A stretch of DNA of 64,000 nucleotides. Origin: Armatimonadota bacterium. GTDB taxonomy: Bacteria > Armatimonadota > HRBIN16. The position numbers and the translations under genes were made by a program. This document shows, piece by piece, positions 1-64,000 of the stretch; position 1 is the first letter of the stretch, and the number at the start of each line of letters is the position of its first letter. Under the pieces are notes generated by a model that made no database searches, had not been told where the DNA came from, and saw nothing but the letters and a program-made list of their open reading frames with translations. Where the stretch lies: positions 310,001 through 374,000 of the forward strand of contig BPGT01000001.1 in the NCBI GenBank assembly GCA_026003175.1, in the 5' to 3' direction.

Positions 1-435
1 GTGGACTCCAGCGAGCCGGTGGATAAGCGTCTGGTGAGCCTTGCCAAGAGCATCAACGGCGTCATCGTCACCAACGATTTCAACCTGAACAAAGTGGCTG
101 AGCTCGAAGGGGTGCAGGTACTGAACGTGAACGAACTCGCCAATGCGCTCAAGCCGGTGGTGCTGCCTGGCGAGGAGATGCGTGTGCGTATCATCAAGGA
201 AGGCAACCAGCCCAATCAGGGCGTCGGCTATATGGATGACGGCACGATGATTGTGGTAGAAGGTGGGCGTGACTATATCGACCAGGATGTAGACGTGCTG
301 GTCACCAGTGTGCTGCAAACTGTGGCGGGCAAGATGATTTTCGCCAGCGTCAAGAGCCAGGAAGGTGAAGGCAGTGAGTGGGTAGACCGAAGCGGGCTGC
401 GTCTGCCCACAGCCCGCCTACGCCGCCGGCGATAA
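1..435 (+). CDS. YacL-like PIN-TRAM protein, C-terminal part
   Basis: Only the last 144 residues are inside the window; the frame is open at base 1. The start of this stretch resembles the end of a PIN nuclease-type domain ([22 protein letters not shown]). It is followed by a TRAM-like beta-barrel at about residues 50-115 ([27 protein letters not shown]). This order, PIN then TRAM, immediately upstream of ispD is the usual setting of the YacL family, whose full members also have N-terminal membrane segments that would lie outside this window. A role as a membrane-anchored RNA-binding or nuclease protein follows from the family, not from anything seen here. It lies 28 bases before ispDF on the same strand and is probably co-transcribed. 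Confidence 0.8.
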
Positions 436-463
436 TGGCAGGTAAAACCGCCTCGGTGAAAGG

Positions 464-1648
464 GTGGCTGAAGTGGGAGGCACATGCGCCCTGATTCTGG
501 CGGCGGGCAAAGGCGAACGGTTCGGCGAGCCCGCAGGCAAGCTGTGGATGCCCATCGCAGGCGTGCCTGTCCTTCTGTGGACACTCCGTGCCTTTCAAAC
601 GCACCCCGAGATCGACCGCATTGTGCTGGTGGGGCAGCGCGCCGACCTGCCCCGCCTGCAGCAGACAGCCCGGGAATTTCCCAAAATCGCTTCGGTGGTG
701 CAGGGCGGTCGTGAACGCTGGGAATCGGTGCGCTTTGGGCTGGAGGCGGTCCCTCCAGAAGACGACTGTGTGCTGGTGCACGATGCCGCCCGGGCAGCGG
801 TTTCCGCGCAACTTATCTCCCGCGTGCTGCGCGCCGCACGCGAAACAGGAGCAGCCGTGCCTGCCTTACGCCTGCCCGATACCGTGAAATGGGTGGATTC
901 GGCAAACATCGTGCGGGAAACCCTTCCCCGAGAACGGCAGGCGAACGGCGAAACATGGCGCATGATGACGGTACAGACGCCACAGGGGTTCGTGGTGGAC
1001 GTGCTGCGACGCGCGTATGAACGATATGATTTCAGCAAGCACATCCCCACCGATGATGCGATGATCGTAGAGGAGTTCTACCCTGTCACCATCGTACCCG
1101 GCGACCCACAGAACATCAAACTCACCTACCCTGAAGACCTCGCACGACTGGAGGTGATCCTGTTGGGGGGAGCAGAAACACGCACCGGCTTCGGCTACGA
1201 TGTGCATCCCTTCGCGCAAGGACGCAGGCTTGTGCTGGGGGGGATAGAAGTCCCTGCTCCTCGCGGTTTGGCCGGGCACTCCGACGCCGACGTGGTGCTG
1301 CACGCCATCACCGACGCTCTGCTCGGCGCGGCAGGCATGGACGACATCGGTACACTGTTTCCCGATACCGACCCCGCTTATCGCAACGCCGACAGTGCGG
1401 AACTGTTGCGCTGGGCATGGACGCAGGTTCGCGAACGCGGCTGGAATCTGGTGAACGTCGACGTCACCGTGCTGGCGGAGACGCCTCGCTTGCGCCCCCA
1501 TGTGCCAGCTATGCGGGAGCGCATCGCCAGCGTGCTCCAAACCGAGATCAACAGGATAAACATTAAAGCCACAACCAACGAACGCATGGGCTTCATCGGA
1601 CGAGAAGAGGGCATCGCCTGCTACGCCGTAGCCACACTCAGGAGGTGA
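464..1648 (+). CDS. ispDF: Bifunctional IspD-IspF (MEP isoprenoid pathway)
   Basis: A 394-residue fusion carrying two non-consecutive steps of the MEP pathway to isoprenoid precursors. The N-terminal half is an IspD cytidylyltransferase: ALILAAGKGERFG nucleotide-binding loop near residue 9, VHDAARAAVS near 105, and DDAMIVEE near 197. The C-terminal half, from about residue 240, is an IspF 2-C-methyl-D-erythritol 2,4-cyclodiphosphate synthase: GYDVHPF metal site, GHSDADVVLHAITDALLGA, and KATTNERMGFIGREEGIA at the end. All expected motifs are present, so both activities are likely. The start is a GTG with a weak ribosome site (GAAAGG very close); it could start slightly elsewhere. The stop overlaps the ribosome site of the next gene, suggesting coupling. 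Confidence 0.95.
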   Translation: MAEVGGTCALILAAGKGERFGEPAGKLWMPIAGVPVLLWTLRAFQTHPEIDRIVLVGQRADLPRLQQTAREFPKIASVVQGGRERWESVRFGLEAVPPEDDCVLVHDAARAAVSAQLISRVLRAARETGAAVPALRLPDTVKWVDSANIVRETLPRERQANGETWRMMTVQTPQGFVVDVLRRAYERYDFSKHIPTDDAMIVEEFYPVTIVPGDPQNIKLTYPEDLARLEVILLGGAETRTGFGYDVHPFAQGRRLVLGGIEVPAPRGLAGHSDADVVLHAITDALLGAAGMDDIGTLFPDTDPAYRNADSAELLRWAWTQVRERGWNLVNVDVTVLAETPRLRPHVPAMRERIASVLQTEINRINIKATTNERMGFIGREEGIACYAVATLRR

Positions 1649-1653
1649 TACCC

Positions 1654-2124
1654 GTGCTGGACGTGTTGCTGGTCACACTGTTTGCGATAGCCATGGGCTA
1701 TGTGGAGGCTGCAGTGGTGGTGTACCTGCGCGCTCTGTACTATCCGGACGGTTTCCCGATCCCGGTAAAGCTGGGTAGTCTGCCGATTCGCTTCACCCGT
1801 ATCCCCGAGTTTGAGAACCGAATGCCTCAAAGCATGTTGCGCACCGAAATCGGGCGAGAGGCGGCAACCATTGTCATGCTGGCGTCGCTGGCAGGGCTAG
1901 TGGCAAATAGCCCTTTGCATGGGCTGGGCGCGTTCCTGCTGGCGTTTGGCGTATGGGACATCTTCTACTATGTATTCCTGAAGGTGTTGATTCGCTGGCC
2001 CGAGTCGTTGAAAACGCTGGATGTGCTGTTTTTGATACCGGTGCCCTGGATTGGTCCCGTATGGCTACCGGTTACCGTTTCCGCAGTGATGATTATATGC
2101 GGGGGGTGGCTGATGCTGTGGTAG
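1654..2124 (+). CDS. Small integral membrane protein, unknown function
   Basis: A 156-residue hydrophobic protein with about four membrane segments (for example LDVLLVTLFAIAMGYVEAAV at the N-terminus and VWLPVTVSAVMIICGGWLML at the C-terminus). I chose the GTG at 1654 because a perfect AGGAGG lies eight bases upstream, inside the last codons of ispDF; this spacing indicates translational coupling. I do not recognise the family. Nothing in it suggests an enzyme active site. A link to isoprenoid or envelope metabolism would rest only on position. Confidence 0.7.
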   Translation: MLDVLLVTLFAIAMGYVEAAVVVYLRALYYPDGFPIPVKLGSLPIRFTRIPEFENRMPQSMLRTEIGREAATIVMLASLAGLVANSPLHGLGAFLLAFGVWDIFYYVFLKVLIRWPESLKTLDVLFLIPVPWIGPVWLPVTVSAVMIICGGWLMLW

Positions 2125-2126
2125 TA

Positions 2127-2975
2127 CTATGGCGGCGCTGAGTTCAGTTCTTCTGTACTGCATATATCCCAGCCACTGCTACACCAGCGCAGGATGAACC
2201 CACGCTGTATTTGAGAGACATACGGGCAGCTCTGGGCTAGCACACACGCACTGCGGTCAGGCGTGCCCAGCGCGACGTGCATCTCCACACCATCGGGAAT
2301 GCGCCCCGCGCTCAGCGGAGCCAGTCCCTGTGCGGCGTACTGCCACAGCTGCTCGTGGATAAGCGGAGGAAAGTCCTCCAGCGAGGAAAACTCGGGCTGG
2401 TGCGAGCGCAAGCAGGTACGCAGGTAGCACGACAGCATGCTCGCTAGCAGCTGGCGGTCGCCAGATAGAATCTGTGTAAAACGGTCCTCGCGCGACTCGC
2501 AGTATAGCCGACTGTCCAGTTCTGGGCGAATCGCCACATGCCATTCAGGTGAAGCAAAGGTATCCAGCAGAGCTTGCCCCACATCCACACGCGCCACCTC
2601 GTCCGGCGAGAGAGGGGTATCGGTAAACGCGATATAGGAATGCGGCAGCAGAGTCAGGTGGTCAATATGCTGCGCTGGTATCAGCGCATAATCAGAGCGA
2701 ACGGAATGCACCTGTATTCCTTGCTGACGCAGCCACTGTGACAGCGATAGCTGCGCCTGAGCCGCTACCTGAGCACTGCTGAAGGACAGCAGCAGCAAAT
2801 AGCGTCCATGCAGGTACTCACGTAATAGCTGCGCGCAGAGGCGCAGCGACAGGGGCGTGGCGTAGAGCGCGTACACGCCTTCCTGCGCCCGAAGGTGCAG
2901 GTGCACAGGCTGGCGAGCAAGCGCCCCGGCGCCACCCGCGTCGGCAATGTCCATCTGACGGTAGTCGGTTGCCAT
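2127..2975 (-). CDS. Hypothetical protein, 282 residues
   Basis: An unrecognised soluble protein with no signal peptide or membrane span. It is rich in Leu, Gln, His and Ser and has no familiar catalytic motif. The stop lies three bases past the convergent membrane-protein gene, so the two genes meet tail to tail. The ATG at 2975 is the first in the frame; the ribosome site is weak. It could be a lineage-specific protein. The long open frame (849 bases in GC-rich DNA) and the lack of a competing frame are the main support. Confidence 0.55.
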   Translation of the reverse strand: MATDYRQMDIADAGGAGALARQPVHLHLRAQEGVYALYATPLSLRLCAQLLREYLHGRYLLLLSFSSAQVAAQAQLSLSQWLRQQGIQVHSVRSDYALIPAQHIDHLTLLPHSYIAFTDTPLSPDEVARVDVGQALLDTFASPEWHVAIRPELDSRLYCESREDRFTQILSGDRQLLASMLSCYLRTCLRSHQPEFSSLEDFPPLIHEQLWQYAAQGLAPLSAGRIPDGVEMHVALGTPDRSACVLAQSCPYVSQIQRGFILRWCSSGWDICSTEELNSAPP

Positions 2976-3101
2976 GAAAAGGCTTCACCCTGTACGGGAA
3001 TAGGCAGACAGGCAATGTCGCAAGAAGCGTCGCAGGGTCAGGAGATGTCCGCCGGGAGACAACGCTCAGCACTGAGGAAAGGTTACCTTAGTATATCATA
3101 C

Positions 3102-3701
3102 TCAATTCGAATCTTGCAACACGCGGCGCATCCTTTGCGCGAAAGCGCGAGGAGGCTCGTAGCCGACCAGCGTCAAATCCTGTACCCACTCGCCATGCGA
3201 GTTGATGAAGGCAACCGTCGGCAAGCCCTCTGCGCCGTACTTTCGGGCAAGCTCCGCTGTTTCAGGGGGCAGGTTGCTGGAGGTCATATCCACACGAAAC
3301 ACCGTGAACTGCTGCGCCAGACGGGCTACCTCGCCGTCAGTCAACGTTTCTCTTTCCAGCTGCCGGCAGAAGGGACACCAGTCCGCGCTGAACACCAGCA
3401 TCACTGGTTTGCCCTGCTGAGTAGCCTGTTCGATAGCCGCTTTGCTGGCAGGTTGCATGTTCACCTCTCCCTTGCCAGCCAGCACGCCCGGCTGCGCCAC
3501 CCACAGCGCACCTACTATCAAGATGATGCCCAGCATTGCAGGCGCACCTCGCCGACGCAGTAACAAAATGCCCGCGATGCCGATGCTGACCGTCATCAAC
3601 ATCCGCACCACCTCCAGGGGCATTACCTCTCGTGCCGCCCAGAAGACACCGGCGACTGCCAACAGAACCACGACCGGAACCCAGAAACCAAATTGTCGCA
3701 T
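3102..3701 (-). CDS. Membrane-anchored thioredoxin-like protein
   Basis: 199 residues: three hydrophobic segments in the first 75 residues (VPVVVLLAVAGVFWAA, LMTVSIGIAGILLL, MLGIILIVGALWVAQPGV), then a thioredoxin fold with the redox pair in VFSADWCPFCRQLERE at about residue 110 and the cis-proline region GAEGLPTVAF near 163. The thioredoxin domain probably faces the outside. It lies 11 bases downstream of dsbD on the same strand, and the two C-terminal domains resemble each other (both end in a V-G/Q-x-EPP-x-AF-x-x-R-M pattern), suggesting duplication of a thioredoxin module and a joint role in extracytoplasmic disulfide reduction or cytochrome c maturation. Confidence 0.85.
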   Translation of the reverse strand: MRQFGFWVPVVVLLAVAGVFWAAREVMPLEVVRMLMTVSIGIAGILLLRRRGAPAMLGIILIVGALWVAQPGVLAGKGEVNMQPASKAAIEQATQQGKPVMLVFSADWCPFCRQLERETLTDGEVARLAQQFTVFRVDMTSSNLPPETAELARKYGAEGLPTVAFINSHGEWVQDLTLVGYEPPRAFAQRMRRVLQDSN

Positions 3702-3712
3702 CCTTTGCCTCC

Positions 3713-5563
3713 CTACCGTTTTGCGGTCTGCACCGCTGAGTGGAACTGTTGCATACGCTTCAGGAAAGCGTCGGGTGGTTCGAACTGTACCAGCCTGAGC
3801 GATTGCTGTTCGCGTCCCGTGCCATCCAGAAAGACGATGGTAGGCACGCCTACAATCTGAAACCGTTTCTTCAGTTCCCGCACCGAGGGGTCTTCATCTC
3901 GGGTAAGGTCCGCCTTCAAGGCAACCACCCCATCAAACGTCTGAGCTACGCGAGGATCAGAGAAGGTATTCGCCTCCAGTTCCTTGCACGGCAGACACCA
4001 GTCGGCGTAGAAGTCAATCACCACCGGTTTGCCTTCGGCGACCGCTTGCTGCAACACCGCCTCGCTGTAAGGTTGCCACGTGATGTGCCCTCCCTGCGCC
4101 TTGTGGGTGGGCAGGGCTATCATCACCGCCCATGCCACCAGCGCGACGCCAAGCAGCCGTTTGAACAGGAAGAAGCCACGCACCGCCTGTGCCAGCTTAT
4201 CTACCGCCACAAGGTAGAGCCCTACGCCTGCCAGGAAGGCAAACATCAGCCATCTGTACACCGAAGTAGGCAGAATGGGGCTGAGGAAGAATATCGCCAC
4301 GCCGATCAGCGCAAAGCCGAACAGGTGCTCTACCGCTACCATCCATTCGCCGCTACGCGGCAGGCGACGAATCGCCCCGGAGAACATTGCCAGCACGATA
4401 TAGGGAATGCCCAGGCCGATGCCCAGCGTCAGGAACAGCAGGAAGCCCAGCGGCACGTTGCCTGTGCCCGATACCACCGCCGCCAGCGCAACCACTACCG
4501 GTCCCACGCATGGCGCCGCCGCTACGCCCACCAGCAAGCCCATCAGCAACGCACCAAGCCAGCCTTCACGCAAACGTGCCTTGTTGCGCAAACCTGCAGG
4601 CAGCTGCAACTGATACACTCCGAACATACTCAGCGCCAGCGCAACCAGTATCACCGCAAATCCACCCAGTACCCAGGGGTTCTGCAGCTGGAAACCGAAG
4701 GTTTTGCCTAACGCAGCTGCAGCCGTACCCAGCGAGGCATACATCAGCGCCATGCCAAGCACATACACCAGAGCCAGTCCAAACGTACGCGCCTGGCTGC
4801 CGGAGGTCTGCCTGCTGAAGAAGGAGATGGTGATGGGAATGAGCGGATACACGCAGGGCGTCAGGTTCAGCAGTAACCCCAGCAACAGGATGATGGGCAG
4901 GGCAATGCCGAACCGCCCCGCGTTCAACAGGTCCTGCAGTTTCTGCAGGTAAGCCCCGCCGGGCGCAGAGGAGAATCTGCCCGCTGCCGCCGGTGCCTCA
5001 GCGGCACCGCCTTCAGACGAGGTACCGTTCGTCTGCGCAACCCCGTGCGGTTCGCTCGTGTCTACGCTGGCAGAGGCAGCGACGACCTTCAATTTTATCG
5101 TGAACGGCAAATCGCCGGGCGGATAACAGGACTTCTCATCGCACGCCTGATAGTTTACCTTACCACGGATGGTGATCTCACCCGGTTTAAGGTTTTTGGC
5201 AGGTGTAGCGGTAACGCGGATAACGGTCCTGCCCTCGTATACGGCGATTCGCTTTCCTCCAGTAAAGGCAAACTCTCGTTGTAAGCCTTTCGGATACTGG
5301 GGGGCAGCAAAGGTGATACCCGGCACGGGGTCTAGCTTCACGCTGGTAGGGATCAGGAACTTCTCGCTTGCCGGATTGGCATTCACGTGGTATGGGTGTT
5401 TGATGTTCAGCGTCACCAGTATTTCAAAAGGCTTTCCGGGCACGACCTGTTTGACCGATGCCGTCACCTGCACGCTCAGAGCATCCTTCGGTGGCGCAAA
5501 CTGCGCAACGGCTATGGCGCCCAGTAGCAATATCCCCAACAAGCTGACGATAGTTCGGTGCAT
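3713..5563 (-). CDS. dsbD: Thiol:disulfide interchange protein DsbD
   Basis: 616 residues in the classical DsbD order: signal peptide (TIVSLLGILLLGAIAVAQ), N-terminal alpha-type domain with the Cys pair in NYQACDEKSCYPPGDLPF near residue 145, about eight membrane helices with conserved cysteines in LNLTPCVYPLIPIT and VAAAPCVGPVVV, and a C-terminal thioredoxin domain with FYADWCLPCKELEANTF. It moves reducing power from cytoplasmic thioredoxin across the membrane. I chose the ATG at 5563 because AGAGG lies eight bases upstream; a GTG nine bases earlier is in frame but overlaps that ribosome site. Followed closely by the membrane thioredoxin gene, so probably one operon. Confidence 0.93.
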   Translation of the reverse strand: MHRTIVSLLGILLLGAIAVAQFAPPKDALSVQVTASVKQVVPGKPFEILVTLNIKHPYHVNANPASEKFLIPTSVKLDPVPGITFAAPQYPKGLQREFAFTGGKRIAVYEGRTVIRVTATPAKNLKPGEITIRGKVNYQACDEKSCYPPGDLPFTIKLKVVAASASVDTSEPHGVAQTNGTSSEGGAAEAPAAAGRFSSAPGGAYLQKLQDLLNAGRFGIALPIILLLGLLLNLTPCVYPLIPITISFFSRQTSGSQARTFGLALVYVLGMALMYASLGTAAAALGKTFGFQLQNPWVLGGFAVILVALALSMFGVYQLQLPAGLRNKARLREGWLGALLMGLLVGVAAAPCVGPVVVALAAVVSGTGNVPLGFLLFLTLGIGLGIPYIVLAMFSGAIRRLPRSGEWMVAVEHLFGFALIGVAIFFLSPILPTSVYRWLMFAFLAGVGLYLVAVDKLAQAVRGFFLFKRLLGVALVAWAVMIALPTHKAQGGHITWQPYSEAVLQQAVAEGKPVVIDFYADWCLPCKELEANTFSDPRVAQTFDGVVALKADLTRDEDPSVRELKKRFQIVGVPTIVFLDGTGREQQSLRLVQFEPPDAFLKRMQQFHSAVQTAKR

Positions 5564-6787
5564 CGGCTTCACCTCTTACGTGGTTCTCTGTTCCCTATAC
5601 GTTAGATACCTCGAACGGCGTTTCAGATGCAGCTCCGTTACAAGAGGAACGCCTTCCTTCAGGAAGGAAATATTACCAACAATCTCTCAGGAGGCAACAC
5701 TATGTCCAACGGCTGGAACGAACGCTGGGATGCGCTGGCAGACCGGCTGGCAAAGATGACGCTGGAACGTTATCCGGAGATGGCAACCTATCTGGGTGTG
5801 CATACCTACGACCATCAGGTATACGACTACTCTGAAGCCGCGCGCAACGCGGAGATACGCGCTTTGTACAGCTTCTTGCGGGAGATGCAATCCATCCCGC
5901 GCGAACAGCTGAGCCCGGAACGCGCGCTGGACCACGCGCTGGCAGAGGGAGAAATACATCATCGGTTGATTGACCTCGAATCGTGGCGCAGCTGGACACA
6001 CGATCCGGATACACCCAATGGCGTTGTGGTAGGTGGGGCATTCGCGCTGGCGAAGCGCTCATTTGCTCCGCCCGAAGAACGGCTCAAGGCGGTTATCGCC
6101 CGTTTGAGACAGGCTCCCGCTGTGTTTGCGCACGCCCGTCAGCAGTTGACCGAGCCCGCTCGCGTACCTGCTGAGATTGCCATCCAGCAGGTGAGAGCAA
6201 CTATCGGCTTCTTCGAGAGGTCATTGCCAGCGGCGTTCAGCAGTGTTCAGGATGTCGCTCTCTGGAATCAGTTCGAGGAGGCGAACCGCGAGGTGATAGA
6301 CACCTACCGCGCCTACGCCGTGTGGCTGGAAGAGGAGGTACTTCCCCGCGCTGAGCATCCCTTCGCCATCGGCGAACGTCACTATAGCCTGCGGTTGAAA
6401 TGGGGCGAAGGTGTAGAAATGCCCCTCGACAAACTGTTCCAAATCGGTAAGGCGGAGTTGCAACGGTTGCAAGAAGAGTTTACCGCGACCGCCGCACGCA
6501 TAGACCCACATCGCCCTCCGCGCGAGGTGTTTGACGAGATAGCGAATGACCACCCCACTGCAGAGGAGCTCATCCCCTTCACCCAGCAGATGCTGGAAGA
6601 ACTGCGCCAGTTTTGTATCGACCACGAGGTGGTAACCATCCCCTCCGAGGTGCGCTGCAGGGTGGAAGAGACGCCGGAGTTCATGCGCGAGCTCACTTTC
6701 GCCAGCATGGATACCCCTGGTCCCTTTGAGGAGGTGGCAACGGAGGCGTATTATAACATCACTCTGCCCTCGCCCGACTGGTCGCCG

Positions 6788-7151
6788 TGTATTGCCTGAT
6801 TGATTTGGTAACAACTTCAATGTAACCAAAGCAAAAAGTGCGCGTTCTCCTCTTGCTTCCATCCGCGCTGTTTTGGTAACATTAAAGCACACAGCACCCG
6901 AAGGGGGTAGGCGGTCTCTGTTCACCCGCAGGGGTCGCCCTGCCCCCAAAACAGGAGGAGAACAATGAGGAAAGACAGGACGGTGGATAATGCCCTGCTG
7001 GCAGAATTCGGCTGGGCAATAGAAGAGGCCTACGAGGCTTTGGCAATGTCCTTTGGTAACATTCTCGCCGGTGAGGACGCCACCAGTGATGAGGACGCGG
7101 ATGAGTAGGAGAATGTTACCATTAGTGTTTCCAAATCATCTATTAACGACA
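6788..7151. mobile_element. 364-bp mini-transposon with TGT...ACA ends
   Basis: The element begins TGT and ends ACA and is flanked by direct CGCCG (6783-6787 and 7152-7156), a five-base target duplication. The ends are imperfect inverted repeats: GATTTGGTAACA on the left matches GATTTGGAAACA on the reversed right end. Copies of TTTGGTAACATT or close variants occur in both orientations at 6804, 6821, 6872, 7052, 7112 and 7126, as expected for multiple transposase-binding sites. TGT/ACA ends, five-base duplications and repeated subterminal sites are known from Tn7-, Tn402/Tn5053- and Mu-type DDE transposons; assignment to that group is inference. There is no transposase, so it must move in trans. 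It carries one small gene. Confidence 0.85.
6965..7108 (+). CDS. Small acidic protein carried by the mini-transposon
   Basis: A 47-residue open frame starting MRKDRTVDNALLAEFGW and ending in an acidic tail (EDATSDEDADE). A strong AGGAGGAG lies just before the ATG. The middle (AIEEAYEALAMSFGNILAG) could form an amphipathic helix. Too short for the usual size cut-off. I do not recognise it. One of the TTTGGTAACATT motifs lies inside the coding region (SFGNI codons), so the sequence serves both as gene and as possible transposase-binding site. It could be a real cargo protein or the relic of a larger gene. Confidence 0.5.
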   Translation: MRKDRTVDNALLAEFGWAIEEAYEALAMSFGNILAGEDATSDEDADE

Positions 7152-7803
7152 CGCCGGAGGACGTGGAGGGACACCTGCGGGCGTTCAACCGCTACAACCT
7201 GACCGCTATCAGTATCCACGAGGCGTATCCGGGTCATTACGTGCAGTTTCTGTGGCTAAAACACGCCCCGACGCGCCTGCGCAAGATGCTCGGTGCGTAC
7301 TCCAATGCCGAAGGCTGGGCGCACTACTGCGAGCAGTTGTTTATGGAGCTGGGCTACAAGGCGGAAGACCCGCGTTACCGCCTGGCTCAGCTGCATGAGG
7401 CGTTGCTCCGCGCCTGTCGATACGTGGCGGGATTCGGAATGCACACACGAGGCATGAGCCTCGAAGCAGCAAAGCAGCTGTTCATCGAACAGGGGCATAT
7501 GGAGCCTATCAACGCCGAGCGGGAAGCAAAACGCGGTGCGGTAGACCCCATGTACTGCAACTACACGCTGGGCAAGCTGCTTCTGCTCAAGCTGCGCGAA
7601 GACATGAAGCGCAAACAGGGTTCTGCCTTTAGCCTGCGGCGGTTTCACGACGACTACTTGAGAGCAGGCTTTCCACCCATTCCCCTGTTGCGCAAGCAGA
7701 TGCTTGGCGAGGTCGGCGAGGTTTTGTGAAGTTCTGCTGGTGAATCGGTCGTCGCCATGAGCTCCCCTGCTCAGGGGATTTCAGACAACCCCGCGTGTAG
7801 GGT

Positions 7804-7989
7804 GAGGGTGTTCGAGAATTGTTGAGAAGTTGGTTGTAGCGCAAGGAGAGAGGCGTTCTTGCTATCCCTGCCTTACCTCACCCCCGTCCCCTCTCCTACG
7901 AGGAGAGGGGCGTTCCCCCTTCCCTTGCAGGGAAGGGGGCAAGGGGGTTAGGTTATCTATCCATTCAACCAGCAATTTCGAACACCCCC
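7804..7989 (+). mobile_element. 186-bp MITE, copy A
   Basis: Starts GAGGGTGTTCGA and ends with its inverted complement (last two bases CC instead of TC). An 11-base direct repeat, GCGTGTAGGGT, flanks it (left copy ends at 7803, right copy 7990-8000). The interior holds two GC-rich hairpins, around CCCCTCTCCTACGAGGAGAG and CCCTTCCCTTGCAGGGAAGG. No credible coding frame. The right target copy ends on the first T of the tRNA-Glu -35 hexamer. The remaining bases between the DUF885 stop at 7729 and the MITE hold no feature I can support. Confidence 0.9.
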
Positions 7990-7999
7990 GCGTGTAGGG

Positions 8000-8029
8000 T
8001 TGACAAGTCGCCACAGCGTGTTGTATAAT
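8000..8029 (+). promoter_or_regulatory. Sigma-70 promoter of tRNA-Glu
   Basis: TTGACA at 8000-8005, an 18-base spacer, and a consensus TATAAT at 8024-8029. The tRNA starts 15 bases after the -10. MITE copy A with its target duplication abuts the -35, so the native upstream (UP element) region has been moved away. Confidence 0.9.
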
Positions 8030-8044
8030 GCTACTCGGCAGCGG

Positions 8045-8121
8045 GGCCCCATCGTCTAGTGGACTAGGACACCTGGTTCTCAGCCAGGAGATCGGGGGTT
8101 CGAATCCCCCTGGGGCTACCA
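8045..8121 (+). tRNA. tRNA-Glu (CTC)
   Basis: Full cloverleaf: acceptor GGCCCCA paired with TGGGGCT, anticodon stem CCTGG/CCAGG enclosing TTCTCAG with anticodon CTC, T-arm with GGTTCGAATCC, and an encoded CCA end. Preceded by its own consensus promoter and followed by a hairpin terminator, so it is a single-gene transcription unit. Confidence 0.95.
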
Positions 8122-8125
8122 TGTG

Positions 8126-8152
8126 CGCCCTCTGCATCGCGGAGGGCGTTTT
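8126..8152 (+). terminator. Rho-independent terminator after tRNA-Glu
   Basis: CGCCCTC and GAGGGCG form a seven-base stem followed by TTTT. It ends just before the convergent isochorismatase gene. Confidence 0.8.
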
Positions 8153-8155
8153 GCT

Positions 8156-8713
8156 TTACTTCACCAGCTGCAGTATCTGCCGGAACTGGTCGGTGCCTGC
8201 CTGAATCAACCACTCGTAGACTACCGACTCCGCGCAGGTCACCACCACCTCTGCATGGCGCAGCCGACGCATAGCGATTTGCCAGTCCTCCCGCGAGCGC
8301 GAACTGACCGCATCTTCCGCAACATGAACCTGGAAGCCCGCTGCCTGCGCGTCCAGAGCGGTCTGCGTCACGCAGATATGCGCCTCGACGCCACAGAGAA
8401 CCACCTGCGTGCGCTCGCTCGCCATCAGCGCCGCGCGGAACGGCTCGGAACCGTAGCAGCTGAAGCACATCTTGTCTATCGGTTCGCAACCTTCGGGAAG
8501 CACCTCGGCGATTTCGGGGATGACGCCTCCCATCTTCTGGACGTATTGCAGGGTGGCGATAACCGGAACCTTCAGCACGTTCGCGGATTGAATCAACAGA
8601 CGGCACTTCTCGATAACCCGTTCGCGCTCAAAGAGATGACGCAGGAAAGGCTCCTGCATATCCACAACCACCAGCACCGAACGGTCTGCCTGCACAATCT
8701 GTGGGTGACGCAT
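8156..8713 (-). CDS. Isochorismatase-family cysteine hydrolase
   Basis: 185 residues, the normal length of a single-domain family member. The catalytic triad is visible: Asp in VLVVVDMQEPF near residue 18, Lys in IDKMCFSCYGSEPF near 80, and nucleophilic Cys in VVLCGVEAHICVTQTALDA near 113, preceded by the cis-peptide motif. Members hydrolyse isochorismate, nicotinamide or N-carbamoyl amides; the substrate cannot be told from the sequence. No neighbour suggests a pathway. The start at 8713 has GGAGG-like bases (CAGGGAGGAACGTTC reading into ATG) upstream. Confidence 0.88.
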   Translation of the reverse strand: MRHPQIVQADRSVLVVVDMQEPFLRHLFERERVIEKCRLLIQSANVLKVPVIATLQYVQKMGGVIPEIAEVLPEGCEPIDKMCFSCYGSEPFRAALMASERTQVVLCGVEAHICVTQTALDAQAAGFQVHVAEDAVSSRSREDWQIAMRRLRHAEVVVTCAESVVYEWLIQAGTDQFRQILQLVK

Positions 8714-8890
8714 GAACGTTCCTCCCTGTCCGTTTTCAACAGCGAAGGGTTCGCGAGGCGGTCAATGTGTTCCTGCTGTCTACAGCTGGTGCTGCTTCCT
8801 GAGAAGATGGCAATCATATCGGTAGACAGCATCTCGCACGATTGGAGACAGATTCCGAATGTCCTTACGTGACGACGGTAACGTACTGTT

Positions 8891-8915
8891 AAAAGAGGCT
8901 ATGGAGCCTCCTTTT
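8891..8915 (-). terminator. Hairpin terminator of the methyltransferase operon
   Basis: GAGGCT and AGCCTC with a four-base loop, flanked by AAAA on one side and CTTTT on the other, so it could work in both directions. On the minus strand it lies about 100 bases past the last gene of the operon. I see no gene in the rest of 8714-9013. Confidence 0.65.
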
Positions 8916-9013
8916 GAATCTTTCAGTTCGAGCAGAGCACCCCTCCAGCAGTAATCTGCCTTCTCCCCTACGCTAGCAAGTACAAAATCGGGAAAAGCTC
9001 CAGAGTTTTTTGC

Positions 9014-9277
9014 CTAACCCTTGCCGCCATACCACCAGGCAGCCCAATCTTCGTCTGTAGCGTTTTCTGAAGGGTGTTGTTCGTCTTGCAAAACGCTTAT
9101 CCGAGTGCGCAAACGCGAACTCAGTGTCAGCACCTTTTCTTTTAGAGCCGCACGATTGCCAATATAAGCGTAGTCGTCGTAGCTGGCAGCCAAAATATCC
9201 AGGGGATAGGTTGTTAGGTCTTGCTTACGCTGTCGCAAATCGTTAACGATATCGAGGAAACATTTAATTATCCCCAT
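9014..9277 (-). CDS. Small protein overlapping the methyltransferase gene
   Basis: 87 residues from the ATG at 9277 (MGIIKCFLDIVNDLRQRKQ), with AAGGGG just upstream inside the end of the methyltransferase frame, overlapping it by 14 bases. Likely helical, charged, with an aromatic end (DEDWAAWWYGGKG). I do not recognise a family. The overlap with a DNA methyltransferase makes a restriction-modification accessory or a degraded restriction gene possible, but that is inference. A longer frame reaching 9355 exists but would lie mostly inside the methyltransferase. Confidence 0.55.
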   Translation of the reverse strand: MGIIKCFLDIVNDLRQRKQDLTTYPLDILAASYDDYAYIGNRAALKEKVLTLSSRLRTRISVLQDEQHPSENATDEDWAAWWYGGKG

Positions 9278-10160
9278 ACCCCTTGTGCCCCTCAAACAGC
9301 GCCATCTGCTTTTCTCTACCCCAGGCGAGCATTTCTTCCGCAGGCCAGATTTCATCCAGATGTGGGGTAAATCGGTAATAATGTCGCCATCTCTCTATCG
9401 AGTCCGCGGCTCTTTGTACGTCCAAACGCCAGCGGATCATCGCTACATTGCGTGGGGCGTTTTCTATCAGCACGCAGTGGCGTCTGATCTGCTCTGCCAC
9501 TACCCCTGTCGTGCCGGTTCCTGCAAACGGGTCCAGCACCCGGTCGCCGGGATTGGTGGAAGAGAGGATGATACGTAGCAACAGGGCTATGGGGGATTGC
9601 TGTTTGTGAAAACGTTCGCCAGTTGGCGTGCGCAACGCTTCATCACCTGCAAAGTAGCCGGAGGTGAGCTCGCGAATATCGTCCCAGCAGTCGGTGACAA
9701 ACACCCCATCTTCTCGCGGTTGGCGGTGTTCGGGGCGCAGTGGAGCGTCGATGCGCAGGCGGTGAAAGACGCGCGGAGCCTCACCTTTGGTGGCAAAAGC
9801 GATGATTTGATACTGCTTCCCGAAACGATGAGTATTCGGTACGGCAGAGGTCTTTTTGAGCCAGATAATCAGGTTCTGTAGCGTCCATCCCGTCTCTCTA
9901 AGCACTCTGAGCACCTGTTCGGTATTCTTCTCGCGCTGCATGAAGTAGATGGCTGCTCCGGGTGCAGAACAGCGATAGACTAGTTGACAAACATGTTCCA
10001 TCCACTGCCAGTAGGTCTCCGGTGGCAGGTTATCCTCAAAGAAGTCGTATTCCTTGCCCTGGTTGAAAGGAGGGTCGAGGAAGGTGAGGTGAAAGAGTTC
10101 CCCTCTCTCGCAAAGCGAGCGAAGATGATAGACGCAATCTCCTTCCAGCACTTCTACCAT
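9264..10160 (-). CDS. DNA (N4-cytosine or N6-adenine) methyltransferase
   Basis: 298 residues. The catalytic DPPF motif is in HLTFLDPPFNQGKEY near residue 28 and the SAM-binding motif in VLDPFAGTGTTGVVAE near 205, an order (catalytic motif first) typical of beta-class amino-methyltransferases. Between them lies a variable target-recognition stretch. It could be part of a restriction-modification system or an orphan regulatory enzyme; no restriction enzyme of normal size is next to it. It follows the zinc-ribbon gene by three bases. Confidence 0.88.
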   Translation of the reverse strand: MVEVLEGDCVYHLRSLCERGELFHLTFLDPPFNQGKEYDFFEDNLPPETYWQWMEHVCQLVYRCSAPGAAIYFMQREKNTEQVLRVLRETGWTLQNLIIWLKKTSAVPNTHRFGKQYQIIAFATKGEAPRVFHRLRIDAPLRPEHRQPREDGVFVTDCWDDIRELTSGYFAGDEALRTPTGERFHKQQSPIALLLRIILSSTNPGDRVLDPFAGTGTTGVVAEQIRRHCVLIENAPRNVAMIRWRLDVQRAADSIERWRHYYRFTPHLDEIWPAEEMLAWGREKQMALFEGHKGYGDN

Positions 10161-10163
10161 TGG

Positions 10164-10871
10164 CTAAGCTCCCTCGATGTACAGCAACCGCTGGCAGTTT
10201 TCGCACTGCACGATTTGTCCGCTCTTGATAGCTCGCAACGCGCTGGTGCTGATTCGGGTGTGGCACACCACGCAGGAGTCGCCCTCTACCCGCGAGATAC
10301 CAATACCTCCATGCCGCAGACGGATGGACTCGTATCGCTGCAAAAGCTGGGGGTCACACTGCGACGCTAGCTTCTGTCGCTCCTGCTTGAGCCGAACGCC
10401 CTCCGCTTCCAGTTTGCGTTTCTCGGCGAGATACGCTTCCACGTGTTTCTGGTAGGTTTGCTCGGTTTCTTCCTTTTGCCTGCGCGCTCGCTCCACCGCT
10501 TTCTCAGCAGCTTCCACTGCATCCATCAGCTGGAGCACTCGCTCGTCCAGTCGGGAGCGCTGACGCTTGAGTGCGCCCACCTCTTTCTCCAGGTTCTCCA
10601 GCTCCTTCGGGTTGCGCACCGTTCCGCTCCACAGTTTCTGCTCGAAGCTTTTCAGCTTCTCTTCCACCGAGCGCAGTTCCAGTTCGGCGTCGTGCAGGTC
10701 GGTGGTCAGACGTTTGTGCTCGGCAACCGCTTTTTCGTAGCCTGTGGCAGCTGCTTCTGCCGCCTGTTTCAACACCTCACCGCTATCCAGCTTGCGCAGA
10801 CGTGATGCCACATGCGCCAGCAGGACATCCACCTTTTGCAGTTCGTAAATCTGTTTCAGAGCATCATTCAT
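10164..10871 (-). CDS. Coiled-coil C4 zinc-ribbon protein
   Basis: 235 residues. About residues 10-180 form a long coiled coil rich in Glu, Lys and Arg (YEKAVAEHKRLTTDLHDAEL and similar). The C-terminus is a C4 zinc ribbon with CVVCHTRIS and VQCENCQRLLY. This is the widespread bacterial family (PF02591 type) of unknown molecular role, possibly nucleic-acid linked. The start overlaps the end of the kinase gene by eight bases, so it is translationally coupled to the signalling pair. Confidence 0.85.
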   Translation of the reverse strand: MNDALKQIYELQKVDVLLAHVASRLRKLDSGEVLKQAAEAAATGYEKAVAEHKRLTTDLHDAELELRSVEEKLKSFEQKLWSGTVRNPKELENLEKEVGALKRQRSRLDERVLQLMDAVEAAEKAVERARRQKEETEQTYQKHVEAYLAEKRKLEAEGVRLKQERQKLASQCDPQLLQRYESIRLRHGGIGISRVEGDSCVVCHTRISTSALRAIKSGQIVQCENCQRLLYIEGA

Positions 10872-12681
10872 GTCCTCGCGGCCTCCAATTAGCGTTTGCA
10901 GAGCTGTCTCCCTTAGGAAAAATCACCTGTGCACAGATACCCTCTTCACAGTTGAAAAGGTCAAACGTACCGTGCAGCCCACCCCGTACCAGGTCATCCA
11001 CGATGCGCAAGCCTAATGTCATCGTCTTGCGTGGGTCGAAGCTTTCGGGCAACGGCGTGCCATCGTTCACCACGGTCAAGCGGTAGCGTTCGGGTTCCTC
11101 ACGGACGGTTACGATAATGCGTCCGCTGTCTAGTTCGCGGAAACCGTGCTCCACGGCGTTTTGCACCAGCTCGTTCAGTATAAGTGCAAAAGAGGTTGCC
11201 TGCTGTAGCGGCAGCAGGAAGTCATCGCCGACGACACGAGTTTCTATCCGTTTGTGTGGCGGGATCAAACCCTGCTGGGTGTGGAAAAGGATGGTTTCCG
11301 CCAGCCGTTTGATGGGCACCATGTCCAGGTCCTCGCGCGAAAGCAAATCATGCACGGTGGCGATGGCGAGGATACGACTGAGGCTTTCGTTGAGCACCTC
11401 TTTCGCGCTGGCTCCTTCCGCATAGTGCATCTGCAGGCGCAGCAGGCTGGCAATCTGCTGGAGGTTGTTTTTCACGCGGTGGTGCATTTCCTGCAGGATA
11501 GCGGAGCGCAGGCTCAGCTTGGCGTGCTCTACCGCTACTGCCGCCTGATTCGCCAGTGCCATCAGCACGTTCATCTCCTCTTCCGTAAAGTGATGCGGAC
11601 GCTCGGTGTAACAATTCAGCACTCCCAGCGTCTTGCCTTTAGTGCGCAGTGGGATGCACGCCAGGGAGCAAAGCCCCTCCTTGGCGGCGATGTCGGCGAA
11701 CTGATACTCTGGGTGCTCTTTCACGTCTTGCACGGTGATAATGCGTCCCTGTTGTGCCGCGCGCCCGGCAATGCTCTCCCCGAGTGGGATATTCGGCTTG
11801 GAGATGTATTCCTGGCTCTTGCTGGAGGTGGCTTTGAGCACCAGCTCCTGACGTTCTTCTTCCACAAGCATTACCGTGCACACTTTATAGCCCATCGCCT
11901 GCGCGGTCATGTTCACCAGAAACTGCAGTATCTCTTCCAGATAGAGGTTGCTGGCAATTTGGCGGGTGATTTCGGTGAGGGTAGAAACCTGTTCGGCGCG
12001 CCGCTCCAGTTGCTGCAGGCGGCGCGAACGTTCGATGACGCCGGCTACCTGTGCCGCGATGTTAGAGAGAATGCGCACCTGGTTGCGGCTGTACTCGTGC
12101 GGGCGATGGGTGCGTACGTTAATCACGCCTATGACTTCGTTGTTGTGCAGTAAGGGCACTGCCAGCATAGATTCGTATTCGCCCTCACGCATTTCGGGGA
12201 AGTACTTGAATCGGTGGTCCTTGTATGCTTCGCGAGGTACTGCCACGTAGCGTTTCTCACGCGCCACCCAGCCCGTGATACCTTCGCCTACCTTCAGGCG
12301 AATCTTGCCCACCATTGGGCGTGCCTCTTCATCGGCGGCGCGAAGCACCAGCTCGGTGCGGTTCTCGTTCAACAGATAGATATGGCAAGATTCGGTGCCG
12401 GTAAGGCGCAGAGCCACTTCCACCAGCGCGTTGAGGGTTTCGTCCACCTCGAATGCCGAACCGACCGCTGCGCCGATGCGCCGAAGCGCGTCTACCTCCG
12501 CCGCCTGTTCCTCCAGTTGCTCTTGAAGCTGCTGGATGACACGCTGCGCCTCCAGCAGTTGACGCTCTTTGACCTGCAGCTCCTCTACCAGTAAAGCCAC
12601 GTCTTCTGCGGGGTCGCCGCCCGGATTACGGCGGAACAGGCGCATCGTTTTGCGCAATCGCAGGTTCGGTCGGAAACGCAT
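10864..12681 (-). CDS. GAF-GAF sensor histidine kinase (HisKA_2 type)
   Basis: 605 residues: N-terminal coiled coil (about 25-60), a first GAF domain (about 65-215), a second GAF domain (about 230-390), a HisKA_2 phosphoacceptor region with EMHHRVKNNLQQIASLLRL near 400, and an HATPase domain with NELVQNAVEHGF and GLRIVDDLVRGGL. No membrane span, so it senses an intracellular ligand or redox state. It starts seven bases after the ANTAR regulator gene, its obvious partner. TAGGAG lies just before the ATG at 12681. Confidence 0.9.
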   Translation of the reverse strand: MRFRPNLRLRKTMRLFRRNPGGDPAEDVALLVEELQVKERQLLEAQRVIQQLQEQLEEQAAEVDALRRIGAAVGSAFEVDETLNALVEVALRLTGTESCHIYLLNENRTELVLRAADEEARPMVGKIRLKVGEGITGWVAREKRYVAVPREAYKDHRFKYFPEMREGEYESMLAVPLLHNNEVIGVINVRTHRPHEYSRNQVRILSNIAAQVAGVIERSRRLQQLERRAEQVSTLTEITRQIASNLYLEEILQFLVNMTAQAMGYKVCTVMLVEEERQELVLKATSSKSQEYISKPNIPLGESIAGRAAQQGRIITVQDVKEHPEYQFADIAAKEGLCSLACIPLRTKGKTLGVLNCYTERPHHFTEEEMNVLMALANQAAVAVEHAKLSLRSAILQEMHHRVKNNLQQIASLLRLQMHYAEGASAKEVLNESLSRILAIATVHDLLSREDLDMVPIKRLAETILFHTQQGLIPPHKRIETRVVGDDFLLPLQQATSFALILNELVQNAVEHGFRELDSGRIIVTVREEPERYRLTVVNDGTPLPESFDPRKTMTLGLRIVDDLVRGGLHGTFDLFNCEEGICAQVIFPKGDSSANANWRPRGHE

Positions 12682-12687
12682 ATTCTC

Positions 12688-13269
12688 CTACACGCTGTGC
12701 GCAATGATGATGGCTTCGGCGATTTCCTTCATCGACTTGCGCGTGTTCATGCTCTGTACCTGAATACGGCGGAACGCCTCTTGCTCCTTCAGACCGTACT
12801 GGTCCATCAGGATGCCCTTGGCGCGCTCGATCAGCTTGCGCGTCTCCAGCTTGTCTTCCAGCTCGTTGACCTCTTCCTCCAGCGCGAGGAACTCTTTGTA
12901 GCGCGAGATAGCGATCTCAATGGCGGGGCGCAGGTCGCTCTCGCGGAACGGTTTCACCAGATAGGCAAAAACCCCTGCCTCCTTCGCGCGGTTGATCAGG
13001 TCCATATCGCTGAAGGCGGTCAGCAGTACTACCGGCGCAATCTTTTCGCTGTTCAGCACGTTCGCCGCGTCGATGCCGTCCATGCCCGGCATCTTGATGT
13101 CTAGAATGGCCACATCTGGCTTCAGGGTGCGGGCCGCTTCCACTGCCGAGACCCCATCACCCGCCTCGGCGACGACCTCGTAACCCAGCGATTCGAGCAT
13201 GTTCTTGAGGTCCAGACGGATAATGGGTTCGTCGTCGGCAATCAAGACACGAAGTGTGCCGTTGCCCAT
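12688..13269 (-). CDS. Response regulator with ANTAR RNA-binding output
   Basis: 193 residues from the ATG at 13269, chosen because AAGGAGGG lies about nine bases upstream. The receiver domain has the acidic pair in LIADDEPIIR, the phospho-acceptor Asp in VAILDIKMPGMDG, Thr in LLTAFS and Lys in YLVKPF. After a short coiled coil follows an ANTAR domain (ERAKGILMDQYGLKEQEAF). Such proteins act as antiterminators by binding paired hexaloop hairpins in leader RNAs. It is the first gene of a five-gene operon with the kinase, zinc-ribbon protein, methyltransferase and small protein. Confidence 0.93.
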   Translation of the reverse strand: MGNGTLRVLIADDEPIIRLDLKNMLESLGYEVVAEAGDGVSAVEAARTLKPDVAILDIKMPGMDGIDAANVLNSEKIAPVVLLTAFSDMDLINRAKEAGVFAYLVKPFRESDLRPAIEIAISRYKEFLALEEEVNELEDKLETRKLIERAKGILMDQYGLKEQEAFRRIQVQSMNTRKSMKEIAEAIIIAHSV

Positions 13270-13581
13270 GCGTATGCTCCCTCCTTCGTGCTTCATAACG
13301 TTACCATGTTTACCTTAATTATATGCTTTACACGGGGGTAGATGCAACCGCATGGCTTGATGAGAAAGGTGACGTGACGCTGCCTCCCTGCGAGCGGGGG
13401 TGTCAACAGATACCAGAATGCGCTCACCCCATGACCTATCGCTACAAAGCCCGGTGGGGCTTGCGACGAGTAAAAAGGATGAAGAGAATACTGCCTTATT
13501 TGCAAGACAACCATATTGTGCAGCAATAATAGCAAAAATTTTATAAAATTTTTCCCGTGAAATCCCCAGAAACCCCGTTTG

Positions 13582-13597
13582 TGGTACGATTGTTGCA
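13582..13597 (+). promoter_or_regulatory. Sigma-54 (RpoN) promoter of the RHS cassette
   Basis: TGGTACG, four bases, TTGCA fits the -24/-12 consensus with one change. Predicted transcription start is near 13607. An AT-rich inverted stretch (AAAAATTTTATAAAATTTTT, about 13534-13553) lies upstream, where an activator or bending protein could bind. The rest of 13298-13581 shows no gene I can support. Confidence 0.65.
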
Positions 13598-13626
13598 CAT
13601 ATATGGGGTGGAAAAGCTCTGGGGCG

Positions 13627-14859
13627 ATGGCGATGAGAACCCTGTTGTATGACGGCGTAGGCAACCGCACCGCGATGACAGTCAGTTTCCCTGCCCAGCC
13701 CAACCTGGCGGGTGTGACCAACTACGCCTACGACCTCAAGAACCAGTTGCTCTCCGAGCAGTCCACGCGGGCTGGTGGATACACCTTCAGTTTTGGCTAT
13801 GACCCGGCGCAGAACCCCACCACTTTCAAGGGTCAATCGCGCACCTACAACGCCAATAACCAGCTGACAGGCACCGGCTTTGCGTATGACGGCAACGGCA
13901 ACCCGGTGTTGTATAAGGGGGTGAACCTGGCGTTTGACCCCGAGAACCGGATGACGGCATATGGCAACGTATTGACCGCCGGCTACAACGGGGACGGTTT
14001 GCGGGCGTGGAAGCAGACGGCGTCTGGCAGGCGGTATTACCTGTATGATGGGGAGGAGCTGGTGTGCGAGCTGGACGCATCGGGCAACGTGGTAGCTCCG
14101 GTGGTGTTCGGGGCGAACGGTTTGGTGGTGTATAGTGGCTACCTCTACCAGTTTGACCCGCAGGGCAACGCGGTGCATGTGCTGGATGATGACGGTCGCA
14201 CGGTGTTGGCGAACCTTGCGTATGATGCGTGGGGTCAATTGATGTCCGGTTCCAACCCTACGCCTTACGGCTACAAAGCGCAGGGAGGTTATTACACAGA
14301 CGGTGAAACGGGGTTACAGCTGCTTGGTCGCTACCTGGACCCTGCGACAGGCAGGTTTTTAACAAGGGACCCCAATGGATTTGAAGGTGAGGTTAACCTC
14401 TATGCTTACGAGGGAAATCAAGTTGTGGCTCCGCCCGGGCAAAAGCCAGGGCAGGGTACCGGTGCAGGGAACGGATATAAACCTGTGCCTCCGCCACGAG
14501 TGCCTCGTCCACCATTCATTGTTCGCTGCATCTGCGTATTGGGTTTGCTTTTGTGCGCGAAGCCGACTGCGCCTCCAGAAACGGATGAGTTGTACCCCGG
14601 GCCCGAGCCACCTTGCGATGAGTATGAACGCAAGGGGTTCATATACCGAAATCCAGGGGCAGCCCTTGAAGATAGGAGATGTGCTCCCCCTGGTAAAAGG
14701 ACGCGCAAGAATAGGACAGAATCCCACAGGTGCAAGGGAGGGGAGCACTCCATATATTACATTGGCAGGTGGGTTGTTACTATAACTTGCTGTCCTTGCC
14801 GAAATGAAACAGGTGTTACTGTAAAGCGTTGCGATTGTAATCGCAAGCCGAAGTGGTAG
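13627..14859 (+). CDS. RHS/YD-repeat C-terminal fragment with variable tip
   Basis: About 410 residues. It begins in the middle of YD repeats (YDGVGNRTAM, FAYDGNGNPV, LAFDPENRMTAYG) and reaches the conserved RHS core end (GRYLDPATGRFLTRDP, then NLYAYEGNQVV). After residue ~270 the sequence changes to a short proline-rich linker and a cysteine-rich tip (CICVLGLLLC, CCPCRNETGVTVKRCDCN). RHS proteins deliver such variable tips as toxins. The large N-terminal shell and signal are missing, so this is a truncated or displaced cassette. If the sigma-54 promoter is used, the ATG at 13603 precedes the transcript start, so I chose 13627; 13633 is also possible. Confidence 0.75.
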   Translation: MAMRTLLYDGVGNRTAMTVSFPAQPNLAGVTNYAYDLKNQLLSEQSTRAGGYTFSFGYDPAQNPTTFKGQSRTYNANNQLTGTGFAYDGNGNPVLYKGVNLAFDPENRMTAYGNVLTAGYNGDGLRAWKQTASGRRYYLYDGEELVCELDASGNVVAPVVFGANGLVVYSGYLYQFDPQGNAVHVLDDDGRTVLANLAYDAWGQLMSGSNPTPYGYKAQGGYYTDGETGLQLLGRYLDPATGRFLTRDPNGFEGEVNLYAYEGNQVVAPPGQKPGQGTGAGNGYKPVPPPRVPRPPFIVRCICVLGLLLCAKPTAPPETDELYPGPEPPCDEYERKGFIYRNPGAALEDRRCAPPGKRTRKNRTESHRCKGGEHSIYYIGRWVVTITCCPCRNETGVTVKRCDCNRKPKW

Positions 14860-14879
14860 CGTGTGAGAAGGAAATAGCA

Positions 14880-15656
14880 ATGCGGGTAGCACGGACACGT
14901 AGTGCCTACATACGCAGAATAGAGCGATTCGTACGGATGAGATGTGGGTTGTTGTGTAACCCTCCACGTTGGTGGGCGTACAGAATGCAAGTGAGGGATT
15001 ACCTTTTCTTGTTCCTATACGGTCTACCAGTAGCAGTGCAGACAGAGTTTGCTTTACATAGTGTTAAGATGTATCTACCAAACTTTGAAGCCTTCAATCC
15101 ATCAGATGCACGTGCGCGCCAAGTAGTTGAAGCAGTAGAAGCTTGGCTGAGAGACAGAGACGTAGGCGAGCAGTTATTGCGCCGTTGTGATTTACATGAC
15201 CTGCACGAACCGTGGGAATACGTCCGCTTTCTGGTAGGTGGCATAGGCAATCTGAGGGACTTGGTTTTGTTATGGAGAGACTCCAAATTGGGCTCCGCTG
15301 CAGCAACCGCCGAGATTGTCTGGGAGTGCATCGAGCAACGGATGGAGGATGTTTGGCGTGCGGACGATCCAGAAGCATACAACGCCTTTCGGAGATGGCA
15401 AGAAGTAGATGCGCAGTTTCACCCGCACGATAGTAATGACCCGATGAGGGAGGAATGGGAGGATTTGCTTGATTTGTGGTGCGATCGGAGTGCTCCAGAC
15501 AATGTAGCGTCATGCGCTGTGGCGAGACGTGAATGGCACAAAATTGTTCATCACCTCTGGAAAATAGAACGGATTGCCCCGTTGGCGGATTGTCCAAGCC
15601 GACGAGAGAGGTACTTGTGGAGAGAGGATTTGTGGAACCTGCAGCGAGGCAGATGA
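14880..15656 (+). CDS. Hypothetical protein, candidate RHS immunity protein
   Basis: 258 residues starting MRVARTRSAYIRRIERFVRM, with AGAAGGA before the ATG and 20 bases after the RHS stop. No signal peptide; rich in Trp, Arg, Asp and Glu, mostly helical by composition. I do not recognise the family. In RHS loci the gene directly after the variable tip normally encodes the cognate immunity protein, and an RHS remnant follows it, so by position this is the best candidate. There is no sequence motif that proves it. Confidence 0.5.
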   Translation: MRVARTRSAYIRRIERFVRMRCGLLCNPPRWWAYRMQVRDYLFLFLYGLPVAVQTEFALHSVKMYLPNFEAFNPSDARARQVVEAVEAWLRDRDVGEQLLRRCDLHDLHEPWEYVRFLVGGIGNLRDLVLLWRDSKLGSAAATAEIVWECIEQRMEDVWRADDPEAYNAFRRWQEVDAQFHPHDSNDPMREEWEDLLDLWCDRSAPDNVASCAVARREWHKIVHHLWKIERIAPLADCPSRRERYLWREDLWNLQRGR

Positions 15657-15717
15657 GACTATTTCCCGCAGCTTTGCAGAAAGCTCCAGTGGTGTTGCGT
15701 ACGCTCAACAAGGATAT

Positions 15718-15795
15718 AGATGGGCTACACCACGGATGTGGAAACGGGTATACTCTTACTGACGCACCGTTACCTGGACCCCACGACGGGGAGGG
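15718..15795 (+). pseudogene. RHS core remnant (orphan tip junction)
   Basis: Translates to GYTTDVETGILLLTHRYLDP followed by TTGR, the conserved RHS core just before the variable tip, but with no RHS gene on either side. Its sequence differs from the main cassette (GYYTDGETGLQLLGRYLDP), so it comes from another RHS protein. Orphan cores like this arise when tips are exchanged by recombination. Confidence 0.7.
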
Positions 15796-16960
15796 GTTCG
15801 AGAGATGGCGGATTATCCTGTGTGCAACGTAGTCTTCTCACTTCCTGCGCAATCACCTCCGCCGCGAGGTCTATCTCCTCTGGCGTGTTGCCCCTGCCCA
15901 CGCTCAGGCGGATGGTGCTCATCGCCCGCTCTTCACTCATGCCTAGCGCCAGCAGCACATGCGAGGGTTCGATAGAACCTGCGCTGCACGCTGCTCCTGC
16001 CGAAGCGGCGATCCCCCGCCGGTCTAATGCAATCAGCAGACTCTCCGCCGAGACGCCCTCCAAAGTGACGCTGAGGATGCCGGGATGGCAATGTTGAGGA
16101 TGTCCGTTGACCCGTATGTCGGGGATCCGCTCCTGCAGGAGCGTGCGGAGCCGCTCGCGCAGTTGCCATATCCGCTCGCTAGCGGAGAGATAACGGGTCT
16201 GACTCAGCTCCACCGCCTTCGCGAAACCGGCGATGGCAGGCACGTTTTCCGTACCGGCTCGCATCTCGCGCTCCTGCGCTCCCCCCACCAGCAACGGCGC
16301 AATCTTCACCCCGCCGCGCAGATACAGCGCACCCGCGCCTTTCGGTCCATATAGCTTGTGCGCCGACACCGACAGCATATCCACCCCCAGGTCGTCCACC
16401 TTGAGGTCTATCAACCCGAAGGTCTGCACCGCATCACAGTGGAACCACACACCTCGCTCCCGGCACAACGCGCCGATCTCGCGCACAGGTTGCAACGTGC
16501 CGACTTCGTTGTTGGCGTGCATGACGCTCACCAGCCACGTATCCTCGCGGATAGCACGGCGCACGTCGTCGGGGTCTACCATGCCGTAGTGGTCTACAGG
16601 CAAATACGTGACATCCCACCCCTCCTGCTGCAGACGCTGGCAGGCGTGTAACACCGCGTGATGTTCTATCGCGGTGGTGACGATATGCCTTTTATGGAGA
16701 GGAGCCACTCGCGCCGCGCCGAATATCGCCATGTTGTCCGATTCGGTTCCACTGGAGGTGAAGAGTACCTCCGCATCGAGGCAACCCAGCGCGTGCGCGA
16801 CGGTCACCCGCGCCTCGTCTAGCAGGTCGCGAGCCTTCCTGCCGAACAGGTGCAGGCTGGATGGGTTGCCCCAGCACTCCTCCATCGCTTGCGCGACTGT
16901 CTCGCGCACCTCGGGAGCGATAGGCGTGGTCGCCGCATGGTCCAGGTAAACGCTACGCAT
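15770..16960 (-). CDS. Cysteine desulfurase, NifS/IscS type
   Basis: 396 residues from the ATG at 16960 (MRSVYLDHAATTPIAPEV); a longer frame upstream has no family similarity. Fold-type I PLP enzyme: Lys in LSVSAHKLYGPKGAGALYL, His in TTAIEHHAVLHAC, and the catalytic loop Cys in AASAGAACSAGSIEPSHV. It removes sulfur from cysteine for iron-sulfur clusters or thio-modifications; no isc/suf partner is adjacent. Oddity: the last residues (TQDNPPSLEPLPVVGSR) are read from the opposite strand across and next to the RHS remnant, so the native C-terminus seems to have been replaced by recombination. Confidence 0.9.
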   Translation of the reverse strand: MRSVYLDHAATTPIAPEVRETVAQAMEECWGNPSSLHLFGRKARDLLDEARVTVAHALGCLDAEVLFTSSGTESDNMAIFGAARVAPLHKRHIVTTAIEHHAVLHACQRLQQEGWDVTYLPVDHYGMVDPDDVRRAIREDTWLVSVMHANNEVGTLQPVREIGALCRERGVWFHCDAVQTFGLIDLKVDDLGVDMLSVSAHKLYGPKGAGALYLRGGVKIAPLLVGGAQEREMRAGTENVPAIAGFAKAVELSQTRYLSASERIWQLRERLRTLLQERIPDIRVNGHPQHCHPGILSVTLEGVSAESLLIALDRRGIAASAGAACSAGSIEPSHVLLALGMSEERAMSTIRLSVGRGNTPEEIDLAAEVIAQEVRRLRCTQDNPPSLEPLPVVGSR

Positions 16961-17053
16961 CTTCTCCACCAGAGCGATTATACCCGTACAGCAGGAAATC
17001 ACCCCTGTGGGCAAGAAGCGCACACTGTAGCGCAAAGAGGAGGACAACAGCAG

Positions 17054-17872
17054 ATGGAAATCGGCGTCATCAACGGCTTGAGGAACAGCGGCAAATGCTT
17101 TGACCATGTGGCTCAGTTTGGATTGAAGGTATGCCAGCTGGCTTGCTGGGATACGTCGCTTGCCACCCGCGAGGTAGCGCAAACGGTGGCGGAAGAGTCC
17201 GTCAAGACGGGTGTTCGGGTGTGCGCCGTGTGGGCGGGCTGGAGCGGGCCTGCCGAATGGAACTTCACGCGCGGACCGGTGACGCTGGGGCTGGTTCCGC
17301 CTGAGTACCGCGCCCAGCGGGTGGAAGAACTGAAGCGCTGGGCGGACTTCGCCTCATGGATTGGCGCGCCGGCGATTATCACCCACTGCGGTTTCATCCC
17401 TGAAAACATGACTGACCCCGAATATCCGCCGGTAGTGGACGCCATCCGCGAGGTGGCGCAACACTGCCAGCGGCAGGGCATCGGCTTCTGGTTTGAGACC
17501 GGACAGGAGACGCCGGTAGTGCTGTTGCGTACCATCCAGCGGGTAGGTACGGACAATCTGGGTGTTAACCTGGACCCGGCGAACCTCATTCTTTACGGCA
17601 AGGGCAACCCGATAGACGCGCTGGACGTTATCGGCAAGTGGGTGCGCAATGTGCATGTGAAGGACGGACTCTATCCCACCGACGGTGACCATTTAGGGCA
17701 TGAGGTGCCAGTGGGGCAGGGTAAGGTGCGCTTCCCGGAGTTCCTGAGGCGTCTAAAAGAGATAGGCTTCGACGGCGAGCTTATCATCGAGCGCGAAATC
17801 AGCGGCGAGCAACAGATCCGCGACATCCGACAGGCAGTACAGGATTTGCAGAGGTGGTTAAGTGAGATTTAA
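17054..17872 (+). CDS. Sugar phosphate isomerase/epimerase-like TIM barrel
   Basis: 272 residues, xylose-isomerase-like AP endonuclease 2 fold. Metal-ligand positions typical of the family are visible: IITHCGFIPEN, FWFETGQETP, VNLDPANLILYGKGNP, RNVHVKDGLYP and ELIIERE at the end. The ATG at 17054 has GAGGAGG upstream. Substrate unknown; such proteins act on keto-sugars or sugar phosphates. It is divergent from the cysteine desulfurase and runs straight into the tldD gene with close spacing. Confidence 0.8.
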   Translation: MEIGVINGLRNSGKCFDHVAQFGLKVCQLACWDTSLATREVAQTVAEESVKTGVRVCAVWAGWSGPAEWNFTRGPVTLGLVPPEYRAQRVEELKRWADFASWIGAPAIITHCGFIPENMTDPEYPPVVDAIREVAQHCQRQGIGFWFETGQETPVVLLRTIQRVGTDNLGVNLDPANLILYGKGNPIDALDVIGKWVRNVHVKDGLYPTDGDHLGHEVPVGQGKVRFPEFLRRLKEIGFDGELIIEREISGEQQIRDIRQAVQDLQRWLSEI

Positions 17873-17888
17873 CATGGAGGGTCTGGGT

Positions 17889-19331
17889 ATGATGAAAGAG
17901 CTGGTACTCTTAGCTATAGACACTGCCAGGCAGAAGGGAGCCAGTTACGCGGATGCGCGTATCGTGCGCTATCGGCGCCAGCATATCGCCTGCGAAGACC
18001 AGCGTGTGAGCCAGCTGGTAGACAGCGAAGACTGGGGGATCGGCGTGCGGGTAATTGCCGACGGCGCATGGGGCTTCGCGGGGAGTTCCCTGTTGACTCC
18101 CGAAGAGGTACAGCGCGTGGCGGCGGAGGCGGTTGCCATCGCCAAAGCCAGCGCGTCTGCCAGAAACAAGCCCGTGCAGCTGGCTCCAGAACCAGTAAAC
18201 CAGATGAGCTTCCGCTCCCAGTGTGAGATAGACCCCTTCGGCGTGTCGGTGGATACGAAGGTTGGGCTGTTATTGCAAATCAACCAGGCTCTGCTAAAGC
18301 ACGCGGGTATTAAAAAGGCGAACAGTTACATGCTGTTCAAGCGCGAGGAACGCATCTTTGCGAACACCGACGGTTCGCTCATGGACAGCATCATTTATAC
18401 CTCCGCCACCGGTTACACCGCTACCGCCGTCGGTGAGGGCGATGCACGCAGCCGCACTTATGCTCCACCGCCGAAGACAATGGGCTACGAGAACATCCAC
18501 GCCGAAGACCTGCTGAACAACACCGAGCGCGTGGCGCAACAGGCATTAGAACACCTCAAAGCGCCGGAAGTGGACGACATGGTCACCGACCTGGTGCTGG
18601 ACCCGCTGAACCTCGCGCTCACCATGCACGAGTCGGTGGGACATCCGACGGAGCTGGACCGTGCGCTGGGCTATGAGGAGTCGCTGGCAGGGCGCAGTTT
18701 CGCTACGCCCGATAAACTGCATAAGCTGCAATATGGCTCGCCCATTGTGAACTTCGTGGCGGATAACACTCTGCCCGGCGGTTTAGCCACGCAGGGCTTC
18801 GACGACGACGGGGTGGAGTGTCAGCGATGGTATATCGTGAAGGACGGCATCTTCTGCGGCTACAGCACCAGCCGTGAGGTAGCAGCAGAGATCGGGATGC
18901 CACGCAGCACCGGCTCTACCCGTGCGGACAGCTGGGGCAGTATCCCCATCGTGCGCCAGCCAAACCTCAGCCTGATGCCGGGCAAAGAGCCGCTCACGCC
19001 CGAAGATCTGATTGCGGACACAAAGGACGGTATCTACATCGAGGGCATGGGCAGCTTCTCTATTGACCAGATGCGCCAGAACTTCCAGTTCGGCGGCGAC
19101 GCTTTCTGGCGTATCCAGAACGGCAAACTAGTGCACATGCTGAAAAACGTTACCTACCACAGCATCACCGAGAAGTTCTGGAACTCGTGCGATGCGATTT
19201 GCGACGAGCGGTTCTGGGTGCCCAACGGCGTGTTGAACTGCGGCAAGGGCGACCCGATGCAGATCGCGCAAATGACGCACGGTGCAGCGACCGCCCGTTT
19301 CCGGCAGGTGCAGGTGCGAAGGGCGCGGTAA
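17889..19331 (+). CDS. tldD: TldD-family metalloprotease subunit
   Basis: 480 residues, normal TldD length. The zinc site is in LTMHESVGHPTELDRALGY (HExxxH) with the later Cys/His region near the C-terminus (GVLNCGKGDP, QMTHGAATARFRQV). TldD and PmbA/TldE act as a pair to cut unstructured peptides, for example in microcin maturation; no tldE is visible here. The start at 17889 has GGAGGG about seven bases upstream. A second ATG follows directly. Confidence 0.88.
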   Translation: MMKELVLLAIDTARQKGASYADARIVRYRRQHIACEDQRVSQLVDSEDWGIGVRVIADGAWGFAGSSLLTPEEVQRVAAEAVAIAKASASARNKPVQLAPEPVNQMSFRSQCEIDPFGVSVDTKVGLLLQINQALLKHAGIKKANSYMLFKREERIFANTDGSLMDSIIYTSATGYTATAVGEGDARSRTYAPPPKTMGYENIHAEDLLNNTERVAQQALEHLKAPEVDDMVTDLVLDPLNLALTMHESVGHPTELDRALGYEESLAGRSFATPDKLHKLQYGSPIVNFVADNTLPGGLATQGFDDDGVECQRWYIVKDGIFCGYSTSREVAAEIGMPRSTGSTRADSWGSIPIVRQPNLSLMPGKEPLTPEDLIADTKDGIYIEGMGSFSIDQMRQNFQFGGDAFWRIQNGKLVHMLKNVTYHSITEKFWNSCDAICDERFWVPNGVLNCGKGDPMQIAQMTHGAATARFRQVQVRRAR

Positions 19332-19394
19332 ACGCGCAGGCGGGTCAGCCCAGAGGATGAAAGGGGGATAGTGGCTTATCTACGGGATTCGCAG

Positions 19395-19412
19395 GATTTT
19401 TCGCGAAAAATC
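19395..19412. promoter_or_regulatory. Perfect 18-base palindrome, possible operator
   Basis: GATTTTTCGCGAAAAATC lies 12 bases upstream of the -35 of the following small gene. It has no U-tract, so it is a better fit for a protein-binding site than for a terminator of tldD. Confidence 0.45.
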
Positions 19413-19424
19413 TTGCGATACAGG

Positions 19425-19453
19425 TTGATTTTTGCATCCAAGTCTGCTACAAT
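19425..19453 (+). promoter_or_regulatory. Sigma-70 promoter
   Basis: TTGATT, 17-base spacer, TACAAT. The transcript would have a leader of about 155 bases before the small gene at 19618; I see no known riboswitch in it. Confidence 0.6.
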
Positions 19454-19617
19454 ATGAACCGATTAGCAAGAACGCCCCGGCGTTCTCTTTCTGGTTGCAT
19501 TCCGGTTCGCTACGGAAAGGGGCCGACTGCAGACGAAACATGGGAACAGTCATGCAGCGCGTTCCCAGCTGCTGGTCATGCTGCATCGTGACTGTATTCG
19601 AGGGGGGGACACCAGCA

Positions 19618-19827
19618 ATGTGGCAGCGACCGGAAAACGACCAATTTGCGGAGGAGCTCTTCCTGGCGGGAGAGCGTGTTGCTCCAGGCATGTACAGACA
19701 GGTAGGCAGTGACAGGGTAATACGGTTGGAGAAAGAGGATGTTCTGCCTGCGAGCTGTGACGGACATGTCGCTTGCTATGTGCGCATTCGGAATTTGTGG
19801 TCGCAGATCCAGGCGATGCAGACGTAG
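19618..19827 (+). CDS. Small hypothetical protein, 69 residues
   Basis: Starts MWQRPENDQFAEELFLAGER behind a G-rich ribosome site (GAGGGGGGG) and ends before a strong terminator, so it sits in a complete transcription unit of its own. Soluble, acidic N-terminal half; contains ERVAPGMYRQVGSDRVIRLE, which could be a small beta fold, and two cysteines near the end. I do not recognise the family. A longer frame upstream to 19432 lacks a ribosome site. Confidence 0.6.
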   Translation: MWQRPENDQFAEELFLAGERVAPGMYRQVGSDRVIRLEKEDVLPASCDGHVACYVRIRNLWSQIQAMQT

Positions 19828-19846
19828 AGGAGAGGAACAGACAGTG

Positions 19847-19876
19847 GAGCCGGCGGTAAAGACCGCCGGCTCTTTT
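19847..19876 (+). terminator. Strong Rho-independent terminator
   Basis: GAGCCGGCGGT and ACCGCCGGCTC pair perfectly around AAAG, followed by TTTT. It lies six bases from the convergent accA stop. Confidence 0.9.
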
Positions 19877-19877
19877 G

Positions 19878-20840
19878 CTACTCTGTGGCGACGTGCCACA
19901 CTCCCAGATTGCGATACCGTTCGTAACGGCTTTCGCGCAGTTTGCTTACCGATAGCTTTTGCAGGGGGAGCAGGTGCTTCAGTAAAGCCTCTTTCACCAT
20001 CTGCGCCGCCGCCATCGGATCGCGGTGCGCCCCTCCAAGCGGTTCCTCAATGACCTCATCTACCACACCGAAGCGCAGCGCGTCGTGGGCGGTCAGCTTC
20101 AACGCCTCCGCTGCTTCGGGAGCACGCTTGGGGTCGCGCCACAGAATCGCTGCGCAGCCTTCGGGCGGAATCACCGAGTAGATTGCATATTCCTGCATCA
20201 GCACCCTGTCGGCGACGGCAATACCCAGCGCGCCTCCGCTGCCCCCTTCTCCGATGATTATGGAAACGATGGGCACTTTCAGCGCAATCATCTCGCGCAG
20301 GTTGCGGGCAATGGCTTCGCTGATGCCCCGGCTCTCCGATTCCACCCCAGGGTCGGCAGCAGGGGTATCCACAAAGGTAATCACCGGACGCCCGAACTTC
20401 TGCGCCAGATGCATTAGCCGGAGCGCTTTACGGTAGCCTTCAGGCTTTGCCATACCGAAGTTGCGCCGCTGGCGTTCTTTCAGGTCGCGCCCCTTCTGCT
20501 GCCCGATAACCATTACCGGCTTCTCGTTCAGCCACGCCATCCCCCCGACGATGGCTCCGTCATCGCCGAACTGCCGGTCGCCGTGCAGTTCGATGAAATC
20601 GTCGAAAATCGCACGAATGTAGTCCAGCGTATAGGGGCGCTGAGGATGACGCGCCAGCAGAGTGCGGTCCCACGGCGTAAGGTTGCGGAAAATCTCGCGC
20701 AACAGCCGCTCCCGGTCTTTCTCTAGCGCGGCGATTTCCTCGCTTTTGTCGATCCCCTGCTCCGATGTAATGCGTTTCAGCGTCTCTATGTTGGCATCCA
20801 GCTCGGCAATCGGCTTTTCGAAGTCCAGAACGGTTCGCAC
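19878..20840 (-). CDS. accA: Acetyl-CoA carboxylase carboxyltransferase, alpha subunit
   Basis: 320 residues. Typical AccA start (LDFEKPIAELDANIETLKRI), then the crotonase-like carboxyltransferase core: LHGDRQFGDDGAIVGGMAWL, GQQKGRDLKERQRRNFGMAK, and the oxyanion-forming GEGGSGGALGIAVADRVLM. Makes malonyl-CoA with AccD for fatty acid synthesis. GTG start at 20840, five bases after accD, so the two subunits are produced together. Confidence 0.95.
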   Translation of the reverse strand: MRTVLDFEKPIAELDANIETLKRITSEQGIDKSEEIAALEKDRERLLREIFRNLTPWDRTLLARHPQRPYTLDYIRAIFDDFIELHGDRQFGDDGAIVGGMAWLNEKPVMVIGQQKGRDLKERQRRNFGMAKPEGYRKALRLMHLAQKFGRPVITFVDTPAADPGVESESRGISEAIARNLREMIALKVPIVSIIIGEGGSGGALGIAVADRVLMQEYAIYSVIPPEGCAAILWRDPKRAPEAAEALKLTAHDALRFGVVDEVIEEPLGGAHRDPMAAAQMVKEALLKHLLPLQKLSVSKLRESRYERYRNLGVWHVATE

Positions 20841-20845
20841 CTCGT

Positions 20846-21679
20846 CTATCCCCCCGTGAAAAAACGGAGTACCCGCTGAAGTGTGTGTTTCAGTTCCTTG
20901 CGTGGTACCACGATGTCTATCATGCCGTGTTCCAGCTGGAACTCGGCGGTCTGAAAGTTGGGAGGCGGTTTTACCACCTGAGCCTGCTGTGCCACACGCT
21001 GCCCTGCGAAGCCGATGAGTGCGCCCGGCTCGGCAATCACCACATCGCCCACCGAGGCATAGCTGGCGAGTACCCCTGCCATTGTGGGGTCGGTGAGCAC
21101 GCTGATGTAGGGCACCCCTGCTTCATGCAGTTTGGCGGCGGCGGCGCAGGTTTTCGCCATCTGCATTAGCGAAAGCAAGCCCTCTTGCATGCGCGCGCCG
21201 CCGGAAGTGGAGCAGATAACTATCGGTATGCCCTGTGCCAGCGCGTACTCCATCGCTCGTGCCACCTTCTCGCCCACTGCGCTGCCCATACTGCCGCCCA
21301 TAAAGGCGAAGTCCGCTACCGCCAGCACGATGGGAATACCCGATAGGCTGCAGGTTCCACTCACCATTGCCTCCGGCAACCCGGAATTCGTCCTGCCCTT
21401 GTTTAACTTATCCGCATATTCGGGAAAGCCCAGCGGATCGGCAGAAACCACTTCGGCATCTCGTTCCACGAAGGTGTCGGCGTCTGCCAGCAGTTCGATG
21501 CGCTCGCGTGCGGAGAGCCGATGGTGATGTCCACAGCGCGGACACACCTTCAGGTTCCTTTCGAAATCACGGGCGAATAGAATCTGCTGACACCCGTTAC
21601 ATTTGACCCATGCGTCATTCATCTCATCCAGCGCCAACCCTTCGGTGCGACTTCGTCTTGCGAACCATCCCCTTTGCAT
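20846..21679 (-). CDS. accD: Acetyl-CoA carboxylase carboxyltransferase, beta subunit
   Basis: 277 residues. N-terminal C4 zinc finger (VKCNGCQQILF and LKVCPRCGHHHRLS) and the carboxyltransferase core with FAFMGGSMGSAVGEK and STSGGARMQEGLLSLMQMAK. GGGAGG precedes the ATG at 21679. First gene of an accD-accA pair, divergent from pheA. Confidence 0.95.
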   Translation of the reverse strand: MQRGWFARRSRTEGLALDEMNDAWVKCNGCQQILFARDFERNLKVCPRCGHHHRLSARERIELLADADTFVERDAEVVSADPLGFPEYADKLNKGRTNSGLPEAMVSGTCSLSGIPIVLAVADFAFMGGSMGSAVGEKVARAMEYALAQGIPIVICSTSGGARMQEGLLSLMQMAKTCAAAAKLHEAGVPYISVLTDPTMAGVLASYASVGDVVIAEPGALIGFAGQRVAQQAQVVKPPPNFQTAEFQLEHGMIDIVVPRKELKHTLQRVLRFFTGG

Positions 21680-21768
21680 CCCGCTCGTTCCTCCCGTGCA
21701 GGCAGGATTAGCCCTGTCTCAAGCCGAAATCTGCCCCAGCAACATATTCGCGCAGGGGTGATGCGCCT

Positions 21769-22830
21769 GTGACCTTACACGACCTCCGTAAAGAGATTGA
21801 CCAGATAGACGAACAAATCCTGCAGCTGCTAAATCGCCGGGCGGAGTTGGCGCAGCAGATTGGCAAGATGAAAATGCGTTCGCGCACACAGTTCTTCACG
21901 CCCGAGCGGGAACAGCAGATATATCGTCGTCTGGTACACCTGAACAAGGGACCGCTGTCCAACCAACAGATGCGGGCGATATTCCGGGAGATTATCTCTG
22001 CGGCACGTGCGCTGGAGAAACCGCTGGTTATCGCCTATTGGGGACCGCCGGGCACATTCAGCCATCAGGCAGGGGTGACCAAATTCGGCACCAGTAGCGA
22101 ATTCGTGCCAGTGGATTCCATTCAGGATGTGTTTCATGAGGTGGAACGTTCCAGCGCAGATTATGGAGTCGTTCCCGTAGAAAACTCCACCGCTGGCGTT
22201 ATCCCCGAAACACTGGACCAGTTCATGCACACCAATCTCAAAATCTGCTCCGAGCTGTATGTGCCGATTACCTATTACCTGGTATCGTTGACCACGCTGG
22301 AGAACGTGAAGCGTGTATACACAGGCGCACAGCCTCGCGAGCAGTGCAAACAGTGGCTGCGCCAGCACCTGCCGGGCGTCGAGATTGTAGAGGTATCCAC
22401 CACTGCCCGCGCGGCAGAGATGGCAAAAGAGGACCCTGAATCCGCCGCCGTGACCAACGCCCTGGCAGCGCAGATGTATGATGTGCCCATTATCTGCGAA
22501 CACATCGAGGACAACCCGCACAATCGCACGCGCTTCCTTGTCATCGGCTACAATGAACCTGAGCCGACCGGCAGGGATAAAACCTCGCTGATGTTTTCCG
22601 TGCACAACCGTCCCGGCGCGCTCTTCCGGGCGATGGCGGCGTTTGAAATGTACAATGTGAATATGACCATGATTGAAAGCCGTCCCACTAAACTGGTGCC
22701 GGGCGAGTATATCTTCTATGTGGACGTGCAGGGGCATGTCAAAGATGCTCCTGTCGCCAAGGCGCTGGCAGCGTTGCGGGAGAGAAGCCTCTTTGTGACC
22801 GTGCTCGGTTCTTACCCCGAGGCGGAGTAA
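21769..22830 (+). CDS. pheA: Chorismate mutase-prephenate dehydratase (P-protein)
   Basis: 353 residues. Residues 1-85 are an AroQ-type chorismate mutase ([20 protein letters not shown], with AQQIGKMK). Then the prephenate dehydratase domain ([41 protein letters not shown]) and a C-terminal ACT domain ([22 protein letters not shown]) that binds phenylalanine for feedback. Directs chorismate to phenylpyruvate. GTG start at 21769 as the second residue pattern [10 protein letters not shown] fits the family. Confidence 0.95.
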
Positions 22831-22877
22831 AACAAAGTACTGTTTTTTTGAGCCTTACGTTGCAAAAAGCAGGATTC

Positions 22878-22893
22878 TGGCACGATTCTTGCA
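22878..22893 (+). promoter_or_regulatory. Sigma-54 (RpoN) promoter of the cold-shock gene
   Basis: TGGCACG, ATTC, TTGCA: a full match to the -24/-12 consensus. The start of transcription would be about 10 bases later, giving a 5' leader of about 110 bases before the csp ATG. Confidence 0.75.
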
Positions 22894-23012
22894 GTATCTA
22901 CTGGATGTGGAAGTCAAGCGGTTCATCCGCAGTTGCCCGTGTTCGCCGCCCGCGCCGTTGGAGGTTGGGGAAGCGTAGCACCGGGCGAGGTACGAAACAG
23001 GAGGAAGTTGCA

Positions 23013-23216
23013 ATGCAAACCGGCACCGTAAAGTGGTTTAATGACGCCAAGGGCTACGGCTTCATTAAGCCAGACGACAGCGACAAGGACGTGTTCGTGC
23101 ACTACACGGCGATTCAGATGCGCGGGCACAAGACCCTCACTGAGGGGCAGCGCGTGCAGTTTGAGATCGTGGAAGGCGCGAAAGGTCCGCAAGCCGCGAA
23201 CGTCATCGCACTGTAG
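23013..23216 (+). CDS. Cold-shock domain protein
   Basis: 67 residues, the standard CspA length. RNA-binding motifs RNP1 and RNP2 are present (GYGFIKPDD and [10 protein letters not shown]), after the typical [15 protein letters not shown] start. AGGAGGAAG precedes the ATG at 23013. Acts as a single-strand RNA chaperone. Unusual in lying behind a consensus sigma-54 promoter. A terminator follows 24 bases after the stop. Confidence 0.95.
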
Positions 23217-23239
23217 GCGGCTCTTATCTCTGAAAACGA

Positions 23240-23268
23240 AGCGCCGGTTCTCCCCAACCGGCGCTTTA
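23240..23268 (+). terminator. Rho-independent terminator after csp
   Basis: AAGCGCCGGTT and AACCGGCGCTT pair around CTCCCC, followed by T-rich bases. It could also serve the convergent membrane-protein gene. Confidence 0.8.
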
Positions 23269-23272
23269 TCGC

Positions 23273-23773
23273 TTACAGTATAGCCTGTATTGCTTTCTCC
23301 AGCTCCTCCGCCCGTTGCGAGCCAATCAGTAGCGTGCGCCCATTCGCAAGCTCTAGATCCACACCACGATTGCCCGATACAATGTATGCCTTGCCCTGCA
23401 CCCCGTAACGAATACCCCATCCGCCGTACTCCAGCAGAGCATTATAGGTGCGGGCACGTACCTCTTGAATCTGCTCCGCCGGAATCCTCACCCATCGCCA
23501 GTGGAAAGGCACAAAACGGATGTACACCCCATCGTGTCTGACCTGAGTAACCAGTCGCATGGAGGCAAACAGCACCGGCAACACCACGCCAACGCCCAGC
23601 CAGACAAGCCATACCACCCAATCGGCAACGACATCTGCCCCGGACGTACGCCGAACGAGCAGATATCTCCACCAGATATACCACGTGGGCGAGATGCATA
23701 CCAGAATGAGCAGCCAGAACCACCACTGCGTAAACCGCTGTTCTTCATGAAAGAGAGCGAACTGTTCGTCCAT
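23273..23773 (-). CDS. Membrane protein with PH-like cytoplasmic domain
   Basis: 166 residues from the ATG at 23773 (MDEQFALFHEEQRFTQWWFW), with GAGG eight bases upstream. Two membrane helices (about residues 17-38 and 50-72), then a soluble beta-rich part with VRHDGVYIRFVPFHWRWVRI, where the Trp-rich turn and following IPAEQIQEVRARTY resemble bacterial PH-like membrane proteins. Function unknown. A longer frame reaching 24127 overlaps the divergent gene and is unlikely. Confidence 0.7.
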   Translation of the reverse strand: MDEQFALFHEEQRFTQWWFWLLILVCISPTWYIWWRYLLVRRTSGADVVADWVVWLVWLGVGVVLPVLFASMRLVTQVRHDGVYIRFVPFHWRWVRIPAEQIQEVRARTYNALLEYGGWGIRYGVQGKAYIVSGNRGVDLELANGRTLLIGSQRAEELEKAIQAIL

Positions 23774-23863
23774 CTTTTTCCTCACATGGTGAAATCGGCT
23801 GCAGGAGGTTACCTCTTGCCCCGCCAAAAGAATCATAACACGTACGCACCGCGAGAAACTACC

Positions 23864-24733
23864 ATGAACCGGCGAGAGTTTATACAAGGGAGTATGATGA
23901 TGTTCGGAGCCGCTGCACTTGCTTCCGGTATCTCGGCACAACCCGTATCGCGTCCGCCCGCCTTCAGGCTGGGGCTGGTTACTTATAACCTCGCCCGCGC
24001 GTGGGATGTACCCACCCTGATCGCCCGATGCAAAGCCACTGGCTTCGCAGCCGTGGAGCTGCGTACCACCCATGCGCACGGCGTGGAACCCGACATTAGT
24101 GCAACCAGGCGCAAAGAGGTGCGCCAACAGTTCGAGGAATCAGGCATCGTGCTGTGGGGACTGGGTACCGTGTGCGAATTTCACTCGCCAGACCCCGCCG
24201 TGGTGCGCGAAAACATCGAGACCTGCAAGCGCTTCTGCGATCTGGCACGAGACGTGGGTGCGAAGGGCGTGAAAGTTCGCCCCAACGCCCTGCCCGAAGG
24301 CGTTCCTGTGGAGAAAACACTGGAGCAAATCGGCAAGGCGCTGGTAGAGTGTGGTAAGGCGGGAGCGGATAACGGCGTAGAAATCTGGCTGGAGGTACAC
24401 GGTCATGGAACACAGGAACCGCCCAATATTGCCCGCATCATGCAGCATTGCGGACATCCCAGCGTAGGCATCACGTGGAACTCCAACCCCCCCGACGTGA
24501 AAAACGGCAGTGTGCGTGAGAGCTTTGACCTGCTGAAGCCGTACATCCGCTCGTGTCACATTAACGAGCTCACCAGCAACTACCCCTGGCGCGAGCTGTT
24601 TGGGCTGCTGAAGAGCATCGGCTACGACCGCTACACCCTTGCCGAAATCCAGGGGCTGGAGACCACCAGCGTCCCAGACACCGAGCGGTTCATGCATTAT
24701 TACCGTGCACTGTGGCAGGAACTATGCCGATAG
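23864..24733 (+). CDS. Exported sugar isomerase/epimerase-like TIM barrel
   Basis: 289 residues. The N-terminus MNRREFIQGSMMMFGAAALA has a Tat-type start (twin Arg, hydrophobic stretch), so it is probably exported or lipid-facing. The rest is a xylose-isomerase-like barrel: GFAAVELRTTHAHG, EIWLEVHGHG, VGITWNSNPPD, RSCHINELTS and TLAEIQG. Substrate unknown. No clear ribosome site before the ATG. The next gene starts within its last codons. Confidence 0.78.
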   Translation: MNRREFIQGSMMMFGAAALASGISAQPVSRPPAFRLGLVTYNLARAWDVPTLIARCKATGFAAVELRTTHAHGVEPDISATRRKEVRQQFEESGIVLWGLGTVCEFHSPDPAVVRENIETCKRFCDLARDVGAKGVKVRPNALPEGVPVEKTLEQIGKALVECGKAGADNGVEIWLEVHGHGTQEPPNIARIMQHCGHPSVGITWNSNPPDVKNGSVRESFDLLKPYIRSCHINELTSNYPWRELFGLLKSIGYDRYTLAEIQGLETTSVPDTERFMHYYRALWQELCR

Positions 24734-25650
24734 GCACTTCTGCCTGGATGGTCTCCCTGCACGGCGGGCACAGCAGCGAGTTCTGCGACCATGCGCATTC
24801 GCCCCTGCGCGAGATGCTAGAAGCGGCAGTGCAGGCGGGATACCACACCTTTGGGGTCACCGAACATGCTCCTCGTGTGGAGGCGCGCTTTCTGTACCCG
24901 AACGAAATCGCGTTGGGGTGGGATGTCCCCAAGATTATCGCCGATTTTGAACGCTACGCTCAGACTCTTCCCGCGCTAGTGGAGGAGTTCGCCAGCCGTT
25001 TGGTGGTGCTGAGAGGCTTTGAGATTGAAGTCGTGCCCGCCGCCTCTTACGTGCAGCTGATGCAAGAGTATCGTCAGCGGTATCAGTTCGAGTACATTGT
25101 CGGTTCGGTGCACTACGTAGATGAAATCTCCATAGATGGCAGTGTGGAGGACTTTCAGCGAGCGATGGAGACAGCGGGCGGCTTGGAATCGCTGGCGGTA
25201 CGCTACTACCGCACCGTCGCGCAGATGGTAGAGGCATTGCGCCCAGAGGTCGTTGCGCATTTAGACCTGATTAAGCTGCATGGGCATCGATTCGGCTCGT
25301 GCGATACGCCGATGATACGTCGTGCGGTGGAAGAGGCTCTAGAAGCGATTCGCGAAAGGGACGGTATTATAGAGGTCAACACGGCAGGTTACCGCAAAGG
25401 TCTTGGAGAGCCTTATCCTGCCTCGTGGCTGGTGCAGATGGCGCACCGCATGGGCATCGGCTTCTGCTTCGGCGACGACAGCCACCGTGTAGAACAGGTA
25501 GGCTTTGGCATCGAGGCGGCACGAGAGCACCTTCTTCGTAGTGGTGTACACTCCGTGACCGTGCTTACCCGGGAGGGTGCAGAGCTGGTGCGCCAAGTTG
25601 TGCCACTGGAAACATCGAAATTTGCGCGGGGAAGCGAGACAAACGCTTGA
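24724..25650 (+). CDS. PHP-domain phosphatase, histidinol-phosphatase-like
   Basis: 308 residues from the ATG at 24724, overlapping the previous gene by 10 bases; a GTG at 24712 is also possible. PHP metal ligands: SLHGGHSSEFCDHAHS at the N-terminus, FGVTEHAP, RGFEIEVVP, IVGSVHYVDE, VVAHLDLIKLHGHR and FGDDSHRVEQVG. Family members such as HisJ dephosphorylate histidinol phosphate; others act on different phosphates. No other his genes are near, so the role is uncertain. Its stop codon lies inside the -35 of the tRNA-Leu promoter. Confidence 0.82.
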   Translation: MPIGTSAWMVSLHGGHSSEFCDHAHSPLREMLEAAVQAGYHTFGVTEHAPRVEARFLYPNEIALGWDVPKIIADFERYAQTLPALVEEFASRLVVLRGFEIEVVPAASYVQLMQEYRQRYQFEYIVGSVHYVDEISIDGSVEDFQRAMETAGGLESLAVRYYRTVAQMVEALRPEVVAHLDLIKLHGHRFGSCDTPMIRRAVEEALEAIRERDGIIEVNTAGYRKGLGEPYPASWLVQMAHRMGIGFCFGDDSHRVEQVGFGIEAAREHLLRSGVHSVTVLTREGAELVRQVVPLETSKFARGSETNA

Positions 25651-25676
25651 CAAACGCATAGCAATAGGTGTATATA
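25647..25676 (+). promoter_or_regulatory. Sigma-70 promoter of tRNA-Leu (left copy)
   Basis: TTGACA, 18-base spacer, TATATA. It belongs to the host tRNA gene that served as the integration site. The context AAACGC-TTGACAAAC is much like the dockerin promoters at 49233 and 54632. Confidence 0.85.
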
Positions 25677-25682
25677 TAAAAG

Positions 25683-25775
25683 GTGGATGCCGACGTGGTG
25701 AAATTGGTAAACACGCTAGGTTCAGGGTCTAGTGCCCGAACGGGCTTGGGGGTTCGAGTCCCCCCGTCGGCACCA
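25683..25775 (+). repeat. Left attachment-site repeat (attL)
   Basis: 93 bases, from GTGGAT just before the tRNA to its CCA end, identical to 32599-32691. Sequence similarity stops at both borders. The strand-exchange point lies somewhere within the repeat. Confidence 0.85.
25689..25775 (+). tRNA. tRNA-Leu (CAG), left copy
   Basis: 87 bases with encoded CCA. Acceptor GCCGACG/CGTCGGC, anticodon loop TTCAGGG with anticodon CAG, and the long variable arm (TGCCCGAACGGGC) of class II tRNAs. This copy retains the host promoter and is the one most likely expressed. Confidence 0.95.
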
Positions 25776-25777
25776 CT

Positions 25778-25827
25778 ACAACATCTTGTGTTCCGACACC
25801 GAACGCAACACAACATCTTGTGTTCCG
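25778..25827. promoter_or_regulatory. Candidate integrase arm-type sites, left end
   Basis: Two direct copies of ACAACATCTTGTGTTCCG, at 25778-25795 and 25810-25827, start three bases past the tRNA. Related copies occur at the right end (32514-32526 and, reversed, 32546-32562). Short repeats at both ends of an element, outside the core site, are what tyrosine integrases bind with their N-terminal domains. Confidence 0.65.
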
Positions 25828-25884
25828 TCACGTGGTGCTGTTTTGACAAGTTTCGGATGTCTAGTGTGCTACAACAGCGGGGGC

Positions 25885-25913
25885 TTGACAGCGGTAGAGA
25901 AAAGCGGTAAGAT
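25885..25913 (+). promoter_or_regulatory. Sigma-70 promoter of the predicted island RNA
   Basis: TTGACA at 25885-25890, 17-base spacer, TAAGAT at 25908-25913. It points into a short stretch with two hairpins and away from any protein gene on this strand. Confidence 0.6.
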
Positions 25914-25919
25914 GTTACC

Positions 25920-25983
25920 GCGTTCAGCACCCGCGCTGCTGGACGCACCGCCAGCTGGAGACACCACTCCAAGCTGGCATTTT
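25920..25983 (+). ncRNA. Predicted 64-base structured RNA of the island
   Basis: Between the promoter at 25885 and a terminator-like hairpin. Hairpin 1 (25920-25946) pairs GCGTTCAGCA with TGCTGGACGC; hairpin 2 (25950-25978) pairs GCCAGCTGGAG with CTCCAAGCTGGC (one bulge) and is followed by ATTTT. No open frame. The rest of 25984-26126 is low-complexity CCACACC-rich DNA with nothing I can name. The RNA could regulate the island or a helper phage; that is inference. Confidence 0.45.
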
Positions 25984-26126
25984 CGTTTGCGCGGTGCACC
26001 CCACCGCACCCCACCAAACCACACCACACCGAACCGAACGCGCGTCCGTCGTCTTCGTGTCGGTGCAACTGGTGTCGTACACCGCGCACACTCATCATAG
26101 CACGGCGTGCCAGATGTGTCAAGCGG

Positions 26127-26909
26127 TTATTCTTCGAGTTCGATCAATTTTAGCGCGCCCTTCCGTCCGTCGTACTCCACGTGTCTGCCCAAGCGTGCCA
26201 GCACGTGACGTAACGGCGTGCAGATGTATTCCACGCCGTAAATGACGTGCTTCTGCGTCGGCACTTCGCCGAAGTCGCCCACCAGTCGCGCCAGCTGCCC
26301 ACGTGGTAGCCACAAGTCGCCACCGTCCAGCTTGGCTACCAGACGCGCGCCGGAGACGCACACAAAGCAATAACTCGGCGGTTCTTCGTGGTCACATTCC
26401 GGCAACGGCGCGTTGGCGACTGCTGCACGCAGTGCGTCGCCCCACCCAACCAGGTCGTTCGTGTCTTCCACCTCACTGTGCACCAGCACGTCGCGAACGT
26501 CCAGACGGTAACGCGAACACAGCAAGCGACACAGCGTCACCAGACTGTCCCACTGCCGTTCGTTCGGTGCACCGCCAAGCACCAGCACACCGGCACTGCC
26601 GATGTTGTGTGCCAGAGTGTGCCGCGCGTAGCCACGTCCACGCTGTGGTGCTGCGCTGTCAGCCAGAGAGAACAATCCACGCGCCACCGCGCCGGACTTG
26701 GCTATGATGAAGTGGTAACACGGCAGCAAGTCGTCAAGCGGTTCAACGGCGTCCGTGCTGTGCACCACCACGCGACGGACGGCACACGGGGGGAACCAGT
26801 CGGGGGGCAAAAAAAGTTCCCCCACCGTTGCCGGTTCTCGACCGCTACCGGCGGTGGGGGTATGGACTGTGGTCATGCAAGAACGAACGAGGTCATGGTG
26901 ACTGCACAC
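26127..26909 (-). CDS. N-acetylmuramoyl-L-alanine amidase-like (endolysin type)
   Basis: About 260 residues. The middle is an Amidase_2/PGRP-type zinc domain: RRVVVHSTDAV (first His), CYHFIIAKSGAVARGL, LAHNIGSAGVLVLGG and RDVLVHSEVEDT (second His with a following Asp). The C-terminal part (LWLPRGQLARLVGDFGEV, TPLRHVLARLGRHVEYDG) resembles a copper-amine-oxidase-N/stalk-like domain, possibly a wall-binding part. Cuts peptidoglycan cross-bridges, for lysis or entry. No signal peptide, so release would need a holin or lysis of the cell. Start uncertain: GTG at 26909 overlaps the upstream gene; an ATG at 26876 lacks a ribosome site. Confidence 0.75.
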   Translation of the reverse strand: MCSHHDLVRSCMTTVHTPTAGSGREPATVGELFLPPDWFPPCAVRRVVVHSTDAVEPLDDLLPCYHFIIAKSGAVARGLFSLADSAAPQRGRGYARHTLAHNIGSAGVLVLGGAPNERQWDSLVTLCRLLCSRYRLDVRDVLVHSEVEDTNDLVGWGDALRAAVANAPLPECDHEEPPSYCFVCVSGARLVAKLDGGDLWLPRGQLARLVGDFGEVPTQKHVIYGVEYICTPLRHVLARLGRHVEYDGRKGALKLIELEE

Positions 26910-27252
26910 GTTTGATTGCTTCCTGCAGGGCGGTCAGAATCTCCCGACTGGCGTCATGTTCCACGCGAACGTTGTCTCGGAACTTCTCCGGTCTTCGTGC
27001 TTTCAGCATGAACATCAACAGCGTGTCGCTACCCGCCAACGCACGGCGAACCGCTTCGTCTTCTAAAGCGTCCGTGCCACTCTCCCAAGCATCTGCCCAC
27101 TGCGCAGCAAAACGTTCGCTTCTCGCGCGACACCGGTAAGCGTGCTGTCGGCTAATGCCAGCAATCTTGCACGCAGCAGTCACGCTGCACCCCCGCGCCA
27201 GTGCCAGCAGGAACGGCGTCTGCCAGTCACGTCTCTTTTTTATGGGTGTCAC
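26893..27252 (-). CDS. Terminase small subunit-like HTH protein
   Basis: 119 residues. An N-terminal helix-turn-helix (FLLALARGCSVTAACKIAGI then SRQHAYRCRARSERFAAQW) is followed by the pattern ALEDEAVRRALAGSDTLLMF and MLKARRPEKFRDNV, which is common in phage proteins annotated as small terminase subunits. Such proteins recognise the packaging site. No large terminase is present in the element, as in phage satellites that redirect a helper's packaging machine. It could instead be another phage DNA-binding protein. Stop overlaps the amidase start. Confidence 0.65.
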   Translation of the reverse strand: MTPIKKRRDWQTPFLLALARGCSVTAACKIAGISRQHAYRCRARSERFAAQWADAWESGTDALEDEAVRRALAGSDTLLMFMLKARRPEKFRDNVRVEHDASREILTALQEAIKRVQSP

Positions 27253-27263
27253 TTTTTGTCACC

Positions 27264-27755
27264 TCAGCGGAACACCGGCTGAACCGGTGACGCCGGTGCT
27301 GGCTCTTCAGCCGGTGGCAGCCGGTGCAACCACGTTTCGGCGTCTTCGGGGCGGTTCACCCGCGACGGGTCTAACGCGCTTAAACTGCGTGCTTCGTTCG
27401 CGTAAGTTTTCAACGCAGCAAGCCGGTGTTCGTGCCCACGACGCGCACGCAGCAACCGGTCAACGCGCTGTTGGAGTTCGCGCAGCTGTTCCAAAAGCGG
27501 TTGCAGTTCGGCGTCCAGCTGCTGGATGTGCTGTTCTTCTTCAGCAGCAAGTTTGTTGTAGAAGTCCGCGCCAGCACCGGCAGCTTCCACAATCACGCGG
27601 TGCGCTTCGTGGGGCAAAGAGTGACGCTTCGTGATTGTCTGCAGCACGCGCTGTGGGTCACCCGAAGCCATACTCTCGTGTTCATTCGCCAGCAGTTCGC
27701 GCCACTCGGCAATCAGCCGGTGCACCCGTTCCAAAGCTTCCTGGTAGCCGTTCAT
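27264..27755 (-). CDS. Coiled-coil protein of the island, unknown role
   Basis: 163 residues, mostly alpha-helical coiled coil (HIQQLDAELQPLLEQLREL, QQRVDRLLRARRGHEHRLAA) with a proline/alanine-rich tail (PPAEEPAPASPVQPVF). It overlaps the preceding gene by four bases, so it is translated as part of the replication-to-terminase operon. I do not recognise the family. A scaffold, capsid-size or helper-interference role would be guesswork. Confidence 0.6.
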   Translation of the reverse strand: MNGYQEALERVHRLIAEWRELLANEHESMASGDPQRVLQTITKRHSLPHEAHRVIVEAAGAGADFYNKLAAEEEQHIQQLDAELQPLLEQLRELQQRVDRLLRARRGHEHRLAALKTYANEARSLSALDPSRVNRPEDAETWLHRLPPAEEPAPASPVQPVFR

Positions 27756-28018
27756 AGCGTCACCCCCGTCGGCAGTGGCACGGACACGCCCGAACGGGCA
27801 AGCTGCTGGAGTGCCGACTGGAAGCGTCGGCGAAGCTCTGCCAACCGCACTTGCGCGAACGGGTCGGGGTCTGTGCCCATCTGCTGCAGTTCGCGTTCAA
27901 TAGACAAAATCAGTTCGCGCACGTCGTTCAGCGCGTTGAATCTTTCAGTTTCGCTGAAAGACGGCTCAAAGCGACTTTGCTGCAGTTCCAAAATCGCGAT
28001 TTTGGCTTGAATGTCCAT
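27752..28018 (-). CDS. Small helical protein of the island
   Basis: 88 residues from the ATG at 28018 (MDIQAKIAILELQQSRFEPS), with AGGAGG ten bases upstream. Helical, acidic and Gln-rich; FNALNDVRELILSIERELQQ is a likely amphipathic helix. Overlaps the next gene. Family not recognised. Confidence 0.6.
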   Translation of the reverse strand: MDIQAKIAILELQQSRFEPSFSETERFNALNDVRELILSIERELQQMGTDPDPFAQVRLAELRRRFQSALQQLARSGVSVPLPTGVTL

Positions 28019-28064
28019 AACCGATTTACCTCCTGGCTTTCTGTTTTTAGTGTACGACTTTGGG

Positions 28065-28274
28065 CTAAGTTTTGTCAACATCGGTTGGCGCGGTGGGCTT
28101 TTCGCACAACGCTTGAATCTCCCAAAGCCGGTCGTACAATTCGGCAGCTTCCGGCGCCGTCAACTGCCCACGCGCCCGCGCACGCGCCAGCAGATTCTCC
28201 ACCCGCGCCAGCAGCACGCGCGTCTCATGACGCCTTCCATCGGCATCGTTTGCAGTAAAATGTTTGTCACCCAT
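28065..28274 (-). CDS. Small Arg/Ala-rich protein of the island
   Basis: 69 residues from the ATG at 28274 (MGDKHFTANDADGRRHETRV), GGAGG six bases upstream. The start overlaps the stop of the primase-helicase gene. The middle (LLARVENLLARARARGQL) is a basic helix, followed by TAPEAAELYDRLWEIQALCE. Possibly nucleic-acid binding; family not recognised. Confidence 0.55.
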   Translation of the reverse strand: MGDKHFTANDADGRRHETRVLLARVENLLARARARGQLTAPEAAELYDRLWEIQALCEKPTAPTDVDKT

Positions 28275-30696
28275 CCGGCACCTCCAACAAGCGAACCGTC
28301 GCACACTGGACACATTGCCAGTGCACCATGCCGTTGCTTAGCCGGTACGGACGGTGGACGGTTGTTGTCTGGCACACACCGCACCAGCCACGAACAGGGT
28401 AGCCGTCTTGCGGAGTAACAGAAGTAACAGAAGTAACAGTATTTTCAAACCGATCTCCACTTGTTTCATATAGGGTTTCAGAAATCGTTACTTCTGTTAC
28501 TTCTGTTACCGGCGGGTCGTTTTTCCAACAGATGCCAATCCACGCCCACCACTTGCGTTCTCCTTTTTGCGCTTCTTCGTACCCAAGTTCGCGCATTCGC
28601 TGGTTCACGCGCCGTGTCTGGTACTGGTTCATTCCGCGTGCTTGTAGCCACTCGTTCAGCCGGTCATTGAACTCATACTTGAACACGTAATCATCCGTCC
28701 GGAATGTCCTGTCGCAGTGTTCGGCAATGAACGTCTGAAGCGGGTCGGACAGTTCCTCATACATCCGGCGCTTCTCAGCAACCGACACGTCGCCGGTCAT
28801 CTGGAACCCATTTTCCAACAGACGCTGAAGCACCGCCACCGCTTGTGTGACACACCAGGCGAACTCTCGCGCTTTCACGTCCGGTGGCAGCAAGTCCAGT
28901 TCCGTCTCAATTCGCGGGTCTTCGGCGAACTGGTGTTCAAACCGCACGATGAAGGCACGTCTGTAAAAAGCGTCTGTCCGGTCGTGTGTCAGCGGTAGCG
29001 CGTTGCCGGTAAAGAGTAGCTTCGCATGGTTCCGGAATGTGACCGGTTCGCGGTACTTTCGGTCGGCAGTCAAAAGGTCACCGCCGGTCAAACTCTTCAG
29101 CGTGTCCGTCTGTGCCAGGTCGTCATAGCGAAGTTCGCCAGAAAACGCAAGCAGCTTCCGATGCAACTGCGCGACGGCAAACCGGTTCCCGCCTAAATCA
29201 TGAAGCGTCACGTTCGCCACGTTCTCCGTGCCTAACGCCGTCATTAGCATTTTCATTAAGTACGACTTGCCCGCACTCGCTTTGCCAATCCAGAAGAACG
29301 CGCGTTGCAGGGGGTAGCCGCGCCACAGGCAATAAGCCAGGAACTCCCAGAAGTGTGTCCGAATCGCTTCGGGGAACGCGCCAAGACGCACTGCCAGCAA
29401 CTCGCTGTGCGCGTCGGGGTCATACCGCCAGGGCAGTTTACTGGTGAAGCCGTCTTCGGGCGTGTAGCCTCGCAGTTCGCCGGTGTGTAAGTCAAACACA
29501 CCGTTGGCGAAGGGTATGAGTGTCGGCGGTGGCGTCGGCAACGGCGATTCATGCCAGCACAACTCGCGGATGTCCGCAATGACTTCGCGAACACAGGTCT
29601 CTTTCTTCCACTCTTCCGGCAGAACGCCATCTTCGCGGAGTAAGTTTGCCAAGAACGCTTCAGCGTCTTCGCGCCACACACCGGCTTGTTGGTCGTACCG
29701 GTAGAAATCGCCAGTGCGCAGGTCGCCACACGAGTAGAACCGGTGCAGGTGCAGAATCTTCTCTGTGAACCGGCGTGGCACAAACTTCGTCATCACGCGC
29801 ACAGCGTCCGTGTGTTCGTGGTCGTGCCCGTTGCGCTGGTGCGGTTCGTAAAACGTCGTCTTGTGCGCAAGCGCAGCTTCTATTGTGCGTCGCCTGTAGT
29901 CCCTGCGTTGCCACTTCTCGCGCTGTCCACGTGGTGATGAACTGAACAACCGTTCCGCACGCGCCACGTCGCCAGCAGTCCAAAACAGCAACATACTCAT
30001 CAACGCGCAGTCCGCTTCCGACGCCGACGGGTAGCCAGTGTCGTCGCCCTCCCACAACCGTTTGAACTTCTCGCCGTTCGCGGCGTGCATGGCTTTCGCC
30101 AGCAGTTCGCTGTCGGTCAAGTCCGTTGCTGGTGCTGGTGCTGGTGCGGGCTTTTCGTTCTCATCACCGAACACCATGCGGTGAACACGTTCGATCTCCG
30201 CTTGCCGAAACTCAATCGTCTGTGGCGTGCCCGCCATGTGTCTGCCCGTGACGGTCACAAAGCGCGAGTCGCAGTACATCTCCAAGCTTCCGCGCCGTCT
30301 GCGTCCGTCTGGCAGCTTGCCGTAGCATAGCACGCGCAATCCGCGTCCACTTGGCGTGACTTCCGTGTAGCTGTCCAGTATGCGCACCAGTTCCCACACG
30401 TCGGGGGCACATGTGCCGTCTTCTCGCAAGCACTGGTCGAAGTCAAACGCTGTGATGCCCACTTCTGGCGTCAACACGAACCCAACGCCGTCACAGCGCG
30501 TGCTGGCTTTCAGTGCCGTCCGAAAGTCCGCCCACGTGTTCGGGTCAGACACACTCGCGTTCCGTTCCGGCGCGTGGGGGCACTTGGGCACTTTCGTCTG
30601 CTTGCCCTCGCGTGTCTCATACCGCCACACAACCCAGTTCGGGACGCGCTTCAGCGCGTCTGGAATGCTGTGCGGATTAACATCACCGGTCTTCAT
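28267..30696 (-). CDS. Primase-polymerase/SF3 helicase replication protein
   Basis: 809 residues from the ATG at 30696 (MKTGDVNPHSIPDALKRVPN) behind AGGGGG. N-terminal archaeo-eukaryotic-primase-like domain: PNWVVWRYETREGKQTKVPK, GVGFVLTPEVGITAFDFDQC (DxD metal motif), YTEVTPSGRGLRVLCYG. The central/C-terminal part is a D5/P4-like superfamily 3 helicase: Walker A in WIGKASAGKSYLMK, KSLTGGDLLTADRKYREPV, sensor AKLLFTGNALP. The last 60 residues have a zinc-ribbon (GWCGVCQTT, WQCVQCATV). The protein would prime and unwind the element at its own origin. Iteron-like repeats lie within the codons before the zinc ribbon. Confidence 0.88.
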   Translation of the reverse strand: MKTGDVNPHSIPDALKRVPNWVVWRYETREGKQTKVPKCPHAPERNASVSDPNTWADFRTALKASTRCDGVGFVLTPEVGITAFDFDQCLREDGTCAPDVWELVRILDSYTEVTPSGRGLRVLCYGKLPDGRRRRGSLEMYCDSRFVTVTGRHMAGTPQTIEFRQAEIERVHRMVFGDENEKPAPAPAPATDLTDSELLAKAMHAANGEKFKRLWEGDDTGYPSASEADCALMSMLLFWTAGDVARAERLFSSSPRGQREKWQRRDYRRRTIEAALAHKTTFYEPHQRNGHDHEHTDAVRVMTKFVPRRFTEKILHLHRFYSCGDLRTGDFYRYDQQAGVWREDAEAFLANLLREDGVLPEEWKKETCVREVIADIRELCWHESPLPTPPPTLIPFANGVFDLHTGELRGYTPEDGFTSKLPWRYDPDAHSELLAVRLGAFPEAIRTHFWEFLAYCLWRGYPLQRAFFWIGKASAGKSYLMKMLMTALGTENVANVTLHDLGGNRFAVAQLHRKLLAFSGELRYDDLAQTDTLKSLTGGDLLTADRKYREPVTFRNHAKLLFTGNALPLTHDRTDAFYRRAFIVRFEHQFAEDPRIETELDLLPPDVKAREFAWCVTQAVAVLQRLLENGFQMTGDVSVAEKRRMYEELSDPLQTFIAEHCDRTFRTDDYVFKYEFNDRLNEWLQARGMNQYQTRRVNQRMRELGYEEAQKGERKWWAWIGICWKNDPPVTEVTEVTISETLYETSGDRFENTVTSVTSVTPQDGYPVRGWCGVCQTTTVHRPYRLSNGMVHWQCVQCATVRLLEVPDG
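28414..28509. repeat. Iteron-like inverted repeat array, candidate origin
   Basis: Three 9-base direct repeats of AGTAACAGA (28414-28440) face the same unit in reverse orientation (28487-28509), separated by 46 bases of lower GC. It lies inside the 3' part of the primase-helicase gene, coding for the repeated VTEVTEVT and VTSVTSVT. Initiator-binding iterons flanking an AT-richer centre are typical of replication origins of such elements. Confidence 0.55.
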
Positions 30697-30887
30697 GCCC
30701 GTCGCCCCCTGCTGCGCAACCACGCTTCGCGCTGTTCGGCATAGCGCATCACGTCGTCGTGCCGGTATAGCCAACCGGCTTTGACGCGCACGGCGCGTAA
30801 CTTGCCACACAGCCGAAGCTGTCTCACTCGTTCGTACGACACACCCAGTGTCGACGCCACGTCGCCAGCACTTAGCAGTCTTTTCAC
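30693..30887 (-). CDS. Excisionase/AlpA-like HTH protein
   Basis: 64 residues, MerR-like winged helix-turn-helix of the excisionase type: LLSAGDVASTLGVSYERVRQ, then GWLYRHDDVMRYAEQREAW. Small proteins of this kind bind DNA as recombination directionality factors or as activators in satellites. The stop overlaps the start of the primase-helicase by four bases, so the two are coupled, and it is the first gene of the minus-strand operon. Confidence 0.75.
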   Translation of the reverse strand: MKRLLSAGDVASTLGVSYERVRQLRLCGKLRAVRVKAGWLYRHDDVMRYAEQREAWLRSRGRRA

Positions 30888-30900
30888 GCCATCTCACCTC

Positions 30901-30929
30901 TTGCAAGGTTCTCAGCCACATGTTACAAT
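30901..30929 (+). promoter_or_regulatory. Promoter of the divergent island gene
   Basis: TTGCAA, 17-base spacer, TACAAT, 46 bases before the start of the 201-residue gene. I could not find an equally good promoter for the excisionase operon in the same 87-base gap. Confidence 0.55.
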
Positions 30930-30974
30930 GAAACAGAACAAACTCTACACTTCTCCAAAAATGGCAGTCATTGT

Positions 30975-31580
30975 ATGAAAAATTACATGTCTGCGGAACA
31001 CCGGTTTGTGCGCTGTGTCAGCGCAATTGAGAAACTGATTACCAGCAGTGATGTGCCGACGCGCGAAGAACTGTATGACGCCGTCCGTGCCTACGTGGAA
31101 CGGGTCTTCAGCCATCTTTCTTCGGATGCGCAGATGCGCTTTTTGGCGCGCTTTGAAACGTTGGGGGCTGAAGCTGCCGAGTATGCGCTCGCCGAGATGT
31201 GTCGCGTTGCACCGTCGGCACAACTTGCCGTCGGCGAGTATTGTTTCCGTGCTTACTTCATCAGTGGTGGCGAACCGGAACAGCTGGACGCGCCACAGAT
31301 TGCGACACATGAAATTTGTGTCTGCTATTTAACGCTTGACCGTCCAACCGTCCGCAAGGCGGTGACAGCTGCGCGTCGGTACTGTGTCTGTTCCGAACGG
31401 ACGTTCTGGCGCGAGATTCGGCGAATCCGCCAAGCGGTGACCGCCAAACAACTCAAGGAATATGAAAGAACACTGGACTTGTTCGACGGGGTTTTTCTGC
31501 CCGATGGCAGTGGCGGTTCGTTTCTGTTGACCGGCGCGATTGTGCGGTTTTTGCTGCTGCTGGGGGCAGGCGCGTCGTGA
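30975..31580 (+). CDS. Hypothetical island protein, 201 residues
   Basis: Begins MKNYMSAEHRFVRCVSAIEK. Soluble, helical; ends in a hydrophobic stretch (LLTGAIVRFLLLLGAGAS). A segment ERTFWREIRRIRQAVTAKQL, preceded by TLDRPTVRKAVTAARRYCVC, could be a helix-turn-helix. It is the only plus-strand protein gene in the island and diverges from the excisionase operon, the usual place for a master regulator. Function inferred from position only. No ribosome site of note before the ATG. A perfect 14-base-pair hairpin covers its stop codon. Confidence 0.6.
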   Translation: MKNYMSAEHRFVRCVSAIEKLITSSDVPTREELYDAVRAYVERVFSHLSSDAQMRFLARFETLGAEAAEYALAEMCRVAPSAQLAVGEYCFRAYFISGGEPEQLDAPQIATHEICVCYLTLDRPTVRKAVTAARRYCVCSERTFWREIRRIRQAVTAKQLKEYERTLDLFDGVFLPDGSGGSFLLTGAIVRFLLLLGAGAS

Positions 31581-31592
31581 CGCGCCTGCCCC
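31563..31592. terminator. Strong hairpin between convergent island genes
   Basis: GGGGCAGGCGCGTC and GACGCGCCTGCCCC pair perfectly with a two-base gap. It covers the stop codon of the 201-residue gene and lies 10 bases from the integrase stop. There is no U-tract, so it may block transcripts from both sides less sharply than a standard terminator. Confidence 0.55.
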
Positions 31593-31601
31593 GTGTTGGT
31601 T

Positions 31602-32516
31602 TCAACGCTTTTTCAGCAAATTTACCGGACTGTGCTGCTGGTGCGCCGTCTTCAAGTCGTCTTCCAGCAGTGTCAAATAAACTTGCGTCGTCTTCAAGTC
31701 GCTGTGTCCCATGAGTAACCGAAGATGTTCCAAACTCACGCCGTTGCGCAAACTCCACGTGGCGAATGCGCGGCGCAGCATGTGCGGTGACAGCTTCACA
31801 CCAGCACGCTTGCCGATGTTTTCAACCGCTTGCTTCAGTCCACCAAGCGTCAGCGTTTTGCTTTTGTGTCGGCACCACCACAAAGGCGCGTCTGCTGGCA
31901 GATTGCCCAGCAGCTTCACATAACGCACCAGTGCCAGTCGCGTCTCGCCACTGAGAAACACATAGCGGAACCGTCCGCCTTTGCCACGAACAGCAAACGT
32001 CTCCTGCACCACGTCGCCCACGCGCAACTGGTGACACTCGTGGATGCGCAGTCCCGTGTCCAGCAACGTCAGCAGCAGGGCACGGTCACGCACACGTACG
32101 AAGTCTTTGCCATCACACGCGCCCAGCAGAGTCTCTATTTCTTCGGGCGTCGGCACGTGCTTGATTACACGTTCGCGCTTCGGTGCGTCCACGTACGCAC
32201 ACGGGTTGCTTTCTATGAGATTCTGCTTCACCGCCCACGCAAACAGCGCGTTCAGTGTGCGGTAGTTTCCTGCGATTGTCTGTGGCGAACGTCCAGCACG
32301 GCGTCGGGCAATCAAGTACTGGCGAACGGTGTCCGGCGTGACTTCGGTGATGGGAATGTTGCCCACTTCGCGAATGAACGTGGTCACAATGAACCGGTAG
32401 ACGGTGATGGTGTTGGTGCTACAACCGCGTGCTTCCAGATGCGACAGCCACAGTTCCACCACGTTGTACAGATTCAACGGGTTTGTGTCAGCCATGCGCA
32501 GTCTAGTGGTTTTCAT
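31602..32516 (-). CDS. int: Tyrosine recombinase (integrase)
   Basis: 304 residues from the ATG at 32516, chosen because GGAGG lies eight bases upstream. N-terminal SAM-like core-binding domain (VELWLSHLEARGCSTNTITV) and the catalytic domain with Arg in LLDTGLRIHECHQLRVGDV, the His-x-x-Arg box in LSPHMLRRAFATWSLRNG, a second His in LLMGHSDLKTTQVYL, and Tyr in the same stretch (QVYL). Full catalytic set. Catalyses insertion at and excision from tRNA-Leu. The gene points away from the right attachment site, with repeated arm-type motifs overlapping its start. Confidence 0.93.
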   Translation of the reverse strand: MKTTRLRMADTNPLNLYNVVELWLSHLEARGCSTNTITVYRFIVTTFIREVGNIPITEVTPDTVRQYLIARRRAGRSPQTIAGNYRTLNALFAWAVKQNLIESNPCAYVDAPKRERVIKHVPTPEEIETLLGACDGKDFVRVRDRALLLTLLDTGLRIHECHQLRVGDVVQETFAVRGKGGRFRYVFLSGETRLALVRYVKLLGNLPADAPLWWCRHKSKTLTLGGLKQAVENIGKRAGVKLSPHMLRRAFATWSLRNGVSLEHLRLLMGHSDLKTTQVYLTLLEDDLKTAHQQHSPVNLLKKR

Positions 32517-32562
32517 CTTGTGTTCCTCCGTGTTTGTCCACGTTAGAACCACAAGATGTTGT
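32514..32562. promoter_or_regulatory. Candidate integrase arm-type sites, right end
   Basis: CATCTTGTGTTCC at 32514-32526 overlaps the integrase start, and ACCACAAGATGTTGT, the reverse of the left-end motif with one change, is at about 32549-32562. Binding here would also control integrase transcription. Confidence 0.55.
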
Positions 32563-32598
32563 TACACGCTTGCGGGTGTGCCACAATATGTTGTGTGA

Positions 32599-32691
32599 GT
32601 GGATGCCGACGTGGTGAAATTGGTAAACACGCTAGGTTCAGGGTCTAGTGCCCGAACGGGCTTGGGGGTTCGAGTCCCCCCGTCGGCACCA
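32599..32691 (+). repeat. Right attachment-site repeat (attR)
   Basis: 93 bases identical to 25683-25775. To its right the sequence continues ATTTTTATTG, a T-rich end that was probably the native terminator region of the host tRNA gene before insertion. Confidence 0.85.
32605..32691 (+). tRNA. tRNA-Leu (CAG), right copy
   Basis: Identical to the left copy over all 87 bases. The best upstream promoter match is weak (TTGTTA, 17 bases or so, CAATAT), so it may be silent or expressed only from the element. Confidence 0.95.
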
Positions 32692-32694
32692 TTT

Positions 32695-33417
32695 TTATTG
32701 TACCGCCTCGAAATGCACCTTCACGGGATGTAGCCAGCCCACAATGCCCGCTACCGGCGCAGCAAACAGGAATGGTAGCAGCACCGCCATCAGGCAGTGT
32801 TTCCAGCAAGGTTGCCGAGTGCCGGTATGTTTCCGCACTGCATACGCGGGCAGATATACCATCAGACCATATACCAGTAGCCAGAAGCCCCACCCCAGCA
32901 AATTGTGCCAGCCAAAGGACACCGCCTCCGCCAGCGTGCCCGTCCAGCCAAACAATACCATCACCTGCCTCGGTGCAAATGCCCAACGTGACAACATCCA
33001 CGCCCAGCATACAAACATCGGCACGAACACCACTACACTGTGCCCCAACACTACATCCAGATAGTTGGTAGAAGCGGTGATATAGGCTTCACCGATACGC
33101 ACACCAAACAGCGGCGCGAGATTGGTCATGCTGGTTGTCACCGCTTCCTCAAGGAGTGCAAACAGGGTGCACAGCAACACGAATTTCACCTGCCACTGTG
33201 GGCGCCATCGCCTTACCAACGCAGTGAACGGGTCGCGATACCGCCACATCAGCCATCCGCCCAGCACACACCACACCAAGAACAAACCGCCTGCCATCAT
33301 CGCCACCGTATGTTCTCGGGGGGAACGCCGCGTAAGCACAAAGAAGAGGCTCACCTGTGCTGCTGCCCATGCCACCGCGATACGAACGGTCTGATGCCAG
33401 AGGTCATGCTTGCGCAT
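32695..33417 (-). CDS. Integral membrane protein, unknown function
   Basis: 240 residues from the ATG at 33417 (MRKHDLWHQTVRIAVAWAAA), AAAGGA just upstream. About seven membrane helices (HTVAMMAGGLFLVWCVLGGW, VVVFVPMFVCWAWMLSRWAF, GFWLLVYGLMVYLPAYA among them). The loop FALLEEAVTTSMTNLAPLFG has a Glu-Glu pair in a helix, a little like CAAX-type membrane proteases, but the other motifs are missing. The longer frame to 33951 overlaps the divergent gene and is not used. It ends four bases past the right tRNA. Confidence 0.7.
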   Translation of the reverse strand: MRKHDLWHQTVRIAVAWAAAQVSLFFVLTRRSPREHTVAMMAGGLFLVWCVLGGWLMWRYRDPFTALVRRWRPQWQVKFVLLCTLFALLEEAVTTSMTNLAPLFGVRIGEAYITASTNYLDVVLGHSVVVFVPMFVCWAWMLSRWAFAPRQVMVLFGWTGTLAEAVSFGWHNLLGWGFWLLVYGLMVYLPAYAVRKHTGTRQPCWKHCLMAVLLPFLFAAPVAGIVGWLHPVKVHFEAVQ

Positions 33418-33627
33418 GGCATTCCTTTCGCGAACAATCCATGCGGTTCCTGCAGGAAAAGGATGCGTAGGCACGTATATGGAAGACAAGGTTCTCGCCA
33501 AGCCAATGTGGAGAAGCCTTACACGAGGACACAATGGTTCGATATCTCCACCCTTTGCACCCTGGTGCCTCAGTAGTGAGAACGCGGAGCGTGACCTACA
33601 ACGGACGGAGGATACGGTAAAGAGAAC

Positions 33628-34593
33628 ATGTCCAGACATCTGCGATTTCGAGCGGAAACCTTCAAAATCGTGCAGTTCACCGATACCCACTGGACGAACT
33701 TCGATGAGCGCGACCATCGCACGCGCCAGGTGATGGAAGCGGTGCTGGAGTACGAAAAACCAGACCTGGTATTCCTGACAGGCGATATGCTGGGCGGAGC
33801 CGATTGCCAAGACCCCGCCCGCGCGATGTTGCAGCTGGTAGAACCGATGGAGAAGCGAGCGATACTCTGGACAGCCGTGATGGGCAACCACGACGACGAA
33901 GGCTCCCTGAGCCGAGAGGAACTCTGGCGCGTGATGGAGATCTGTGCGCACTTTGCAGGCAAACGAGGACCGCGCAACGTGACCGGCGTAGGCAACTACG
34001 TACTACCGATACTGAACCGCAAAGGCGAACGCCCTGCCGCTTTCCTCTGGGGTATCGACTCCAACAGCTACGCTACCACCGACATTGGTGGATGGGGTTG
34101 GATTACCCGTGATCAGATAGCGTGGTATGTGCGCACCGCCTGGCAGGTACGTCAACGCTGGAATATCACCGACGAGGAACGTTCACGCATTCCCGCCCTT
34201 GCCTTCTTCCACATCCCTCTGCCGGAATACGATGAAGTGTGGCGCACGCAGGTCTGCTACGGCGAAAAGCACGAGAACGTTTGCGCTCCCAAAATCAACA
34301 CGGGATTCTTCGCCGCGCTACATGAAGTGGGCGAGGTCATCGGCACGTTCGTCGGACACGAGCATATCAACGACTTCTGGGGCAACCTGTACGGTATCCG
34401 CCTGTGCTACGGTAGGAGCAGTGGATACGGGGGCTACGGTAAAGAAGGTTTCCTGTGCGGGGCAAGGGTCATCGAGCTGCAGGAAGGTGTACGCGACTTC
34501 CACACGTGGCTGAGACTGGAAGATGGCGCTGCGATACTGCGCCAGCCGGAGCACCTGCCGCAGGGATGCTACCAGCGCGACCAGGGGTGTTAA
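33628..34593 (+). CDS. Calcineurin-like metallophosphoesterase
   Basis: 321 residues. All metal-binding motifs of the fold appear in order: VQFTDTHWTNFD, FLTGDMLGGAD, VMGNHDDEGS, AFFHIPLPEYDE and FVGHEHINDFWG. Closest in layout to the Dcr2/purple-acid-like bacterial group with FHIPLPEY. No signal peptide, so probably cytoplasmic. Next gene starts six bases after its stop, on the same strand, so it is probably co-transcribed with the glycosidase. Confidence 0.85.
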   Translation: MSRHLRFRAETFKIVQFTDTHWTNFDERDHRTRQVMEAVLEYEKPDLVFLTGDMLGGADCQDPARAMLQLVEPMEKRAILWTAVMGNHDDEGSLSREELWRVMEICAHFAGKRGPRNVTGVGNYVLPILNRKGERPAAFLWGIDSNSYATTDIGGWGWITRDQIAWYVRTAWQVRQRWNITDEERSRIPALAFFHIPLPEYDEVWRTQVCYGEKHENVCAPKINTGFFAALHEVGEVIGTFVGHEHINDFWGNLYGIRLCYGRSSGYGGYGKEGFLCGARVIELQEGVRDFHTWLRLEDGAAILRQPEHLPQGCYQRDQGC

Positions 34594-34598
34594 AGACG

Positions 34599-37500
34599 AT
34601 GCGTGCGTGCTGGTTCTTTCTCTGGCTCGTCTGTGCACTGGCTCAGGCTGTTCCACTACACGACTTCGAGAGGGAAACGGATTGGGCACAGCATCCCGAC
34701 GGAGGAGTGGAGGTGCGCTTTCGCCTCGATAGCACTCATGTGAAAGAGGGCAAAAAGGCGTTGCACCTCTACTACGAAGATGCTCCTCCTCACTGGGGCA
34801 ACCTGGTTGGTTCGTGCTTCGTGCCCGCCAACGCCACCGCTCTGCACTTCTGGTTGTATGTGCACACAGTGCATCCCGACGCGAAGATGCATATCTGGCT
34901 GATGGAACCTGACGGTGATACGTGGCTACAGCAAGTTACGGTGCTGGGGAAGTCTGTCGGTGAATTGTCCAGAGGCTGGCACGAGGTCATCATGCCCATC
35001 ACTGGCTTCCGGTTTGACGGACGAGGCAACCGCAGGCGCGAGATGTTGTCGGTAGACAAGATGCTCATCGGCTGTAACTTCGGCACAATGGCAGTGACGG
35101 TGGACTGTATGGAATGGGAGGTGCGCACTATGCCCGATTCGACGCCCTTGCCCCGCACACCGCGCTTGACCGTAGAGCAGGGTGAACGAGGACGCATCGC
35201 CATCCTGAACATGGAAGGCTCGCTACCTGACGACTTCCACACCGCGCACCCACCCCAGCAGCTGGCAAAAGCGTTACGTAAAGCAGGCTATGGCGTCACC
35301 CTGCTACAGGCGGGTGACCTCGCCAGCAAGGAAATACTTACCCCGCGCAATTTCGATGCGGTAGTGCTGCCGTACGGTGCGTTCTTTCCGCTTGAAGCAC
35401 GAGAAGCTTTTCTGGCTTACCTGCGCTCCGGTGGCAGTTTCCTGTCTACCGATGGATATGCCTTCGACCGTCCTGTCATGTGGGATGGCAAGCGGTGGCG
35501 TGAGGTGGCACAAACGGTTACCGCTGAAGAACACAACCGCAGCAACACCGAAAGCCGGTTGCGCATCAATACCCGTTATGGCACACCCGGCGATGCTATG
35601 ACTCTATCCCCCGAACAGATTGGCGTGTTTGATCCCTGTTTTCTGCTGAAAGACGCCGTGCAGGTAAAGGCAACAGGCGTGTTCGCCCGCTCTGGGTTAT
35701 CGTGGCGTGCGGAGAAGACGCTACAGGGCTTTTCCGCGAGCGGACTCATCGGCGATAACAACCCGGTATTCCCGTCCATTTATCGCCGATGGATACCTGT
35801 GCTGGAAGTGACCGATGCGAAAGGTAACCTGCGCGGAACTGCCCTCAGCATCCTGCATAACTTCGCGGGCGCTTACGAAGGCTCCAGCTGGGCGTTCAGC
35901 GGCGTCACCTCCGGGCAACCCCTGCTGATAGGAAGTGCCGACCGTGAGCAGCTGCTGGCGCAGGTAGTGGAACGCATCGTGCGAAAAGTGTATCTGCATA
36001 GCCTGCGCACCGACTATGCCTGCTACGAACGAGGGGAGATGGCTCAAATCAGTGTGGATGTGGTCCACTTCGGCACGCAGCCCGAGCAGATGCAGGTGGT
36101 ATTGAAGGTTTCGGGACGAACGATAACACGGCGTGAATTTGCTCTGCAGCCCGGTGAGACGCAAACCCTCAGCGAGACGGTAGATACCCGCAGGCTGCGA
36201 GGTGACTTCCATCGGGTGCGTGCGGAGTTGTGGCAGAACAATAGTCTGGTGGACACAATAGAATCCGCCTTCTGTTTGCGGGACGAAGCTGTTATCGCGA
36301 GAGGTCCGAAGGTGGGCTGGCAGGATAACTATCTTACCGTCGATGGGCAGCCAGTCATTCTGGTCGGTACCAACCAGACAGGTATGATGTTCTTCTCCGC
36401 CAACGAGAACCCCGCCGTATGGGAACGCGATTTGCGCCTGATGGCACAGCACAATATCCGCATCCTGCGTATCCTGCACTTTTCACCCTTCGCAAAAGAT
36501 GGCTACAAAGGGAGCGGACACCATACCTCGCTCGACCTGTTACCTCCTCCGCCCAAGCGGTTGCAACGTCAGATGGACGCCATCGTGCAACTGGCGCAGA
36601 AGCACGGCATCATCATCTTCCTCTCCCTGCATGACTGGCTGGGCGTGGTGCTGAGCGATGAAGAGCTGCAGGCGCAGCGCGAATGGAACCGCTACTGGGC
36701 GGAGCGATACCGCAATGTGCCCGGCATCCTGTACGACATCCAGAACGAGCCATCGGTGGAGGTAACGGACACCCCTCTCGTGCGTCGGCTGTGGAACGAA
36801 TGGCTGAAGGCGCGCTATGGCTCAGACGAAGCTTTGCGCAGGGCGTGGCGTGTGCAACCACCGGAGGCTCCTCTGCCGAACGTGCCGCTGGGCAACCGTA
36901 CTGACCAGTGGGATGATGTGCGCACCGCCGACCTCAAGCGGTTTGAAGCTGAACTGTTGAATCGTTGGGTCAAAGCAAACGTGGAGGGTATCAAGTCAGG
37001 TGACCCCGACGCGCTGGTATGCGTGGGTTATCTGCCCAGTATGCCTCCTGCCGATAAGATTCTGGGCACACGCTATACCGATTTCTCCAACATGCACTAC
37101 TACGGTCCTCTGCACGACTTCCCGCCGGAGTTTAAACTGATTGACCGGCGCGCGACCGGCAAGGGATTGAGCCTCGGCGAGTTCGGGGCACAGGAGGCGC
37201 ACGATGCGCGAATCAACGGGCAGACGGGATTACCTGTGGAAGCCAGCGTGACCAGATTCCAGCAGGTGCTGCACTATGCCGTGGGGTTGGGCGCAACCTT
37301 TCTTTGCAACTGGGACTGGAAGGACCTCGACGAGATGGTCTTCCCTTGGGGGCTGGTGCATTACGGCACGCCGGTTGGCAAACCCTGGCTACATACGCTG
37401 GCACAGGGTGCAGAGCTGCTGAAGCGCGTGCAACCCGTTTACGAACCGCCACGGGTGTACCTGCTGGTGCCTGACAGCCATCGCATTGGCGCGCAGTTCG

Positions 37501-38426
37501 AACGCATCCACCGTGCGCTGCAATACGCGGTGCAGGCACTGCTGGATTGTGGGGTGGACTTCGGTGTGTTGAATGAAGAAGACCTTGCGGAGATACCCCG
37601 CGCAGCGAAAGCCGTCTTCTGGCCCCTGCCTTATTGCCCGACGGATGAGACTTTCCATACAGTGCTGCAGTGGGTTCAGCAGGGTGGTGTGCTGTATTTT
37701 TCTGGCCATATCGGTTTTGACCGCGCCCGCCAGCCCACCCAAAGCGAGCGGTTCCGGTTACTTGGTCTGCCTGAACAACCTGCCCTCTCGCCTTTTGAGA
37801 GAAAGCCCGAACAATGGGAAGGGCACCCCATAGTGGGAGGTGCCAGCAGGGGGAAGGTAGTATATGTGCCGTCGCCGGTGGAGCTGGCGCCGTCTGCCGT
37901 GCTCGCCCAGACCTACCGACAGGTGCTCCAGGTGGCAGGGGTAGATTTCGCCAGTGTCCGTGTGACTGGAAACGCGGTGCGTGTCCAGACCATCCCCACG
38001 CGCGATGGCGGCAGGTTATACGTGTTCGTTCGCGCCGATGAGACACGAGGAGAAAGCCGAGTAACTCTGCCTGCACACAGAGTGTCTCTCCTTCTGAAGC
38101 CAATGGGATGCGCCTTCGTGCTGGCGAACGGCAAGGGTGAGGTGCTCGCGGTGGAGAGCGAGGGGGATCTGCAGGTGGATGGGCAAGTGATAGCAAAAGC
38201 GGACGGACACTTCGCGCTGGTGTCGCTGGACGGACAAGGGCTTACCCGTTCAAGACGGATTCTGGTGTTGCCTCACCAGCAGCGCGAGGTGAATCTGTAT
38301 TTGCATCCGCGTGGTCGCTGTACGGTGAGCACCTTGGCGAAGGTAGCTTCCGCCCGAACAGAGCACCGAGCGTCGCCTGTTATTCGGTTCGGCGCAGGTG
38401 AGGTGGCGATAGTAGTGGCGCAGTGA
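34599..38426 (+). CDS. Large secreted glycoside hydrolase-like protein
   Basis: 1275 residues from the ATG at 34599. Signal peptide MRACWFFLWLVCALAQA. Residues ~20-190 look like a carbohydrate-binding jelly roll. About 200-500 resembles a glutamine-amidotransferase-like domain (RIAILNMEGSLP, AYLRSGGSFLSTDGYAF). From about 560 a GH-A-clan (GH5/GH42-like) TIM barrel with RILRILHFSPFA, YDIQNEPSVEVTD (acid/base Glu after Asn) and LSLGEFGAQEAH (nucleophile Glu). A second amidotransferase-like and beta-rich part follows (VLQWVQQGGVLYFSGHIGFD). Acts outside the cell on plant or bacterial polysaccharide; the exact linkage cannot be read. Confidence 0.82.
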   Translation: MRACWFFLWLVCALAQAVPLHDFERETDWAQHPDGGVEVRFRLDSTHVKEGKKALHLYYEDAPPHWGNLVGSCFVPANATALHFWLYVHTVHPDAKMHIWLMEPDGDTWLQQVTVLGKSVGELSRGWHEVIMPITGFRFDGRGNRRREMLSVDKMLIGCNFGTMAVTVDCMEWEVRTMPDSTPLPRTPRLTVEQGERGRIAILNMEGSLPDDFHTAHPPQQLAKALRKAGYGVTLLQAGDLASKEILTPRNFDAVVLPYGAFFPLEAREAFLAYLRSGGSFLSTDGYAFDRPVMWDGKRWREVAQTVTAEEHNRSNTESRLRINTRYGTPGDAMTLSPEQIGVFDPCFLLKDAVQVKATGVFARSGLSWRAEKTLQGFSASGLIGDNNPVFPSIYRRWIPVLEVTDAKGNLRGTALSILHNFAGAYEGSSWAFSGVTSGQPLLIGSADREQLLAQVVERIVRKVYLHSLRTDYACYERGEMAQISVDVVHFGTQPEQMQVVLKVSGRTITRREFALQPGETQTLSETVDTRRLRGDFHRVRAELWQNNSLVDTIESAFCLRDEAVIARGPKVGWQDNYLTVDGQPVILVGTNQTGMMFFSANENPAVWERDLRLMAQHNIRILRILHFSPFAKDGYKGSGHHTSLDLLPPPPKRLQRQMDAIVQLAQKHGIIIFLSLHDWLGVVLSDEELQAQREWNRYWAERYRNVPGILYDIQNEPSVEVTDTPLVRRLWNEWLKARYGSDEALRRAWRVQPPEAPLPNVPLGNRTDQWDDVRTADLKRFEAELLNRWVKANVEGIKSGDPDALVCVGYLPSMPPADKILGTRYTDFSNMHYYGPLHDFPPEFKLIDRRATGKGLSLGEFGAQEAHDARINGQTGLPVEASVTRFQQVLHYAVGLGATFLCNWDWKDLDEMVFPWGLVHYGTPVGKPWLHTLAQGAELLKRVQPVYEPPRVYLLVPDSHRIGAQFERIHRALQYAVQALLDCGVDFGVLNEEDLAEIPRAAKAVFWPLPYCPTDETFHTVLQWVQQGGVLYFSGHIGFDRARQPTQSERFRLLGLPEQPALSPFERKPEQWEGHPIVGGASRGKVVYVPSPVELAPSAVLAQTYRQVLQVAGVDFASVRVTGNAVRVQTIPTRDGGRLYVFVRADETRGESRVTLPAHRVSLLLKPMGCAFVLANGKGEVLAVESEGDLQVDGQVIAKADGHFALVSLDGQGLTRSRRILVLPHQQREVNLYLHPRGRCTVSTLAKVASARTEHRASPVIRFGAGEVAIVVAQ

Positions 38427-38488
38427 GGCAGGCAGAGTTAACTCCGTGTAGAGCATCTCGTAACTGCTGTGCCGCCATTCGAGAGATG

Positions 38489-38635
38489 TCACCTCGCAGG
38501 TAGCGACCAAGCACAATCTCGCACCACATCTGCTGAAGCCCTACTTCCGTGACGCGCCTCGAAAATTCCGGTTTCATTCATCTGGGTTGCTCGCAATAAG
38601 AGAGCGACGAGCTCCTCTTTCGCTTTTACAGTCAT
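38489..38635 (-). pseudogene. Small antitoxin-like ORF, possibly frameshifted
   Basis: MTVKAKEELVALLLRATQMN in one frame is followed, after a one-base shift, by EFSRRVTEVGLQQMWCEIVL and GRYLRGDISRMAAQQL in another (down to about 38430). Joined, they vaguely resemble a UPF0175-type antitoxin with its C-terminal RISxxxAAxL motif. GGTGAG precedes the ATG. Low confidence: it could also be two chance frames. Confidence 0.25.
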
Positions 38636-38668
38636 GGACTCACCCCTTGTATTATACCGCTTCACTTC

Positions 38669-40936
38669 CTATCTCTGTTTTGGCAAAGCAACAGCTAAGG
38701 CTACCAGCGCACGCAGCTCGCAGGCATCCAGCGAGAGATTCAGCACGGTTCTGTCCCTTTCCACTCGCACGGGTTTTATCTCCTTGCCGGTTACCGCGTC
38801 CACAACTTTGCCTGCAAAGGGCAGGGTGATTCGCACGTTCCGTTTAGGCTGCCAGCCGATATGCGCTACCGCCACGTACGTGCCATAACGACCGCCCTGC
38901 GTGGGTATCGCGCGTACGACCACCTCCGGGTCGGCGCAGGCATCAGCCAACCGACGGCTGGGCAGGGCGGGCAACGCCAGAAACGCCGCGTTGAAACGAC
39001 GCACATATTCGGGAAAACCACGATAATGCGTATTGCCCACCAGGTACCCCAGATAAAACGGGTCGCCGAACGCGACGGCGCGTACCTCCGCTGCCATGCA
39101 GTAAGGTCCCGCTCGCTCCACGTCCGACAAAAAATCGCCCAGAATGCCTCCGTCGCGGTGCTCATTCAGCGAGTACATACGCACCATCGCCAGTCCGGAG
39201 CGGGTACGAAAGGCGTCCATATCCTCCGGGCGGGATACCGAGTAGATGCGATGGAATGGATAGGTGAAAAGCACCCCTTCGGTATCGCGATAGTTTTCGA
39301 CGTCTGCACGGGGTTCCCCATGCTGCCATTCGTCGGTGCCCCATGTGTCCGGATAGCGGGTGATACTGCGCAGATAGCGGTCGGTGCGCAAAAGCTCATC
39401 CAGAGATACCGCCTCCCACCACTGAGGCAACAGCGGCTTCCACATCTCTATATCATCGGTCACTACCGTCTTGCCGCGATCCAGAGGCGGACCCGGTTCG
39501 CCCGTCCAGTTCGTCCAGAAAAGCAGGCAATGCGGGGATACCTTCTCACCCAGGTAGTCGCGCAGGGCGAGGAAAAAGGCTTTGCGCTTGCCCAGCCACC
39601 AGTTGCGGTAACGCTCTAGCAGCTGGGTATCTGCCTGTAGCATCTGCCGAGTGACTACCTGCCCACCGTTTGCTTCCTGGCTGAACCGCTCCAATGCATC
39701 GTCCGAGAAGCTGATGGGAATATGGCTCACGCGGTTGCGGAACCACGCTCCGAGAAACCTCACCTGCCCCTTGAAACGCAAAATGGTCGCATCCAGCAGG
39801 CGTTTGGCGTCTTCTAGCGTGCGCGGGTCGGTGACGTCCGCATGGTACAGCTCACCCCACCAGATGCCGGTATACGGCTGACCCGGTCCCTTCAGCGGTA
39901 CGCATTGCACCACCCTGTTTAAGCCCATGCTCCCTGCATACTCATAGTAGGGCAAAACCGTCAACCCGTAACGTGCCGCGATGTGCAGGATACGTTCCCA
40001 CCGCTTGGGGTCGTGTGAGGGCACATACCAGTTATTGTCACCTGCATCCCAGCCCTGATTGTGCCCAAACTCCAGCAGGTCTTTGCAGAAAGTATTGATC
40101 CCCAGAAAGCGCATTGTGTGCGCTTTGAACTCGAAGAAGCGCGTCATATCTACGCCCGGCTGCGCTTGTCGCGGGTTCGCCGATTCTGCGTAACCGTCCG
40201 CCATCTCTTCGCGCACGAAGATATAACGTTTCGGTAGCGGGTCGGGAGGCAGACGTAGCGGCTGGTACAGCTTACGCACATCCGGCACACGAAAGAGGCG
40301 GATACGATACACAGCGGGACCAGCGGATACAGGGTCGTCACCGGGATCGGGGCGCAGGATAATCACCCAGAAGCCGTCCTCCGGCTTATCGGGGCGGTTC
40401 AGTTCCTCGCGTGTGCGTTTGAGCCCGTAAAACCGCTCAAACAGGAAGAACATCTGACGCCACGTCTGATACTTGCCCGATAGCGGGAACTTCAGCGATT
40501 CAGCATTGCTTGCCACATAGCCGTGCATACTGTCACCTAACGTGTTGCCCGTGTGGAAGCCTTGAAATACCTCGCAACCCCTGTTAACCACATGGAAGGT
40601 GCGCGGTTTGTCTTCGGGATAGTCTATCGCCAGCACATACGCTTCGCCCGGCTTCAACCCTTTACCCTTGCCCAATCGATAGGCGAAGTAAGCCGCGCCC
40701 TTTTGCTCCGGCGAAGACGGTAGCACACGACACGGCTTGCCCAAAACGGTCTCGATGCGCGACACACCGGGTGCGGATTCCACGAACTCATGCGAGTCGC
40801 TAGGATTTGCGCACAACACCTCGTCCACCAGCGGCAACCTGCCGAATGGCTCACCCAGGTCTATCAGAGGTTGCCCTAAAACGCTCGGGATGCATGTCCA
40901 CCATATCAACGCAATCCACACCACAAAACTGTGCAT
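38669..40936 (-). CDS. Secreted TIM-barrel hydrolase-like protein
   Basis: 755 residues from the ATG at 40936, GGGGAG just upstream. Signal peptide MHSFVVWIALIWWTCIPSVL then GQ. A beta-rich part to about residue 230, then a barrel-like region (FFEFKAHTMRFLGINTFCKD, YGLTVLPYYEYAGSMG, CLLFWTNWTGEP) and a C-terminal beta-sandwich (RNVRITLPFAGKVVDAVTGK). Resembles proteins annotated as hypothetical glycosyl hydrolases, but I cannot place it in a GH family or name catalytic residues. MITE copy B lies 38 bases upstream of its start. Confidence 0.65.
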   Translation of the reverse strand: MHSFVVWIALIWWTCIPSVLGQPLIDLGEPFGRLPLVDEVLCANPSDSHEFVESAPGVSRIETVLGKPCRVLPSSPEQKGAAYFAYRLGKGKGLKPGEAYVLAIDYPEDKPRTFHVVNRGCEVFQGFHTGNTLGDSMHGYVASNAESLKFPLSGKYQTWRQMFFLFERFYGLKRTREELNRPDKPEDGFWVIILRPDPGDDPVSAGPAVYRIRLFRVPDVRKLYQPLRLPPDPLPKRYIFVREEMADGYAESANPRQAQPGVDMTRFFEFKAHTMRFLGINTFCKDLLEFGHNQGWDAGDNNWYVPSHDPKRWERILHIAARYGLTVLPYYEYAGSMGLNRVVQCVPLKGPGQPYTGIWWGELYHADVTDPRTLEDAKRLLDATILRFKGQVRFLGAWFRNRVSHIPISFSDDALERFSQEANGGQVVTRQMLQADTQLLERYRNWWLGKRKAFFLALRDYLGEKVSPHCLLFWTNWTGEPGPPLDRGKTVVTDDIEMWKPLLPQWWEAVSLDELLRTDRYLRSITRYPDTWGTDEWQHGEPRADVENYRDTEGVLFTYPFHRIYSVSRPEDMDAFRTRSGLAMVRMYSLNEHRDGGILGDFLSDVERAGPYCMAAEVRAVAFGDPFYLGYLVGNTHYRGFPEYVRRFNAAFLALPALPSRRLADACADPEVVVRAIPTQGGRYGTYVAVAHIGWQPKRNVRITLPFAGKVVDAVTGKEIKPVRVERDRTVLNLSLDACELRALVALAVALPKQR

Positions 40937-40973
40937 CTCCCCACTTCCGCGATGAGCAATGAGCAATTTCCAT

Positions 40974-41159
40974 GAGGGTGTTCGAAATTGCTGGTTGAAT
41001 GGATAGATAACCTAACCCCCTTGCCCCCTTCCCTGCAAGGGAAGGGGGAACGCCCCTCTCCTCGCAGGAGAGGGGACGGGGGTGAGGTAAGGCAGGGATA
41101 GCAAGAACGCCTCTCTCCTTGCGCTACAACCAACTTCTCAACAATTCTCGAACACCCTC
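40974..41159 (-). mobile_element. 186-bp MITE, copy B
   Basis: Ends GAGGGTGTTCGA...TCGAACACCCTC. Ten-base target duplication CAATTTCCAT (left copy ends at 40973, right copy 41160-41169). One central base pair differs from the other copies (CCTCGCAGGAG instead of CCTCGTAGGAG). The right target copy ends on the first T of a TTGACA. Confidence 0.92.
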
Positions 41160-41168
41160 CAATTTCCA

Positions 41169-41197
41169 TTGACAACTGATAACCCATTCGGTATGAT
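41169..41197 (+). promoter_or_regulatory. Sigma-70 promoter beside MITE copy B
   Basis: TTGACA at 41169-41174, 17-base spacer, TATGAT at 41192-41197. It points toward the acetyltransferase gene, 228 bases away. Only a short frame lies between; nothing else is visible in 41198-41340. Confidence 0.7.
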
Positions 41198-41340
41198 ATC
41201 GCTGAAAACCTGTTGGGTGTGCCAGTTAGTGGTATCGAATCTCCGAACAAGCGAGGACCTAAAACCTCTAGATGGCGTCTACTACATTGACCCACCAGCA
41301 GTCATATCGGACAGGCGGTTCATGAAGCTGATTTACTCCA

Positions 41341-41368
41341 TTGACAGGTTCCTGCTGCACGATATATA
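41341..41368 (+). promoter_or_regulatory. Second promoter of the acetyltransferase operon
   Basis: TTGACA, 16-base spacer, TATATA, 57 bases before the ATG at 41425. Closer to the gene than the MITE-associated promoter. Confidence 0.55.
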
Positions 41369-41424
41369 GCACCTGCTTAGTAGAATCCGAACAAATAGCA
41401 GCACCAGATAATGAGGTAAGCCAG

Positions 41425-42228
41425 ATGCATCTCGGTATCGACAAGGAAACGCTTACCCAGGAACTGCGCCGTCTGGGTCTTTCACGGAGCATGGATGTGC
41501 TCGTGCATTCTTCGCTCAGCAGCATCGGCTGGGTGGAGGGCGGCGCGGATACCGTCATTGACGCCCTGCTCTCGGCGCTGTCGCCGGCGGGAACGATCCT
41601 GATGCCTGCACTGAACGGCTCACCGCAAGATTCGCCTCAAAACCCTCCGCGCATGGACGTGCGCAGCACACCCTGCCCCAAATGGATTGGCGTTATCCCG
41701 GAGGCTTTCCGGCGCCGCCCGGGCGTAAGGCGCAGCCTGCATCCCACCCACTCGGTCACTGCGCTGGGCGCACGTGCCGACTTCTATACCGAAGGACACG
41801 AACACTGCCAGACTCCCTGTGGCGCGGGTAGTCCCTACGTGAAGCTGATGGACAGTGGGGGATACATCCTGCTGCTGGGCTGTAATCAGCAGAGCAATAC
41901 CAGCCTGCATGCGCTGGAGGAACTGGCGGGAGTGCCCTATCACCTGCAGGACGGCTGGACGGATGGCGTGGTAGTGGACGCGGACGGGCGCGAAATCATC
42001 GTGCGCAACCGCCTGCACCTGTGGCGATGGGAACGGGATTTTGCCAAGGTGGACGAGCCGCTCCGCGAGGCTAGAGCGATGCGCGAAGAGATGGTAGGCA
42101 ACGCGTACTGTCGCCTCATCGATGCGGGGGCGATGCGGCAAGTGCTCCTGCCCATCCTGCAGCGGGAACCGCTCTGGCTGCTTTCGGACAGGGCGCGGGA
42201 ACAGTTCTTGAGGAGCCAGCAGAGATGA
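41425..42228 (+). CDS. AAC(3)-family N-acetyltransferase
   Basis: 267 residues from the ATG at 41425 (MHLGIDKETLTQELRRLGLS), GAGG upstream. Antibiotic_NAT fold: VLVHSSLSSIGWVEGGADTV, GTILMPALNGSPQ, PTHSVTALGARADF (active-site His) and GGYILLLGCNQQSNTSLHA. Transfers acetyl from acetyl-CoA to an amino group. Named for aminoglycoside resistance, but most environmental members (YokD type) have other or unknown substrates. Overlaps the SpoIID gene by four bases. Confidence 0.87.
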   Translation: MHLGIDKETLTQELRRLGLSRSMDVLVHSSLSSIGWVEGGADTVIDALLSALSPAGTILMPALNGSPQDSPQNPPRMDVRSTPCPKWIGVIPEAFRRRPGVRRSLHPTHSVTALGARADFYTEGHEHCQTPCGAGSPYVKLMDSGGYILLLGCNQQSNTSLHALEELAGVPYHLQDGWTDGVVVDADGREIIVRNRLHLWRWERDFAKVDEPLREARAMREEMVGNAYCRLIDAGAMRQVLLPILQREPLWLLSDRAREQFLRSQQR

Positions 42229-43412
42229 GGCATCTGCTCTGGTGCACGGTGCTCTTGCTGTTTTCCTTGCCTATGATGGCGCAGGAGCCGTTCAACCCCG
42301 AAGTGCGCGTGTGGCTGACGCGCTGGCAAAATACCCCTCTGCGCATTAGCAGCGACTCCCCATGGAGGGCAACTGGTGCAGGGGAAACATGCGTTATCCC
42401 CGCTGGCGAAATCGCAACGGTGGAGCGCAATGATACACAGTTAACCCTTCGCGCTGGGGACAAAAGCTTGCGGGCAGAGGAGTGGACCCTAGAAGGAGGT
42501 GCACCGCTGAGCCTCTCCAACGCGCAGGACCACAACGGGCGCAGTTACCGGGGTAAACTGCTGTTGTATGTTCGAAAAGGCAAATTGCAGGTGGTGAATG
42601 TGCTGCCTCTGGAAGACTATTTGCTGGGCGTGGTTCCTCTGGAGATGCCCCCTGGCTTTCCCACAGAAGCGTTAAAGGCACAGGCTATCGCTGCGCGCAG
42701 CTGGACGGTGCGCAACCGCCACAAGCACGAGGCAGACAGCGTGGACATATGCGACGGCACGCACTGCCAGGTGTACGGCGGCGTCGCTGCCGAGAGGGAA
42801 ACTACGACGCTGGCAGTGCGAGACACCACTGGTCTCATCATGATTAACGGTGACGCTCCTGTAGACGGTGCTTACACCGCCGATTGCGGTGGACAACCGG
42901 CTTCCAACAATAGCGCGAACACCCCTCCTGCCGACCGCGACGAATCGGGCAGAGATTACTGCGCTGCCAACCCCAGGCACCACTGGTCGCTGGGTTTTGC
43001 TTTTCTGGAAGTCTGGCAGGCGGCAGCAGAGAAGGATTCTGCGCAGCAGATACCGAAGGGTGAAAATGACGTGCAAATCATGCAAACCGATGCAAGCGGG
43101 CGAGTGGTCATGCTTCGTGTCCGCTGGGGTGAGCAAACGTACGAGGTGAGCGGCGCACGGTTGCGCGACCGATTGTCTTTGCCGTCCACCCTGTTCAGCG
43201 TGCGTTTAGATCAGGGTAATACTGTCGTCTTCGAAGGCAGCGGTTCCGGGCACGGAAACGGGTTGTGCCAGTGGGGGGCGGCGGGTAGAGCACGGGCTGG
43301 ACAAAAGGCGGAAGACATCTTGCACTCATACTACCCCGGCGCACAGATTGCGCCGCTAAGCGAGGCGATGTGGGAATGGCGAAGGGTTCGGAAGCCGAAT
43401 TCCGCCCGTTGA
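42225..43412 (+). CDS. SpoIID/LytB-domain protein
   Basis: 395 residues. Signal peptide MRHLLWCTVLLLFSLPMMAQ. The SpoIID domain is clear: VVNVLPLEDYLLGVVPLEMP, AQAIAARSWTVRN, CDGTHCQVYGG, YTADCGGQP and GSGHGNGLCQWGAAGRARAG. Family members are lytic transglycosylases that cut stripped glycan strands. No sporulation genes are near. The start overlaps the acetyltransferase stop (ATGA), and the next gene begins within its 3' end, so these form one operon. Confidence 0.9.
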   Translation: MRHLLWCTVLLLFSLPMMAQEPFNPEVRVWLTRWQNTPLRISSDSPWRATGAGETCVIPAGEIATVERNDTQLTLRAGDKSLRAEEWTLEGGAPLSLSNAQDHNGRSYRGKLLLYVRKGKLQVVNVLPLEDYLLGVVPLEMPPGFPTEALKAQAIAARSWTVRNRHKHEADSVDICDGTHCQVYGGVAAERETTTLAVRDTTGLIMINGDAPVDGAYTADCGGQPASNNSANTPPADRDESGRDYCAANPRHHWSLGFAFLEVWQAAAEKDSAQQIPKGENDVQIMQTDASGRVVMLRVRWGEQTYEVSGARLRDRLSLPSTLFSVRLDQGNTVVFEGSGSGHGNGLCQWGAAGRARAGQKAEDILHSYYPGAQIAPLSEAMWEWRRVRKPNSAR

Positions 43413-43840
43413 GTGAACCAACCGTTCAGCTGCTGGCTCGCCTGCAAGCAGGCGAAACGGTGTGGCTGAAGGCGCAGGGAGAAAGCATGTCGCCTCTCAT
43501 TCAGGGGGGAGACGTGCTGGAGATTGTTCCCTCTTTGCGCGTCAAGCCGGGTATGATTGTGCTGGTAAACACGCCGTGGGGAGTACGTTGCCACCGCGTG
43601 GTGTCGGTGAAAGACGGTCAGATTACCCTGCGCGGCGATACCCTGGAGCAGGAAGAGAAAGTGCTGCGCGAGCAGGTGCTGGGCGAGGTGCGCACGGTAT
43701 GGCGGGGTAAGAAGCGGTTCTCGCCTGCCAGTGGCAAGTGGTGGTTTTATGGTTTATTGCAAGCGCGCGCCCCGCGCTTCATGCACGGGTTGCGCAAGGT
43801 GTGGAAATGGGGGCTCAGACGGAACAGGCAGAGAGTATAA
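43376..43840 (+). CDS. S26/S24-like serine peptidase
   Basis: 154 residues from the ATG at 43376; an in-frame GTG lies six bases earlier. Catalytic Ser in LKAQGESMSPLIQGGDVLEI, and RCHRVVSVKDG with His where bacterial signal peptidases have Lys, as in ER/archaeal-type S26 enzymes. ITLRGDTLEQEE completes the fold. There is no N-terminal membrane anchor; a weak hydrophobic stretch near the end (WWFYGLLQARAP) may touch the membrane. Placed directly before a PqqD protein and a short cysteine peptide, it may process that peptide. Overlaps SpoIID by 37 bases and pqqD by 34. Confidence 0.75.
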   Translation: MAKGSEAEFRPLSEPTVQLLARLQAGETVWLKAQGESMSPLIQGGDVLEIVPSLRVKPGMIVLVNTPWGVRCHRVVSVKDGQITLRGDTLEQEEKVLREQVLGEVRTVWRGKKRFSPASGKWWFYGLLQARAPRFMHGLRKVWKWGLRRNRQRV

Positions 43841-44154
43841 CTCCTGAGCGATACCTGGTACGCTCGCCGTTTCTGGCATGGCGCATTATCGAGGGCGAGA
43901 CGGTTATTATCTCGCCGCAGGAGCGCGAGCTGCATACTTTGAACGAGGTGGGCACTGAAATCTGGCGTATGGCGGATGGCAGTCGCACCCTGCGGCAGAT
44001 AGCGTACGCACTGAGCCAGACATACGAAATCGCGCCTGAAGAGGTGTTGCCCGATGTGCTGGCTTTTACTCAGCAACTGGTAGATAAGGGGGTCGCGTTT
44101 CTGTTTGACTGCCCCACTTCAGAGGACGAGATAGAACGGATGGAGGCGAACTGA
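43807..44154 (+). CDS. PqqD-family peptide chaperone (RiPP recognition element)
   Basis: 115 residues from the ATG at 43807. The PqqD winged-helix pattern is clear: YLVRSPFLAWRIIEGETVII, LHTLNEVGTEIWRMADGSRT, LRQIAYALSQTYEIAPEEVL then DVLAFTQQLVDKG. Such domains bind the leader of ribosomally made peptides and pass them to modifying enzymes. The next gene, starting directly after its stop, encodes a 58-residue peptide with a leader-like front and a cysteine-bearing end. No radical-SAM or cyclase gene is visible nearby. Confidence 0.85.
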   Translation: MGAQTEQAESITPERYLVRSPFLAWRIIEGETVIISPQERELHTLNEVGTEIWRMADGSRTLRQIAYALSQTYEIAPEEVLPDVLAFTQQLVDKGVAFLFDCPTSEDEIERMEAN

Positions 44155-44331
44155 ATGGAAAGGCACACAGAACAACAGGCACAGCAATCTTCTTTGAAGC
44201 AACGCAAGCCCTATCGTAAACCGCAGATGCTTACGGAGACAATATTCGAGACCACTGCGCTCGCGTGCGGCAAGTGTACGTCAGGACCGTTCTCGCAGTT
44301 CGCCTGCAGCACGATAGAGCGCAATTCGTGA
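44155..44331 (+). CDS. Candidate RiPP precursor peptide
   Basis: 58 residues, begins right after the pqqD stop (TGA-ATG). A polar, Gln-rich front (MERHTEQQAQQSSLKQRK) is followed by KPYRKPQMLTETIFETTALA and a short C-terminal core with three cysteines (ACGKCTSGPFSQFACST). The KPY-x-KP...E-x-x-FE-x-x-ALAC-x-K arrangement fits a leader recognised by PqqD and a small cysteine core; from memory, not a search, similar short peptides occur beside PqqD-like proteins in other bacteria. Too short for usual gene finding. The 100 bases after it show nothing I can name. Confidence 0.7.
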   Translation: MERHTEQQAQQSSLKQRKPYRKPQMLTETIFETTALACGKCTSGPFSQFACSTIERNS

Positions 44332-44435
44332 AGGGCGAGAGATCACCCGCATCCGGTTGGCAAACAGAACGGCCCGTCGTCATCGCAACCCTGCAATATG
44401 ACGGGATCTCCCACCCTTCAAATATGCAAGACGCG

Positions 44436-46844
44436 CTACCTCAGCGACACCTCCGTTCGGCTGTAGCCGTCCGGGATGGGATAACGGGTGTCGCCAGATA
44501 CCAGTGTGCCCTTGACGCCTGCTGGCAACAGCACCTCCACCGGCATTTTGTCCCCTTCGCGCCGACAACGTACTGAGATTTCGCCCTGTGGGTGTACCAG
44601 TGTGCCTTCCGCCTGATTCAGCCCGCCCAGCTGGGGGTAGATGAGCACCTCGCGGAAGCCGGGCGCGGCGGGACGGATGCCCAGTATGGTGGCGAAGAAG
44701 TGGAACACCGGATGCGCTCCCCAGGCATGGCAGTCGGAGCGTGTCGGCTCGGGCGATTCGATAGTGGTTTTCAATCCGTTGCGAGTGAGCGCATACCAGT
44801 CATCCAGACGCTTCAGGATGAGGTCGGTGCGTCCCAACACGCGCAAGGTCTCGAACAGGTAATGTGAGAAGTAGATGGTGGTCTGCGCGAGGTCGCTGGG
44901 CTGGGTCAGCACGCGGGCGATACGTTCCTGCTTCTCGGCGTCCACGCAACCGCTCAGGATGGCGAGGCACTGCGTGTGCTCGGAGAAGTGCTCGTGCCTC
45001 AGGTCGTCCGCGAACAGTCCCCGTTGCTCGTCCCAGAAGCGTTCAGTAGCAACCCGTGCGAGGTCGTCGCGCAGACGCTGGGCACGCTGTGCCAGCTCCG
45101 GCTCGCCGGCGATGTGCTCCAGCTGTGCCCACAAGTTCAGGGTGTAGATGAGATGCCAGTTATGCACGCCGGATGTGCCTTCGGTGGCGGGCGGGATGCC
45201 GTTGCGCCAGCTGCGCACCCAGTCGGCGTAGTTCCAGCCGTCGATACAGCGGAACAGCCCGTCATCCATTCGGTGCGCCAGATGCGCCTCCATCACGCTA
45301 CGCACGCCGGGCATCCGCTCGCGCACGAAGTGCAGGTCATCGCGCCACATCGCGTAGTCATGCACCATCGCCACCCACCACAGCGAGAAGGGCGGGATAA
45401 TCTGCTCCCAGCGCGAGGGGTAGCGCGATTGCGTGATGCCGACGTTGGTGCGCGACGAATCGAACATCAGCAATGCCTTGCGGGGCAGACGGTCGTCGCG
45501 GGTAATAGCGTAAGTCGCCAGCACCTGCAGGCGGGTGTCGCCCACGTACATCAACTGCTCATAGAAGGGGCAGTCCATGTAGGTCTCGTGCGAGCACATC
45601 TGCAAGGCACGCACCGCAATTTGGGTAATCGGCTCCATGCGCGGGTCGTCGGCGGTGAAGATGCTTTCCTTCTCTAGCGGATAGCGCGTTTCGAGGAAGG
45701 TCAGGTTATCGATGGTCAGCGGCTCGTCGGCGGTACGGACGACGATTTCCACATATCGCCCCGCGCGCCACCAGTGGGTGTCAAACCGCCTGCCCTTGCC
45801 GCCATCGGTGATGAAGGTATCGCCGAAGCCGTCCTTCAGGTGCCACACCATGCAAAATCTCTTACCTTCTATCTCATTGCGGTTGCCCTTCACGCTGCGG
45901 TGGGGGTCCTCATACAACGCCTCCTGCCAGTGGATGCGTACCGACGCCCCTTTGCCCCCGCTCAGCACCACCTCGGGGTAGGCGCACACGTAGTTGCCCA
46001 TGTCCACGATGACGCGGCGCGCGGTATGAGGTGGAATGGTCAAAGGGGATTTGCCGTCCAGCAACGCCTGCCAGCCGTCTGCCTCTTCAGCGAGATGCTC
46101 GGCAAGACGGACAGGGATGTTCGCGGTGCTCTCCGCCTGCAGATTCGCCACGAAGCGCACTTTCGCTCCCTGCCAGGCGCGTTCCATCATGGGGAGCAGG
46201 GTAGCGGGTTGCAACACGTGTTCCGGCAGGCGGTCGCCGCGGTGCATGGAGTTGGCGTGCGCCAGCGCTTTAGCGGGTTGCCAGCCATTGCCCTCGCCGC
46301 GCTCGAAGCCCCACGGTACGTGGCTGCCGTCCACCCCCAGCATCGCGCCAGTGAACCACCCGCCTAGTGAGGAGAAGAGCCGGAAGCCGTCCAGCCTTTT
46401 TACATCCCATTGCGCCACTCCGGTAGCAAGGGTATGGTCCCATTCCGGTTGCTGCGGGCAGAGCACGAAGCCCTGCGGCGGTTGGGTCATCTGCGCAATC
46501 GGTGCGAGGTCGCCCAGCACCCACACCCGCGCCGCCAGCACATGCTCGCCTGCAGGGAGGGGCAGGTCGTAGGTCTCGAAGAACCAGTGATGGCGGTCGC
46601 CGCGCTCCGGTCCCCTGCCGATGCGCTTACCGTCCAGATACAGCTCATAGCGTTCATCGGCGGAGACGTGCACACGCACCGTTGCCTCCTGTTTTACCGT
46701 GAACCGGTTGCGGAACGCCAGCACGTATGGCGTTTGGAGAGGCTCCGGGTAGCCTATCCATTGAGCACGCCAAAAACCTCGTTCATCCCATGGGCGATCT
46801 TTCGTCTGTTCGGCAAAAGGATAGCTGTCTATCAAAATGCGCAT
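44436..46844 (-). CDS. Alpha-L-rhamnosidase-like glycoside hydrolase (GH78)
   Basis: 802 residues from the ATG at 46844, with AGGAGG eight bases upstream. N-terminal beta domains with RNRFTVKQEATVRVHVSADE, then the (alpha/alpha)6 barrel, including the family signature MDCPFYEQLMYVGDTRLQV, DWVRSWRNGIPPATEGTSGV and ESPEPTRSDCHAWGAHPVFH, and a C-terminal beta domain (EGTLVHPQGEISVRCRREGD). Releases rhamnose from glycosides or pectin-type polymers. No signal peptide, so probably cytoplasmic. Confidence 0.88.
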   Translation of the reverse strand: MRILIDSYPFAEQTKDRPWDERGFWRAQWIGYPEPLQTPYVLAFRNRFTVKQEATVRVHVSADERYELYLDGKRIGRGPERGDRHHWFFETYDLPLPAGEHVLAARVWVLGDLAPIAQMTQPPQGFVLCPQQPEWDHTLATGVAQWDVKRLDGFRLFSSLGGWFTGAMLGVDGSHVPWGFERGEGNGWQPAKALAHANSMHRGDRLPEHVLQPATLLPMMERAWQGAKVRFVANLQAESTANIPVRLAEHLAEEADGWQALLDGKSPLTIPPHTARRVIVDMGNYVCAYPEVVLSGGKGASVRIHWQEALYEDPHRSVKGNRNEIEGKRFCMVWHLKDGFGDTFITDGGKGRRFDTHWWRAGRYVEIVVRTADEPLTIDNLTFLETRYPLEKESIFTADDPRMEPITQIAVRALQMCSHETYMDCPFYEQLMYVGDTRLQVLATYAITRDDRLPRKALLMFDSSRTNVGITQSRYPSRWEQIIPPFSLWWVAMVHDYAMWRDDLHFVRERMPGVRSVMEAHLAHRMDDGLFRCIDGWNYADWVRSWRNGIPPATEGTSGVHNWHLIYTLNLWAQLEHIAGEPELAQRAQRLRDDLARVATERFWDEQRGLFADDLRHEHFSEHTQCLAILSGCVDAEKQERIARVLTQPSDLAQTTIYFSHYLFETLRVLGRTDLILKRLDDWYALTRNGLKTTIESPEPTRSDCHAWGAHPVFHFFATILGIRPAAPGFREVLIYPQLGGLNQAEGTLVHPQGEISVRCRREGDKMPVEVLLPAGVKGTLVSGDTRYPIPDGYSRTEVSLR

Positions 46845-46965
46845 GATTTGCCTCCTTTCTCCATCCATTATACGCCTCCGTCCCGAAAAATCCCTTACCG
46901 GCTCCCGGATAACATAGCAAGCGCGTATCTACTGGTTTGTCAAACGTGAATCTTCGCTTTGCTAC

Positions 46966-47039
46966 TCTGGAGGGCGAATCTCTCGGTGAGCCGAAAACCT
47001 GTGTGCTGCAACGGCTCGGTAGGAGCCTCGCCCTCCAGA
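46966..47039. repeat. Palindromic intergenic element
   Basis: TCTGGAGGGCGA at the left is matched by TCGCCCTCCAGA at the right, with further partial inner pairing (CTCGGTGAGCCG against CGGCTC). No gene inside. Only one copy is in this window, so it may be a dispersed repeat. After it, 47062-47103 holds an echo of a HEAT-gene segment (see findings). Nothing else is seen between 46845 and 47190. Confidence 0.5.
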
Positions 47040-47190
47040 AGATTGAGCCTTGACAAAGTACTGGAGCGCTCCGGTGGTAGAACCGCTTTCTGACCCTGAA
47101 GGCATCGGACGAAGGGTAGAGTGCCAGCAGGTTTTACTTTGTCCCCGCGCGAATAGACAAGGTACCATGCTGCTTTCTGCTGGTGAGAAG

Positions 47191-48516
47191 ATGCAACCTG
47201 TTCTCTGGGTTCTCGCTTTTGTGTGTACCTATCCGGCTGTGGCTTACGCGCTGACTACCGCTTACGCCCTGAGCGCAAAACGCGGTAAAGTTGCGATGGC
47301 GGCGTCGCTAGGGGCATTGCTTCTGCTGAGCGTGGGGCTGGGGTGGACACTGTCTCGCTTGACCCATCCGCCCATCAGCTGGCTATTGTGGGATGTGGTG
47401 CTGTGGCTGCCTTCGTGGTGGACAGTGCGTAGACGCGTTCAACGCGCCCGGGCGCAGGGCGAGGGACAGACCGCTCGCGCGATTGGGCAGGCATTGCGCC
47501 AATCGGTGCTGCACACGGTGCTGCTTAGCGGAGCCATCCTGTTCTGTGTGCCATTCGCGTGGCTGGTGGTCACCTCGCTAAAAGAGGATGAGGACATGAG
47601 CAAGTTCCCGCCGGTATGGATCCCTCGCCAGCAGGTGAAAGTGCGCATTCACGGCAAAGAGTGCGGGGTAAGTCTTCTCAAGCAGAACGGACAAACGCTA
47701 AAGGTCGCTACGTTGGAGGAGCTGGAGACGGGTGAGCATCGCGTGCAGGTATTAGAGCCCCCCGAACGACGAGGCGAAGTGTTTCTCGTACCCGGCTCGC
47801 AGCTGCAGAAGGTGCGTGTGTTTGCTCCGAAGTGGGAAAACTACTGGGACGCCCTGCGCTTCCTGCCACCGGAGACCAACTACGGGCTGGTCTTCCTGTG
47901 GAACACGCTCTTTCTATCCATCCTCAGCATCATCGGTACGGTGCTGAGCAGCTCGCTGGTGGCGTTTGCCTTTAGCCGATTGCGTTGGCCAGGCAGAGAC
48001 ATCTGGTTCGTGGTGCTGTTAGCGACGATGATGGTGCCCGGCGCAGTGACGATGCTGCCGGTGTTTGTCATCTTCCGCGCGCTGGGCTGGGTGGATACGT
48101 TACGCCCGCTGTGGGTTCCCGCCTTCTTCGGCAGTGCGTTCAACATCTTCCTGCTCCGCCAGTTTTTCATGACTATCCCCATGGACCTGGAGGACGCTGC
48201 CAAGATCGACGGCTGCAGTTACTTCGGTATCTACTGGCGTATCATGCTGCCGCTGATTAAGCCCGCTCTGGCAGCGGTAACGATATGGACGTTCATGGGT
48301 GCGTGGAACAACTTCATGGGTCCGCTTATTTATATCTCCAGCCCCGAGAAGATGCCGCTGGCGTATGCCCTGCAGCTGTTCCAGTCGCAACACGGTGGGG
48401 AGCCGGGCATGTTGATGGCGGCGGCAACAATGGTGATGTTGCCTGTGCTGGTGCTGTTCTTCTTCACCCAACGCTACTTCATCGAAGGTGTCACCTTAAC
48501 GGGTATCAAGGGATAG
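47191..48516 (+). CDS. Sugar ABC transporter permease with inserted domain
   Basis: 441 residues from the ATG at 47191, GGTGAG just upstream. A MalG-type permease with the EAA loop DLEDAAKIDGCSYFGIYWRI and the end ITLPLIKPAL-like helices, finishing GVTLTGIKG as the family does. Two oddities: an extra N-terminal part of about 100 residues with three helices, and about 70 soluble residues inserted (about 145-213: VRIHGKECGVSLLKQNGQTL to QLQKVRVFAP) between FPPVWIP and WENYWDAL, which are normally joined. No binding protein, partner permease or ATPase is nearby. Confidence 0.85.
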   Translation: MQPVLWVLAFVCTYPAVAYALTTAYALSAKRGKVAMAASLGALLLLSVGLGWTLSRLTHPPISWLLWDVVLWLPSWWTVRRRVQRARAQGEGQTARAIGQALRQSVLHTVLLSGAILFCVPFAWLVVTSLKEDEDMSKFPPVWIPRQQVKVRIHGKECGVSLLKQNGQTLKVATLEELETGEHRVQVLEPPERRGEVFLVPGSQLQKVRVFAPKWENYWDALRFLPPETNYGLVFLWNTLFLSILSIIGTVLSSSLVAFAFSRLRWPGRDIWFVVLLATMMVPGAVTMLPVFVIFRALGWVDTLRPLWVPAFFGSAFNIFLLRQFFMTIPMDLEDAAKIDGCSYFGIYWRIMLPLIKPALAAVTIWTFMGAWNNFMGPLIYISSPEKMPLAYALQLFQSQHGGEPGMLMAAATMVMLPVLVLFFFTQRYFIEGVTLTGIKG

Positions 48517-48537
48517 CGGCAAGGCAGGTGTATATAT

Positions 48538-48831
48538 GTGCGCCTCAGCGACGACCTGATGCACGAGGAACTTTACCGCCTGCTGGTGCGCGCGTCGGCA
48601 TTGCGGGCACTGGGTGAGATGAAACACCCTGAGGCGATACCTCCTTTGTTGAAGGTGCTTCGCGAGCATCCTGACGAAGCCACCCGCACCCACGCAGTGC
48701 GTGCTCTGGAGTCATCGGGGATGCGCTGGCTGGTGCCGATACTGGAGTATCAGCGGATGGTGAACCCCTCACCGTTGGTGCAGCAGTATTTGGCAGATGC
48801 GGTCATCGAGCTGAAGCAGCGCAGGCAGTAG
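48538..48831 (+). CDS. Small HEAT-repeat protein
   Basis: 97 residues, two or three HEAT-type helical repeats (RASALRALGEMKHPEAIPPL, THAVRALESSGMRWLVPILE). GTG start at 48538; an ATG at 48556 is an alternative. It resembles the C-terminal repeats of the HEAT proteins of the 49-58 kb module and may be a stray part of that family. It follows the permease by 21 bases. The stretch 48832-49038 holds no gene I can support. Confidence 0.6.
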   Translation: MRLSDDLMHEELYRLLVRASALRALGEMKHPEAIPPLLKVLREHPDEATRTHAVRALESSGMRWLVPILEYQRMVNPSPLVQQYLADAVIELKQRRQ

Positions 48832-49038
48832 GAGCCAACCGAACCTGGGCATGGAACACCCTTCTCCTGTCACAAGGCAGGAGAGGGGGAGAAGGGGAAA
48901 GGACAACGGCACAGATAATGCGTCGCCGTGCCGTGCTGGGAAGATAACCACCCGCGGTTTCTTTCCGGTCATAGCCCGCCATTTCAGGGGGTGGGGAACA
49001 AGCCACCCAAAATCCCTTACCAGTTCCGAAAAAACGCT

Positions 49039-49224
49039 GAGGGTGTTCGAGAATTGTTGAGAAGTTGGTTGTAGCGCAAGGAGAGAGGCGTTCTTGCTAT
49101 CCCTGCCTTACCTCACCCCCGTCCCCTCTCCTACGAGGAGAGGGGCGTTCCCCCTTCCCTTGCAGGGAAGGGGGCAAGGGGGTTAGGTTATCTATCCATT
49201 CAACCAGCAATTTCGAACACCCTC
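49039..49224 (+). mobile_element. 186-bp MITE, copy C
   Basis: Same ends and interior as copy A. Nine-base target duplication AAAAACGCT (left copy ends at 49038, right copy 49225-49233). The empty site survives in the second module copy (AAAAACGCTTGACAAAC at 54624-54640), which confirms the insertion borders. Confidence 0.95.
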
Positions 49225-49232
49225 AAAAACGC

Positions 49233-49262
49233 TTGACAAACATTGCACATCAGGTATATACT
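49233..49262 (+). promoter_or_regulatory. Promoter of metalloprotease copy 1
   Basis: TTGACA, 18-base spacer, TATACT. The MITE with its target duplication ends on the first T of the -35. A leader of about 40 bases leads to the GTG at 49311. Confidence 0.85.
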
Positions 49263-49310
49263 GCAAGTAAGCCTGTGGAACAGGCGATGGACGAAGGGAG
49301 GTTATTCAAG

Positions 49311-51370
49311 GTGTCTTGCAAAGCACGTTTTTCTACCCCCCCCTTATCGCCTGGGCAGTTTTAAGTCTGTGCTTGCTGTTGTCTCCCCTGCAAGCGCAAG
49401 ACCTGCACATCACCCTGCTCAACGGCGACTGCGACGGCGATAACGAAGTGACCCTCTTGGACTTCGGCATTGTGGTGAACGCTTTCGGGAGCACACCGAA
49501 TGACCCCAACTGGGACCCTCGCGCCGATTTGGGCGGTGATTGTGAAGTGACGCTGTTGGACTACGGCATTGTGGTGCGTAATTTCGGCGCGGTGGGTGCG
49601 GAGCCGTTTGACCCCGCGTTGCCTCGGCAGCCTGCACCGAGTGAGGGGTATCGATTGCACGGGATGATTCGCTTGGAAAAGTGGCAGGGTGGTGAGGTAA
49701 CCGTGCGATTAGAAGCCTACCGTGAAGATGTCCCTGAGCAAGTGGTCTATTACGCTGATTATTCGGTGAGAAGTGACGGCTTCTTCAGCTTATGCTTACC
49801 AGACTCTGGTATGTGGCGGATTGTAGCATACACCACCTCTCCACAGGTGCAACATTTCCTGACCTTAAGCATTCCACATTACCGACAATACCAGAAGGGC
49901 GACCCTATTCAGATTATCGTCTCGGAACCGCTTGGCACAGAGTTGTTCAGCGACTTCCACTCTCCTATACCCATTACTGTTCACTTCTTCGACTATGATG
50001 CGGTTTCCATTACCTCAGCGGATGGTACGGTTCGCCTGACCAACAAAGAACGAGAGAAGTCGTTGAACCTAGGCGTTATGTGGTATGTAGAAGGAGGCGG
50101 CTGGATTGATCAGCATGCACCTGGCTTTGCCGATTACTACCCTGAGCCCCTTCGCCCAGATGAGTTCAGTCGTACGGTCCGTATTGTATGCACGGCGTAT
50201 GACCGAACAAGTATCCCCTCGCGCCGAGACGATGCGATATCAGTAGAAATCACCATCACCCTAATCAAGGTGCCGACCACTCGTGCTATTGTCGGACACA
50301 CGGTATACCACTGGCATGACGGTGCTGGGGTTGAGTCGTCTTTAATCACATCTGGTTTCCACCCTGACGATTCTGTTCGGTTCGCTTGGGTGGTGGATGC
50401 ACCTGCGATGTTACCATGGTACCTGCGATACGTGGAGTGGCTGCAAGTGCCGTGGCACGGGAAGTTGTGGGGAGAACCCAGGGGCGGACTATTTGACACA
50501 TTTCCTATATCGCCAGACGAGGAGCATCGGCGTGTGGAGGTAGAAGTGAGAGCGACCTTTGCCTCTCCCTATCCAGACCCCTGGCTTGGTTTCCAAAACA
50601 CCAAGACCCGTTCACGAGCAGTCACTTTTGCACTCGGCCGCAACGACGAGTTAGAAGATTTCACGCGAGGCTATTCGGCAGCCGGTCTGTGGAACCCACC
50701 GAACTGGTTTGACAACCGACCGGGGCATTGGGGAGCGGTCGTCCCCAGATTCAACGAGATGGACGCCAACTTGGAAGATAGATACGTCGTTTATTATGCG
50801 CCTACTCCATTCATGGGTTTAGGGGATGCGGCGGCAGTGTTTGACTGGAAAGGGGAATTTGCACTGGGATCACGCCGATATCAAGAAAGCTGGCGTGGTC
50901 GCATCTACCTCTTTGGTTTGAACATACTCGCAGCCCACGAAAACGCTCCCACAGCCACCAAGAAACCAGGCTACGGTTTGATTGCTTCTGGTATCGACTG
51001 GCTGGCGACTGTGGTGACGCACGAATTAGCTCATCGTGACTTGTGGCTCGCTTCATGGGGAGGTTTCGACTCCACACATATTGGACAGCCCCCTGACTGG
51101 TATCCTTTCGATCCCGACAAGCCATATGACAAGGATGCGGATGGCATACTAGACAGTTGGGAGGAGCAGCATGGATGGCTCGGCTTAAGTCCTAATGACC
51201 GTTACTCGCTGGAACGGTGGTGGCTTTACGGTGAGAATGCTACAGGCTTGGAGTATTGCACTACTCGAGACGATGAGATGTTTGCGCAGCTATTTGGGGA
51301 GTGGAACGGTCATCTCGTCGGTAGCCTAGACAATCAGGACTGGTCAGCAGGTGGACGACAGGACTACTAA
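49311..51370 (+). CDS. Secreted dockerin-metalloprotease, copy 1 (phase-off frame)
   Basis: About 685 residues if the poly-C tract is in phase. The ribosome site GGGAGG is eight bases before GTG 49311, which reads SCKARFST and then stops, because the C8 tract at 49336 shifts the frame; one more C (or two fewer) joins it to LIAWAVLSLCLLLSPLQAQ, a signal peptide. Next come two dockerin-like calcium repeats (DGDNEVTLLDFGIVVNAFG, GGDCEVTLLDYGIVVRNFG), beta domains, and a zinc-protease motif VVTHELAHRDLWLASWGGF near residue 565, then a calcium loop DKDADGILDSWEEQ. A TTG at 49316 could give low expression in the present state. Confidence 0.8.
49336..49343 (+). repeat. Poly-C tract (C8), candidate phase switch
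   Basis: Eight Cs right after the start region. C6 or C9 would place the well-spaced GTG in frame with the signal peptide and the rest of the protein. Confidence 0.7.
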
Positions 51371-51404
51371 CCAACCACTGTCACGAAAGATCGGAGAAGG
51401 AGCC

Positions 51405-52781
51405 ATGAAAAAATCTTTCGTCTGGATGCCACTCGTCGTGCAATTGTGTGCCTTTGGCTTCGCAGGTGATTCACCTATTAAGGCGAGGTCCAAGTGGGTG
51501 ATGCCAGCTATCTTGTTCAAGCCCACCCCTCACGAGATGGTAGAAATGTATCACCTTGCCCAAAGAGACCCCGCAGCCTTGTTATCCTACCTGGACGAGG
51601 AGTGGCTTGACCGCAAACTGTATGGTGGAACCCCTCCAGATTTCAGCGACGGGTGGCTGCGCTACTACTTGCGCCTGTACGCCGTACGTCTGCTAGGTGA
51701 CAACGCCCCGCCCGAATTAATAGCGCCTCTGGAAGAGTATGCCCAACGGTTCGAGGCACGGGCTAAAGCAGCCAGGGGTATGAGGGAGGACTTGAAACAG
51801 TTCGCGGACGAGGTGCGTTGCGCGTTAGAACGCATCAGATACCGCCTACAGGGACAGGACGCCTACGTGAAAGCGATGATGGAATGGGTACGGACACCAG
51901 AGCCTGTTGAATTGCGTCCGGGAGACAACGTGTATCCCATCTGGCAAAAGGTCGAGGAAGGCGCGCGTGCGCTGGGCGTGTTGCAGGCAAGGGAGGCGGT
52001 GCCGGTGCTGATGGAGCGTGTGTCCTCAGACCGCACCAAAATGTGCGGGCGGGCTCTGGCACGCATTGGAGACAAGCGAGCGATGGAGGTCTTGCGAGAG
52101 TATGTCGGTAGTTGTTTTCCAGAGATTGTGCATGGAGGGCTCTACACGCCACCGCTAGAGCCCGGCGAGCCCGATCCTGCCTGGGTATACTGGCAGATGC
52201 GTACGGAAGGCATGAGCCTGGAGCAGGCAATACTGGAGATCGCTTATGAGTCAAGCAAAGCGAACCTTCGCAAGCGCGATATCCTCGAGTACATCGGTCA
52301 GCCGGCGGTGCCTGTGCTGGTCAAAGTGTTGGAGGACCTGCATAGTCCTGACCATGCCGTTAGTGTTGCCCTTGACGTGCTCATCACGCTGCGTGCGCCA
52401 GAAGCCGCTCGCGCTTTTTTGAACATCCTTCGGCGCGGTCCGTATAAGGCGGACGCAGCGCGCGGACTCGGGTGGCTTGGAGCGCAAGAGGCTTTCGACG
52501 ATCTGCTGGCCGCAGCAAAGCAAGACAGAGACATGAAGTTACGTGTGGCGGCTATCGAAGCTCTCGGACGGTTAGAAGACAAACGTGCCGAGCCACTGCT
52601 GCTAGATCTCGTGGCGCATCCAGACCCAAACATCCGTGTTATCGCTGCTAAGGCGTTGCATCGAGCAGGTACGCCTGCTGCTATCCCCAAGCTAGAACAA
52701 ATCTTGCAAAATGAACCATATCCGGTGATCAGAGGAGCCATGCGTTCGGCGATAAATGTGCTACGCCAAAAAGCACGGTGA
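51405..52781 (+). CDS. Secreted HEAT-repeat protein
   Basis: 458 residues from the ATG at 51405, AAGGAG upstream. Signal peptide MKKSFVWMPLVVQLCAFGFA. The C-terminal 170 residues are HEAT/PBS-lyase-like repeats (AVPVLVKVLEDL, AARGLGWLGAQEAFDDLLAA, VAAIEALGRLEDKRAEPLLL, VIAAKALHRAGTPAAIPKLE). Follows the metalloprotease by 34 bases and is probably co-expressed. Repeats of this type bind proteins, so it may be a partner or substrate of the protease. Related to the gene at 56828 (shared LEPGEPDP and RTEGMSLEQAI). Confidence 0.8.
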   Translation: MKKSFVWMPLVVQLCAFGFAGDSPIKARSKWVMPAILFKPTPHEMVEMYHLAQRDPAALLSYLDEEWLDRKLYGGTPPDFSDGWLRYYLRLYAVRLLGDNAPPELIAPLEEYAQRFEARAKAARGMREDLKQFADEVRCALERIRYRLQGQDAYVKAMMEWVRTPEPVELRPGDNVYPIWQKVEEGARALGVLQAREAVPVLMERVSSDRTKMCGRALARIGDKRAMEVLREYVGSCFPEIVHGGLYTPPLEPGEPDPAWVYWQMRTEGMSLEQAILEIAYESSKANLRKRDILEYIGQPAVPVLVKVLEDLHSPDHAVSVALDVLITLRAPEAARAFLNILRRGPYKADAARGLGWLGAQEAFDDLLAAAKQDRDMKLRVAAIEALGRLEDKRAEPLLLDLVAHPDPNIRVIAAKALHRAGTPAAIPKLEQILQNEPYPVIRGAMRSAINVLRQKAR

Positions 52782-52814
52782 CCTGCGCCGAGCAGCGATA
52801 AGGAGGAAACTAAA

Positions 52815-54215
52815 ATGAGACGCAAAGCGCTGTTCGCCATCGCTTTATGCCCGCTACTTGCATCGGTGATGATGGCGGACTTGCCTCAGCCCAAAGACCC
52901 TCTGGTGATGCCCGCTATCGCTCTACGGCAGACGCCAGCACAGTGGGTGCGTATCTACCGCGAGTCCGAGAAAGACCCCGCTACACTCTTGCGCTACCTG
53001 CACGAGCACATCCGCTTCGTCAGCACACGCCAAAGCGCTCCGGTGGTAGAACCGCTTTCTGACCCTAAAGGTATCTTTCAACTTGAGACCCGAACGTATG
53101 TGTTCAACCGGTTAGGGGACGTGGGCACACCCGACCTGATACCCGCGATAGAGCAGTTTATTCAGCGCAGAAGGGAGATGAACGACTGGGCAACGAACTC
53201 AGACGTGGCATTGGCGCAGTTGAGCATAGAGCGCATTCAGGCTCGCGCGAGGGGTCCGGAGGCTTATAAGAACAAGATGCTGGACTGGGTCAGAAACCCA
53301 ACAAGCTATGCTGACTCGGTAGATGCAAACGGAGGGCCCAACGCCATGGCAGTGAAGCGTCTCGGTTATGGTGTTCGGGCTTTAGCGGTGATAGGTGCCA
53401 GCGATACAGTGCCGCTTATCTTAGAGGCAATACAGGAAGTAGACAAAAAGATGCCCAGAATAGTCTGGCTCTTTAGTCGTCCCCGGGTCATCCACTGGCT
53501 GGCGCAGTTCGAGGACGCGAGCCTTGTGGAGGAGCTGCGGAAGAGTTTTTTCTCTTATGGCACGACGACGCCTTTCTCGACCTACCATCTGGAACCGGGG
53601 GAGAAGGACCCTATCTGGTTGTACTGGCAGATCCGCACTAGAGGAATGGATATTGCCCAAACCGTGAGAGTAATGTTAGAAGCAGCTGGAGGTGAGGGAC
53701 CTCGCAGAATGGTTAGTCGGGTCATGGGATGCCTAGATGAAGCCGCGGTCCCGCCTCTTTTGAAGTGTATAGCGGCGCCCCCCGTTTGCAGTGACCCCGA
53801 ATCTGCACAAGCGGAGGCGATCTCAGCGGTAGGGCAGATTGGCAGCAAGTCTGCCGTTACAATGTTGTGCCATGTGCTGGAGACAGGTTCGCCGCGATTG
53901 AAGATCGCAGCCGCTTGCGCACTTGGTAAAATCGGCAACCCAGTGGCTTTGCCTGACCTGCTGAAGCTGGCACAGAGCAGCGACTTTTACCTCCAGATGG
54001 CGGCGATTGATGCTCTGGGCAACATGGGGGACAGTCGTGCGGAGCCGGTGTTATTGAAACTGCTGAGCGAACACCCCAACAACAACATCCGCTACGGGGC
54101 GGCAGGGGCGCTGGCAAAGGTCGGCACCTCTGCAGCGATACCGGTGCTGGAGGGGCGGTTACAGGTGGAGTCTTCGCGGAGCGAGGGTGTTCGAAATTGC
54201 TGGTTGAATGGATAG
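52815..54215 (+). CDS. Secreted HEAT-repeat protein, C-terminus cut by MITE
   Basis: 466 residues as read. Signal peptide MRRKALFAIALCPLLASVMM; GAGGA before the ATG. Ends in HEAT repeats (KIAAACALGKIGNPVALPDL, MAAIDALGNMGDSRAEPVLL). After ESSRS the frame enters MITE copy D and stops after EGVRNCWLNG. Without the MITE and one target copy it would continue VQGRIGWALRRLRQK, like the LRQKAR and LRQRAR ends of its relatives, and run about 30 residues further. The loss is small, so the protein may still fold. Confidence 0.82.
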   Translation: MRRKALFAIALCPLLASVMMADLPQPKDPLVMPAIALRQTPAQWVRIYRESEKDPATLLRYLHEHIRFVSTRQSAPVVEPLSDPKGIFQLETRTYVFNRLGDVGTPDLIPAIEQFIQRRREMNDWATNSDVALAQLSIERIQARARGPEAYKNKMLDWVRNPTSYADSVDANGGPNAMAVKRLGYGVRALAVIGASDTVPLILEAIQEVDKKMPRIVWLFSRPRVIHWLAQFEDASLVEELRKSFFSYGTTTPFSTYHLEPGEKDPIWLYWQIRTRGMDIAQTVRVMLEAAGGEGPRRMVSRVMGCLDEAAVPPLLKCIAAPPVCSDPESAQAEAISAVGQIGSKSAVTMLCHVLETGSPRLKIAAACALGKIGNPVALPDLLKLAQSSDFYLQMAAIDALGNMGDSRAEPVLLKLLSEHPNNNIRYGAAGALAKVGTSAAIPVLEGRLQVESSRSEGVRNCWLNG

Positions 54216-54368
54216 ATAACCTAACCCCCTTGCCCCCTTCCCTGCAAGGGAAGGGGGAACGCCCCTCTCCTCGTAGGAGAGGGGACGGGGGTGAGGTAAG
54301 GCAGGGATAGCAAGAACGCCTCTCTCCTTGCGCTACAACCAACTTCTCAACAATTCTCGAACACCCTC
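54183..54368 (-). mobile_element. 186-bp MITE, copy D, inside a HEAT gene
   Basis: Nine-base target duplication TCGCGGAGC (54174-54182 and 54369-54377). The only insertion event in the window that hit a coding region. The same insertion is present in the second module (copy E), so it happened before the duplication or was copied by gene conversion. Confidence 0.92.
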
Positions 54369-54498
54369 TCGCGGAGCGTGCAGGGGCGCATCGGCTGGGC
54401 GTTGCGGAGATTACGCCAGAAAGGGAATAGCAGGGCAGTCCAGCGGGATTTTTACAGGGTAAAATGGTAGTAACGTAACGACACGCTGAGGGGAGAAC

Positions 54499-54669
54499 AT
54501 GCCTGACTTCACCGTGGTTGCCATGCCTCAAAGGAAGCGTATCGCGCTGGTGGCGCACGACCACAAGAAGGCGGACTTGCTGGAGTGGGTGCGCTTCAAT
54601 CGCGATCTGCTGGCGCGTTTACTAAAAACGCTTGACAAACATTGCACATCAGGTATATACTGCAAGTAA
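54499..54669 (+). pseudogene. mgsA, truncated duplicate
   Basis: Begins [20 protein letters not shown] and matches the intact gene at 58908 for about 118 bases, to RDLLA. It then runs into unrelated sequence and the promoter of unit 2 and stops at 54669. The active site is absent, so it is nonfunctional. It marks the junction of the tandem duplication. Confidence 0.9.
54632..54661 (+). promoter_or_regulatory. Promoter of metalloprotease copy 2
   Basis: TTGACA, 18-base spacer, TATACT, identical to the copy 1 promoter but without a MITE. It lies inside the 3' end of the truncated mgsA frame. Confidence 0.85.
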
Positions 54670-54709
54670 GCCTGTGGAACAGGCGATGGACGAAGGGAGG
54701 TTCTTCAAG

Positions 54710-56792
54710 ATGTCTTGCAAATCACGCTTTTCTACCCCCCCTTATCGCCTGGGCAGTTTTAAGTCTGTGCTTGCTGTTGTCTCCCCTGCAAGCGCAAGAC
54801 CTGCACATCACCCTGCTCAACGGCGACTGCGACGGCGATAACGAAGTGACCCTCTTGGACTTCGGCATTGTGGTGAACGCTTTCGGGAGCACACCGAATG
54901 ACCCCAACTGGGACCCTCGCGCCGATTTGGGCGGTGATTGTGAAGTGACGCTGTTGGACTACGGCATTGTGGTGCGTAATTTCGGCGCGGTGGGTGCGGA
55001 GCCGTTTGACCCCGCGTTGCCTCGGCAGCCTGCACCGAGTGAGGGGTATCAGATACGAGGGATGCTTAAACTGCAAGAATGGAGAGGGGTGCCTCTCACT
55101 GTGCGTTTGGAAGCCTGCAAGCAAAATGCCTCCCAACCAGCCGTGTACTGCAAAGAGTTCGTGGTGGACGGAGAAAGCTTGTTCACTTTGCACCTGCCGG
55201 ACTCCGGCCCGTGGGCTGTATTAGCGCAGGTTACATCAGGAAATAGCGGTTTCCTGCACTTGAAGCCGGTACATCCTCGAGGCTACAGAGAAGGCAGCCC
55301 CATACAGGTCACTGTCGTCGAGCCCCCGACGCACGAGGTGTTTAGCGTCTTTCACACACCAATAACCCTTCGCCTCAGAATCGTTGACTATGACGAGGTT
55401 TTTATCGTGTCAGCCGACGGCACTGCACGTTTTGTCAACCAAGAGCGCGAACAGTCAAAAAACTTTCGTGTTTTCTGGCACGTCGTGGAGGGCGGTGGCG
55501 AAGTAGACCCCCGCCCAGGCTCTGGCTTCATAGCAGACTACTACCCGGAAATCTTTGATGAGTTTTCGCAGCAAGTGCGCATCCAGTGCACGGTGTTCGA
55601 TTGGAGTGACGTTCCGGCTCGCCGCGATGCACCTGTGTCCGTAACCATCGACCTGACCCTGCTGAAGGTTCCGACTATCCGCACTATCGCAGGTCACTCG
55701 GTCGGCGTCGGGGGAACCACGAGTGCTTCACTGACTACCTCCGGTTTCCACCCTGACGATTCTGTTCGGTTCGCTTGGGTGGTGGATGCACCTGCGATGT
55801 TACCATGGTACCTGCGATACGTGGAGTGGCTGCAAGTGCCGTGGCACGGGAAGTTGTGGGGAGAACCCAAGGGCAGACTATTTGACACATTTCCTATATC
55901 GCCAGACGAGGAGCATCGGCGTGTGGAGGTAGAAGTGAGAGCGACCTTTGCCTCTCCCTATCCAGACCCCTGGCTTGGTTTCCAAAACACCAAGACCCGT
56001 TCACGAGCAGTCACTTTTGCACTCGGCCGCAACGACGAGGTAGAAGATTTCACGCGAGGCTATTCGGCAGCCGGTCTGTGGAACCCACCGAACTGGTTTG
56101 ACAACCGACCGGGGCATTGGGGAGCGGTCGTCCCCAGATTCAACGAGATGGACGCCAACTTGGAAGATAGATACGTCGTTTATTATGCGCCTACTCCATT
56201 CATGGGTTTAGGGGATGCGGCGGCAGTGTTTGACTGGAAAGGGGAATTTGCACTGGGATCACGCCGATATCAAGAAAGCTGGCGTGGTCGCATCTACCTC
56301 TTTGGTTTGAACATACTCGCAGCCCACGAAAACGCTCCCACAGCCACCAAGAAACCAGGCTACGGTTTGATTGCCTCTGGTATCGACTGGCTGGCGACTG
56401 TGGTGACGCATGAATTAGCTCATCGTGACTTGTGGCTCGCTTCATGGGGAGGTTTCTCGGCAGAGCACATCGAGTGGTTTGGGGAATGGCGCCCCTTTAA
56501 CAAGAGAGCAAGGTTTTGGGATCCTGACAAGCAAGAGTGGGTGTACTACGACGAGGACGGAGATGGCGTTCCTAGCGATTTCGAACGCGCACATCGTTCC
56601 CTCGGTTTTCATCATCAAGATCCCTGTGCAATAGAGCGATGGTGGTTGTACGGTAGGGAATCCCCAGGTCCGGAAGTCTGTACAACTAACGACACAGAGA
56701 TGTTTGCACAGCTGTATGGAGAATGGAATGGTTACACTATCGGCAGCCTAGATGGTCAGGACTGGTCGGAGAACGGCCGTCAGGATTATTAG
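54710..56792 (+). CDS. Secreted dockerin-metalloprotease, copy 2 (phase-off frame)
   Basis: About 690 residues if in phase. The ATG at 54710 has GGGAGG eight bases upstream; it reads MSCKSRFSTPPYRLGSFKSV and runs out of frame because the tract has C7, so it needs one C fewer or two more to reach the signal peptide LIAWAVLSLCLLLSPLQAQ. Dockerin-like repeats, a divergent beta domain (residues about 90-340), and a C-terminal half nearly identical to copy 1 with VVTHELAHRDLWLASWGGF. The last 100 residues differ (DEDGDGVPSDFERAHRSLGF), again with a calcium-loop. Its tract differs from copy 1, so the two could switch independently. Confidence 0.8.
54735..54741 (+). repeat. Poly-C tract (C7), candidate phase switch
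   Basis: Same place as in copy 1 but one base shorter. The length difference between otherwise almost identical copies shows that the tract changes. Confidence 0.7.
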
Positions 56793-56827
56793 ATCACATA
56801 CATTATGCACACGAGGAGGGACTGAAG

Positions 56828-58288
56828 GTGAAGACGTTTTGGACATGGATACCTGTGGTCGCACTGATGTGCGCAGATATGCACGCGTCACAATCTCCCC
56901 TCAAGGCGCGGGATAAGCTGGCGTTGCCAGCCTTCATCCTGCGCCCGACCCCGAAGCAGTGGATACAGATATACCACCTTTCGGAAAATAACCCTTCTGC
57001 GCTACTACTATATCTGGACGATCATTTCCTGGCGCGAGAAGTGCCGGGCGATGACAGCGAGGCCGAGCAATTTCGTGCGTTAATACGCTGGTACGTTTTA
57101 CAACGCATCGGTGACGTAGCCCCTCCCGGCTGGATACCCCGTTTGGAGGAATACTTCTCAGAGTACGAAGAACAAGCTGCACAAGCTCCACAATACAAAC
57201 GGCAGATTTTCGAGGGCAGAGCAGATGACGTCCGCCTGACTATCGAGCGCATTCGCCTCCGCTCTAAAGGCAGGGATGATTATGTACGTGCGATGATAGA
57301 GTGGGTGCAATCGCCCGAACCGCCGCTGATGATGCCCTGGCGGGAGAAGGAGTTCCTGTGGCGACGCATGTGGTATGGGGCGCGTGCCTTAGCTATCTTG
57401 AAAGCACGCGAGGGAGTACCGGCGTTAGCGGAGCGATGTACACAGGGGATCGCCAGTTTTATCGGTATAGACGGCTTCTACGCACGTGCTCTGGCTCGCA
57501 TCGGTGACCAGCGCAGTTTGAAAGCACTACGCGAGTACCTTGCGCGGTCTGTCCCATGGCCCCCTAACATTTGTACTATCGTGCCTCTGGAGCCCGGCGA
57601 GCCCGACCCGGTCTGGGCATACTGGCAGACGCGTACGGAAGGCATGAGCCTGGAGCAGGCGATATGGGAGGTTATTCGCACGTGCGAGAGAGAGGTGAAA
57701 GTCTTCCGGCATGACCCCCCGATCACTCTGCCATGGGGAAGTCGGGCTTCCGAGTCTCGTTTTGTCACAAAACTATACTACGATGAGATACTGGAATACA
57801 TTGGCAAGCCTGTGGTTCCCATTCTCATCAAGGTGTTAGAGGATGCGAATAGTTCTGTAGAGGCAATCAGCCTGGCATTAAAGATTTTGCCCAAGTTGCA
57901 GGCGGTAGAAGCGATACAAACGATACGGAAATGGCTGCATGGTCCCTTCAGGAACGATGCGGCATACGCTCTGGGGAGGCTAAGGGCCAGGGAAGCGGTC
58001 GATGATTTGATAGCCGCGCTTCAGCGGGACAGCAGCCGCTCGTTTAAGATGAGCGCGGTTGAGGCGCTGGGAGAGATAGGTGACCCCCGCGCTGAGCCCC
58101 TTCTAGTCTCAATGGCAACGGAGGACGCCGATGAAAACGTCCGCTTTGTTGCGGTTAACGTTCTGGCTAAGGTAGGTTCGTCTGCCACGATCCCTGTGCT
58201 GGAACAAAGACTCCAGAGCGAGCCAGTAGATGCGGTTAAAGCTCGGATCCGAGTCACACTGGAGGCACTGCGGCAAAGGGCACGGTGA
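56828..58288 (+). CDS. Secreted HEAT-repeat protein
   Basis: 486 residues from the GTG at 56828, with GAGGAGGG upstream. Signal peptide KTFWTWIPVVALMCADMHAS. HEAT repeats in the C-terminal third (AISLALKILPKLQAVEAIQT, DAAYALGRLRAREAVDDLIA, MSAVEALGEIGDPRAEPLLV, VAVNVLAKVGSSATIPVLEQ), ending LEALRQRAR. Homologous to the 51405 gene and in the matching place after protease copy 2. Confidence 0.8.
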   Translation: MKTFWTWIPVVALMCADMHASQSPLKARDKLALPAFILRPTPKQWIQIYHLSENNPSALLLYLDDHFLAREVPGDDSEAEQFRALIRWYVLQRIGDVAPPGWIPRLEEYFSEYEEQAAQAPQYKRQIFEGRADDVRLTIERIRLRSKGRDDYVRAMIEWVQSPEPPLMMPWREKEFLWRRMWYGARALAILKAREGVPALAERCTQGIASFIGIDGFYARALARIGDQRSLKALREYLARSVPWPPNICTIVPLEPGEPDPVWAYWQTRTEGMSLEQAIWEVIRTCEREVKVFRHDPPITLPWGSRASESRFVTKLYYDEILEYIGKPVVPILIKVLEDANSSVEAISLALKILPKLQAVEAIQTIRKWLHGPFRNDAAYALGRLRAREAVDDLIAALQRDSSRSFKMSAVEALGEIGDPRAEPLLVSMATEDADENVRFVAVNVLAKVGSSATIPVLEQRLQSEPVDAVKARIRVTLEALRQRAR

Positions 58289-58306
58289 CGTGAAGGGTGC
58301 CAGCGT

Positions 58307-58624
58307 GTGGTCAAGGCAGCGGTAGAGGTACTTGGCAAAATCGGCGACCCAGTGGCTTTGCCTGACCTGCTGGAGCTGGCACAGAGCAGCGACTTTTACC
58401 TCCAGATGGCGGCGATTGATGCTCTGGGCAACATGGGGGACAGTCGTGCGGAGCCGGTGTTATTGAAACTGCTGAGCGAACACCCCAACAACAACATCCG
58501 CTACGGGGCGGCAGAGGCGCTGGCAAAGGTCGGCACCTCTGCAGCGATACCGGTGCTGGAACGGCGGTTACAGGTGGAGTCTTCGCGGAGCGAGGGTGTT
58601 CGAAATTGCTGGTTGAATGGATAG
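58307..58624 (+). pseudogene. 3' fragment of a second HEAT gene, with MITE copy E
   Basis: About 95 codons nearly identical to the end of the 52815 gene (VALPDLLELAQSSDFYLQMA, MGDSRAEPVLLKLLSEHPNN), including the same MITE insertion and EGVRNCWLNG tail. The first 370 codons, signal peptide and ribosome site are missing, so the second unit lost most of this gene. Confidence 0.8.
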
Positions 58625-58777
58625 ATAACCTAACCCCCTTGCCCCCTTCCCTGCAAGGGAAGGGGGAACGCCCCTCTCCTCGTAGGAGAGGGGACGGGGG
58701 TGAGGTAAGGCAGGGATAGCAAGAACGCCTCTCTCCTTGCGCTACAACCAACTTCTCAACAATTCTCGAACACCCTC
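58592..58777 (-). mobile_element. 186-bp MITE, copy E
   Basis: Identical to copy D with the same target duplication TCGCGGAGC, as part of the duplicated block and not a separate insertion. Confidence 0.92.
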
Positions 58778-58907
58778 TCGCGGAGCGTGCAGGGGCGCAT
58801 CGGCTGGGCGTTGCGGAGATTACGCCAGAAAGGGAATAGCAGGGCAGTCCAGCGGGATTTTTACAGGGTAAAATGGTAGTAACGTAACGACACGCTGAGG
58901 GGAGAAC

Positions 58908-59366
58908 ATGCCTGACTTCACCGTGGTTGCCATGCCTCAAAGGAAGCGTATCGCGCTGGTGGCGCACGACCACAAGAAGGCGGACTTGCTGGAGTGGGTG
59001 CGCTTCAATCGCGATCTGCTGGCGCAACACATTTTGTACGCTACCGGAACCACCGGCAGGATACTGGAGGAAGCTTTAGGTTTACCCGTTATCAAGTTGC
59101 AAAGCGGACCACTGGGTGGCGACCAGCAAATTGGGGCAAAAATCGCAGAGGGAGAGATAGATTTCCTCATCTTCTTCTGGGATCCGCTGGAGCCTCAGCC
59201 GCACGACCCCGATGTGAAGGCGTTGTTGCGGATTGCGGTGGTGTGGAATATCCCCATTGCGTGCAACCGCGCTTCGGCGGATTTCATCATCTCCTCACCG
59301 CTGATGACGGGCGAGTACCGGCGCCACGTGCCCGATTACGGGGAGTATGTGCACCGAGCGATGTAA
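58908..59366 (+). CDS. mgsA: Methylglyoxal synthase
   Basis: 152 residues, normal length. Motifs: [17 protein letters not shown] (phosphate-binding His/Lys), [36 protein letters not shown] (catalytic Asp region), [20 protein letters not shown] and [17 protein letters not shown]. Converts dihydroxyacetone phosphate to methylglyoxal, a bypass of lower glycolysis. GGGGAG precedes the ATG. A truncated duplicate lies 4.4 kb upstream. Confidence 0.95.
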
Positions 59367-59468
59367 GGTGCGTTGACGGGTGGCCATGTGGGTGCAGGAG
59401 AAAAAGCCTCTCGTGTCTGAATCTTCCTTCTGGATAGCAACAGCCATTCCCACAGGAGGCACGGTTTG

Positions 59469-61061
59469 ATGGCACGTATTCTGGTCAGCGACCCCATCGC
59501 GGAAGCTGGCATCGAGGTATTGCGAGAGGCAGGGGAGGTAGACGTTCGCACCGGTCTGCCAAAAGAGGAACTCATCCGCATCATCGGCGATTATGATGCG
59601 CTGGTAGTACGCAGCGAGACGAAGGTCACAGCGGACGTTATCGAGGCGGCGACGCGGCTGCGTATCATCGGTCGCGCAGGGGTTGGGGTAGACAACATCG
59701 ACGTCACAGCGGCGACGCAACGCGGCATCATCGTGGTCAACTCGCCGGAGGGCAACACCATCGCCGCGGCGGAGCTGACGGTGGCGATGATGCTGGCGAT
59801 GGCACGCAACATCCCGCAGGCAGACCGAAGCCTTCGCGCTGGCGAGTGGAAGCGCAGCAAGTTCGTCGGCACAGAGGTCTACCGCAAAACGCTGGGCATT
59901 ATCGGGCTGGGCAAAATCGGGAGAGAGGTGGCGCGCCGCGCGAAGGGGTTAGGCATGACGGTGATAGCGTACGACCCCTTTACCCCAGCAGAGGTAGCGG
60001 AGCGCATCGGCGTTACCCTCACCGACCTGAACACCCTGCTGGCGCAAAGCGATTTCGTGACGATACACACCCCCTTGAATGAGCAGACGCGCCACCTCAT
60101 CAACGCCGAGCGTATCGCACGCATGAAAGACGGTGCACGCCTTATCAACTGTGCACGCGGCGGCATCGTGGACGAACAGGCGTTAGCGGATGCCCTGCGT
60201 TCGGGCAAGCTGGCGGGCGCGGCGGTAGACGTGTTCAGCAAGGAGCCACCGCCGCCGGATAACCCGCTGTTGTCGCTGGAGAACTGCGTGCTCACCCCGC
60301 ACCTGGGCGCGTCCACTACTGAGGCACAGGTGAATGTGGCGGTGGATGTGGCAGAGCAGATTGTATCGGTGCTGCGGGGCGGACCGGCGCGCAGTGCGGT
60401 CAACCTGCCGCCGATTGATCCGGAGGTGCTGCAGCGCATCGCGCCTTACCTCATGCTAGCGGAGAAAATCGGCAAGCTACACACGCAGCTGGCGCGTGCG
60501 CCCATTGTGCAGGTGCAGGTGACCTACAGTCCAGATTTTGCAGAGTTGCCTACGGACATCCTCACGCGCGCCGTGGTGACAGGCATCCTGCAACCGGTGT
60601 TGAGCGAGCCGGTCAACCCCGTCAACGCGCTGCTGATTGCGCAGAGCCGGGGCATCCACGTCACCCAGAGTCTTCAGCAGCAGACGGAAACGCATGAACT
60701 GTACCCATCGCTGATAACCGTGACGGTGCGCACTTCCGGCGGTGACAGTCATGAGGTCGCAGGCACGGTATTCGGCAAGAGCGACGCACGCATCGTCACG
60801 GTGGATGGCTATCGAGTGGACGTGATCCCACGCGGCATCATGCTCTTTACGCAGCACACCGACAAGCCGGGGGTGATCGGACGGGTGGGCACGCTGCTGG
60901 GCAGCCGCAACGTGAACATCGCCGGGATGCACCTGGGGCGCGAGAAGGTGGGCGGCAAGGCGCTGATGGTGCTGATGGTAGACGACCCGATTGACGCCTC
61001 GTTGCTGGCGGAGATCCGCGCTCTGGACGGGATGGAAACCGCACAGGTGGTGGAGCTATAG
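59469..61061 (+). CDS. serA: D-3-phosphoglycerate dehydrogenase
   Basis: 530 residues, the long (type 1) form. NAD-binding GLGKIGREVARRAKGLGM near residue 145, catalytic Arg in INCARGGIVDEQAL, Glu and His in FSKEPPPPDNPL and LTPHLGASTTEAQ. Then an intervening domain (about 320-455) and a C-terminal ACT domain (QHTDKPGVIGRVGTLLGSRN) for serine control. First step of serine synthesis. AGGAGG eight bases before the ATG at 59469. Confidence 0.95.
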   Translation: MARILVSDPIAEAGIEVLREAGEVDVRTGLPKEELIRIIGDYDALVVRSETKVTADVIEAATRLRIIGRAGVGVDNIDVTAATQRGIIVVNSPEGNTIAAAELTVAMMLAMARNIPQADRSLRAGEWKRSKFVGTEVYRKTLGIIGLGKIGREVARRAKGLGMTVIAYDPFTPAEVAERIGVTLTDLNTLLAQSDFVTIHTPLNEQTRHLINAERIARMKDGARLINCARGGIVDEQALADALRSGKLAGAAVDVFSKEPPPPDNPLLSLENCVLTPHLGASTTEAQVNVAVDVAEQIVSVLRGGPARSAVNLPPIDPEVLQRIAPYLMLAEKIGKLHTQLARAPIVQVQVTYSPDFAELPTDILTRAVVTGILQPVLSEPVNPVNALLIAQSRGIHVTQSLQQQTETHELYPSLITVTVRTSGGDSHEVAGTVFGKSDARIVTVDGYRVDVIPRGIMLFTQHTDKPGVIGRVGTLLGSRNVNIAGMHLGREKVGGKALMVLMVDDPIDASLLAEIRALDGMETAQVVEL

Positions 61062-61063
61062 CC

Positions 61064-62365
61064 GTGTCACGCAGGCGGCGTGCGAGAACAAAAGTGACGG
61101 GCGAAGAACCGCAAACTCTGTCGCCTGCCCTGCTCTGGGCGATTGTGGCGGTGTTTGTGGTCTTCAGCCTGCTCTTCAATTTCCGCACGCCGATTGGGCA
61201 CAACGGCTATTTCCACACGCCAGATGAGGGAGCGCACATCGCTTACGTGCGTTATGTGGCAGAAGAGGGCAGGCTTCCGCGTTTCGAAGGATACGCGGGT
61301 GCAGGCTATGAGGCGCACCAACCGCCCCTGTACTACACGCTGGCAGCGCAGGTGTGGAGGGTGAGCAAAATGCTGCCCGTTCCGCCTGCCCGCGCGGTGC
61401 GGATGCTCTCCATGCTGTTCGGTATCCTGCTGGTGTTGACGGTGCATCGCATCGCGCGTGTCCTTATACCCGATTCGCCTGCCGTCGCGCTGGCATCTGC
61501 AGGGGTCACTGCCCTGCTGCCGATGCATGTCGCTATCTGCTCGGCGGTGAACAACGACTCGTTGACCAACCTGTTGTTCGCACTGGTGCTGGCGGAGTTC
61601 GCCCTGCTGTACACCCAGGCGAAGCCTTCACGCTGGATTGCTCTGCGCATGGGGTTGTGGGCAGGACTGGCGGGACTGACAAAGGTGACCGCCTTGTTGC
61701 TGATACCGGCAATGGTGGTGGGGTGGCTGCTGGTTGCTCGCACGCGCCAAACGCGGGTATGGCTGGGACTGCTGGTGAGCGTGGGGCTTGCGCTGGGGAT
61801 GATGTTCCCCTGGTTCGTGCGTAACATGCGGCTGTACGATGACCCCTTGCTGTTGAAGGCGTTTGAACGCACCTTCGCTGGCACTGCCCGCGCTGAGCAG
61901 TTTTTGAAGGGGGGAGCTAGCATGACAGAGTATCTGCAGCTGGTAGCCAGCTGGACATACCGCTCTTTCTGGTTTGCTTACGGCACGCCACAGACCGCCG
62001 CCAAAGGGCTTCCCAACTTTCTGCCCGACAGAGTGTACCTGGTACTGGGTGTGCTGCACCTGCTGAGCCTGCTGGGCTTTGCACTGGCGCTGTGGCGTGA
62101 ACGAGAGACCTTCGCGGAAGGGGTATACCGTTGGTGGGCGGTAGCGGGGGTAGTGGTGCTGTTGGTGGTAGGGGCGTTCGTGCGCTTTATACTAACCTAC
62201 TTCCAAACGCAGGGACGCTACCTGTATCCTGGGCTGGTGCCCATTGTGCTGGCATTTGTGGTCGGCTGGCGCAGCCTGTTTCCCATCCACCTGCGCACGG
62301 CGGCGGATGGCATCCTGCTGCTAGCGCTGTTTGCGATAAGCATCCTAGCAATATCGGTCATCTAG
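61064..62365 (+). CDS. GT-C type membrane glycosyltransferase-like protein
   Basis: 433 residues, about ten membrane helices. The first outer loop has the acidic motif TPDEGAHIAYVRYVAEEGRL and YEAHQPPLYYTLAAQ, characteristic of the PMT/DUF2142-type GT-C proteins that use lipid-linked sugars; VNNDSLTNLLFALVLAEFAL follows in the next loop. Probably glycosylates proteins or lipids outside. GTG start three bases after serA. Sugar and acceptor unknown. Confidence 0.8.
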   Translation: MSRRRRARTKVTGEEPQTLSPALLWAIVAVFVVFSLLFNFRTPIGHNGYFHTPDEGAHIAYVRYVAEEGRLPRFEGYAGAGYEAHQPPLYYTLAAQVWRVSKMLPVPPARAVRMLSMLFGILLVLTVHRIARVLIPDSPAVALASAGVTALLPMHVAICSAVNNDSLTNLLFALVLAEFALLYTQAKPSRWIALRMGLWAGLAGLTKVTALLLIPAMVVGWLLVARTRQTRVWLGLLVSVGLALGMMFPWFVRNMRLYDDPLLLKAFERTFAGTARAEQFLKGGASMTEYLQLVASWTYRSFWFAYGTPQTAAKGLPNFLPDRVYLVLGVLHLLSLLGFALALWRERETFAEGVYRWWAVAGVVVLLVVGAFVRFILTYFQTQGRYLYPGLVPIVLAFVVGWRSLFPIHLRTAADGILLLALFAISILAISVI

Positions 62366-62375
62366 GAGGGGAACC

Positions 62376-64000
62376 ATGTATGAACTGCGTTTCCGACAGG
62401 TCCATCTGGATTTTCACACCTCCGAGAAAATCCCGGGCATCGGCTCGGAGTTTCACGCCGACGAGTTTGTGGAGACGCTGAAGCGGGCGCGTGTAAACTC
62501 GGTGACGCTATTCAGCCGATGCCATCACGGCTGGATTTACCACGAAACGCGCTTCCCAAACAAACACCCGCACCTAACCTGCGACCTGCTTGCTCTGCAA
62601 ATTGAGGCTTGCCACAAGCACGATATTCGCTGTCCCATCTACATCACCGTCGGCTGGGACGAGTACATGGCGAGGGTGCATCCCGAATGGCTGGAGGTGG
62701 ACGCGAGCGGAAAACGTTCGGGACCGCCTCCTCTACAGCCCGGCTGGCATAAGCACTGCTTTGCTTCGCCCTACATCGACTACGTGATAGAGCAAACCGA
62801 TGAGGTACTTCAACGATTTGGTGATGAAGTAGACGGTATATTTTTCGACATCATCTTCCAGAACGAGGTATTCAGTGTGTGGGCACTGCAGGAGTTCGAA
62901 CGACAGGGGTGGGACCCTGTAGACCCCAGAGCACAGCAGGCGGTGCGCGACCTGCTGGTGAACCGCACCAAAGAACGTCTTGCCGCGGCGGTGCGCGCCC
63001 GGAATAAGCAGTGCACTATCTTCTTCAACGCGGGGCACATCAACCCATCTATCCGTCCCAGCCTGCACACCTATACGCACCTCGAACTGGAGTCTCTGCC
63101 GTCGGGTGGTTGGGGCTACGCGCACTTCCCGATTACCATGCGTTATGCGCGCACGTTGGGGCTGGACTGCCTCGGCATGACGGGCAAGTTTGCGGTTTCG
63201 TGGGGACACTTCAACAGCTACAAGCCCAAAGCGGCACTGGAGTATGAGTGCTTCCAGATGCTGGCGCTGGGCGCAAAGTGCAGTATCGGCGACCAGCTGC
63301 ATCCGTCGGGCAGGCTGGACCCGGCGACGTATGACCTAATCGGTTCGGTGTACGCACAGGTGGAGGAGCGCGAAGAGTGGTGTGCGGGATCAGAACCGAT
63401 AACCGAGATAGGTATCTTTAATGCAGAGGTCTTACAGCCTCAACATGTACGGATTCCTCCCGCGAACCTGGGGGCATACCGCATCTTACAGGAGGGCAGG
63501 CATCAGTTTGACTTTATCGACGGCGAGAGCGATTGGAGCCGCTACCGTGTGGTGATACTGCCCGATGAGGTGGTGCTCGAAGATGCACTGGCGCAGAAGG
63601 TGCAGGCATATCTGGATGCGGGCGGTGCGCTGCTGTGCACGGGGCGGTCGGGATTGCGCGAGGACGGCACGGGGTTTGCGCTGAGTGAGTTCCCGGCGGT
63701 TTACGAAGGGGATCTGCCCTATTCGCCTGACTTCGTGCGTCCTCTGGGTGCGCTGGCGGAAGGTATTGCCGAGACGCAGTACGTGATGTACCTGCGCGGG
63801 CAGAGGGTATCACCCGCAGAGGGGGCGGAAGTGCTTGCCGAAATCTGGGAACCCTACTTCAACCGCACCTACCAGCATTTCTGCAGTCATGCGCACACAC
63901 CGGTAGCGCGACGCTCGGAACTGGCTGCTGCGCTGCGAAAGGGACGTGTGGTATACCTCGCGCACCCGGTGTTCAGCACCTTCGCGCAGTACGGGATGCT
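62376..64000 (+). CDS. Glycosyl hydrolase-like protein, open at window end
   Basis: At least 541 residues with no stop before the window ends. AGGAGGG precedes the ATG at 62376. N-terminal TIM-barrel-like part (DEFVETLKRARVNSVTLFSR, CHHGWIYHETRFPNKHPHL, YITVGWDEYMA, DGIFFDIIFQNEVFSVWAL), similar to fucosidase-like GHL6 proteins, then an amidotransferase-like beta-galactosidase trimerisation-type domain (SRYRVVILPDEVVLEDALAQ, LDAGGALLCTGRSGLRED). No signal peptide. The 3' end and any further domain are outside the window. Confidence 0.75.
   Translation, partial: MYELRFRQVHLDFHTSEKIPGIGSEFHADEFVETLKRARVNSVTLFSRCHHGWIYHETRFPNKHPHLTCDLLALQIEACHKHDIRCPIYITVGWDEYMARVHPEWLEVDASGKRSGPPPLQPGWHKHCFASPYIDYVIEQTDEVLQRFGDEVDGIFFDIIFQNEVFSVWALQEFERQGWDPVDPRAQQAVRDLLVNRTKERLAAAVRARNKQCTIFFNAGHINPSIRPSLHTYTHLELESLPSGGWGYAHFPITMRYARTLGLDCLGMTGKFAVSWGHFNSYKPKAALEYECFQMLALGAKCSIGDQLHPSGRLDPATYDLIGSVYAQVEEREEWCAGSEPITEIGIFNAEVLQPQHVRIPPANLGAYRILQEGRHQFDFIDGESDWSRYRVVILPDEVVLEDALAQKVQAYLDAGGALLCTGRSGLREDGTGFALSEFPAVYEGDLPYSPDFVRPLGALAEGIAETQYVMYLRGQRVSPAEGAEVLAEIWEPYFNRTYQHFCSHAHTPVARRSELAAALRKGRVVYLAHPVFSTFAQYGM

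Follow-up and report, generated by a model that had tools for sequence, protein, structure and literature searches.

In the genome of an Armatimonadota bacterium, a 186-bp non-autonomous element (MITE) and the insertion sequence (IS) with which it has its ends in common insert at the -35 box of promoters in a register that is fixed to the single base, and the promoter is left whole. As read from DNA sequence, this picture comprises the landing site, the anchoring of one cut, a dependence on the -10 hexamer, a marked asymmetry of the target, the stacking of copies at one spot and the conservation of the register in other species. The explanation that accounts best for it, and that we hold with rather better than even confidence, is that the IS transposase targets sigma-70 promoters, probably via promoter-bound RNA polymerase or sigma in combination with direct reading of (T)GAC.

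All five MITE copies (A to E) described for the 64-kb window, the whole stretch of DNA that was analysed, are present, each 186 bp long and 98-100% identical to the others. Copy A (7804-7989, plus strand), with the terminal inverted repeat GAGGGTGTTCGA and a mutated right end (CACCCCC in place of CACCCTC), lies between 11-bp target duplications, GCGTGTAGGGT, at 7793-7803 and 7990-8000, the last base of the latter being the first T of the TTGACA of a tRNA-Glu promoter (8000-8029, plus strand; TTGACA at 8000-8005, 18 bp, TATAAT at 8024-8029). Copy B (40974-41159, minus strand) is flanked by 10-bp duplications, CAATTTCCAT, at 40964-40973 and 41160-41169 and adjoins a plus-strand promoter at 41169-41197 (TTGACA from 41169, 17 bp, TATGAT at 41192-41197), while copy C (49039-49224, plus strand), with 9-bp duplications, AAAAACGCT, at 49030-49038 and 49225-49233, adjoins another at 49233-49262 (plus strand; TTGACA from 49233, 18 bp, TATACT at 49257-49262). 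The initial annotation had claimed that these duplications of 11, 10 and 9 bp end on the first T of TTGACA, with a -10 hexamer 17-18 bp beyond, and this is borne out at all three sites; the occurrence of the element in both orientations, which it also described, is found in the window and genome-wide (40 vs 26 relative to the promoter). Its further statement, that the element leaves the promoter core intact and removes native upstream sequence, stands in its first half only: all DNA upstream of about -44 is displaced, nothing is lost, and the 9-bp duplication and promoter core are kept.

Copy D (54183-54368, minus strand), between duplications TCGCGGAGC at 54174-54182 and 54369-54377, sits within coding-like duplicated DNA and the hexamer in its promoter register is AAGACT (54169-54174, minus strand), with no -10. 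Copy E (58592-58777, minus strand) is the identical insertion copied along by the duplication, so that D and E are a single event with a GAC core in register, as had been proposed. A paralogue of the copy-C promoter, at 54632-54661, carries no element. The intervals 49225-50647 and 54624-56036, the first of which takes in the copy-C promoter, lie ~5.4 kb apart and are 97-100% identical across several hundred bases; the window also holds two identical tRNA-Leu (CAG) genes (25689-25775 and 32605-32691), whose flanks are identical too.

The source genome (4.1 Mb, 7 contigs) contains ~105 MITE cores, the 12-bp ends being perfect in 92, and the flanks of 101 MITEs and nine IS copies were examined, representing 97 separate insertions (12 being tandem arrays). 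At 76 of the 97, the duplication ends on the first T of a TTGAC (51 TTGACA, 22 TTGACT, 3 TTGACC), and three further insertions have NTGAC in register. A perfect target duplication of 9-12 bp is seen for 77 insertions, with TTGAC in register at 63 (82%); from base composition, a given 5-mer is estimated to fall in this place by chance, on one side or the other, in ~0.2% of cases. The earlier claim that the single-base register exceeds chance, for which this genome-wide set had been named beforehand as the refuting test, is thus upheld, and exact -35 targeting is confirmed across the bacterium's own genome and, as described below, in other species. Within the TTGAC-register set the duplication measures 9 bp (47 insertions), 10 bp (11), 11 bp (4) or 12 bp (1) and the promoter-side edge is constant, which marks the promoter-proximal cut as the anchored one. 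The genome has ~290 sites of the form TTGAC[A/T]-N16-18-TANNNT, as against 41 for the reversed pattern, and about 21% of the ~290 are occupied; about a fifth of its recognisable TTGAC-type promoters, in other words, carry a copy immediately upstream, with the promoter whole. Copies lacking target duplications were considered as products of a separate mechanism, which was rejected, as at least one pair (C1:810322 and C3:231039) carries one another's target duplications, as two copies would after a reciprocal exchange by inversion or translocation, and others are composite units moved together.

The role of the -10 hexamer was assessed against a control that covered 864 kb of this genome (40 stretches away from known copies, plus the window), with genes called by a codon-usage model; control sites were TTGAC[A/T] sequences not adjoining an element, and a strict -10 was defined as TANNNT at spacers of 16-18. 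Site A, on account of its mutated right end, was scored as free in this control, a bias that runs against the effect. A strict -10 is found at 60 of 73 occupied sites, compared with 48 of 115 free intergenic ones (odds ratio 6.4, Fisher P=3e-8), and the enrichment at occupied sites is confined to spacers 17 and 18. The effect is graded, amounting to a ~5-8-fold difference in site use, and by extrapolation from the control ~3-4% of intergenic TTGAC[A/T] sites without such a -10 are occupied. Four insertions at TTG-type hexamers that lack GAC (TTGCCT twice, TTGTGT, TTGCGA) all have in-register -10s with 5-6 of 6 matches; among intergenic TTG sites, only 2.6% have as good a -10. No -10 accompanies five other insertions, a number in which one event figures twice via the duplication; these have nGACT in register (AAGACT, AGGACT, CAGACT, TGGACT) and sit in apparently coding DNA, so that the complex reads GAC in the absence of a promoter as well, a point against promoter guidance. 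These two groups of exceptions, taken together, point to contributions from both GAC and promoter context.

A target logo was built from 49 aligned sites with 9-bp duplications, TGAC being a selection criterion and the -10 not. It is one-sided, with TTGAC and the -10 prominent on one flank and no consensus signal among the 49 sites on the far flank of the duplication. A transposase dimer that read the two half-sites symmetrically would be expected to yield a palindromic target, and the symmetric candidate TGTCA-N9-TGACA was rejected on the strength of this signal-free far side.

The main rival to promoter targeting is that the transposase alone reads (T)TGAC[A/T] by its cut, the link to promoters following from the large share of promoters among intergenic TTGACs and from the loss of genic insertions. 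We would give this combination of pure sequence reading with a selection filter about one chance in four. The near invariance of TTGAC is what it predicts, as is the retention of GAC[T] in register by the exceptions in coding-like DNA, and the scarcity of -10s at free coding TTGAC[A/T] sites (6 of 229) also speaks for it; the filter leaves poorly explained, however, why -10-bearing sites should be so strongly over-used among intergenic TTGAC[A/T] sites alone, and why all four non-TTGAC sites should have their strong -10s at 17 bp. The one-sided logo, too, is unlike the palindromic targets of IS10 and IS903, which are comparable DDE elements. The -10 enrichment, the non-TTGAC sites and the asymmetry of the logo all weigh towards promoter context and away from a sequence preference alone.

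Survivorship, in which insertion is looser and copies just upstream of the -35 box persist as neutral or helpful while others are purged, we regard as improbable. Such persistence might be imagined from the intact promoter and from the long hairpins into which the MITE folds, as a hairpin-rich element could shield the promoter from transcription that enters from upstream, but the single-base register and fixed duplication edge are beyond the reach of selection, orientation to the promoter is not strict, and neutral sites available in most of the intergenic space are left unused. The copies are, moreover, near-identical (50 of 90 full-length MITEs match the consensus exactly, mean identity 99.4%), so that the burst is recent and selection has had little time. 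Least probable of all, and very unlikely in our view, is a preference for DNA shape or melting by which promoters attract the element as AT-rich, negatively supercoiled DNA. Occupied sites are indeed richer in AT around the -10 (62% vs 56% at free sites), yet with the -10 hexamer at 17-18 bp already in the model AT content has no further explanatory value (LR P=0.37), and the odds ratio for the -10 is still 5.8 after AT correction; AT content was rejected as the cause of targeting on this ground.

Nine copies of the IS are present, with the 12-bp end common to the MITE; they measure 1012 bp, or 989 bp where a frameshifting 23-bp deletion has shortened the transposase gene, and four of the nine, those without the deletion, are uninterrupted. 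No other DDE_Tnp_1 genes turned up in the genome, and the IS copies likewise insert at -35 boxes, often in tandem with the MITE. The 186-bp element has no transposase, is bounded by terminal inverted repeats and 9-12-bp duplications, exists in many near-identical copies and has in the IS an autonomous partner with matching ends; on these sequence features it is a non-autonomous relative (MITE) of the 1012-bp IS, whose transposase very probably mobilises it, to judge from common ends, common targets and joint arrays. The transposase passed the Pfam profile PF01609 (DDE_Tnp_1; 30.4 bits, cut-off 23), which was its sole Pfam match at E up to 1, with no match to the Mutator-type profile (Transposase_mut), and scored far below cut-off for the named IS5 and IS4 groups of NCBIfam (NF033579, 38.5 of 140 bits; NF033592, 17.6 of 115), which places the IS in the DDE_Tnp_1 superfamily, outside the named groups and apart from Mutator-type elements. 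An AlphaFold2 model of the transposase (pLDDT 43) was too poor for fold searches or contact-surface analysis, and a profile search of solved structures gave nothing relevant.

At C2:1115368 a tandem of MITE and IS shares an 11-bp duplication that is present three times in identical form, an arrangement that requires two successive insertions at one site. The arrays MITE-CGTGTCCGT-MITE and IS-AGAGCTCGA-MITE reappear at new sites within differing outer duplications, from which one concludes that arrays have also moved as units. The 23-bp deletion is common to five of the nine IS copies (L094, L095, L098, L101 and L102), which lie at separate promoters, and the broken form therefore probably moves by the transposase of an intact copy. 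In two loci (L096:1303-2424, minus strand, and L110) the transposase frame stays open to the end of the IS and continues into flanking DNA, so that the C-terminus varies between copies. Some copies read into the TGA of TTGAC, and a role for it as the transposase stop was rejected as coincidental, since orientation and duplication length vary.

In the mechanism that we favour, the transposase makes a staggered cut that falls, on the promoter side, just after the first T of the -35 box (T^TGACA) and, on the other side, 9 bp, sometimes 10-12, further upstream. Insertion thereby duplicates about -43 to -35 and restores the complete -35/-10 core, and with the target regenerated in this way later elements can land there again and build up arrays. 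Site choice would depend on two things: the strand-transfer complex would read (T)GAC[A/T] directly, and a sigma-70 promoter with RNA polymerase bound to it would recruit the transposase. The duplication is centred near -39, a position at which class II activators contact sigma region 4, and the transposase would sit at about their position, beside sigma region 4. It counts against this picture that one strand is cut inside the hexamer under sigma region 4, so that RNA polymerase may need to be gone or shifted by the time of strand transfer. The initial annotation had suggested guidance by the transposase or by sigma, and this is still a matter of what we infer; recruitment by sigma-70 RNA polymerase, and with it the part and identity of the guiding host protein, would be read from the promoter dependence just described. 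We put at about even the bolder proposal that a DDE_Tnp_1 (IS5/IS4-like) transposase, unrelated to Mutator-type elements, independently evolved the use of promoter-bound sigma-70 RNA polymerase as target selector, docking like a class II activator beside sigma region 4 and cutting in the -35 box, with promoters serving as reusable, self-regenerating landing sites.

Of 291 genomes of the phylum, 17, which belong to two families, contain the element family, the named matches being Fimbriimonadales, Armatimonadota, where the window itself probably belongs too; the transposases of the relatives are 57-78% identical. Among 53 element ends examined in other genomes, TTGAC lies within 36 bp at 24, at a distance of 8 bp in 21 and of 9, 10 and 2 bp once each, i.e., at 8-10 bp in 23 of 24 cases. 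Two non-TTGAC ends also have a promoter in register (TTGATT with TAGAAT at L112, TTGATT with TATACT at L128). The tRNA-Glu promoter is element-free in six relatives, with differing upstream DNA, indicating that the promoter is native and the element arrived later. In another Fimbriimonadales genome (L134:1294-1471), a 157-bp MITE with matching ends stands in tandem with an IS, with CCCACCCCCT between them.

That transposition can be directed to promoters is already known from Mutator-type elements. TnGBS and ISLre2 (p-MULT 3) and the ISKra4 group (p-MULT 4), all of the Mutator superfamily, land at sigma-A promoters, 15-17 bp upstream of the -35, and contact between the transposase and the RNA polymerase initiation complex was proposed by these workers, who also found that p-MULT elements with near-perfect inverted repeats insert in either orientation (Guerillot et al., 2014; PMC3942029). 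The present element resembles them in its fixed-distance insertion upstream of sigma-A/70 promoters and differs in that it ends 8 bp from the -35 hexamer with its duplication entering the hexamer, in its DDE_Tnp_1 transposase and in the predominance of a non-autonomous MITE. With IS5/IS4-type elements (DDE_Tnp_1, PF01609) the IS has in common a size near 1 kb, a single DDE transposase and short inverted repeats, and 9-bp duplications occur in some groups of that type (e.g., IS903), but its NCBIfam scores fall under the cut-offs of the named groups. The literature searched, mostly outside subscription journals, yielded no promoter-targeting IS5 or IS4 element and no earlier report of this targeting in this lineage. 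A fixed distance from a mark, there a site bound by a host protein, is also seen in IS1202-family elements, which are reported to insert at dif, 5 bp away from the XerC-binding sites, though the mark is dif/pdif and a single orientation is used (PMC10132070). Yeast Ty3 integrates at promoter start sites via initiation-factor contact (cited in PMC3942029); unlike the element here, it is a eukaryotic retroelement that uses RNA polymerase III factors.

What is new here is the different transposase superfamily, the register that enters the -35 box, the MITE as dominant cargo and the stacking at a regenerated target. Most insertion sequences have loose or palindromic target preferences, and this element reads a functional landmark to the single base and keeps that landmark working. 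It would join the Mutator-type elements as a second, independent bacterial case of promoter-guided transposition, one documented by about a hundred natural insertions, and would let one test how the transcription machinery can serve a transposase as a safe harbour; its insertions also tag about a fifth of the recognisable TTGAC-type promoters of a bacterium from a poorly studied phylum.

Two further repeats deserve mention. MITE positions 73-152 (window about 7873-7954) resemble a hairpin repeat that occurs by the dozen in members of the genus in which the MITE ends are absent, and the MITE seems to have captured such a dispersed repeat. A different repeat end (...CAATCTCCTGGCGCGTTTACT) stops ~8 bp before the -35 box at several sites (window 54612-54623; L063:838-849; L143:702-713; and L007, L019, L045 and L074), as if a second, older element family had the identical landing register.

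Follow-up and report, generated by a model that had tools for sequence, protein, structure and literature searches.

The 64-kb window analyzed here, a 64,000-nucleotide stretch of a contig from an Armatimonadota bacterium, contains a 6.9-kb element (E1) in a tRNA-Leu(CAG) gene. Its attachment repeats are exact 93-nt copies with a spacing of 6916 nt, and in each of them (left, 25683 to 25775; right, 32599 to 32691; both plus strand) ARAGORN detected a complete tRNA-Leu(CAG). The host promoter lies upstream of the left copy. In a sister genome (G003, locus L153), an uninterrupted tRNA-Leu site matches the joined flanks of E1 and represents the empty site. The sequence ACAACATMTTGTG occurs four times in the 64-kb window, at 25778, 25810, 32550, and 32582, as two mirrored pairs, the members of each 32 nt apart, immediately inside the tRNA repeats. 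The corresponding ACAACATCTTGTG boxes span 25778 to 25822 (plus strand) at the left end and 32550 to 32594 (minus strand) at the right end, again with only four copies in the window, all at the element ends. As these boxes are confined to the ends of E1 in mirrored pairs, they are probably arm or accessory sites of the integrase.

All genes of E1 are transcribed from the minus strand, with the exception of orf201 (30975 to 31580, plus strand; ORF list and HMM scans), which by its position is a candidate repressor. The tyrosine integrase gene (31602 to 32552; phrog_1, 3e-53) probably starts at 32516, behind a ribosome-binding site, and is separated from orf201 by a strong terminator-like hairpin found in a sequence scan (31563 to 31592, plus strand). 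An excisionase/MerR-like helix-turn-helix (HTH) protein is encoded at 30693 to 30887 (HTH_17, 4e-8; phrog_66, 6e-8). It is followed by a primase-helicase gene (28267 to 30696; phrog_1829, 9e-112) whose product combines an archaeo-eukaryotic primase, a helix-bundle domain, and a D5/SF3 helicase (HMM matches to NrS-1 HBD, D5_N, and DUF5906). The best solved relative of this protein is 7ola, a SaPI primase-helicase; this type of primase is therefore not unusual in such an element, although an earlier note on this DNA had counted it among the features that would make the element new. Inside the 3' end of the primase gene, at 28415 to 28509, inverted iterons (GTAACAGAA and TTCTGTTAC) lie on both sides of a core of about 45 nt that is poorer in G+C, a bipartite pattern reproduced in 0 of 50 shuffles. 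The same iterons are present in the related elements E4 and E6, and other iterons occupy the same place in E5, E11, E13, and E14. We predict from this arrangement that the region is the replication origin.

The genes downstream of the primase include orf82 (28065 to 28313; 100% identity in E6 and 94% in E7) and, behind a promoter-like site found by sequence scan (28049 to 28078), the series orf109-orf163-terS-amidase, all on the minus strand. The probable true start of orf109 (27752 to 28018) is at 28018 behind a ribosome-binding site (88 amino acids), and homologues occur in E6, E7, and E10. The conserved protein encoded by orf163 (27264 to 27755; alignment A4) has a predicted 93-residue helix (AlphaFold2 pLDDT, 89.5). 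A fold search returned matches to the long helix only, which were uninformative, and no relative was found in IMG/VR; the protein is a candidate morphogenesis or scaffold-like factor. The small terminase-like protein TerS (26893 to 27252) matches phrog_4044 (7e-21), its model has Sf6 TerS (3hef) as the best PDB match, and its relatives on viral contigs adjoin a large terminase gene. Next to it, an endolysin-like N-acetylmuramoyl-L-alanine amidase is encoded at 26127 to 26909, consisting of an Amidase_2 domain (HMM, 5e-6, above the Pfam cut-off) and a C-terminal domain (alignment A7). Pairwise dN/dS values of 0.12 to 0.23 for TerS and 0.16 to 0.34 for the amidase show that both genes are under purifying selection and are kept by selection.

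No head, tail, portal, or large terminase (TerL) match was obtained for any E1 ORF scanned with HMMs, nor was there a head protein match that would indicate the own capsid gene set of a capsid-forming PICI. Likewise, the psu/sid/delta set of P4-like satellites had no match among the E1 genes, a relaxase, which together with an oriT marks ICEs and IMEs, had none among the window and E1 ORFs scanned, and PADLOC gave no convincing defence genes in E1. The earlier note had listed perfect repeats in tRNA-Leu as borders, an integrase with an excisionase-like regulator, a primase-helicase with a possible internal origin, a small terminase-like protein with an amidase, and a lack of virion genes. All of these agree with the present results, the iterons being real as a sequence feature.

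At least 15 complete elements of the E1 plan, bounded by tRNA repeats, were recovered, in four genomes belonging to the genus and in two from another family. They measure 6.0 to 8.4 kb, plus one of 13.3 kb: E2 (8355 bp), E3 (7782 bp), E4 (6903 bp), E5 (8237 bp), E6 (6596 bp), E7 (7502 bp), E11 (7690 bp), E12 (6995 bp), E13 (6033 bp), E14 (6866 bp), and E15 (7436 bp) are members, as are three elements in the other family (6979, 7358, and 7784 bp). One genome carries five kinds of these elements. Nearly identical copies of E2, differing mainly at the att sites, are located in tRNA-Lys and tRNA-Thr of the genome that harbors E1. As the pair occupies two tRNA genes, it shows recent mobility of the family. 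E1 is a site-specific insertion in tRNA-Leu, and mobility is shown for relatives that match it in size and plan.

The earlier note had named longer close copies with a large terminase and capsid genes as a sign of prophage decay. The complete relatives proved equally short, and neither a large terminase nor a capsid gene was detected in them. The search for TerL covered a few broad families and relied on HMMs for G000 and G004 and on BLAST for the other genomes; in G000 and G004, the scans placed no TerL within an element. That E1 is a decayed prophage, its TerL, head, and tail genes having been lost, is very improbable, and we rejected this explanation on the size and plan of the related elements, mobility, and selection. 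Such an origin would account for the presence of int, primase, TerS, and amidase genes of phage type and for E3, which is decaying through frameshifts in its primase and amidase genes. It would also fit E8 (locus L047, G004), which bears TerL and shares homology in the primase (50% over about 290 amino acids) and the integrase (38%). However, the short size and the plan recur in 15 complete elements inserted at various tRNA genes, near-identical E2 copies occupy two such genes, dN/dS of TerS and amidase is well below 1, and the promoters, predicted origin, and perfect repeats are intact. Because E8 has replication and integrase homology, E1 may nevertheless have originated from a phage.

We consider E1 to be an intact PICI-like phage satellite, one of a family in tRNA genes of this phylum, with a probability of roughly 80%; the short related elements and the mobile E2 pair support the satellite label given to it earlier. 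Infection by a helper, or induction, would lead to excision of E1 by the integrase and the HTH/Xis protein at the mirrored ACAACATMTTGTG boxes, and replication would proceed from its iterons by its own primase-helicase. TerS would recruit the large terminase of the helper, which would then package satellite DNA into helper particles, while the amidase could aid or re-time lysis and orf163 and orf109 may act on helper capsids. Counting against this reading are the primase dN/dS of only 0.46 (E1 versus E6), the primase and integrase homology to TerL-bearing E8, and the outcome of the helper search. The earlier note had suggested looking for a resident prophage with a related small terminase, but no helper prophage was found in E1's genome using PF03354, phrog_2, phrog_9, phrog_38, and the L107 capsid protein, and the sole clear TerL gene there stands alone at a housekeeping locus. 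A prophage with TerL and a major capsid protein (L107) does exist in the same genus, which counts in favor of the satellite reading, but its TerS is of a different family (phrog_2538).

The missing helper would also suit a plasmid-like integrative element disseminated by transformation or some other vehicle, with TerS as a DNA-binding regulator only and the amidase otherwise used. TerS proteins belong to the HTH proteins, elements of the E4/E5 type lack an amidase and have TerS-like HTH genes with only weak matches, and RNA-regulated iteron replicons are plasmid-like. In contrast, the TerS matches are specific (phrog_4044, 7e-21; Sf6 fold), the viral relatives adjoin TerL, the TerS genes in the other family's elements belong to other TerS families (phrog_4102 and phrog_7344), an endolysin-like amidase is linked, and the window ORFs scanned contained no relaxase. 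We regard the plasmid-like alternative as improbable.

Near its left end, E1 contains a structured RNA of two hairpins with a T-run behind it (25918 to 25990, plus strand; fold, −35.9 kcal/mol; z, −5.0; match to RNA model R1, 25878 to 25995). Covariation was examined in 8, 17, and 23 sequences, and 16 of the 21 pairs covary over the 23 copies. No Rfam match was found, and judging from its sequence it is a previously uncatalogued small structured RNA. It is common to nearly all the related elements; E10 has no match and E16 has its match mid-element, departures that also count against the satellite reading. The RNA lies between convergent promoter-like sites, P_F (TTGACA-17-TAAGAT; 25885 to 25913, plus strand; 17 of 17 genus copies) and P_R (TTGACA-17-TATGAT with an extended -10; 26094 to 26122, minus strand; 16 of 17 genus copies). 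One of these sites is oriented toward int, which it reaches either directly or once the circle is closed; in E1, P_R points toward att and reads into int in the closed circle.

We propose, from this layout, an RNA brake on integrase expression. P_R would drive int, in most elements only after circle closure. P_F would yield the two-hairpin RNA antisense to the P_R transcript, which would act as a brake on the int/replication operon. It is unlikely that the noncoding block instead acts as DNA, its hairpins forming a cos/pac-like site for packaging or recombination, although nearly every element, whatever its gene content, has the block close to the att end, with inverted arms on both sides. The block occurs with different TerS families, the spacing and -10 boxes of the promoters to either side are conserved, and G.U pairs are kept almost solely on the forward strand (20 G.U versus 1 A.C), all of which argues against such a site. 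No match to the block was found in the prophage loci searched, and a BLASTN search for a packaging site common with the G004 prophages gave only coding and tRNA similarity and one short, weak match at the L110 locus. A phylum-wide class of satellites with its own RNA switch, and its own endolysin to time lysis, is a tentative extension of the satellite reading. In it, the att site would lie between int and the promoter facing the int operon, strong int expression would be confined to the excised circle, and the convergent antisense RNA would set its level.

Beyond the Firmicutes and Proteobacteria, which the earlier note gave as the main sources of described satellites, they are already known in Cyanobacteria and Actinobacteria (PMC11389934). 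No phage satellites in Armatimonadota were found in a literature search, and E1 and its relatives would extend them to this little-studied phylum. The same review describes satellites as lacking lysis mechanisms of their own (PMC11389934), which is challenged by a selected, conserved amidase adjoining TerS. Finally, the covarying RNA is a sequence handle: one model finds satellites whose TerS and replication modules are unrelated and can therefore be used in surveys for more.

PICIs have an integrase, an AlpA/MerR-class HTH regulator, a primase-helicase, an origin with two iteron sets, a late terS, and no virion genes (PMC6092414). E1 resembles PICIs and SaPIs in its site-specific integration by its own integrase gene at a tRNA-Leu att site, an AlpA/MerR-class regulator near int, a fused primase-helicase related to 7ola, a predicted origin of two iteron sets around an AT-rich core, the unidirectional gene order typical of Gram-negative PICIs apart from orf201, a late terS (optional in PICIs) in the same direction, and no TerL or virion genes detected. 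It differs in the smaller size of the elements (6 to 8 kb), the endolysin-like amidase, an origin predicted within the replicase gene and not behind it, the conserved two-hairpin RNA, and the new host phylum. As to the PICI trait of att sites that temperate prophages of the same species leave unused, TerL-bearing E8 (G004) shares the tRNA-Gly(TCC) sequence that E5 uses in another species. 'PICI-like satellite', short of PICI membership, is the label that reads best. The PICMIs of Vibrionaceae likewise combine a very small excision and replication gene set with the lack of capsid genes (PMC10803314). By description, they lie beside fis, whereas the E1 family occupies tRNA genes and has TerS and the amidase. 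Tycheposons and VEIMEs of marine hosts target tRNA genes with a tyrosine recombinase and carry replication genes, and some of these elements may be packaged in virions; the likeness drawn here is one of description. Both are named in PMC10803314 and PMC11389934. In ICEclc, Pcirc drives the integrase only after circularization. This integrase-driving promoter, which sits at the opposite end of ICEclc (PMC2892462), resembles P_R, but ICEclc is conjugative, and the parts of that source consulted describe no hairpin RNA opposite Pcirc. The regulatory RNAs of P4 and PLE are satellite noncoding RNAs complementary to leader transcripts (PMC7567579), whereas the E1 RNA, for which no Rfam relation was found, lies opposite a convergent promoter and extends over the int leader.

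The 6.9-kb element E1 is bounded by perfect repeats at tRNA-Leu, as the earlier note had claimed; they are 93 nt long (25683-25775 and 32599-32691), each is a whole tRNA-Leu(CAG), and the left copy keeps the host promoter. As the tRNA-Leu and chromosomal flank are uninterrupted in the sister genome G003 (locus L153; flank directly behind the tRNA, 177 nt across the junction, 94%), E1 is an insertion. The same site is occupied by a different 6.9-kb element (E14) in G007 and by a 13.3-kb element (E16) in G004. All four ACAACATMTTGTG boxes of the 64-kb window lie immediately internal to the repeats, in mirrored pairs spaced by 32 nt. HMM searches recovered the gene set previously proposed, comprising a tyrosine integrase, an HTH_17/MerR excisionase-like protein, a primase-helicase, a small terminase (TerS) and an Amidase_2 protein.

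The N terminus of the primase-helicase is AEP-like (PDB 7ola, 7e-39; NrS-1-type primase entries) and is joined to a D5-type helicase; 7ola is a SaPI enzyme. Bipartite inverted iterons at 28415-28509, with counterparts at the equivalent position of E4 and E6, form a predicted origin where the earlier note had suspected an internal one. In E5, E11, E13 and E14, the 3' portion of the replicase gene carries iterons of other sequence; in E16 these are mid-gene. For each element with iterons, the pattern occurred in 0 of 50 shuffles. The PICI origin is described as lying directly 3' of the initiator gene, where two iteron sets surround an AT-rich stretch (PMC6092414).

E1 is one member of an element family with a new structured RNA; both the family and the RNA go beyond the earlier note. 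Relatives were found by integrase, primase and TerS searches and then by the RNA model, and 15 complete elements of the short plan with tRNA repeats (E2 counted once) plus E16 were obtained. Measured between repeat starts, those in the window's genome (G000) are E1 (tRNA-Leu, 6916 bp), E2 (tRNA-Lys and tRNA-Thr, 8355 bp), the decaying E3 (tRNA-Met, 7782 bp), E4 (tRNA-Gly, 6903 bp) and E5 (tRNA-Gly, 8237 bp). G004 carries E6 (tRNA-Met, 6596 bp), E7 (tRNA-Thr, 7502 bp), E11 (tRNA-Gly, 7690 bp), E12 and E13 (both tRNA-Arg, 6995 and 6033 bp) and E16 (tRNA-Leu, 13254 bp), while E14 (tRNA-Leu, 6866 bp) is in G007 and E15 (tRNA-His, 7436 bp) in G002. Another family of the phylum contributes elements at tRNA-Lys (L170, 6979 bp) and tRNA-Thr (L171, 7358 bp) in G219 and at tRNA-Ala (L175, 7784 bp) in G231. 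The two E2 copies are 99.9% identical over 8.4 kb, with right ends of tRNA-Lys and tRNA-Thr type, respectively; one left end is ambiguous owing to assembly breaks. As E7 and E11 share identical terS and 98% identical amidase genes but differ in integrase and replication genes, modules are exchanged among elements.

Several tandem, internally palindromic units of ~65 nt (GATTGCAAAAATTGCATCAGGTC...) adjoin the amidase gene in E2, E3, E6 and E7, not in E1 (L037:1660-1931, L046:7767-7980, L049:7106-7278, L039:15922-16190). A prepilin motif at L046, AILFPVFAQAREKAR, suggests Armatimonadota as the probable host phylum. One genome holds several copies (99.8-99.9% identity) of a ~990-bp insertion-sequence-like gene (L036:2084-3073, L038:4120-5109, L039:16894-17884, L040:4482-5471) and a dispersed, MITE-like ~190-bp repeat of 98-100% identity (L038:3706-4111, L039:6973-7163 and 16701-16886, L040:4284-4476, L042:2322-2507, L043:5643-5831, L045:15079-15263).

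The possibility that E1 is a decayed prophage was considered and rejected, as no large terminase (TerL) of the few broad families searched for was detected in the elements and TerS and amidase are under selection. The earlier note had pointed to TerL and capsid genes in longer related copies as the mark of such decay; BLAST and TerL HMM scans detected none, the 13254-bp E16 included. TerL HMM scans found no TerL inside elements of G000 and G004, and by BLAST E12-E16 and the other-family elements matched neither of two same-genus TerLs nor a portal/capsid pair. Pairwise dN/dS was 0.12-0.23 for TerS and 0.16-0.34 for the amidase, and therefore indicates selection; constraint was weaker on orf163 (up to 0.54) and orf109, small genes between primase-helicase and terS, and on the primase (0.46). 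At least seven IMG/VR contigs place a relative of E1 TerS (up to 58%) next to a large terminase, and in one of them portal and minor head genes come next. AlphaFold2 modelled TerS with moderate confidence (pLDDT 77); among PDB entries the model matched phage Sf6 TerS best, with a probability of 1.0 but a nonsignificant E value (0.07). The six amidase copies that were compared all retain H34, Y49, H128 and acidic residues in the Amidase_2 domain; judging from T7 lysozyme and AmpD as analogues, these would be zinc ligands and catalytic residues. PLE is known to alter lysis timing via another route (PMC7182436).

Overall, E1 is a real satellite-type element that is apparently functional; judged by its anatomy, it is PICI-like in its mode of working and may belong to that family, which upholds the satellite label first given to it. 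As regards a helper, G004, of the same genus, has a prophage (L107) with TerL, Amidase_2 and major head protein and a TerL-bearing contig (L047) with related int/primase; neither a similar prophage nor a similar TerL contig was seen in G000. A lone large-terminase homologue (Terminase_6C), possibly domesticated, lies amid housekeeping genes without other phage genes in G000, G002 and G004 (L101:18231-19565, corresponding to G000:C6:140230-141564; L105:15275-16621; L106:12002-13324), with related matches in G001 and G003.

The structured RNA belongs to a block near the att end that is conserved across elements of differing gene content and comprises a forward sigma-70-like promoter (P_F), two hairpins with a T-run and a convergent promoter (P_R). 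Both promoters rank among the top three promoter-like sites of E1 by score. All pairs form in an 8-sequence alignment, and 99.2% and 99.4% of cells are paired in 17- and 23-sequence alignments, which were fitted to the model and are biased in its favour. In the latter, which includes the other family, both partners varied in 16 of 21 pairs, and the covariation score was 0.519 versus 0.141 in shuffles, the shuffle count not amounting to a probability. Slid controls lowered the paired share to 22-51%. Since G.U cells on the forward strand number 20 versus one A.C, the forward strand appears to be the RNA strand.

P_F and P_R are both retained in the genus copies; neither is retained in the other family. 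Both flanking -35 boxes of the L170-L175 RNA copies read GCAGGAWTC, i.e., GCAGGA(A/T)TC, not TTGACA, a symmetric replacement. Judged by coordinates, P_R in E2 and E7 faces int directly; in E1, E3-E6 and E11-E15 it faces int through the att junction once this is closed, and in E16 it faces the replicase. E10, where the RNA model gave no match, is a counter-example. Two RNA copies near tRNA-Val(CAC) (L141:9816-9932 and L136:7385-7503), with no complete element in the contig, are either remnants or the result of contig breaks. From its sequence, we infer that the RNA may be regulatory; precedents are the P4/PLE RNAs complementary to leaders (PMC7567579) and Pcirc of ICEclc (PMC2892462).

Follow-up and report, generated by a model that had tools for sequence, protein, structure and literature searches.

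A 58-residue peptide encoded in the DNA analysed here (the window, 64,000 nucleotides, G000:C1:310001-374000, from an assembly of 4.1 Mb in 7 contigs) is probably a RiPP precursor, and its pathway appears to be encoded at three or more separate places in the genome. The possible RiPP system proposed in a preliminary description of this DNA is well supported by the conservation of the peptide, by the selection acting on it and by the linkage of its homologues to PqqD and radical SAM genes elsewhere. The peptide family is real and its pathway is dispersed; the kinds of enzyme involved are already known. No description of the family was found in the literature consulted (mainly non-subscription) or in the model libraries searched.

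Neighbouring genes from the SpoIID/LytB-domain gene to the peptide gene overlap or abut throughout on the forward strand (Table 1), and the TGA of PqqD lies immediately before the ATG of the peptide. These coordinates agree with the compact arrangement, with the peptide directly after pqqD, that had been described previously. The AAC(3)-like gene overlaps the 5' end of the SpoIID gene and forms part of the same block; it is present in those loci of the genus whose sequence extends to its position. The peptidase gene starts with GTG at 43370, with an alternative ATG start at 43376. No radical SAM gene was matched within the 64-kb window, as the preliminary description had also reported, and no reading frame of more than 150 aa with CxxxCxxC was called there.

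Table 1. Features of the gene block, in positions of the window.
Feature	Position	Strand	Evidence
AAC(3)-like acetyltransferase, first gene of the block	41425..42228	+	Pfam PF02522 (Antibiotic_NAT), E 1.3e-58
SpoIID/LytB-domain protein	42225..43412	+	Pfam SpoIID E 2.5e-28; TIGR02669
S24/S26-fold Ser-His peptidase, likely leader peptidase	43370..43840	+	Pfam PF00717 (Peptidase_S24) E 1.4e-8; catalytic residues; predicted fold
PqqD-family peptide chaperone	43807..44154	+	Pfam PF05402, E 2e-17
58-aa precursor peptide gene	44155..44331	+	Conservation in the genus and other phyla; purifying selection
Predicted leader, residues 1-37, ending in Ala-Leu-Ala	44155..44265	+	ALAC in 29/29 peptides; cut inferred
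YRKP (YxxP motif), likely bound by PqqD	44212..44223	+	YxxP in 29/29 peptides; binding proposed by analogy with lasso leader peptides
Predicted 21-residue core, residues 38-58, with three Cys and a C-terminal Ser	44266..44328	+	21 residues in 23/29 peptides; terminal Ser in 28/29

The peptide had no family match in Pfam, NCBIfam or PHROGs. It was present in 8 of the 10 genomes of the genus and, in other Armatimonadota families, in G011 (three copies), G025 and G038 (two copies); matches with strong E-values were thus found in 11 of the 291 genomes of the phylum, and weak matches in six further genomes. Scanning contigs for the peptide gave 23 loci (5 from the genus, 3 from other Armatimonadota, 12 from Elusimicrobiota, 2 from Acidobacteriota and 1 unclassified). 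The closest named match was from bacterium HR16 (HRbin16), with 95% identity. One other member of the group bears the name Chthonomonadia bacterium, and additional relatives are entered as Armatimonadota. Loss of the peptide from relatives that keep pqqD and the peptidase, named in the preliminary description as evidence against a RiPP system, was not seen in the genus: all 8 genomes with the PqqD of the block also carry the peptide. Among the genomes of the genus lacking a peptide match, the contig of G007 terminates within the peptidase gene, and G009 also lacks a SpoIID match while the radical SAM and kinase genes are present.

Five of the weak matches (E 0.002-0.008 in six genomes of the phylum), L073-L077, were unrelated reading frames. 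The G248 match was retained as a probable divergent precursor because a YxKP peptide (E 2e-5 with the local model) was recognised there next to radical SAM and PqqD genes of its own. Judged by their reading frames, the weak matches in G009, G017, G019 and G027 and the second match in G000 were discarded as well; their surroundings yielded only one distant radical SAM match (L043) and a weak match to the kinase (L039).

Purifying selection on the peptide is strong. Across 42 codons in 8 genomes pN/pS was 0.087, and it was 0.027 in the segment from IFET to the end (8 genomes), compared to 0.17 in the preceding segment from KPY to TETI (genus). The YxxP and ALAC motifs were present in all 29 collected peptides, F(E/D)TxALACGK in 27 and a C-terminal Ser in 28; exactly 21 residues separate the Cys after ALA from the C-terminus, both included, in 23 of them. 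The gene encodes a short peptide with a predicted leader and core, conserved beside a recognition protein, as in RiPP systems. That the core hardly varies points to a single conserved function, as a signal, ligand or cofactor, and away from an antibiotic under diversifying selection.

The search for peptide homologues beside PqqD genes that the preliminary description had recommended was carried out, and PqqD and a radical SAM/SPASM gene adjoined the peptide in all 15 loci from outside Armatimonadota. An S26 peptidase gene lay beside it in 12 of these loci, all Elusimicrobiota, and an HprK-like kinase gene also in 12 (the local HMMs used for these neighbour counts were built partly from the same loci, so their seeds match by construction). 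Within the sequence covered, no S26 gene was found close to the peptide in L067 or in either Acidobacteriota locus. The three loci where the kinase is absent (L056, L066 and L067) have contigs that start just upstream of PqqD. In the Armatimonadota families f3 and f16 the parts are dispersed, with the kinase, PqqD and S26 genes together, the radical SAM gene elsewhere and the peptides alone; in the genus of the window PqqD, S26 and peptide genes remain adjacent. The second PqqD gene of the genome (G000:C1:1128204, L040) was set aside, with neighbours of ABC-transporter type and no radical SAM or peptide match in the 20 kb of sequence covered.

The preliminary description had allowed for three cases: modification in trans, modification through an unknown enzyme, or no modification. 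The first is most likely, since the radical SAM/SPASM enzymes that adjoin the peptide in other phyla have an orthologue encoded in this genome (G000:C3:196684-197685, E 1.7e-105; the next best match in G000 reaches 2.5e-28), with Radical_SAM (7.1e-26) and SPASM (1.3e-11) domains. Its closest solved relative by sequence is SkfB. Among NCBIfam models the mycofactocin maturase scored highest, at 155 bits against a cut-off of 265, and the scores for sactipeptide and ranthipeptide maturases also stayed below their cut-offs (StsB 132.9 of 625, AlbA 97.9 of 850 and PapB 74.2 of 340 bits). In a tree of 46 radical SAM sequences the 11 enzymes encoded in trans formed one clade (98/96), apart from paralogues. 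This clade was nested in a group with the cassette enzymes; the split of the group itself is drawn open (90/98), and the positions of several long branches are unsure. Of the 15 radical SAM enzymes from outside Armatimonadota, 11 were used in the comparison, with L050, L061, L066 and L067 omitted; the L066 enzyme, which matches as separate pieces, is not in the tree.

The radical SAM gene was unlinked to the peptide in all 14 Armatimonadota peptide loci, and so their partnership in this phylum rests on orthology and co-occurrence. At E <1e-90 the enzyme was found in 11 of the 291 genomes of the phylum, 10 of which are among the 11 peptide genomes; in G008 the peptide is present and a full-length radical SAM match is absent. 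Shared ancestry could likewise produce this co-occurrence. Another reading is that in this genus the peptide undergoes cleavage and perhaps phosphorylation but no radical SAM modification, and that the enzyme encoded in trans serves another, unseen precursor. The solitary position of the radical SAM gene in the genus, with varying neighbours, and its retention in G009 without a detected peptide would fit this reading, to which we assign a small chance: the enzyme adjoins the peptide in every locus outside Armatimonadota, the same four of 156 genera carry both, and the peptide search found no second related precursor in the genome.

A gene for an HprK/PEPCK-fold kinase was found at a third place (G000:C2:833350-834125), in two reading frames, that is, frameshifted in the assembly. 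The frameshift falls in a homopolymer run and nine relatives give a single match; the break is either an assembly error or a true loss. At E <1e-55 the kinase was detected in 12 genomes (G001-G009, G011, G025 and G038), and in G000 in two pieces; counting these pieces, it is present in all 11 peptide genomes. The invariant His, the GxSGxGK motif and the DE columns are conserved, and the predicted fold is that of a P-loop kinase. The model of the L060 kinase (pLDDT 90) matched a PEPCK with Z 14.0 and rmsd 4.4 over 241 residues; PEPCKs, and no HPr kinase chains, were among the matches listed by Foldseek/VIA-align. According to the accessible part of PMC10368454, HPrK-like kinases of lasso systems phosphorylate the C-terminal Ser, BsfK also phosphorylates Ser3, and an RRE protein assists BsfK, the lasso kinase tested there.

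The PqqD protein of the block belongs to the PqqD family (PF05402, 63.7 bits against a gathering score of 23.4). The peptidase has an S24-like domain. Of 23 aligned homologues, 22 retain the catalytic Ser of GxSMxP, with Cys instead in L063, and all 23 retain the His. Its model (pLDDT 83) adopts the S24/S26 fold, with LexA, SipA and SpsB among the matches. The highest mean hydropathy over 19 residues was 1.24, which argues against a membrane anchor. The Ser and His noted in the preliminary description are borne out, as is probably the missing anchor. The closest NCBIfam model of the peptidase is the Ni-SOD maturation protease (TIGR02754), at 23.5 bits, below the cut-off of 63.25 bits. Taken with the conserved Cys pattern (ALACxxC in 27 of the 29 peptides), this could indicate a small protein with a metal-binding or redox function, in which the Cys residues coordinate a metal and which matures through proteolysis alone, somewhat like Ni-SOD. 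We give this idea hardly any credence, as the second Cys is missing in both Acidobacteriota peptides and the linked PqqD, radical SAM and kinase genes would be left unaccounted for.

A role in the cell wall, suggested earlier from the SpoIID-type gene of the block, did not find support beyond the genus. In that case the peptide would work together with the secreted SpoIID-type protein, as a signal or as an inhibitor; the gene for this protein overlaps the peptidase gene and is found immediately upstream in those genus loci that extend that far. SpoIID adjoins the peptide solely in this genus, however: outside it no adjoining SpoIID-type gene was found (L053 has a weak match approximately 7.7 kb away) and the neighbours are propellers or fn3 proteins. 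We consider a cell-wall system very unlikely.

In seven genomes, 11 of 20 loci have a PQQ_2 beta-propeller gene no more than 4 kb from pathway genes, compared to 0.38 loci expected under random placement, and none of 20000 random-placement simulations reached 11 of 20. With one genome per clade propellers were found at 6 of 12 loci vs. 0.23 expected (0 of 50000 simulations). The association is a post hoc one (seen first and tested later), its control is random placement and not random genes, and the related genomes are not independent. The propeller, S26, kinase and PqqD genes are all co-directional in G011 and G038, and the peptide-side propeller of these genomes has its best match beyond its own family in the radical SAM-side propeller of G025 (35-38% identity). 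Among the Elusimicrobiota loci scanned, fn3-repeat proteins are encoded downstream in L050, L052, L059 and L066; the giant protein of L063 matches Ig-like models only and the neighbour in L053 had no match. Near the window's own block there was no propeller match within 290 kb. The product might be a conserved ligand or cofactor for secreted PQQ-type beta-propellers (fibronectin-type-III proteins in Elusimicrobiota), and so a housekeeping RiPP and not an antibiotic, a conjecture that we regard as unlikely to be correct. If the product does partner with beta-propellers, it would be one more among the few RiPPs with conserved cellular roles.

The genes of the RiPP pathway proposed here were observed in the genomes, and the chemistry assigned to them is predicted. 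PqqD would bind the leader through YxxP and hand the precursor to the radical SAM enzyme; this binding is likely by analogy with lasso leaders (accessible part of PMC10368454). The radical SAM enzyme would then modify the Cys-rich core. The kinase may phosphorylate the C-terminal Ser, which hardly varies; HPrK-like kinases act in this way on some lasso precursors. Cleavage by the S26 peptidase between ALA and Cys, a site predicted from the motif, would release a 21-residue peptide with an N-terminal Cys.

This would be a RiPP precursor family that has no Pfam, NCBIfam or PHROG model, with a near-invariant core across three phyla. One testable point is that a Ser-His peptidase of the S26 type removes the leader, a role that a search by terms did not find in a review of RiPP leader proteases (PMC10885120), and phosphorylation of the C-terminal Ser beyond lasso peptides is another. 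A third is the existence of pathways with dispersed enzymes, which cluster-based mining would miss.

Compared to known systems, the combination of an HprK-like kinase, PqqD and a radical SAM/SPASM enzyme resembles the SynChlorMet cassettes (ScmC kinase-like, ScmD PqqD, ScmE/ScmF radical SAM). However, the parts described here score below the curated cut-offs (ScmC 53 of 125, ScmE 120.6 of 400 and ScmD, for the PqqD of the window, 35 of 100 bits), the peptide is different, an S26 peptidase is present and the genes are sometimes scattered. The PQQ and mycofactocin pathways share a PqqD-type protein and a SPASM enzyme whose substrate is a short, conserved precursor, but all the parts fall below the cut-offs (for PQQ biosynthesis, 33.2 of 46 bits for the PqqD of the window and 109 of 381 bits for PqqE) and the precursor has no Pfam or NCBIfam model. 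With the Ni-SOD maturation protease and signal peptidase I the peptidase shares the S24/S26 fold, the Ser of GxSMxP, the conserved His and a small-residue motif before the presumed cut, but it scores below the cut-off and has no clear membrane anchor. Lasso systems with HPrK-like kinases (paeninodin type, BsfK), as far as the accessible part of their description goes, have in common with the present pathway the YxxP leader, a separate PqqD-like RRE protein, the kinase and the C-terminal Ser. No lasso B2 leader peptidase or C cyclase was found among the genes of the L058 cassette scanned; the pathway proposed here has a radical SAM enzyme and an S26 peptidase instead.

A gene encoding a PQQ_2 beta-propeller was located within 4 kb of 11 of the 20 loci of the pathway (putative RiPP precursor, PqqD, S26 peptidase, radical SAM enzyme and HprK-like kinase), spread over seven genomes; random placement gives an expectation of 0.38 loci of 20. 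In G011 and G038, Armatimonadota genomes outside the genus, the gene line propeller-S26-kinase-PqqD is continued after PqqD by the gene of a small protein with a signal-peptide-like N-terminal start. The HprK-like kinase is split by a frameshift within a homopolymer run in the window's own genome, whereas it is a single match in nine genus relatives.

Genome G064 has a precursor of a second kind, and the genes for PqqD, the radical SAM enzyme and S26 lie directly downstream of it, suggesting that ACGK-type precursors may form a wider superfamily. An Rrf2-family regulator is encoded downstream of the radical SAM gene in locus L058 and likewise in L050, L059, L060 and L066, where the counterparts have a similar N-terminus. 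The regulator hints at iron-sulfur or redox control.

Features of the pathway loci and their neighbours
Feature	Position	Remark
PQQ_2 propeller neighbours of pathway loci	L034, L037, L038, L061, L064, L140, L143, L144, L206, L209	
Rrf2-family regulator	L058:5160-5555	Pfam (on L058)
Small protein, G011 and G038	L143:9169-9618 and L144:585-1031	148-149 aa
Second kind of precursor, G064	L213:6959-7102	LPYEKP ... MACGK ... C ... KLS
HprK-like kinase, window's own genome	G000:C2:833350-834125 (L206:9338-10140)	

In a PDB search, residues 29-59 of the window PqqD (43891-43983) matched the blades of the designed PQQ-type propellers Cake and Scone (E 8.8e-17, a value boosted by the repeats in these designed proteins). 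Judged by this match, a strand motif of PqqD resembles a PQQ blade.

Follow-up and report, generated by a model that had tools for sequence, protein, structure and literature searches.

A poly-C tract between the start codon and signal peptide of a secreted dockerin protein, a candidate phase switch among genome-wide C/G tracts in Armatimonadota

Sequence comparison of an Armatimonadota bacterium and its relatives showed a poly-C tract between the Shine-Dalgarno-backed start codon and the signal peptide of a secreted dockerin protein, and the locus is probably best read as a translational contingency locus with slipped-strand phase variation. A long homopolymer follows shortly after the start codon of an open frame that is conserved, off-frame lengths lead to an early stop and one length class joins start and frame, and tract length differs between near-identical copies and relatives (C8 and C7 in two neighbouring copies; six species; lengths in the host genome to within one base). 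A phase switch had been proposed in a first-pass annotation of the same DNA. This is backed by tract lengths between copies and species, three frame states, selection and genome-wide tract placement, but its treatment of a TTG codon and its term "protease" were corrected.

The window, i.e. the whole stretch of 64 kb that was analysed, is G000:C1:310001-374000, where G000 is the host assembly (4.1-Mb genome, 7 contigs). The nearest named relatives of the host were Armatimonadota bins, including Bacterium HR16 and a Chthonomonadia bacterium. The features of copy 1 (49233-51370) were as follows, in window coordinates.

49233..49262, + strand: sigma-70-type promoter of copy 1, TTGACA-N18-TATACT (agrees with the consensus at 11 of 12 positions, with 0.2 such matches expected in shuffled sequence)
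49296..49301, + strand: Shine-Dalgarno-like GGGAGG, 9 nt ahead of the GTG and 14 nt ahead of the TTG (sequence; GGAGG at 8-9 nt spacing in 17/17 cassettes)
49311..49313, + strand: GTG start, out of frame with the protein at C8 (frame computation; among cassettes ATG in 13/17 and GTG in 4/17)
49316..49318, + strand: TTG in the protein's frame at C8, candidate weak second start (sequence and frames)
49336..49343, + strand: poly-C tract C8, proposed switch (sequence; C6-C10 or interrupted in other cassettes)
49344..49396, + strand: signal-peptide hydrophobic core and cleavage region, LIAWAVLSLCLLLSPLQA (pN/pS 0.37 in the protein's frame)
49397..51370, + strand: secreted protein copy 1 with N-terminal type I dockerin, Ig-like beta domains and C-terminal HELAH domain (Pfam, model, alignment)

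The letters of 49311-49345 are GTGTCTTGCAAAGCACGTTTTTCTACCCCCCCCTT, and the C8 is the sole C or G run of at least 8 within the window. A shorter run, G7, occurs at 1237-1243 inside a frame that by eye resembles ispF. Since the promoter sits at 49233-49262 the leader of copy 1 is short, and no homopolymer run lies between its -35 and -10 elements. The GTG frame contains 17 codons and stops at 49362, and the dockerin/HExxH frame, a different one, has 674 codons open beyond the tract. With the GTG held fixed, arithmetic on the sequence showed that only C6 or C9 (multiples of 3) join the start to the signal-peptide frame. The first-pass annotation had described this arrangement correctly, including the out-of-frame GTG and the effect of C6 or C9, a C9 state being found naturally in one relative (G002_C66); GTG, GGGAGG and C8 were all located as claimed, but with a spacer of 9 nt and not eight. 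Exact tract lengths in G000, including the C8 and C7 of the window, are uncertain by one base because housekeeping genes of this assembly show frame breaks at C8/G8. The presence, position and between-assembly variation of the tract are unaffected by this uncertainty.

A second copy of the locus was found 5 kb beyond the first, with the following features.

54632..54661, + strand: promoter of copy 2, identical over 30 bases to the copy 1 promoter
54710..54712, + strand: ATG start of copy 2, out of frame at C7 (sequence, frames)
54735..54741, + strand: poly-C tract C7 of copy 2 (at C7 no ATG, GTG or TTG opens the protein's frame between promoter and tract)
54795..56792, + strand: secreted protein, copy 2, 75% identical to copy 1

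In copy 2 the GTG is replaced by ATG and C8 by C7, and the 309 bases behind the tract are identical. The ATG frame at C7 reaches a stop after 43 codons, and copy 2 is out of frame by the opposite step to copy 1. The tandem copies of the window are therefore proposed to stand in different switch states. Each dockerin gene is followed by a HEAT-repeat gene (51351-54215 and 56723-58624), the dockerin-HEAT block being a tandem duplication. A 186-nt element was also identified at 49039-49224, 54183-54368 and 58592-58777, the first 100% complementary to the other two (inverted orientation); it flanks the copy 1 block and ends approximately 10 nt ahead of the copy 1 promoter. Judged by its arrangement, the inverted pair could permit inversion of 49225-54182.

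The type I dockerin was identified by Pfam (Dockerin_1, PF00404) at 24.1 and 24.4 bits against a cut-off of 22.9, with two calcium-loop repeats. An HExxH motif was found in 11 of the 12 full-length copies of the family, the exception being G002_C66 (HELAE). No peptidase family was matched in Pfam at E≤0.1, and PDB sequence matches at E≤1 were to dockerin modules only. Foldseek search with the whole-protein model returned only beta-sandwich matches (cadherin, intimin and invasin domains), in agreement with a long row of beta strands, and search with the C-terminal HELAH part (model pLDDT 64.6) gave no match at E≤0.001. The earlier name "dockerin-metalloprotease" is thus borne out in its dockerin half by Pfam, while the protease half, drawn from an HExxH motif without a peptidase family match, is unproven.

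The cassette family was collected by DNA search with the leader and protein search over 10 genomes of the genus, and all 17 cassettes found were aligned and their frames computed; one genome per species was used for between-species comparison. The promoter-SD-start-tract-signal-peptide cassette was present in 6 of the 10 genomes, and all 17 cassettes carried a Shine-Dalgarno sequence and an ATG or GTG 8-9 nt apart. The tracts were distributed as follows.

G000, 5 cassettes: C8, C7, TC6, C3TC6, C3AC4
G004, 4 cassettes: C10, C10, C4AC3, one with a 9-base loss
G002, 4 cassettes: C8, C9, C9 plus one T, C3GC4
G001, 2 cassettes: C8, C7
G003, 1 cassette: C6
G009, 1 cassette: AC7

The longest C run per cassette ranged from 4 to 10, with C7-C10 in 10/17, and 6/17 tracts were broken by substitution or otherwise altered. 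The position of the C8 is not due to chance, because 17 homologous cassettes hold a C-rich tract there while its length changes. The start was in frame with the protein in 2/17 cassettes, off by +1 in 6/17 (mod-1 lengths) and by +2 in 9/17 (mod-2 lengths). The two in-frame starts compare with 5.7 expected at one third (P=0.044, for copies that are not independent). Long open frames (650-715 codons from QDLHITLL) follow 12/17 cassettes, 11 of them with the start out of frame, and the remaining 5/17 copies are incomplete, through truncation or a contig end. One in-frame cassette has a TAA inside the signal peptide and a truncated protein, and the other (G002_C66; L091, contig C66, C9), the sole full-length in-frame copy, has HELAE in place of HExxH, leaving no copy among the 17 that is in frame, full length and HExxH-intact at the same time. 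In the six mod-1 full-length copies (4 genomes), the translations showed no start opening the frame between promoter and tract; these copies are expressible only through a change of the tract or misreading since no in-frame start exists.

Substitution patterns showed that the proteins are maintained. dN/dS was computed for 8 pairs, of which 5 had saturated dS (in the whole or the after-dockerin figure), and the three unsaturated pairs (copy 1-copy 2, copy 1-G004_68k and copy 2-G004_68k) gave 0.21-0.31, which indicates that the proteins are under purifying selection. In the signal-peptide stretch (39 nt ending at 49396, 13 distinct sequences), pN/pS was 0.37 in the protein's frame and 0.92 and 7.3 in the other frames. 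With 11 of the 12 genes having an out-of-frame start, and both wrong phases represented, a protein under selection calls for a frame-restoring mechanism. In the segment from start to tract (8 codons, 13 distinct sequences), pN/pS pointed to no purifying selection in the ATG frame (1.20) and to a slight degree of it in the TTG frame (0.72), and was 1.51 in the third frame; its use for discriminating between ATG and TTG was dropped as the segment is too short. Third positions of the two proline codons in the tract vary little, but this holds equally for further fourfold sites common to the copies (12 sites, mean pairwise difference 0.21), for which reason conservation of the tract beyond coding need was set aside.

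The 4.1 Mb of G000 contain only 35 C/G runs of at least 8, where Markov models of the window predict 77-131; as such runs are rarer than predicted, those at starts are no by-product of composition. Runs of this length were classified in G000 (35/35), G001 (20/21) and G002 (23/24), taking one tract per run and leaving out two at contig ends (G001:C65:14 and G002:C62:7). Under the rule used, a run had to lie either ≤125 nt past an ATG or GTG that has a Shine-Dalgarno sequence and opens at least 120 codons, or in the spacer between the TTGAC and TANNWT elements of a promoter. This was the case for 43/78 runs (19/35 in G000, 12/20 in G001 and 12/23 in G002) versus 42/467 runs of 5-6 in the same loci (Fisher p=2e-19); by eye, this mechanical rule includes probable false positives (L134, L185, L196, L176) and misses likely loci (L152, L163, L172, L197). 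Applied to two further Armatimonadota genomes, the rule picked out 3/15 (p=0.022 against 43/78). Orthologous tracts in different species are of unequal length and frame. In two genomes taken as short-read assemblies, many tracts are close to a contig end, but contig breaks were dropped as evidence of polymorphism: the paired ends have longer identical stretches in common, so that it is paralogous repeats at which the assembly breaks.

Promoter-spacer tracts accounted for 15/78 runs of at least 8 and 0/467 runs of 5-6. Here a homopolymer of variable length lies between the -35 and -10 elements, and near-identical promoters with G8, G9, G10 or G11, of the form TTGACA-C-G8..G11-ACAGAG-TAGAAT, have spacers of 15-18. 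The loci, all with poly-G of 8-11 ahead of small secreted-looking genes, were as follows.

G000: L141, L144, L149, L150, L156, L157
G001: L166, L169, L171, L173, L182
G002: L184, L192, L202, L203

From their layout these loci are candidate promoter phase switches. The six G000 genes had no Pfam match, and their N-termini are signal-peptide-like by eye. Within the genus, search with the promoter-type pattern gave 21 places in 6/10 genomes and the reversed pattern none. Over 201 genomes there were 53 matches, 36 of them outside the genus (about 33 distinct places) versus 8 control matches, an excess by count. The start-type poly-G pattern gave 49 matches in 121 phylum genomes, 45 of them outside the genus versus 31 reversed-pattern control matches, with no clear excess over the control. 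The class level consists of this genus only and so adds no breadth.

Pfam assigned the start-type genes of G000 to RHS-repeat proteins with or without dockerin (L139, L152), TPR repeats (L159), Big_1/invasin domains (L160) and fn3 with a sub-threshold dockerin (L153), with no Pfam match for 4/10. The domains and N-termini point to mostly secreted or surface proteins as the targets of N-terminal and promoter tracts. At L132, two starts in two frames (ATG AAA G ATG) precede a G9 tract. Paralogs at L131, L160 and L163 (G000) and L170, L175, L177 and L205 (G001) share a signal peptide of identical type, behind which comes a G8-G10 run, and differ in frame. Poly-G was also seen at the 3' ends of genes (L137, L176, L140, L199, L200): a G9 run ends a sigma-70 region-4 protein at L137, and at L176 the frame continues into the next gene. 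Depending on the frame, translation would either terminate at such a tract or continue past it, which may amount to C-terminal switching. In another Armatimonadota genome (G029), a repeated N-terminus, MANHNKRNKKLQQGEGSV, is followed by C8, C9 and two C14 tracts (L211, L212, L217), a possible contingency family in a second lineage, judging by the repeated motif.

In the proposed mechanism, slipped-strand mispairing during replication would add or remove Cs in the tract between the SD-backed start and the signal-peptide core, presumably reversibly and to adaptive benefit. Lengths divisible by three would join the start to the signal-peptide frame, and other lengths would yield only a short peptide, so that expression would change with the tract. 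At a mod-2 length such as the C8 of copy 1, the TTG five bases past the GTG is in frame and may support a low level. Three states are thus proposed, strong ON at C6/C9 (from ATG/GTG), weak ON at C8 (from TTG) and OFF at C7/C10, because 7/9 mod-2 copies are open from the TTG and both full-length, intact-frame copies with a tract broken inside by a substitution are mod-2. The first-pass annotation had dismissed the TTG as a poor start; its distance of 14 nt from the Shine-Dalgarno sequence agrees with this, but as both broken-tract copies with an uninterrupted ORF are in the TTG frame, it is a possible weak-ON start. The locus would be one of the genome-wide poly-C/G switches at starts or promoter spacers of secreted or surface-type proteins.

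A simpler account would make C8 the normal state without any switching, with translation from the TTG at 49316 and the other lengths decayed or misassembled. It draws on the 9/17 cassettes that are in the TTG frame by length, 7 of them open from the TTG through the tract, on two full-length copies with stable interrupted tracts in that same frame (G004_68k, C4AC3; G002_C26, C3GC4), and on the TTG frame having the lowest pre-tract pN/pS of the three. However, the TTG stands 14 nt from the Shine-Dalgarno sequence, whereas ATG/GTG stands at 8-9 nt in every cassette, and the six mod-1 full-length copies, whose proteins are conserved, are unable to use it. A TAA closes the TTG frame in copies 271k and G009, and copy 958k has CTG instead. 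With the genome-wide concentration of long tracts, notably in promoter spacers, also left unexplained, translation from the TTG alone is an unlikely account.

Constant mixed expression from unchanged DNA, with RNA polymerase slipping or ribosomes shifting frame on the C run, would account for selection on the protein in out-of-frame copies, and other systems provide precedents for +1 slippage at CCC-C as well as for slippage of the polymerase on runs. It would nevertheless need both +1 and -1 shifts (6 mod-1 and 9 mod-2 copies), a run of 7-8 C is short for the polymerase to slip on, and the poly-G in promoter spacers is unaccounted for; this explanation is likewise considered improbable. Homopolymer errors of assembly, decaying genes or both, with no biological switching, would be in keeping with the assembly of G000 in 7 large contigs and with the 5/17 family copies that are incomplete. 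They would also fit the frame-broken G000 genes at C8/G8, namely proC (L143), the Sua5 gene (L138, prmC-Sua5) and a polysaccharide flippase (L154), and a ribokinase of G001 (L181) broken at G8; these four breaks are either assembly errors or real mutations/slippage. Against this, six genomes that come from separate projects carry the tract, a Bacterium HR16 record and the metagenome bin CALJAP among them, the placement of 43/78 runs at starts and spacers is unlike random error, and long frames with dN/dS of 0.21-0.31 are not decaying. Error or decay throughout is accordingly rated very improbable. Phase variation by slippage in the tract is the preferred reading.

Several known systems resemble the present one. 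NalP and MspA of Neisseria meningitidis are reportedly secreted or surface autotransporters, NalP being a protease, switched by a homopolymer in the coding sequence, and the likeness lies in a secreted protein with a homopolymer inside its coding sequence; to our knowledge these autotransporters are unrelated in sequence to the window proteins. The PorA promoter of N. meningitidis is said to contain a poly-G that alters expression level, similar to the TTGAC-G8..11-TA(G/T)AAT promoters found here. Unlike PorA, spacer poly-G occurs here in several paralogous promoters of one genome (6 in G000), ahead of genes without a Pfam match. The lic loci of Haemophilus influenzae reportedly have tetranucleotide repeats with start codons in different frames and more than two measured levels of expression. 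Alternative starts in different frames upstream of the repeat are shared (ATG/TTG here, two ATGs in L132), but the repeat here is a homopolymer and the levels are inferred.

In extracts from the report on Helicobacter canadensis, homopolymer tracts are described in promoter regions, at 5' ends and near 3' ends of genes, with read-level length variation in all 29 tracts, mostly G9-G16, and frame-shifted deposited genes (PMC2823697). As far as those extracts go, the present genomes are alike in having tracts at the promoter, the 5' end and possibly the 3' end at about two dozen loci per genome, and differ in having C/G runs of 7-11 whose variation is seen between assemblies (PMC2823697). H. canadensis is a host-associated Epsilonproteobacterium, whereas the present lineage belongs to Armatimonadota known from metagenome bins. 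By analogy, the tract system would function as homopolymer contingency loci do in Helicobacter, Campylobacter and Neisseria. Homopolymers have earlier been reported to be enriched where genes begin (5' ends), in the extracts consulted for A/T runs in general; in contrast, the runs here are C/G runs of at least 8, which are otherwise rare in the genome.

The kind of locus is therefore already known, and its lineage and breadth there are unreported in the open-access literature searched, in which no report of phase variation in Armatimonadota/Armatimonadetes was found, the one match being a paper on lipocone domains. According to extracts from a 2025 review, simple-repeat phase variation has been described mainly in host-associated bacteria, and ocean and soil bacteria are a gap (PMC11868660). 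On balance, we lean towards the view that HRbin16-relative Armatimonadota, which have no known host, carry genome-wide poly-C/G contingency loci (at the start/signal peptide, the promoter spacer and possibly the 3' end) that vary secreted surface proteins (dockerin, RHS-repeat, invasin-type Ig, fn3), some with two starts and three levels. This reading of the tracts as switches is directly testable with existing metagenome reads, and for annotators, "frameshifted" or odd-start genes in these genomes may be switched genes. If true, it would mean that contingency-locus bet hedging has evolved among free-living bacteria that are probably thermophilic, with phages or biofilm niches as possible reasons. 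Contingency loci would then need no immune system to drive them, and the driver might be sought in phage, in competitors or in life on surfaces.
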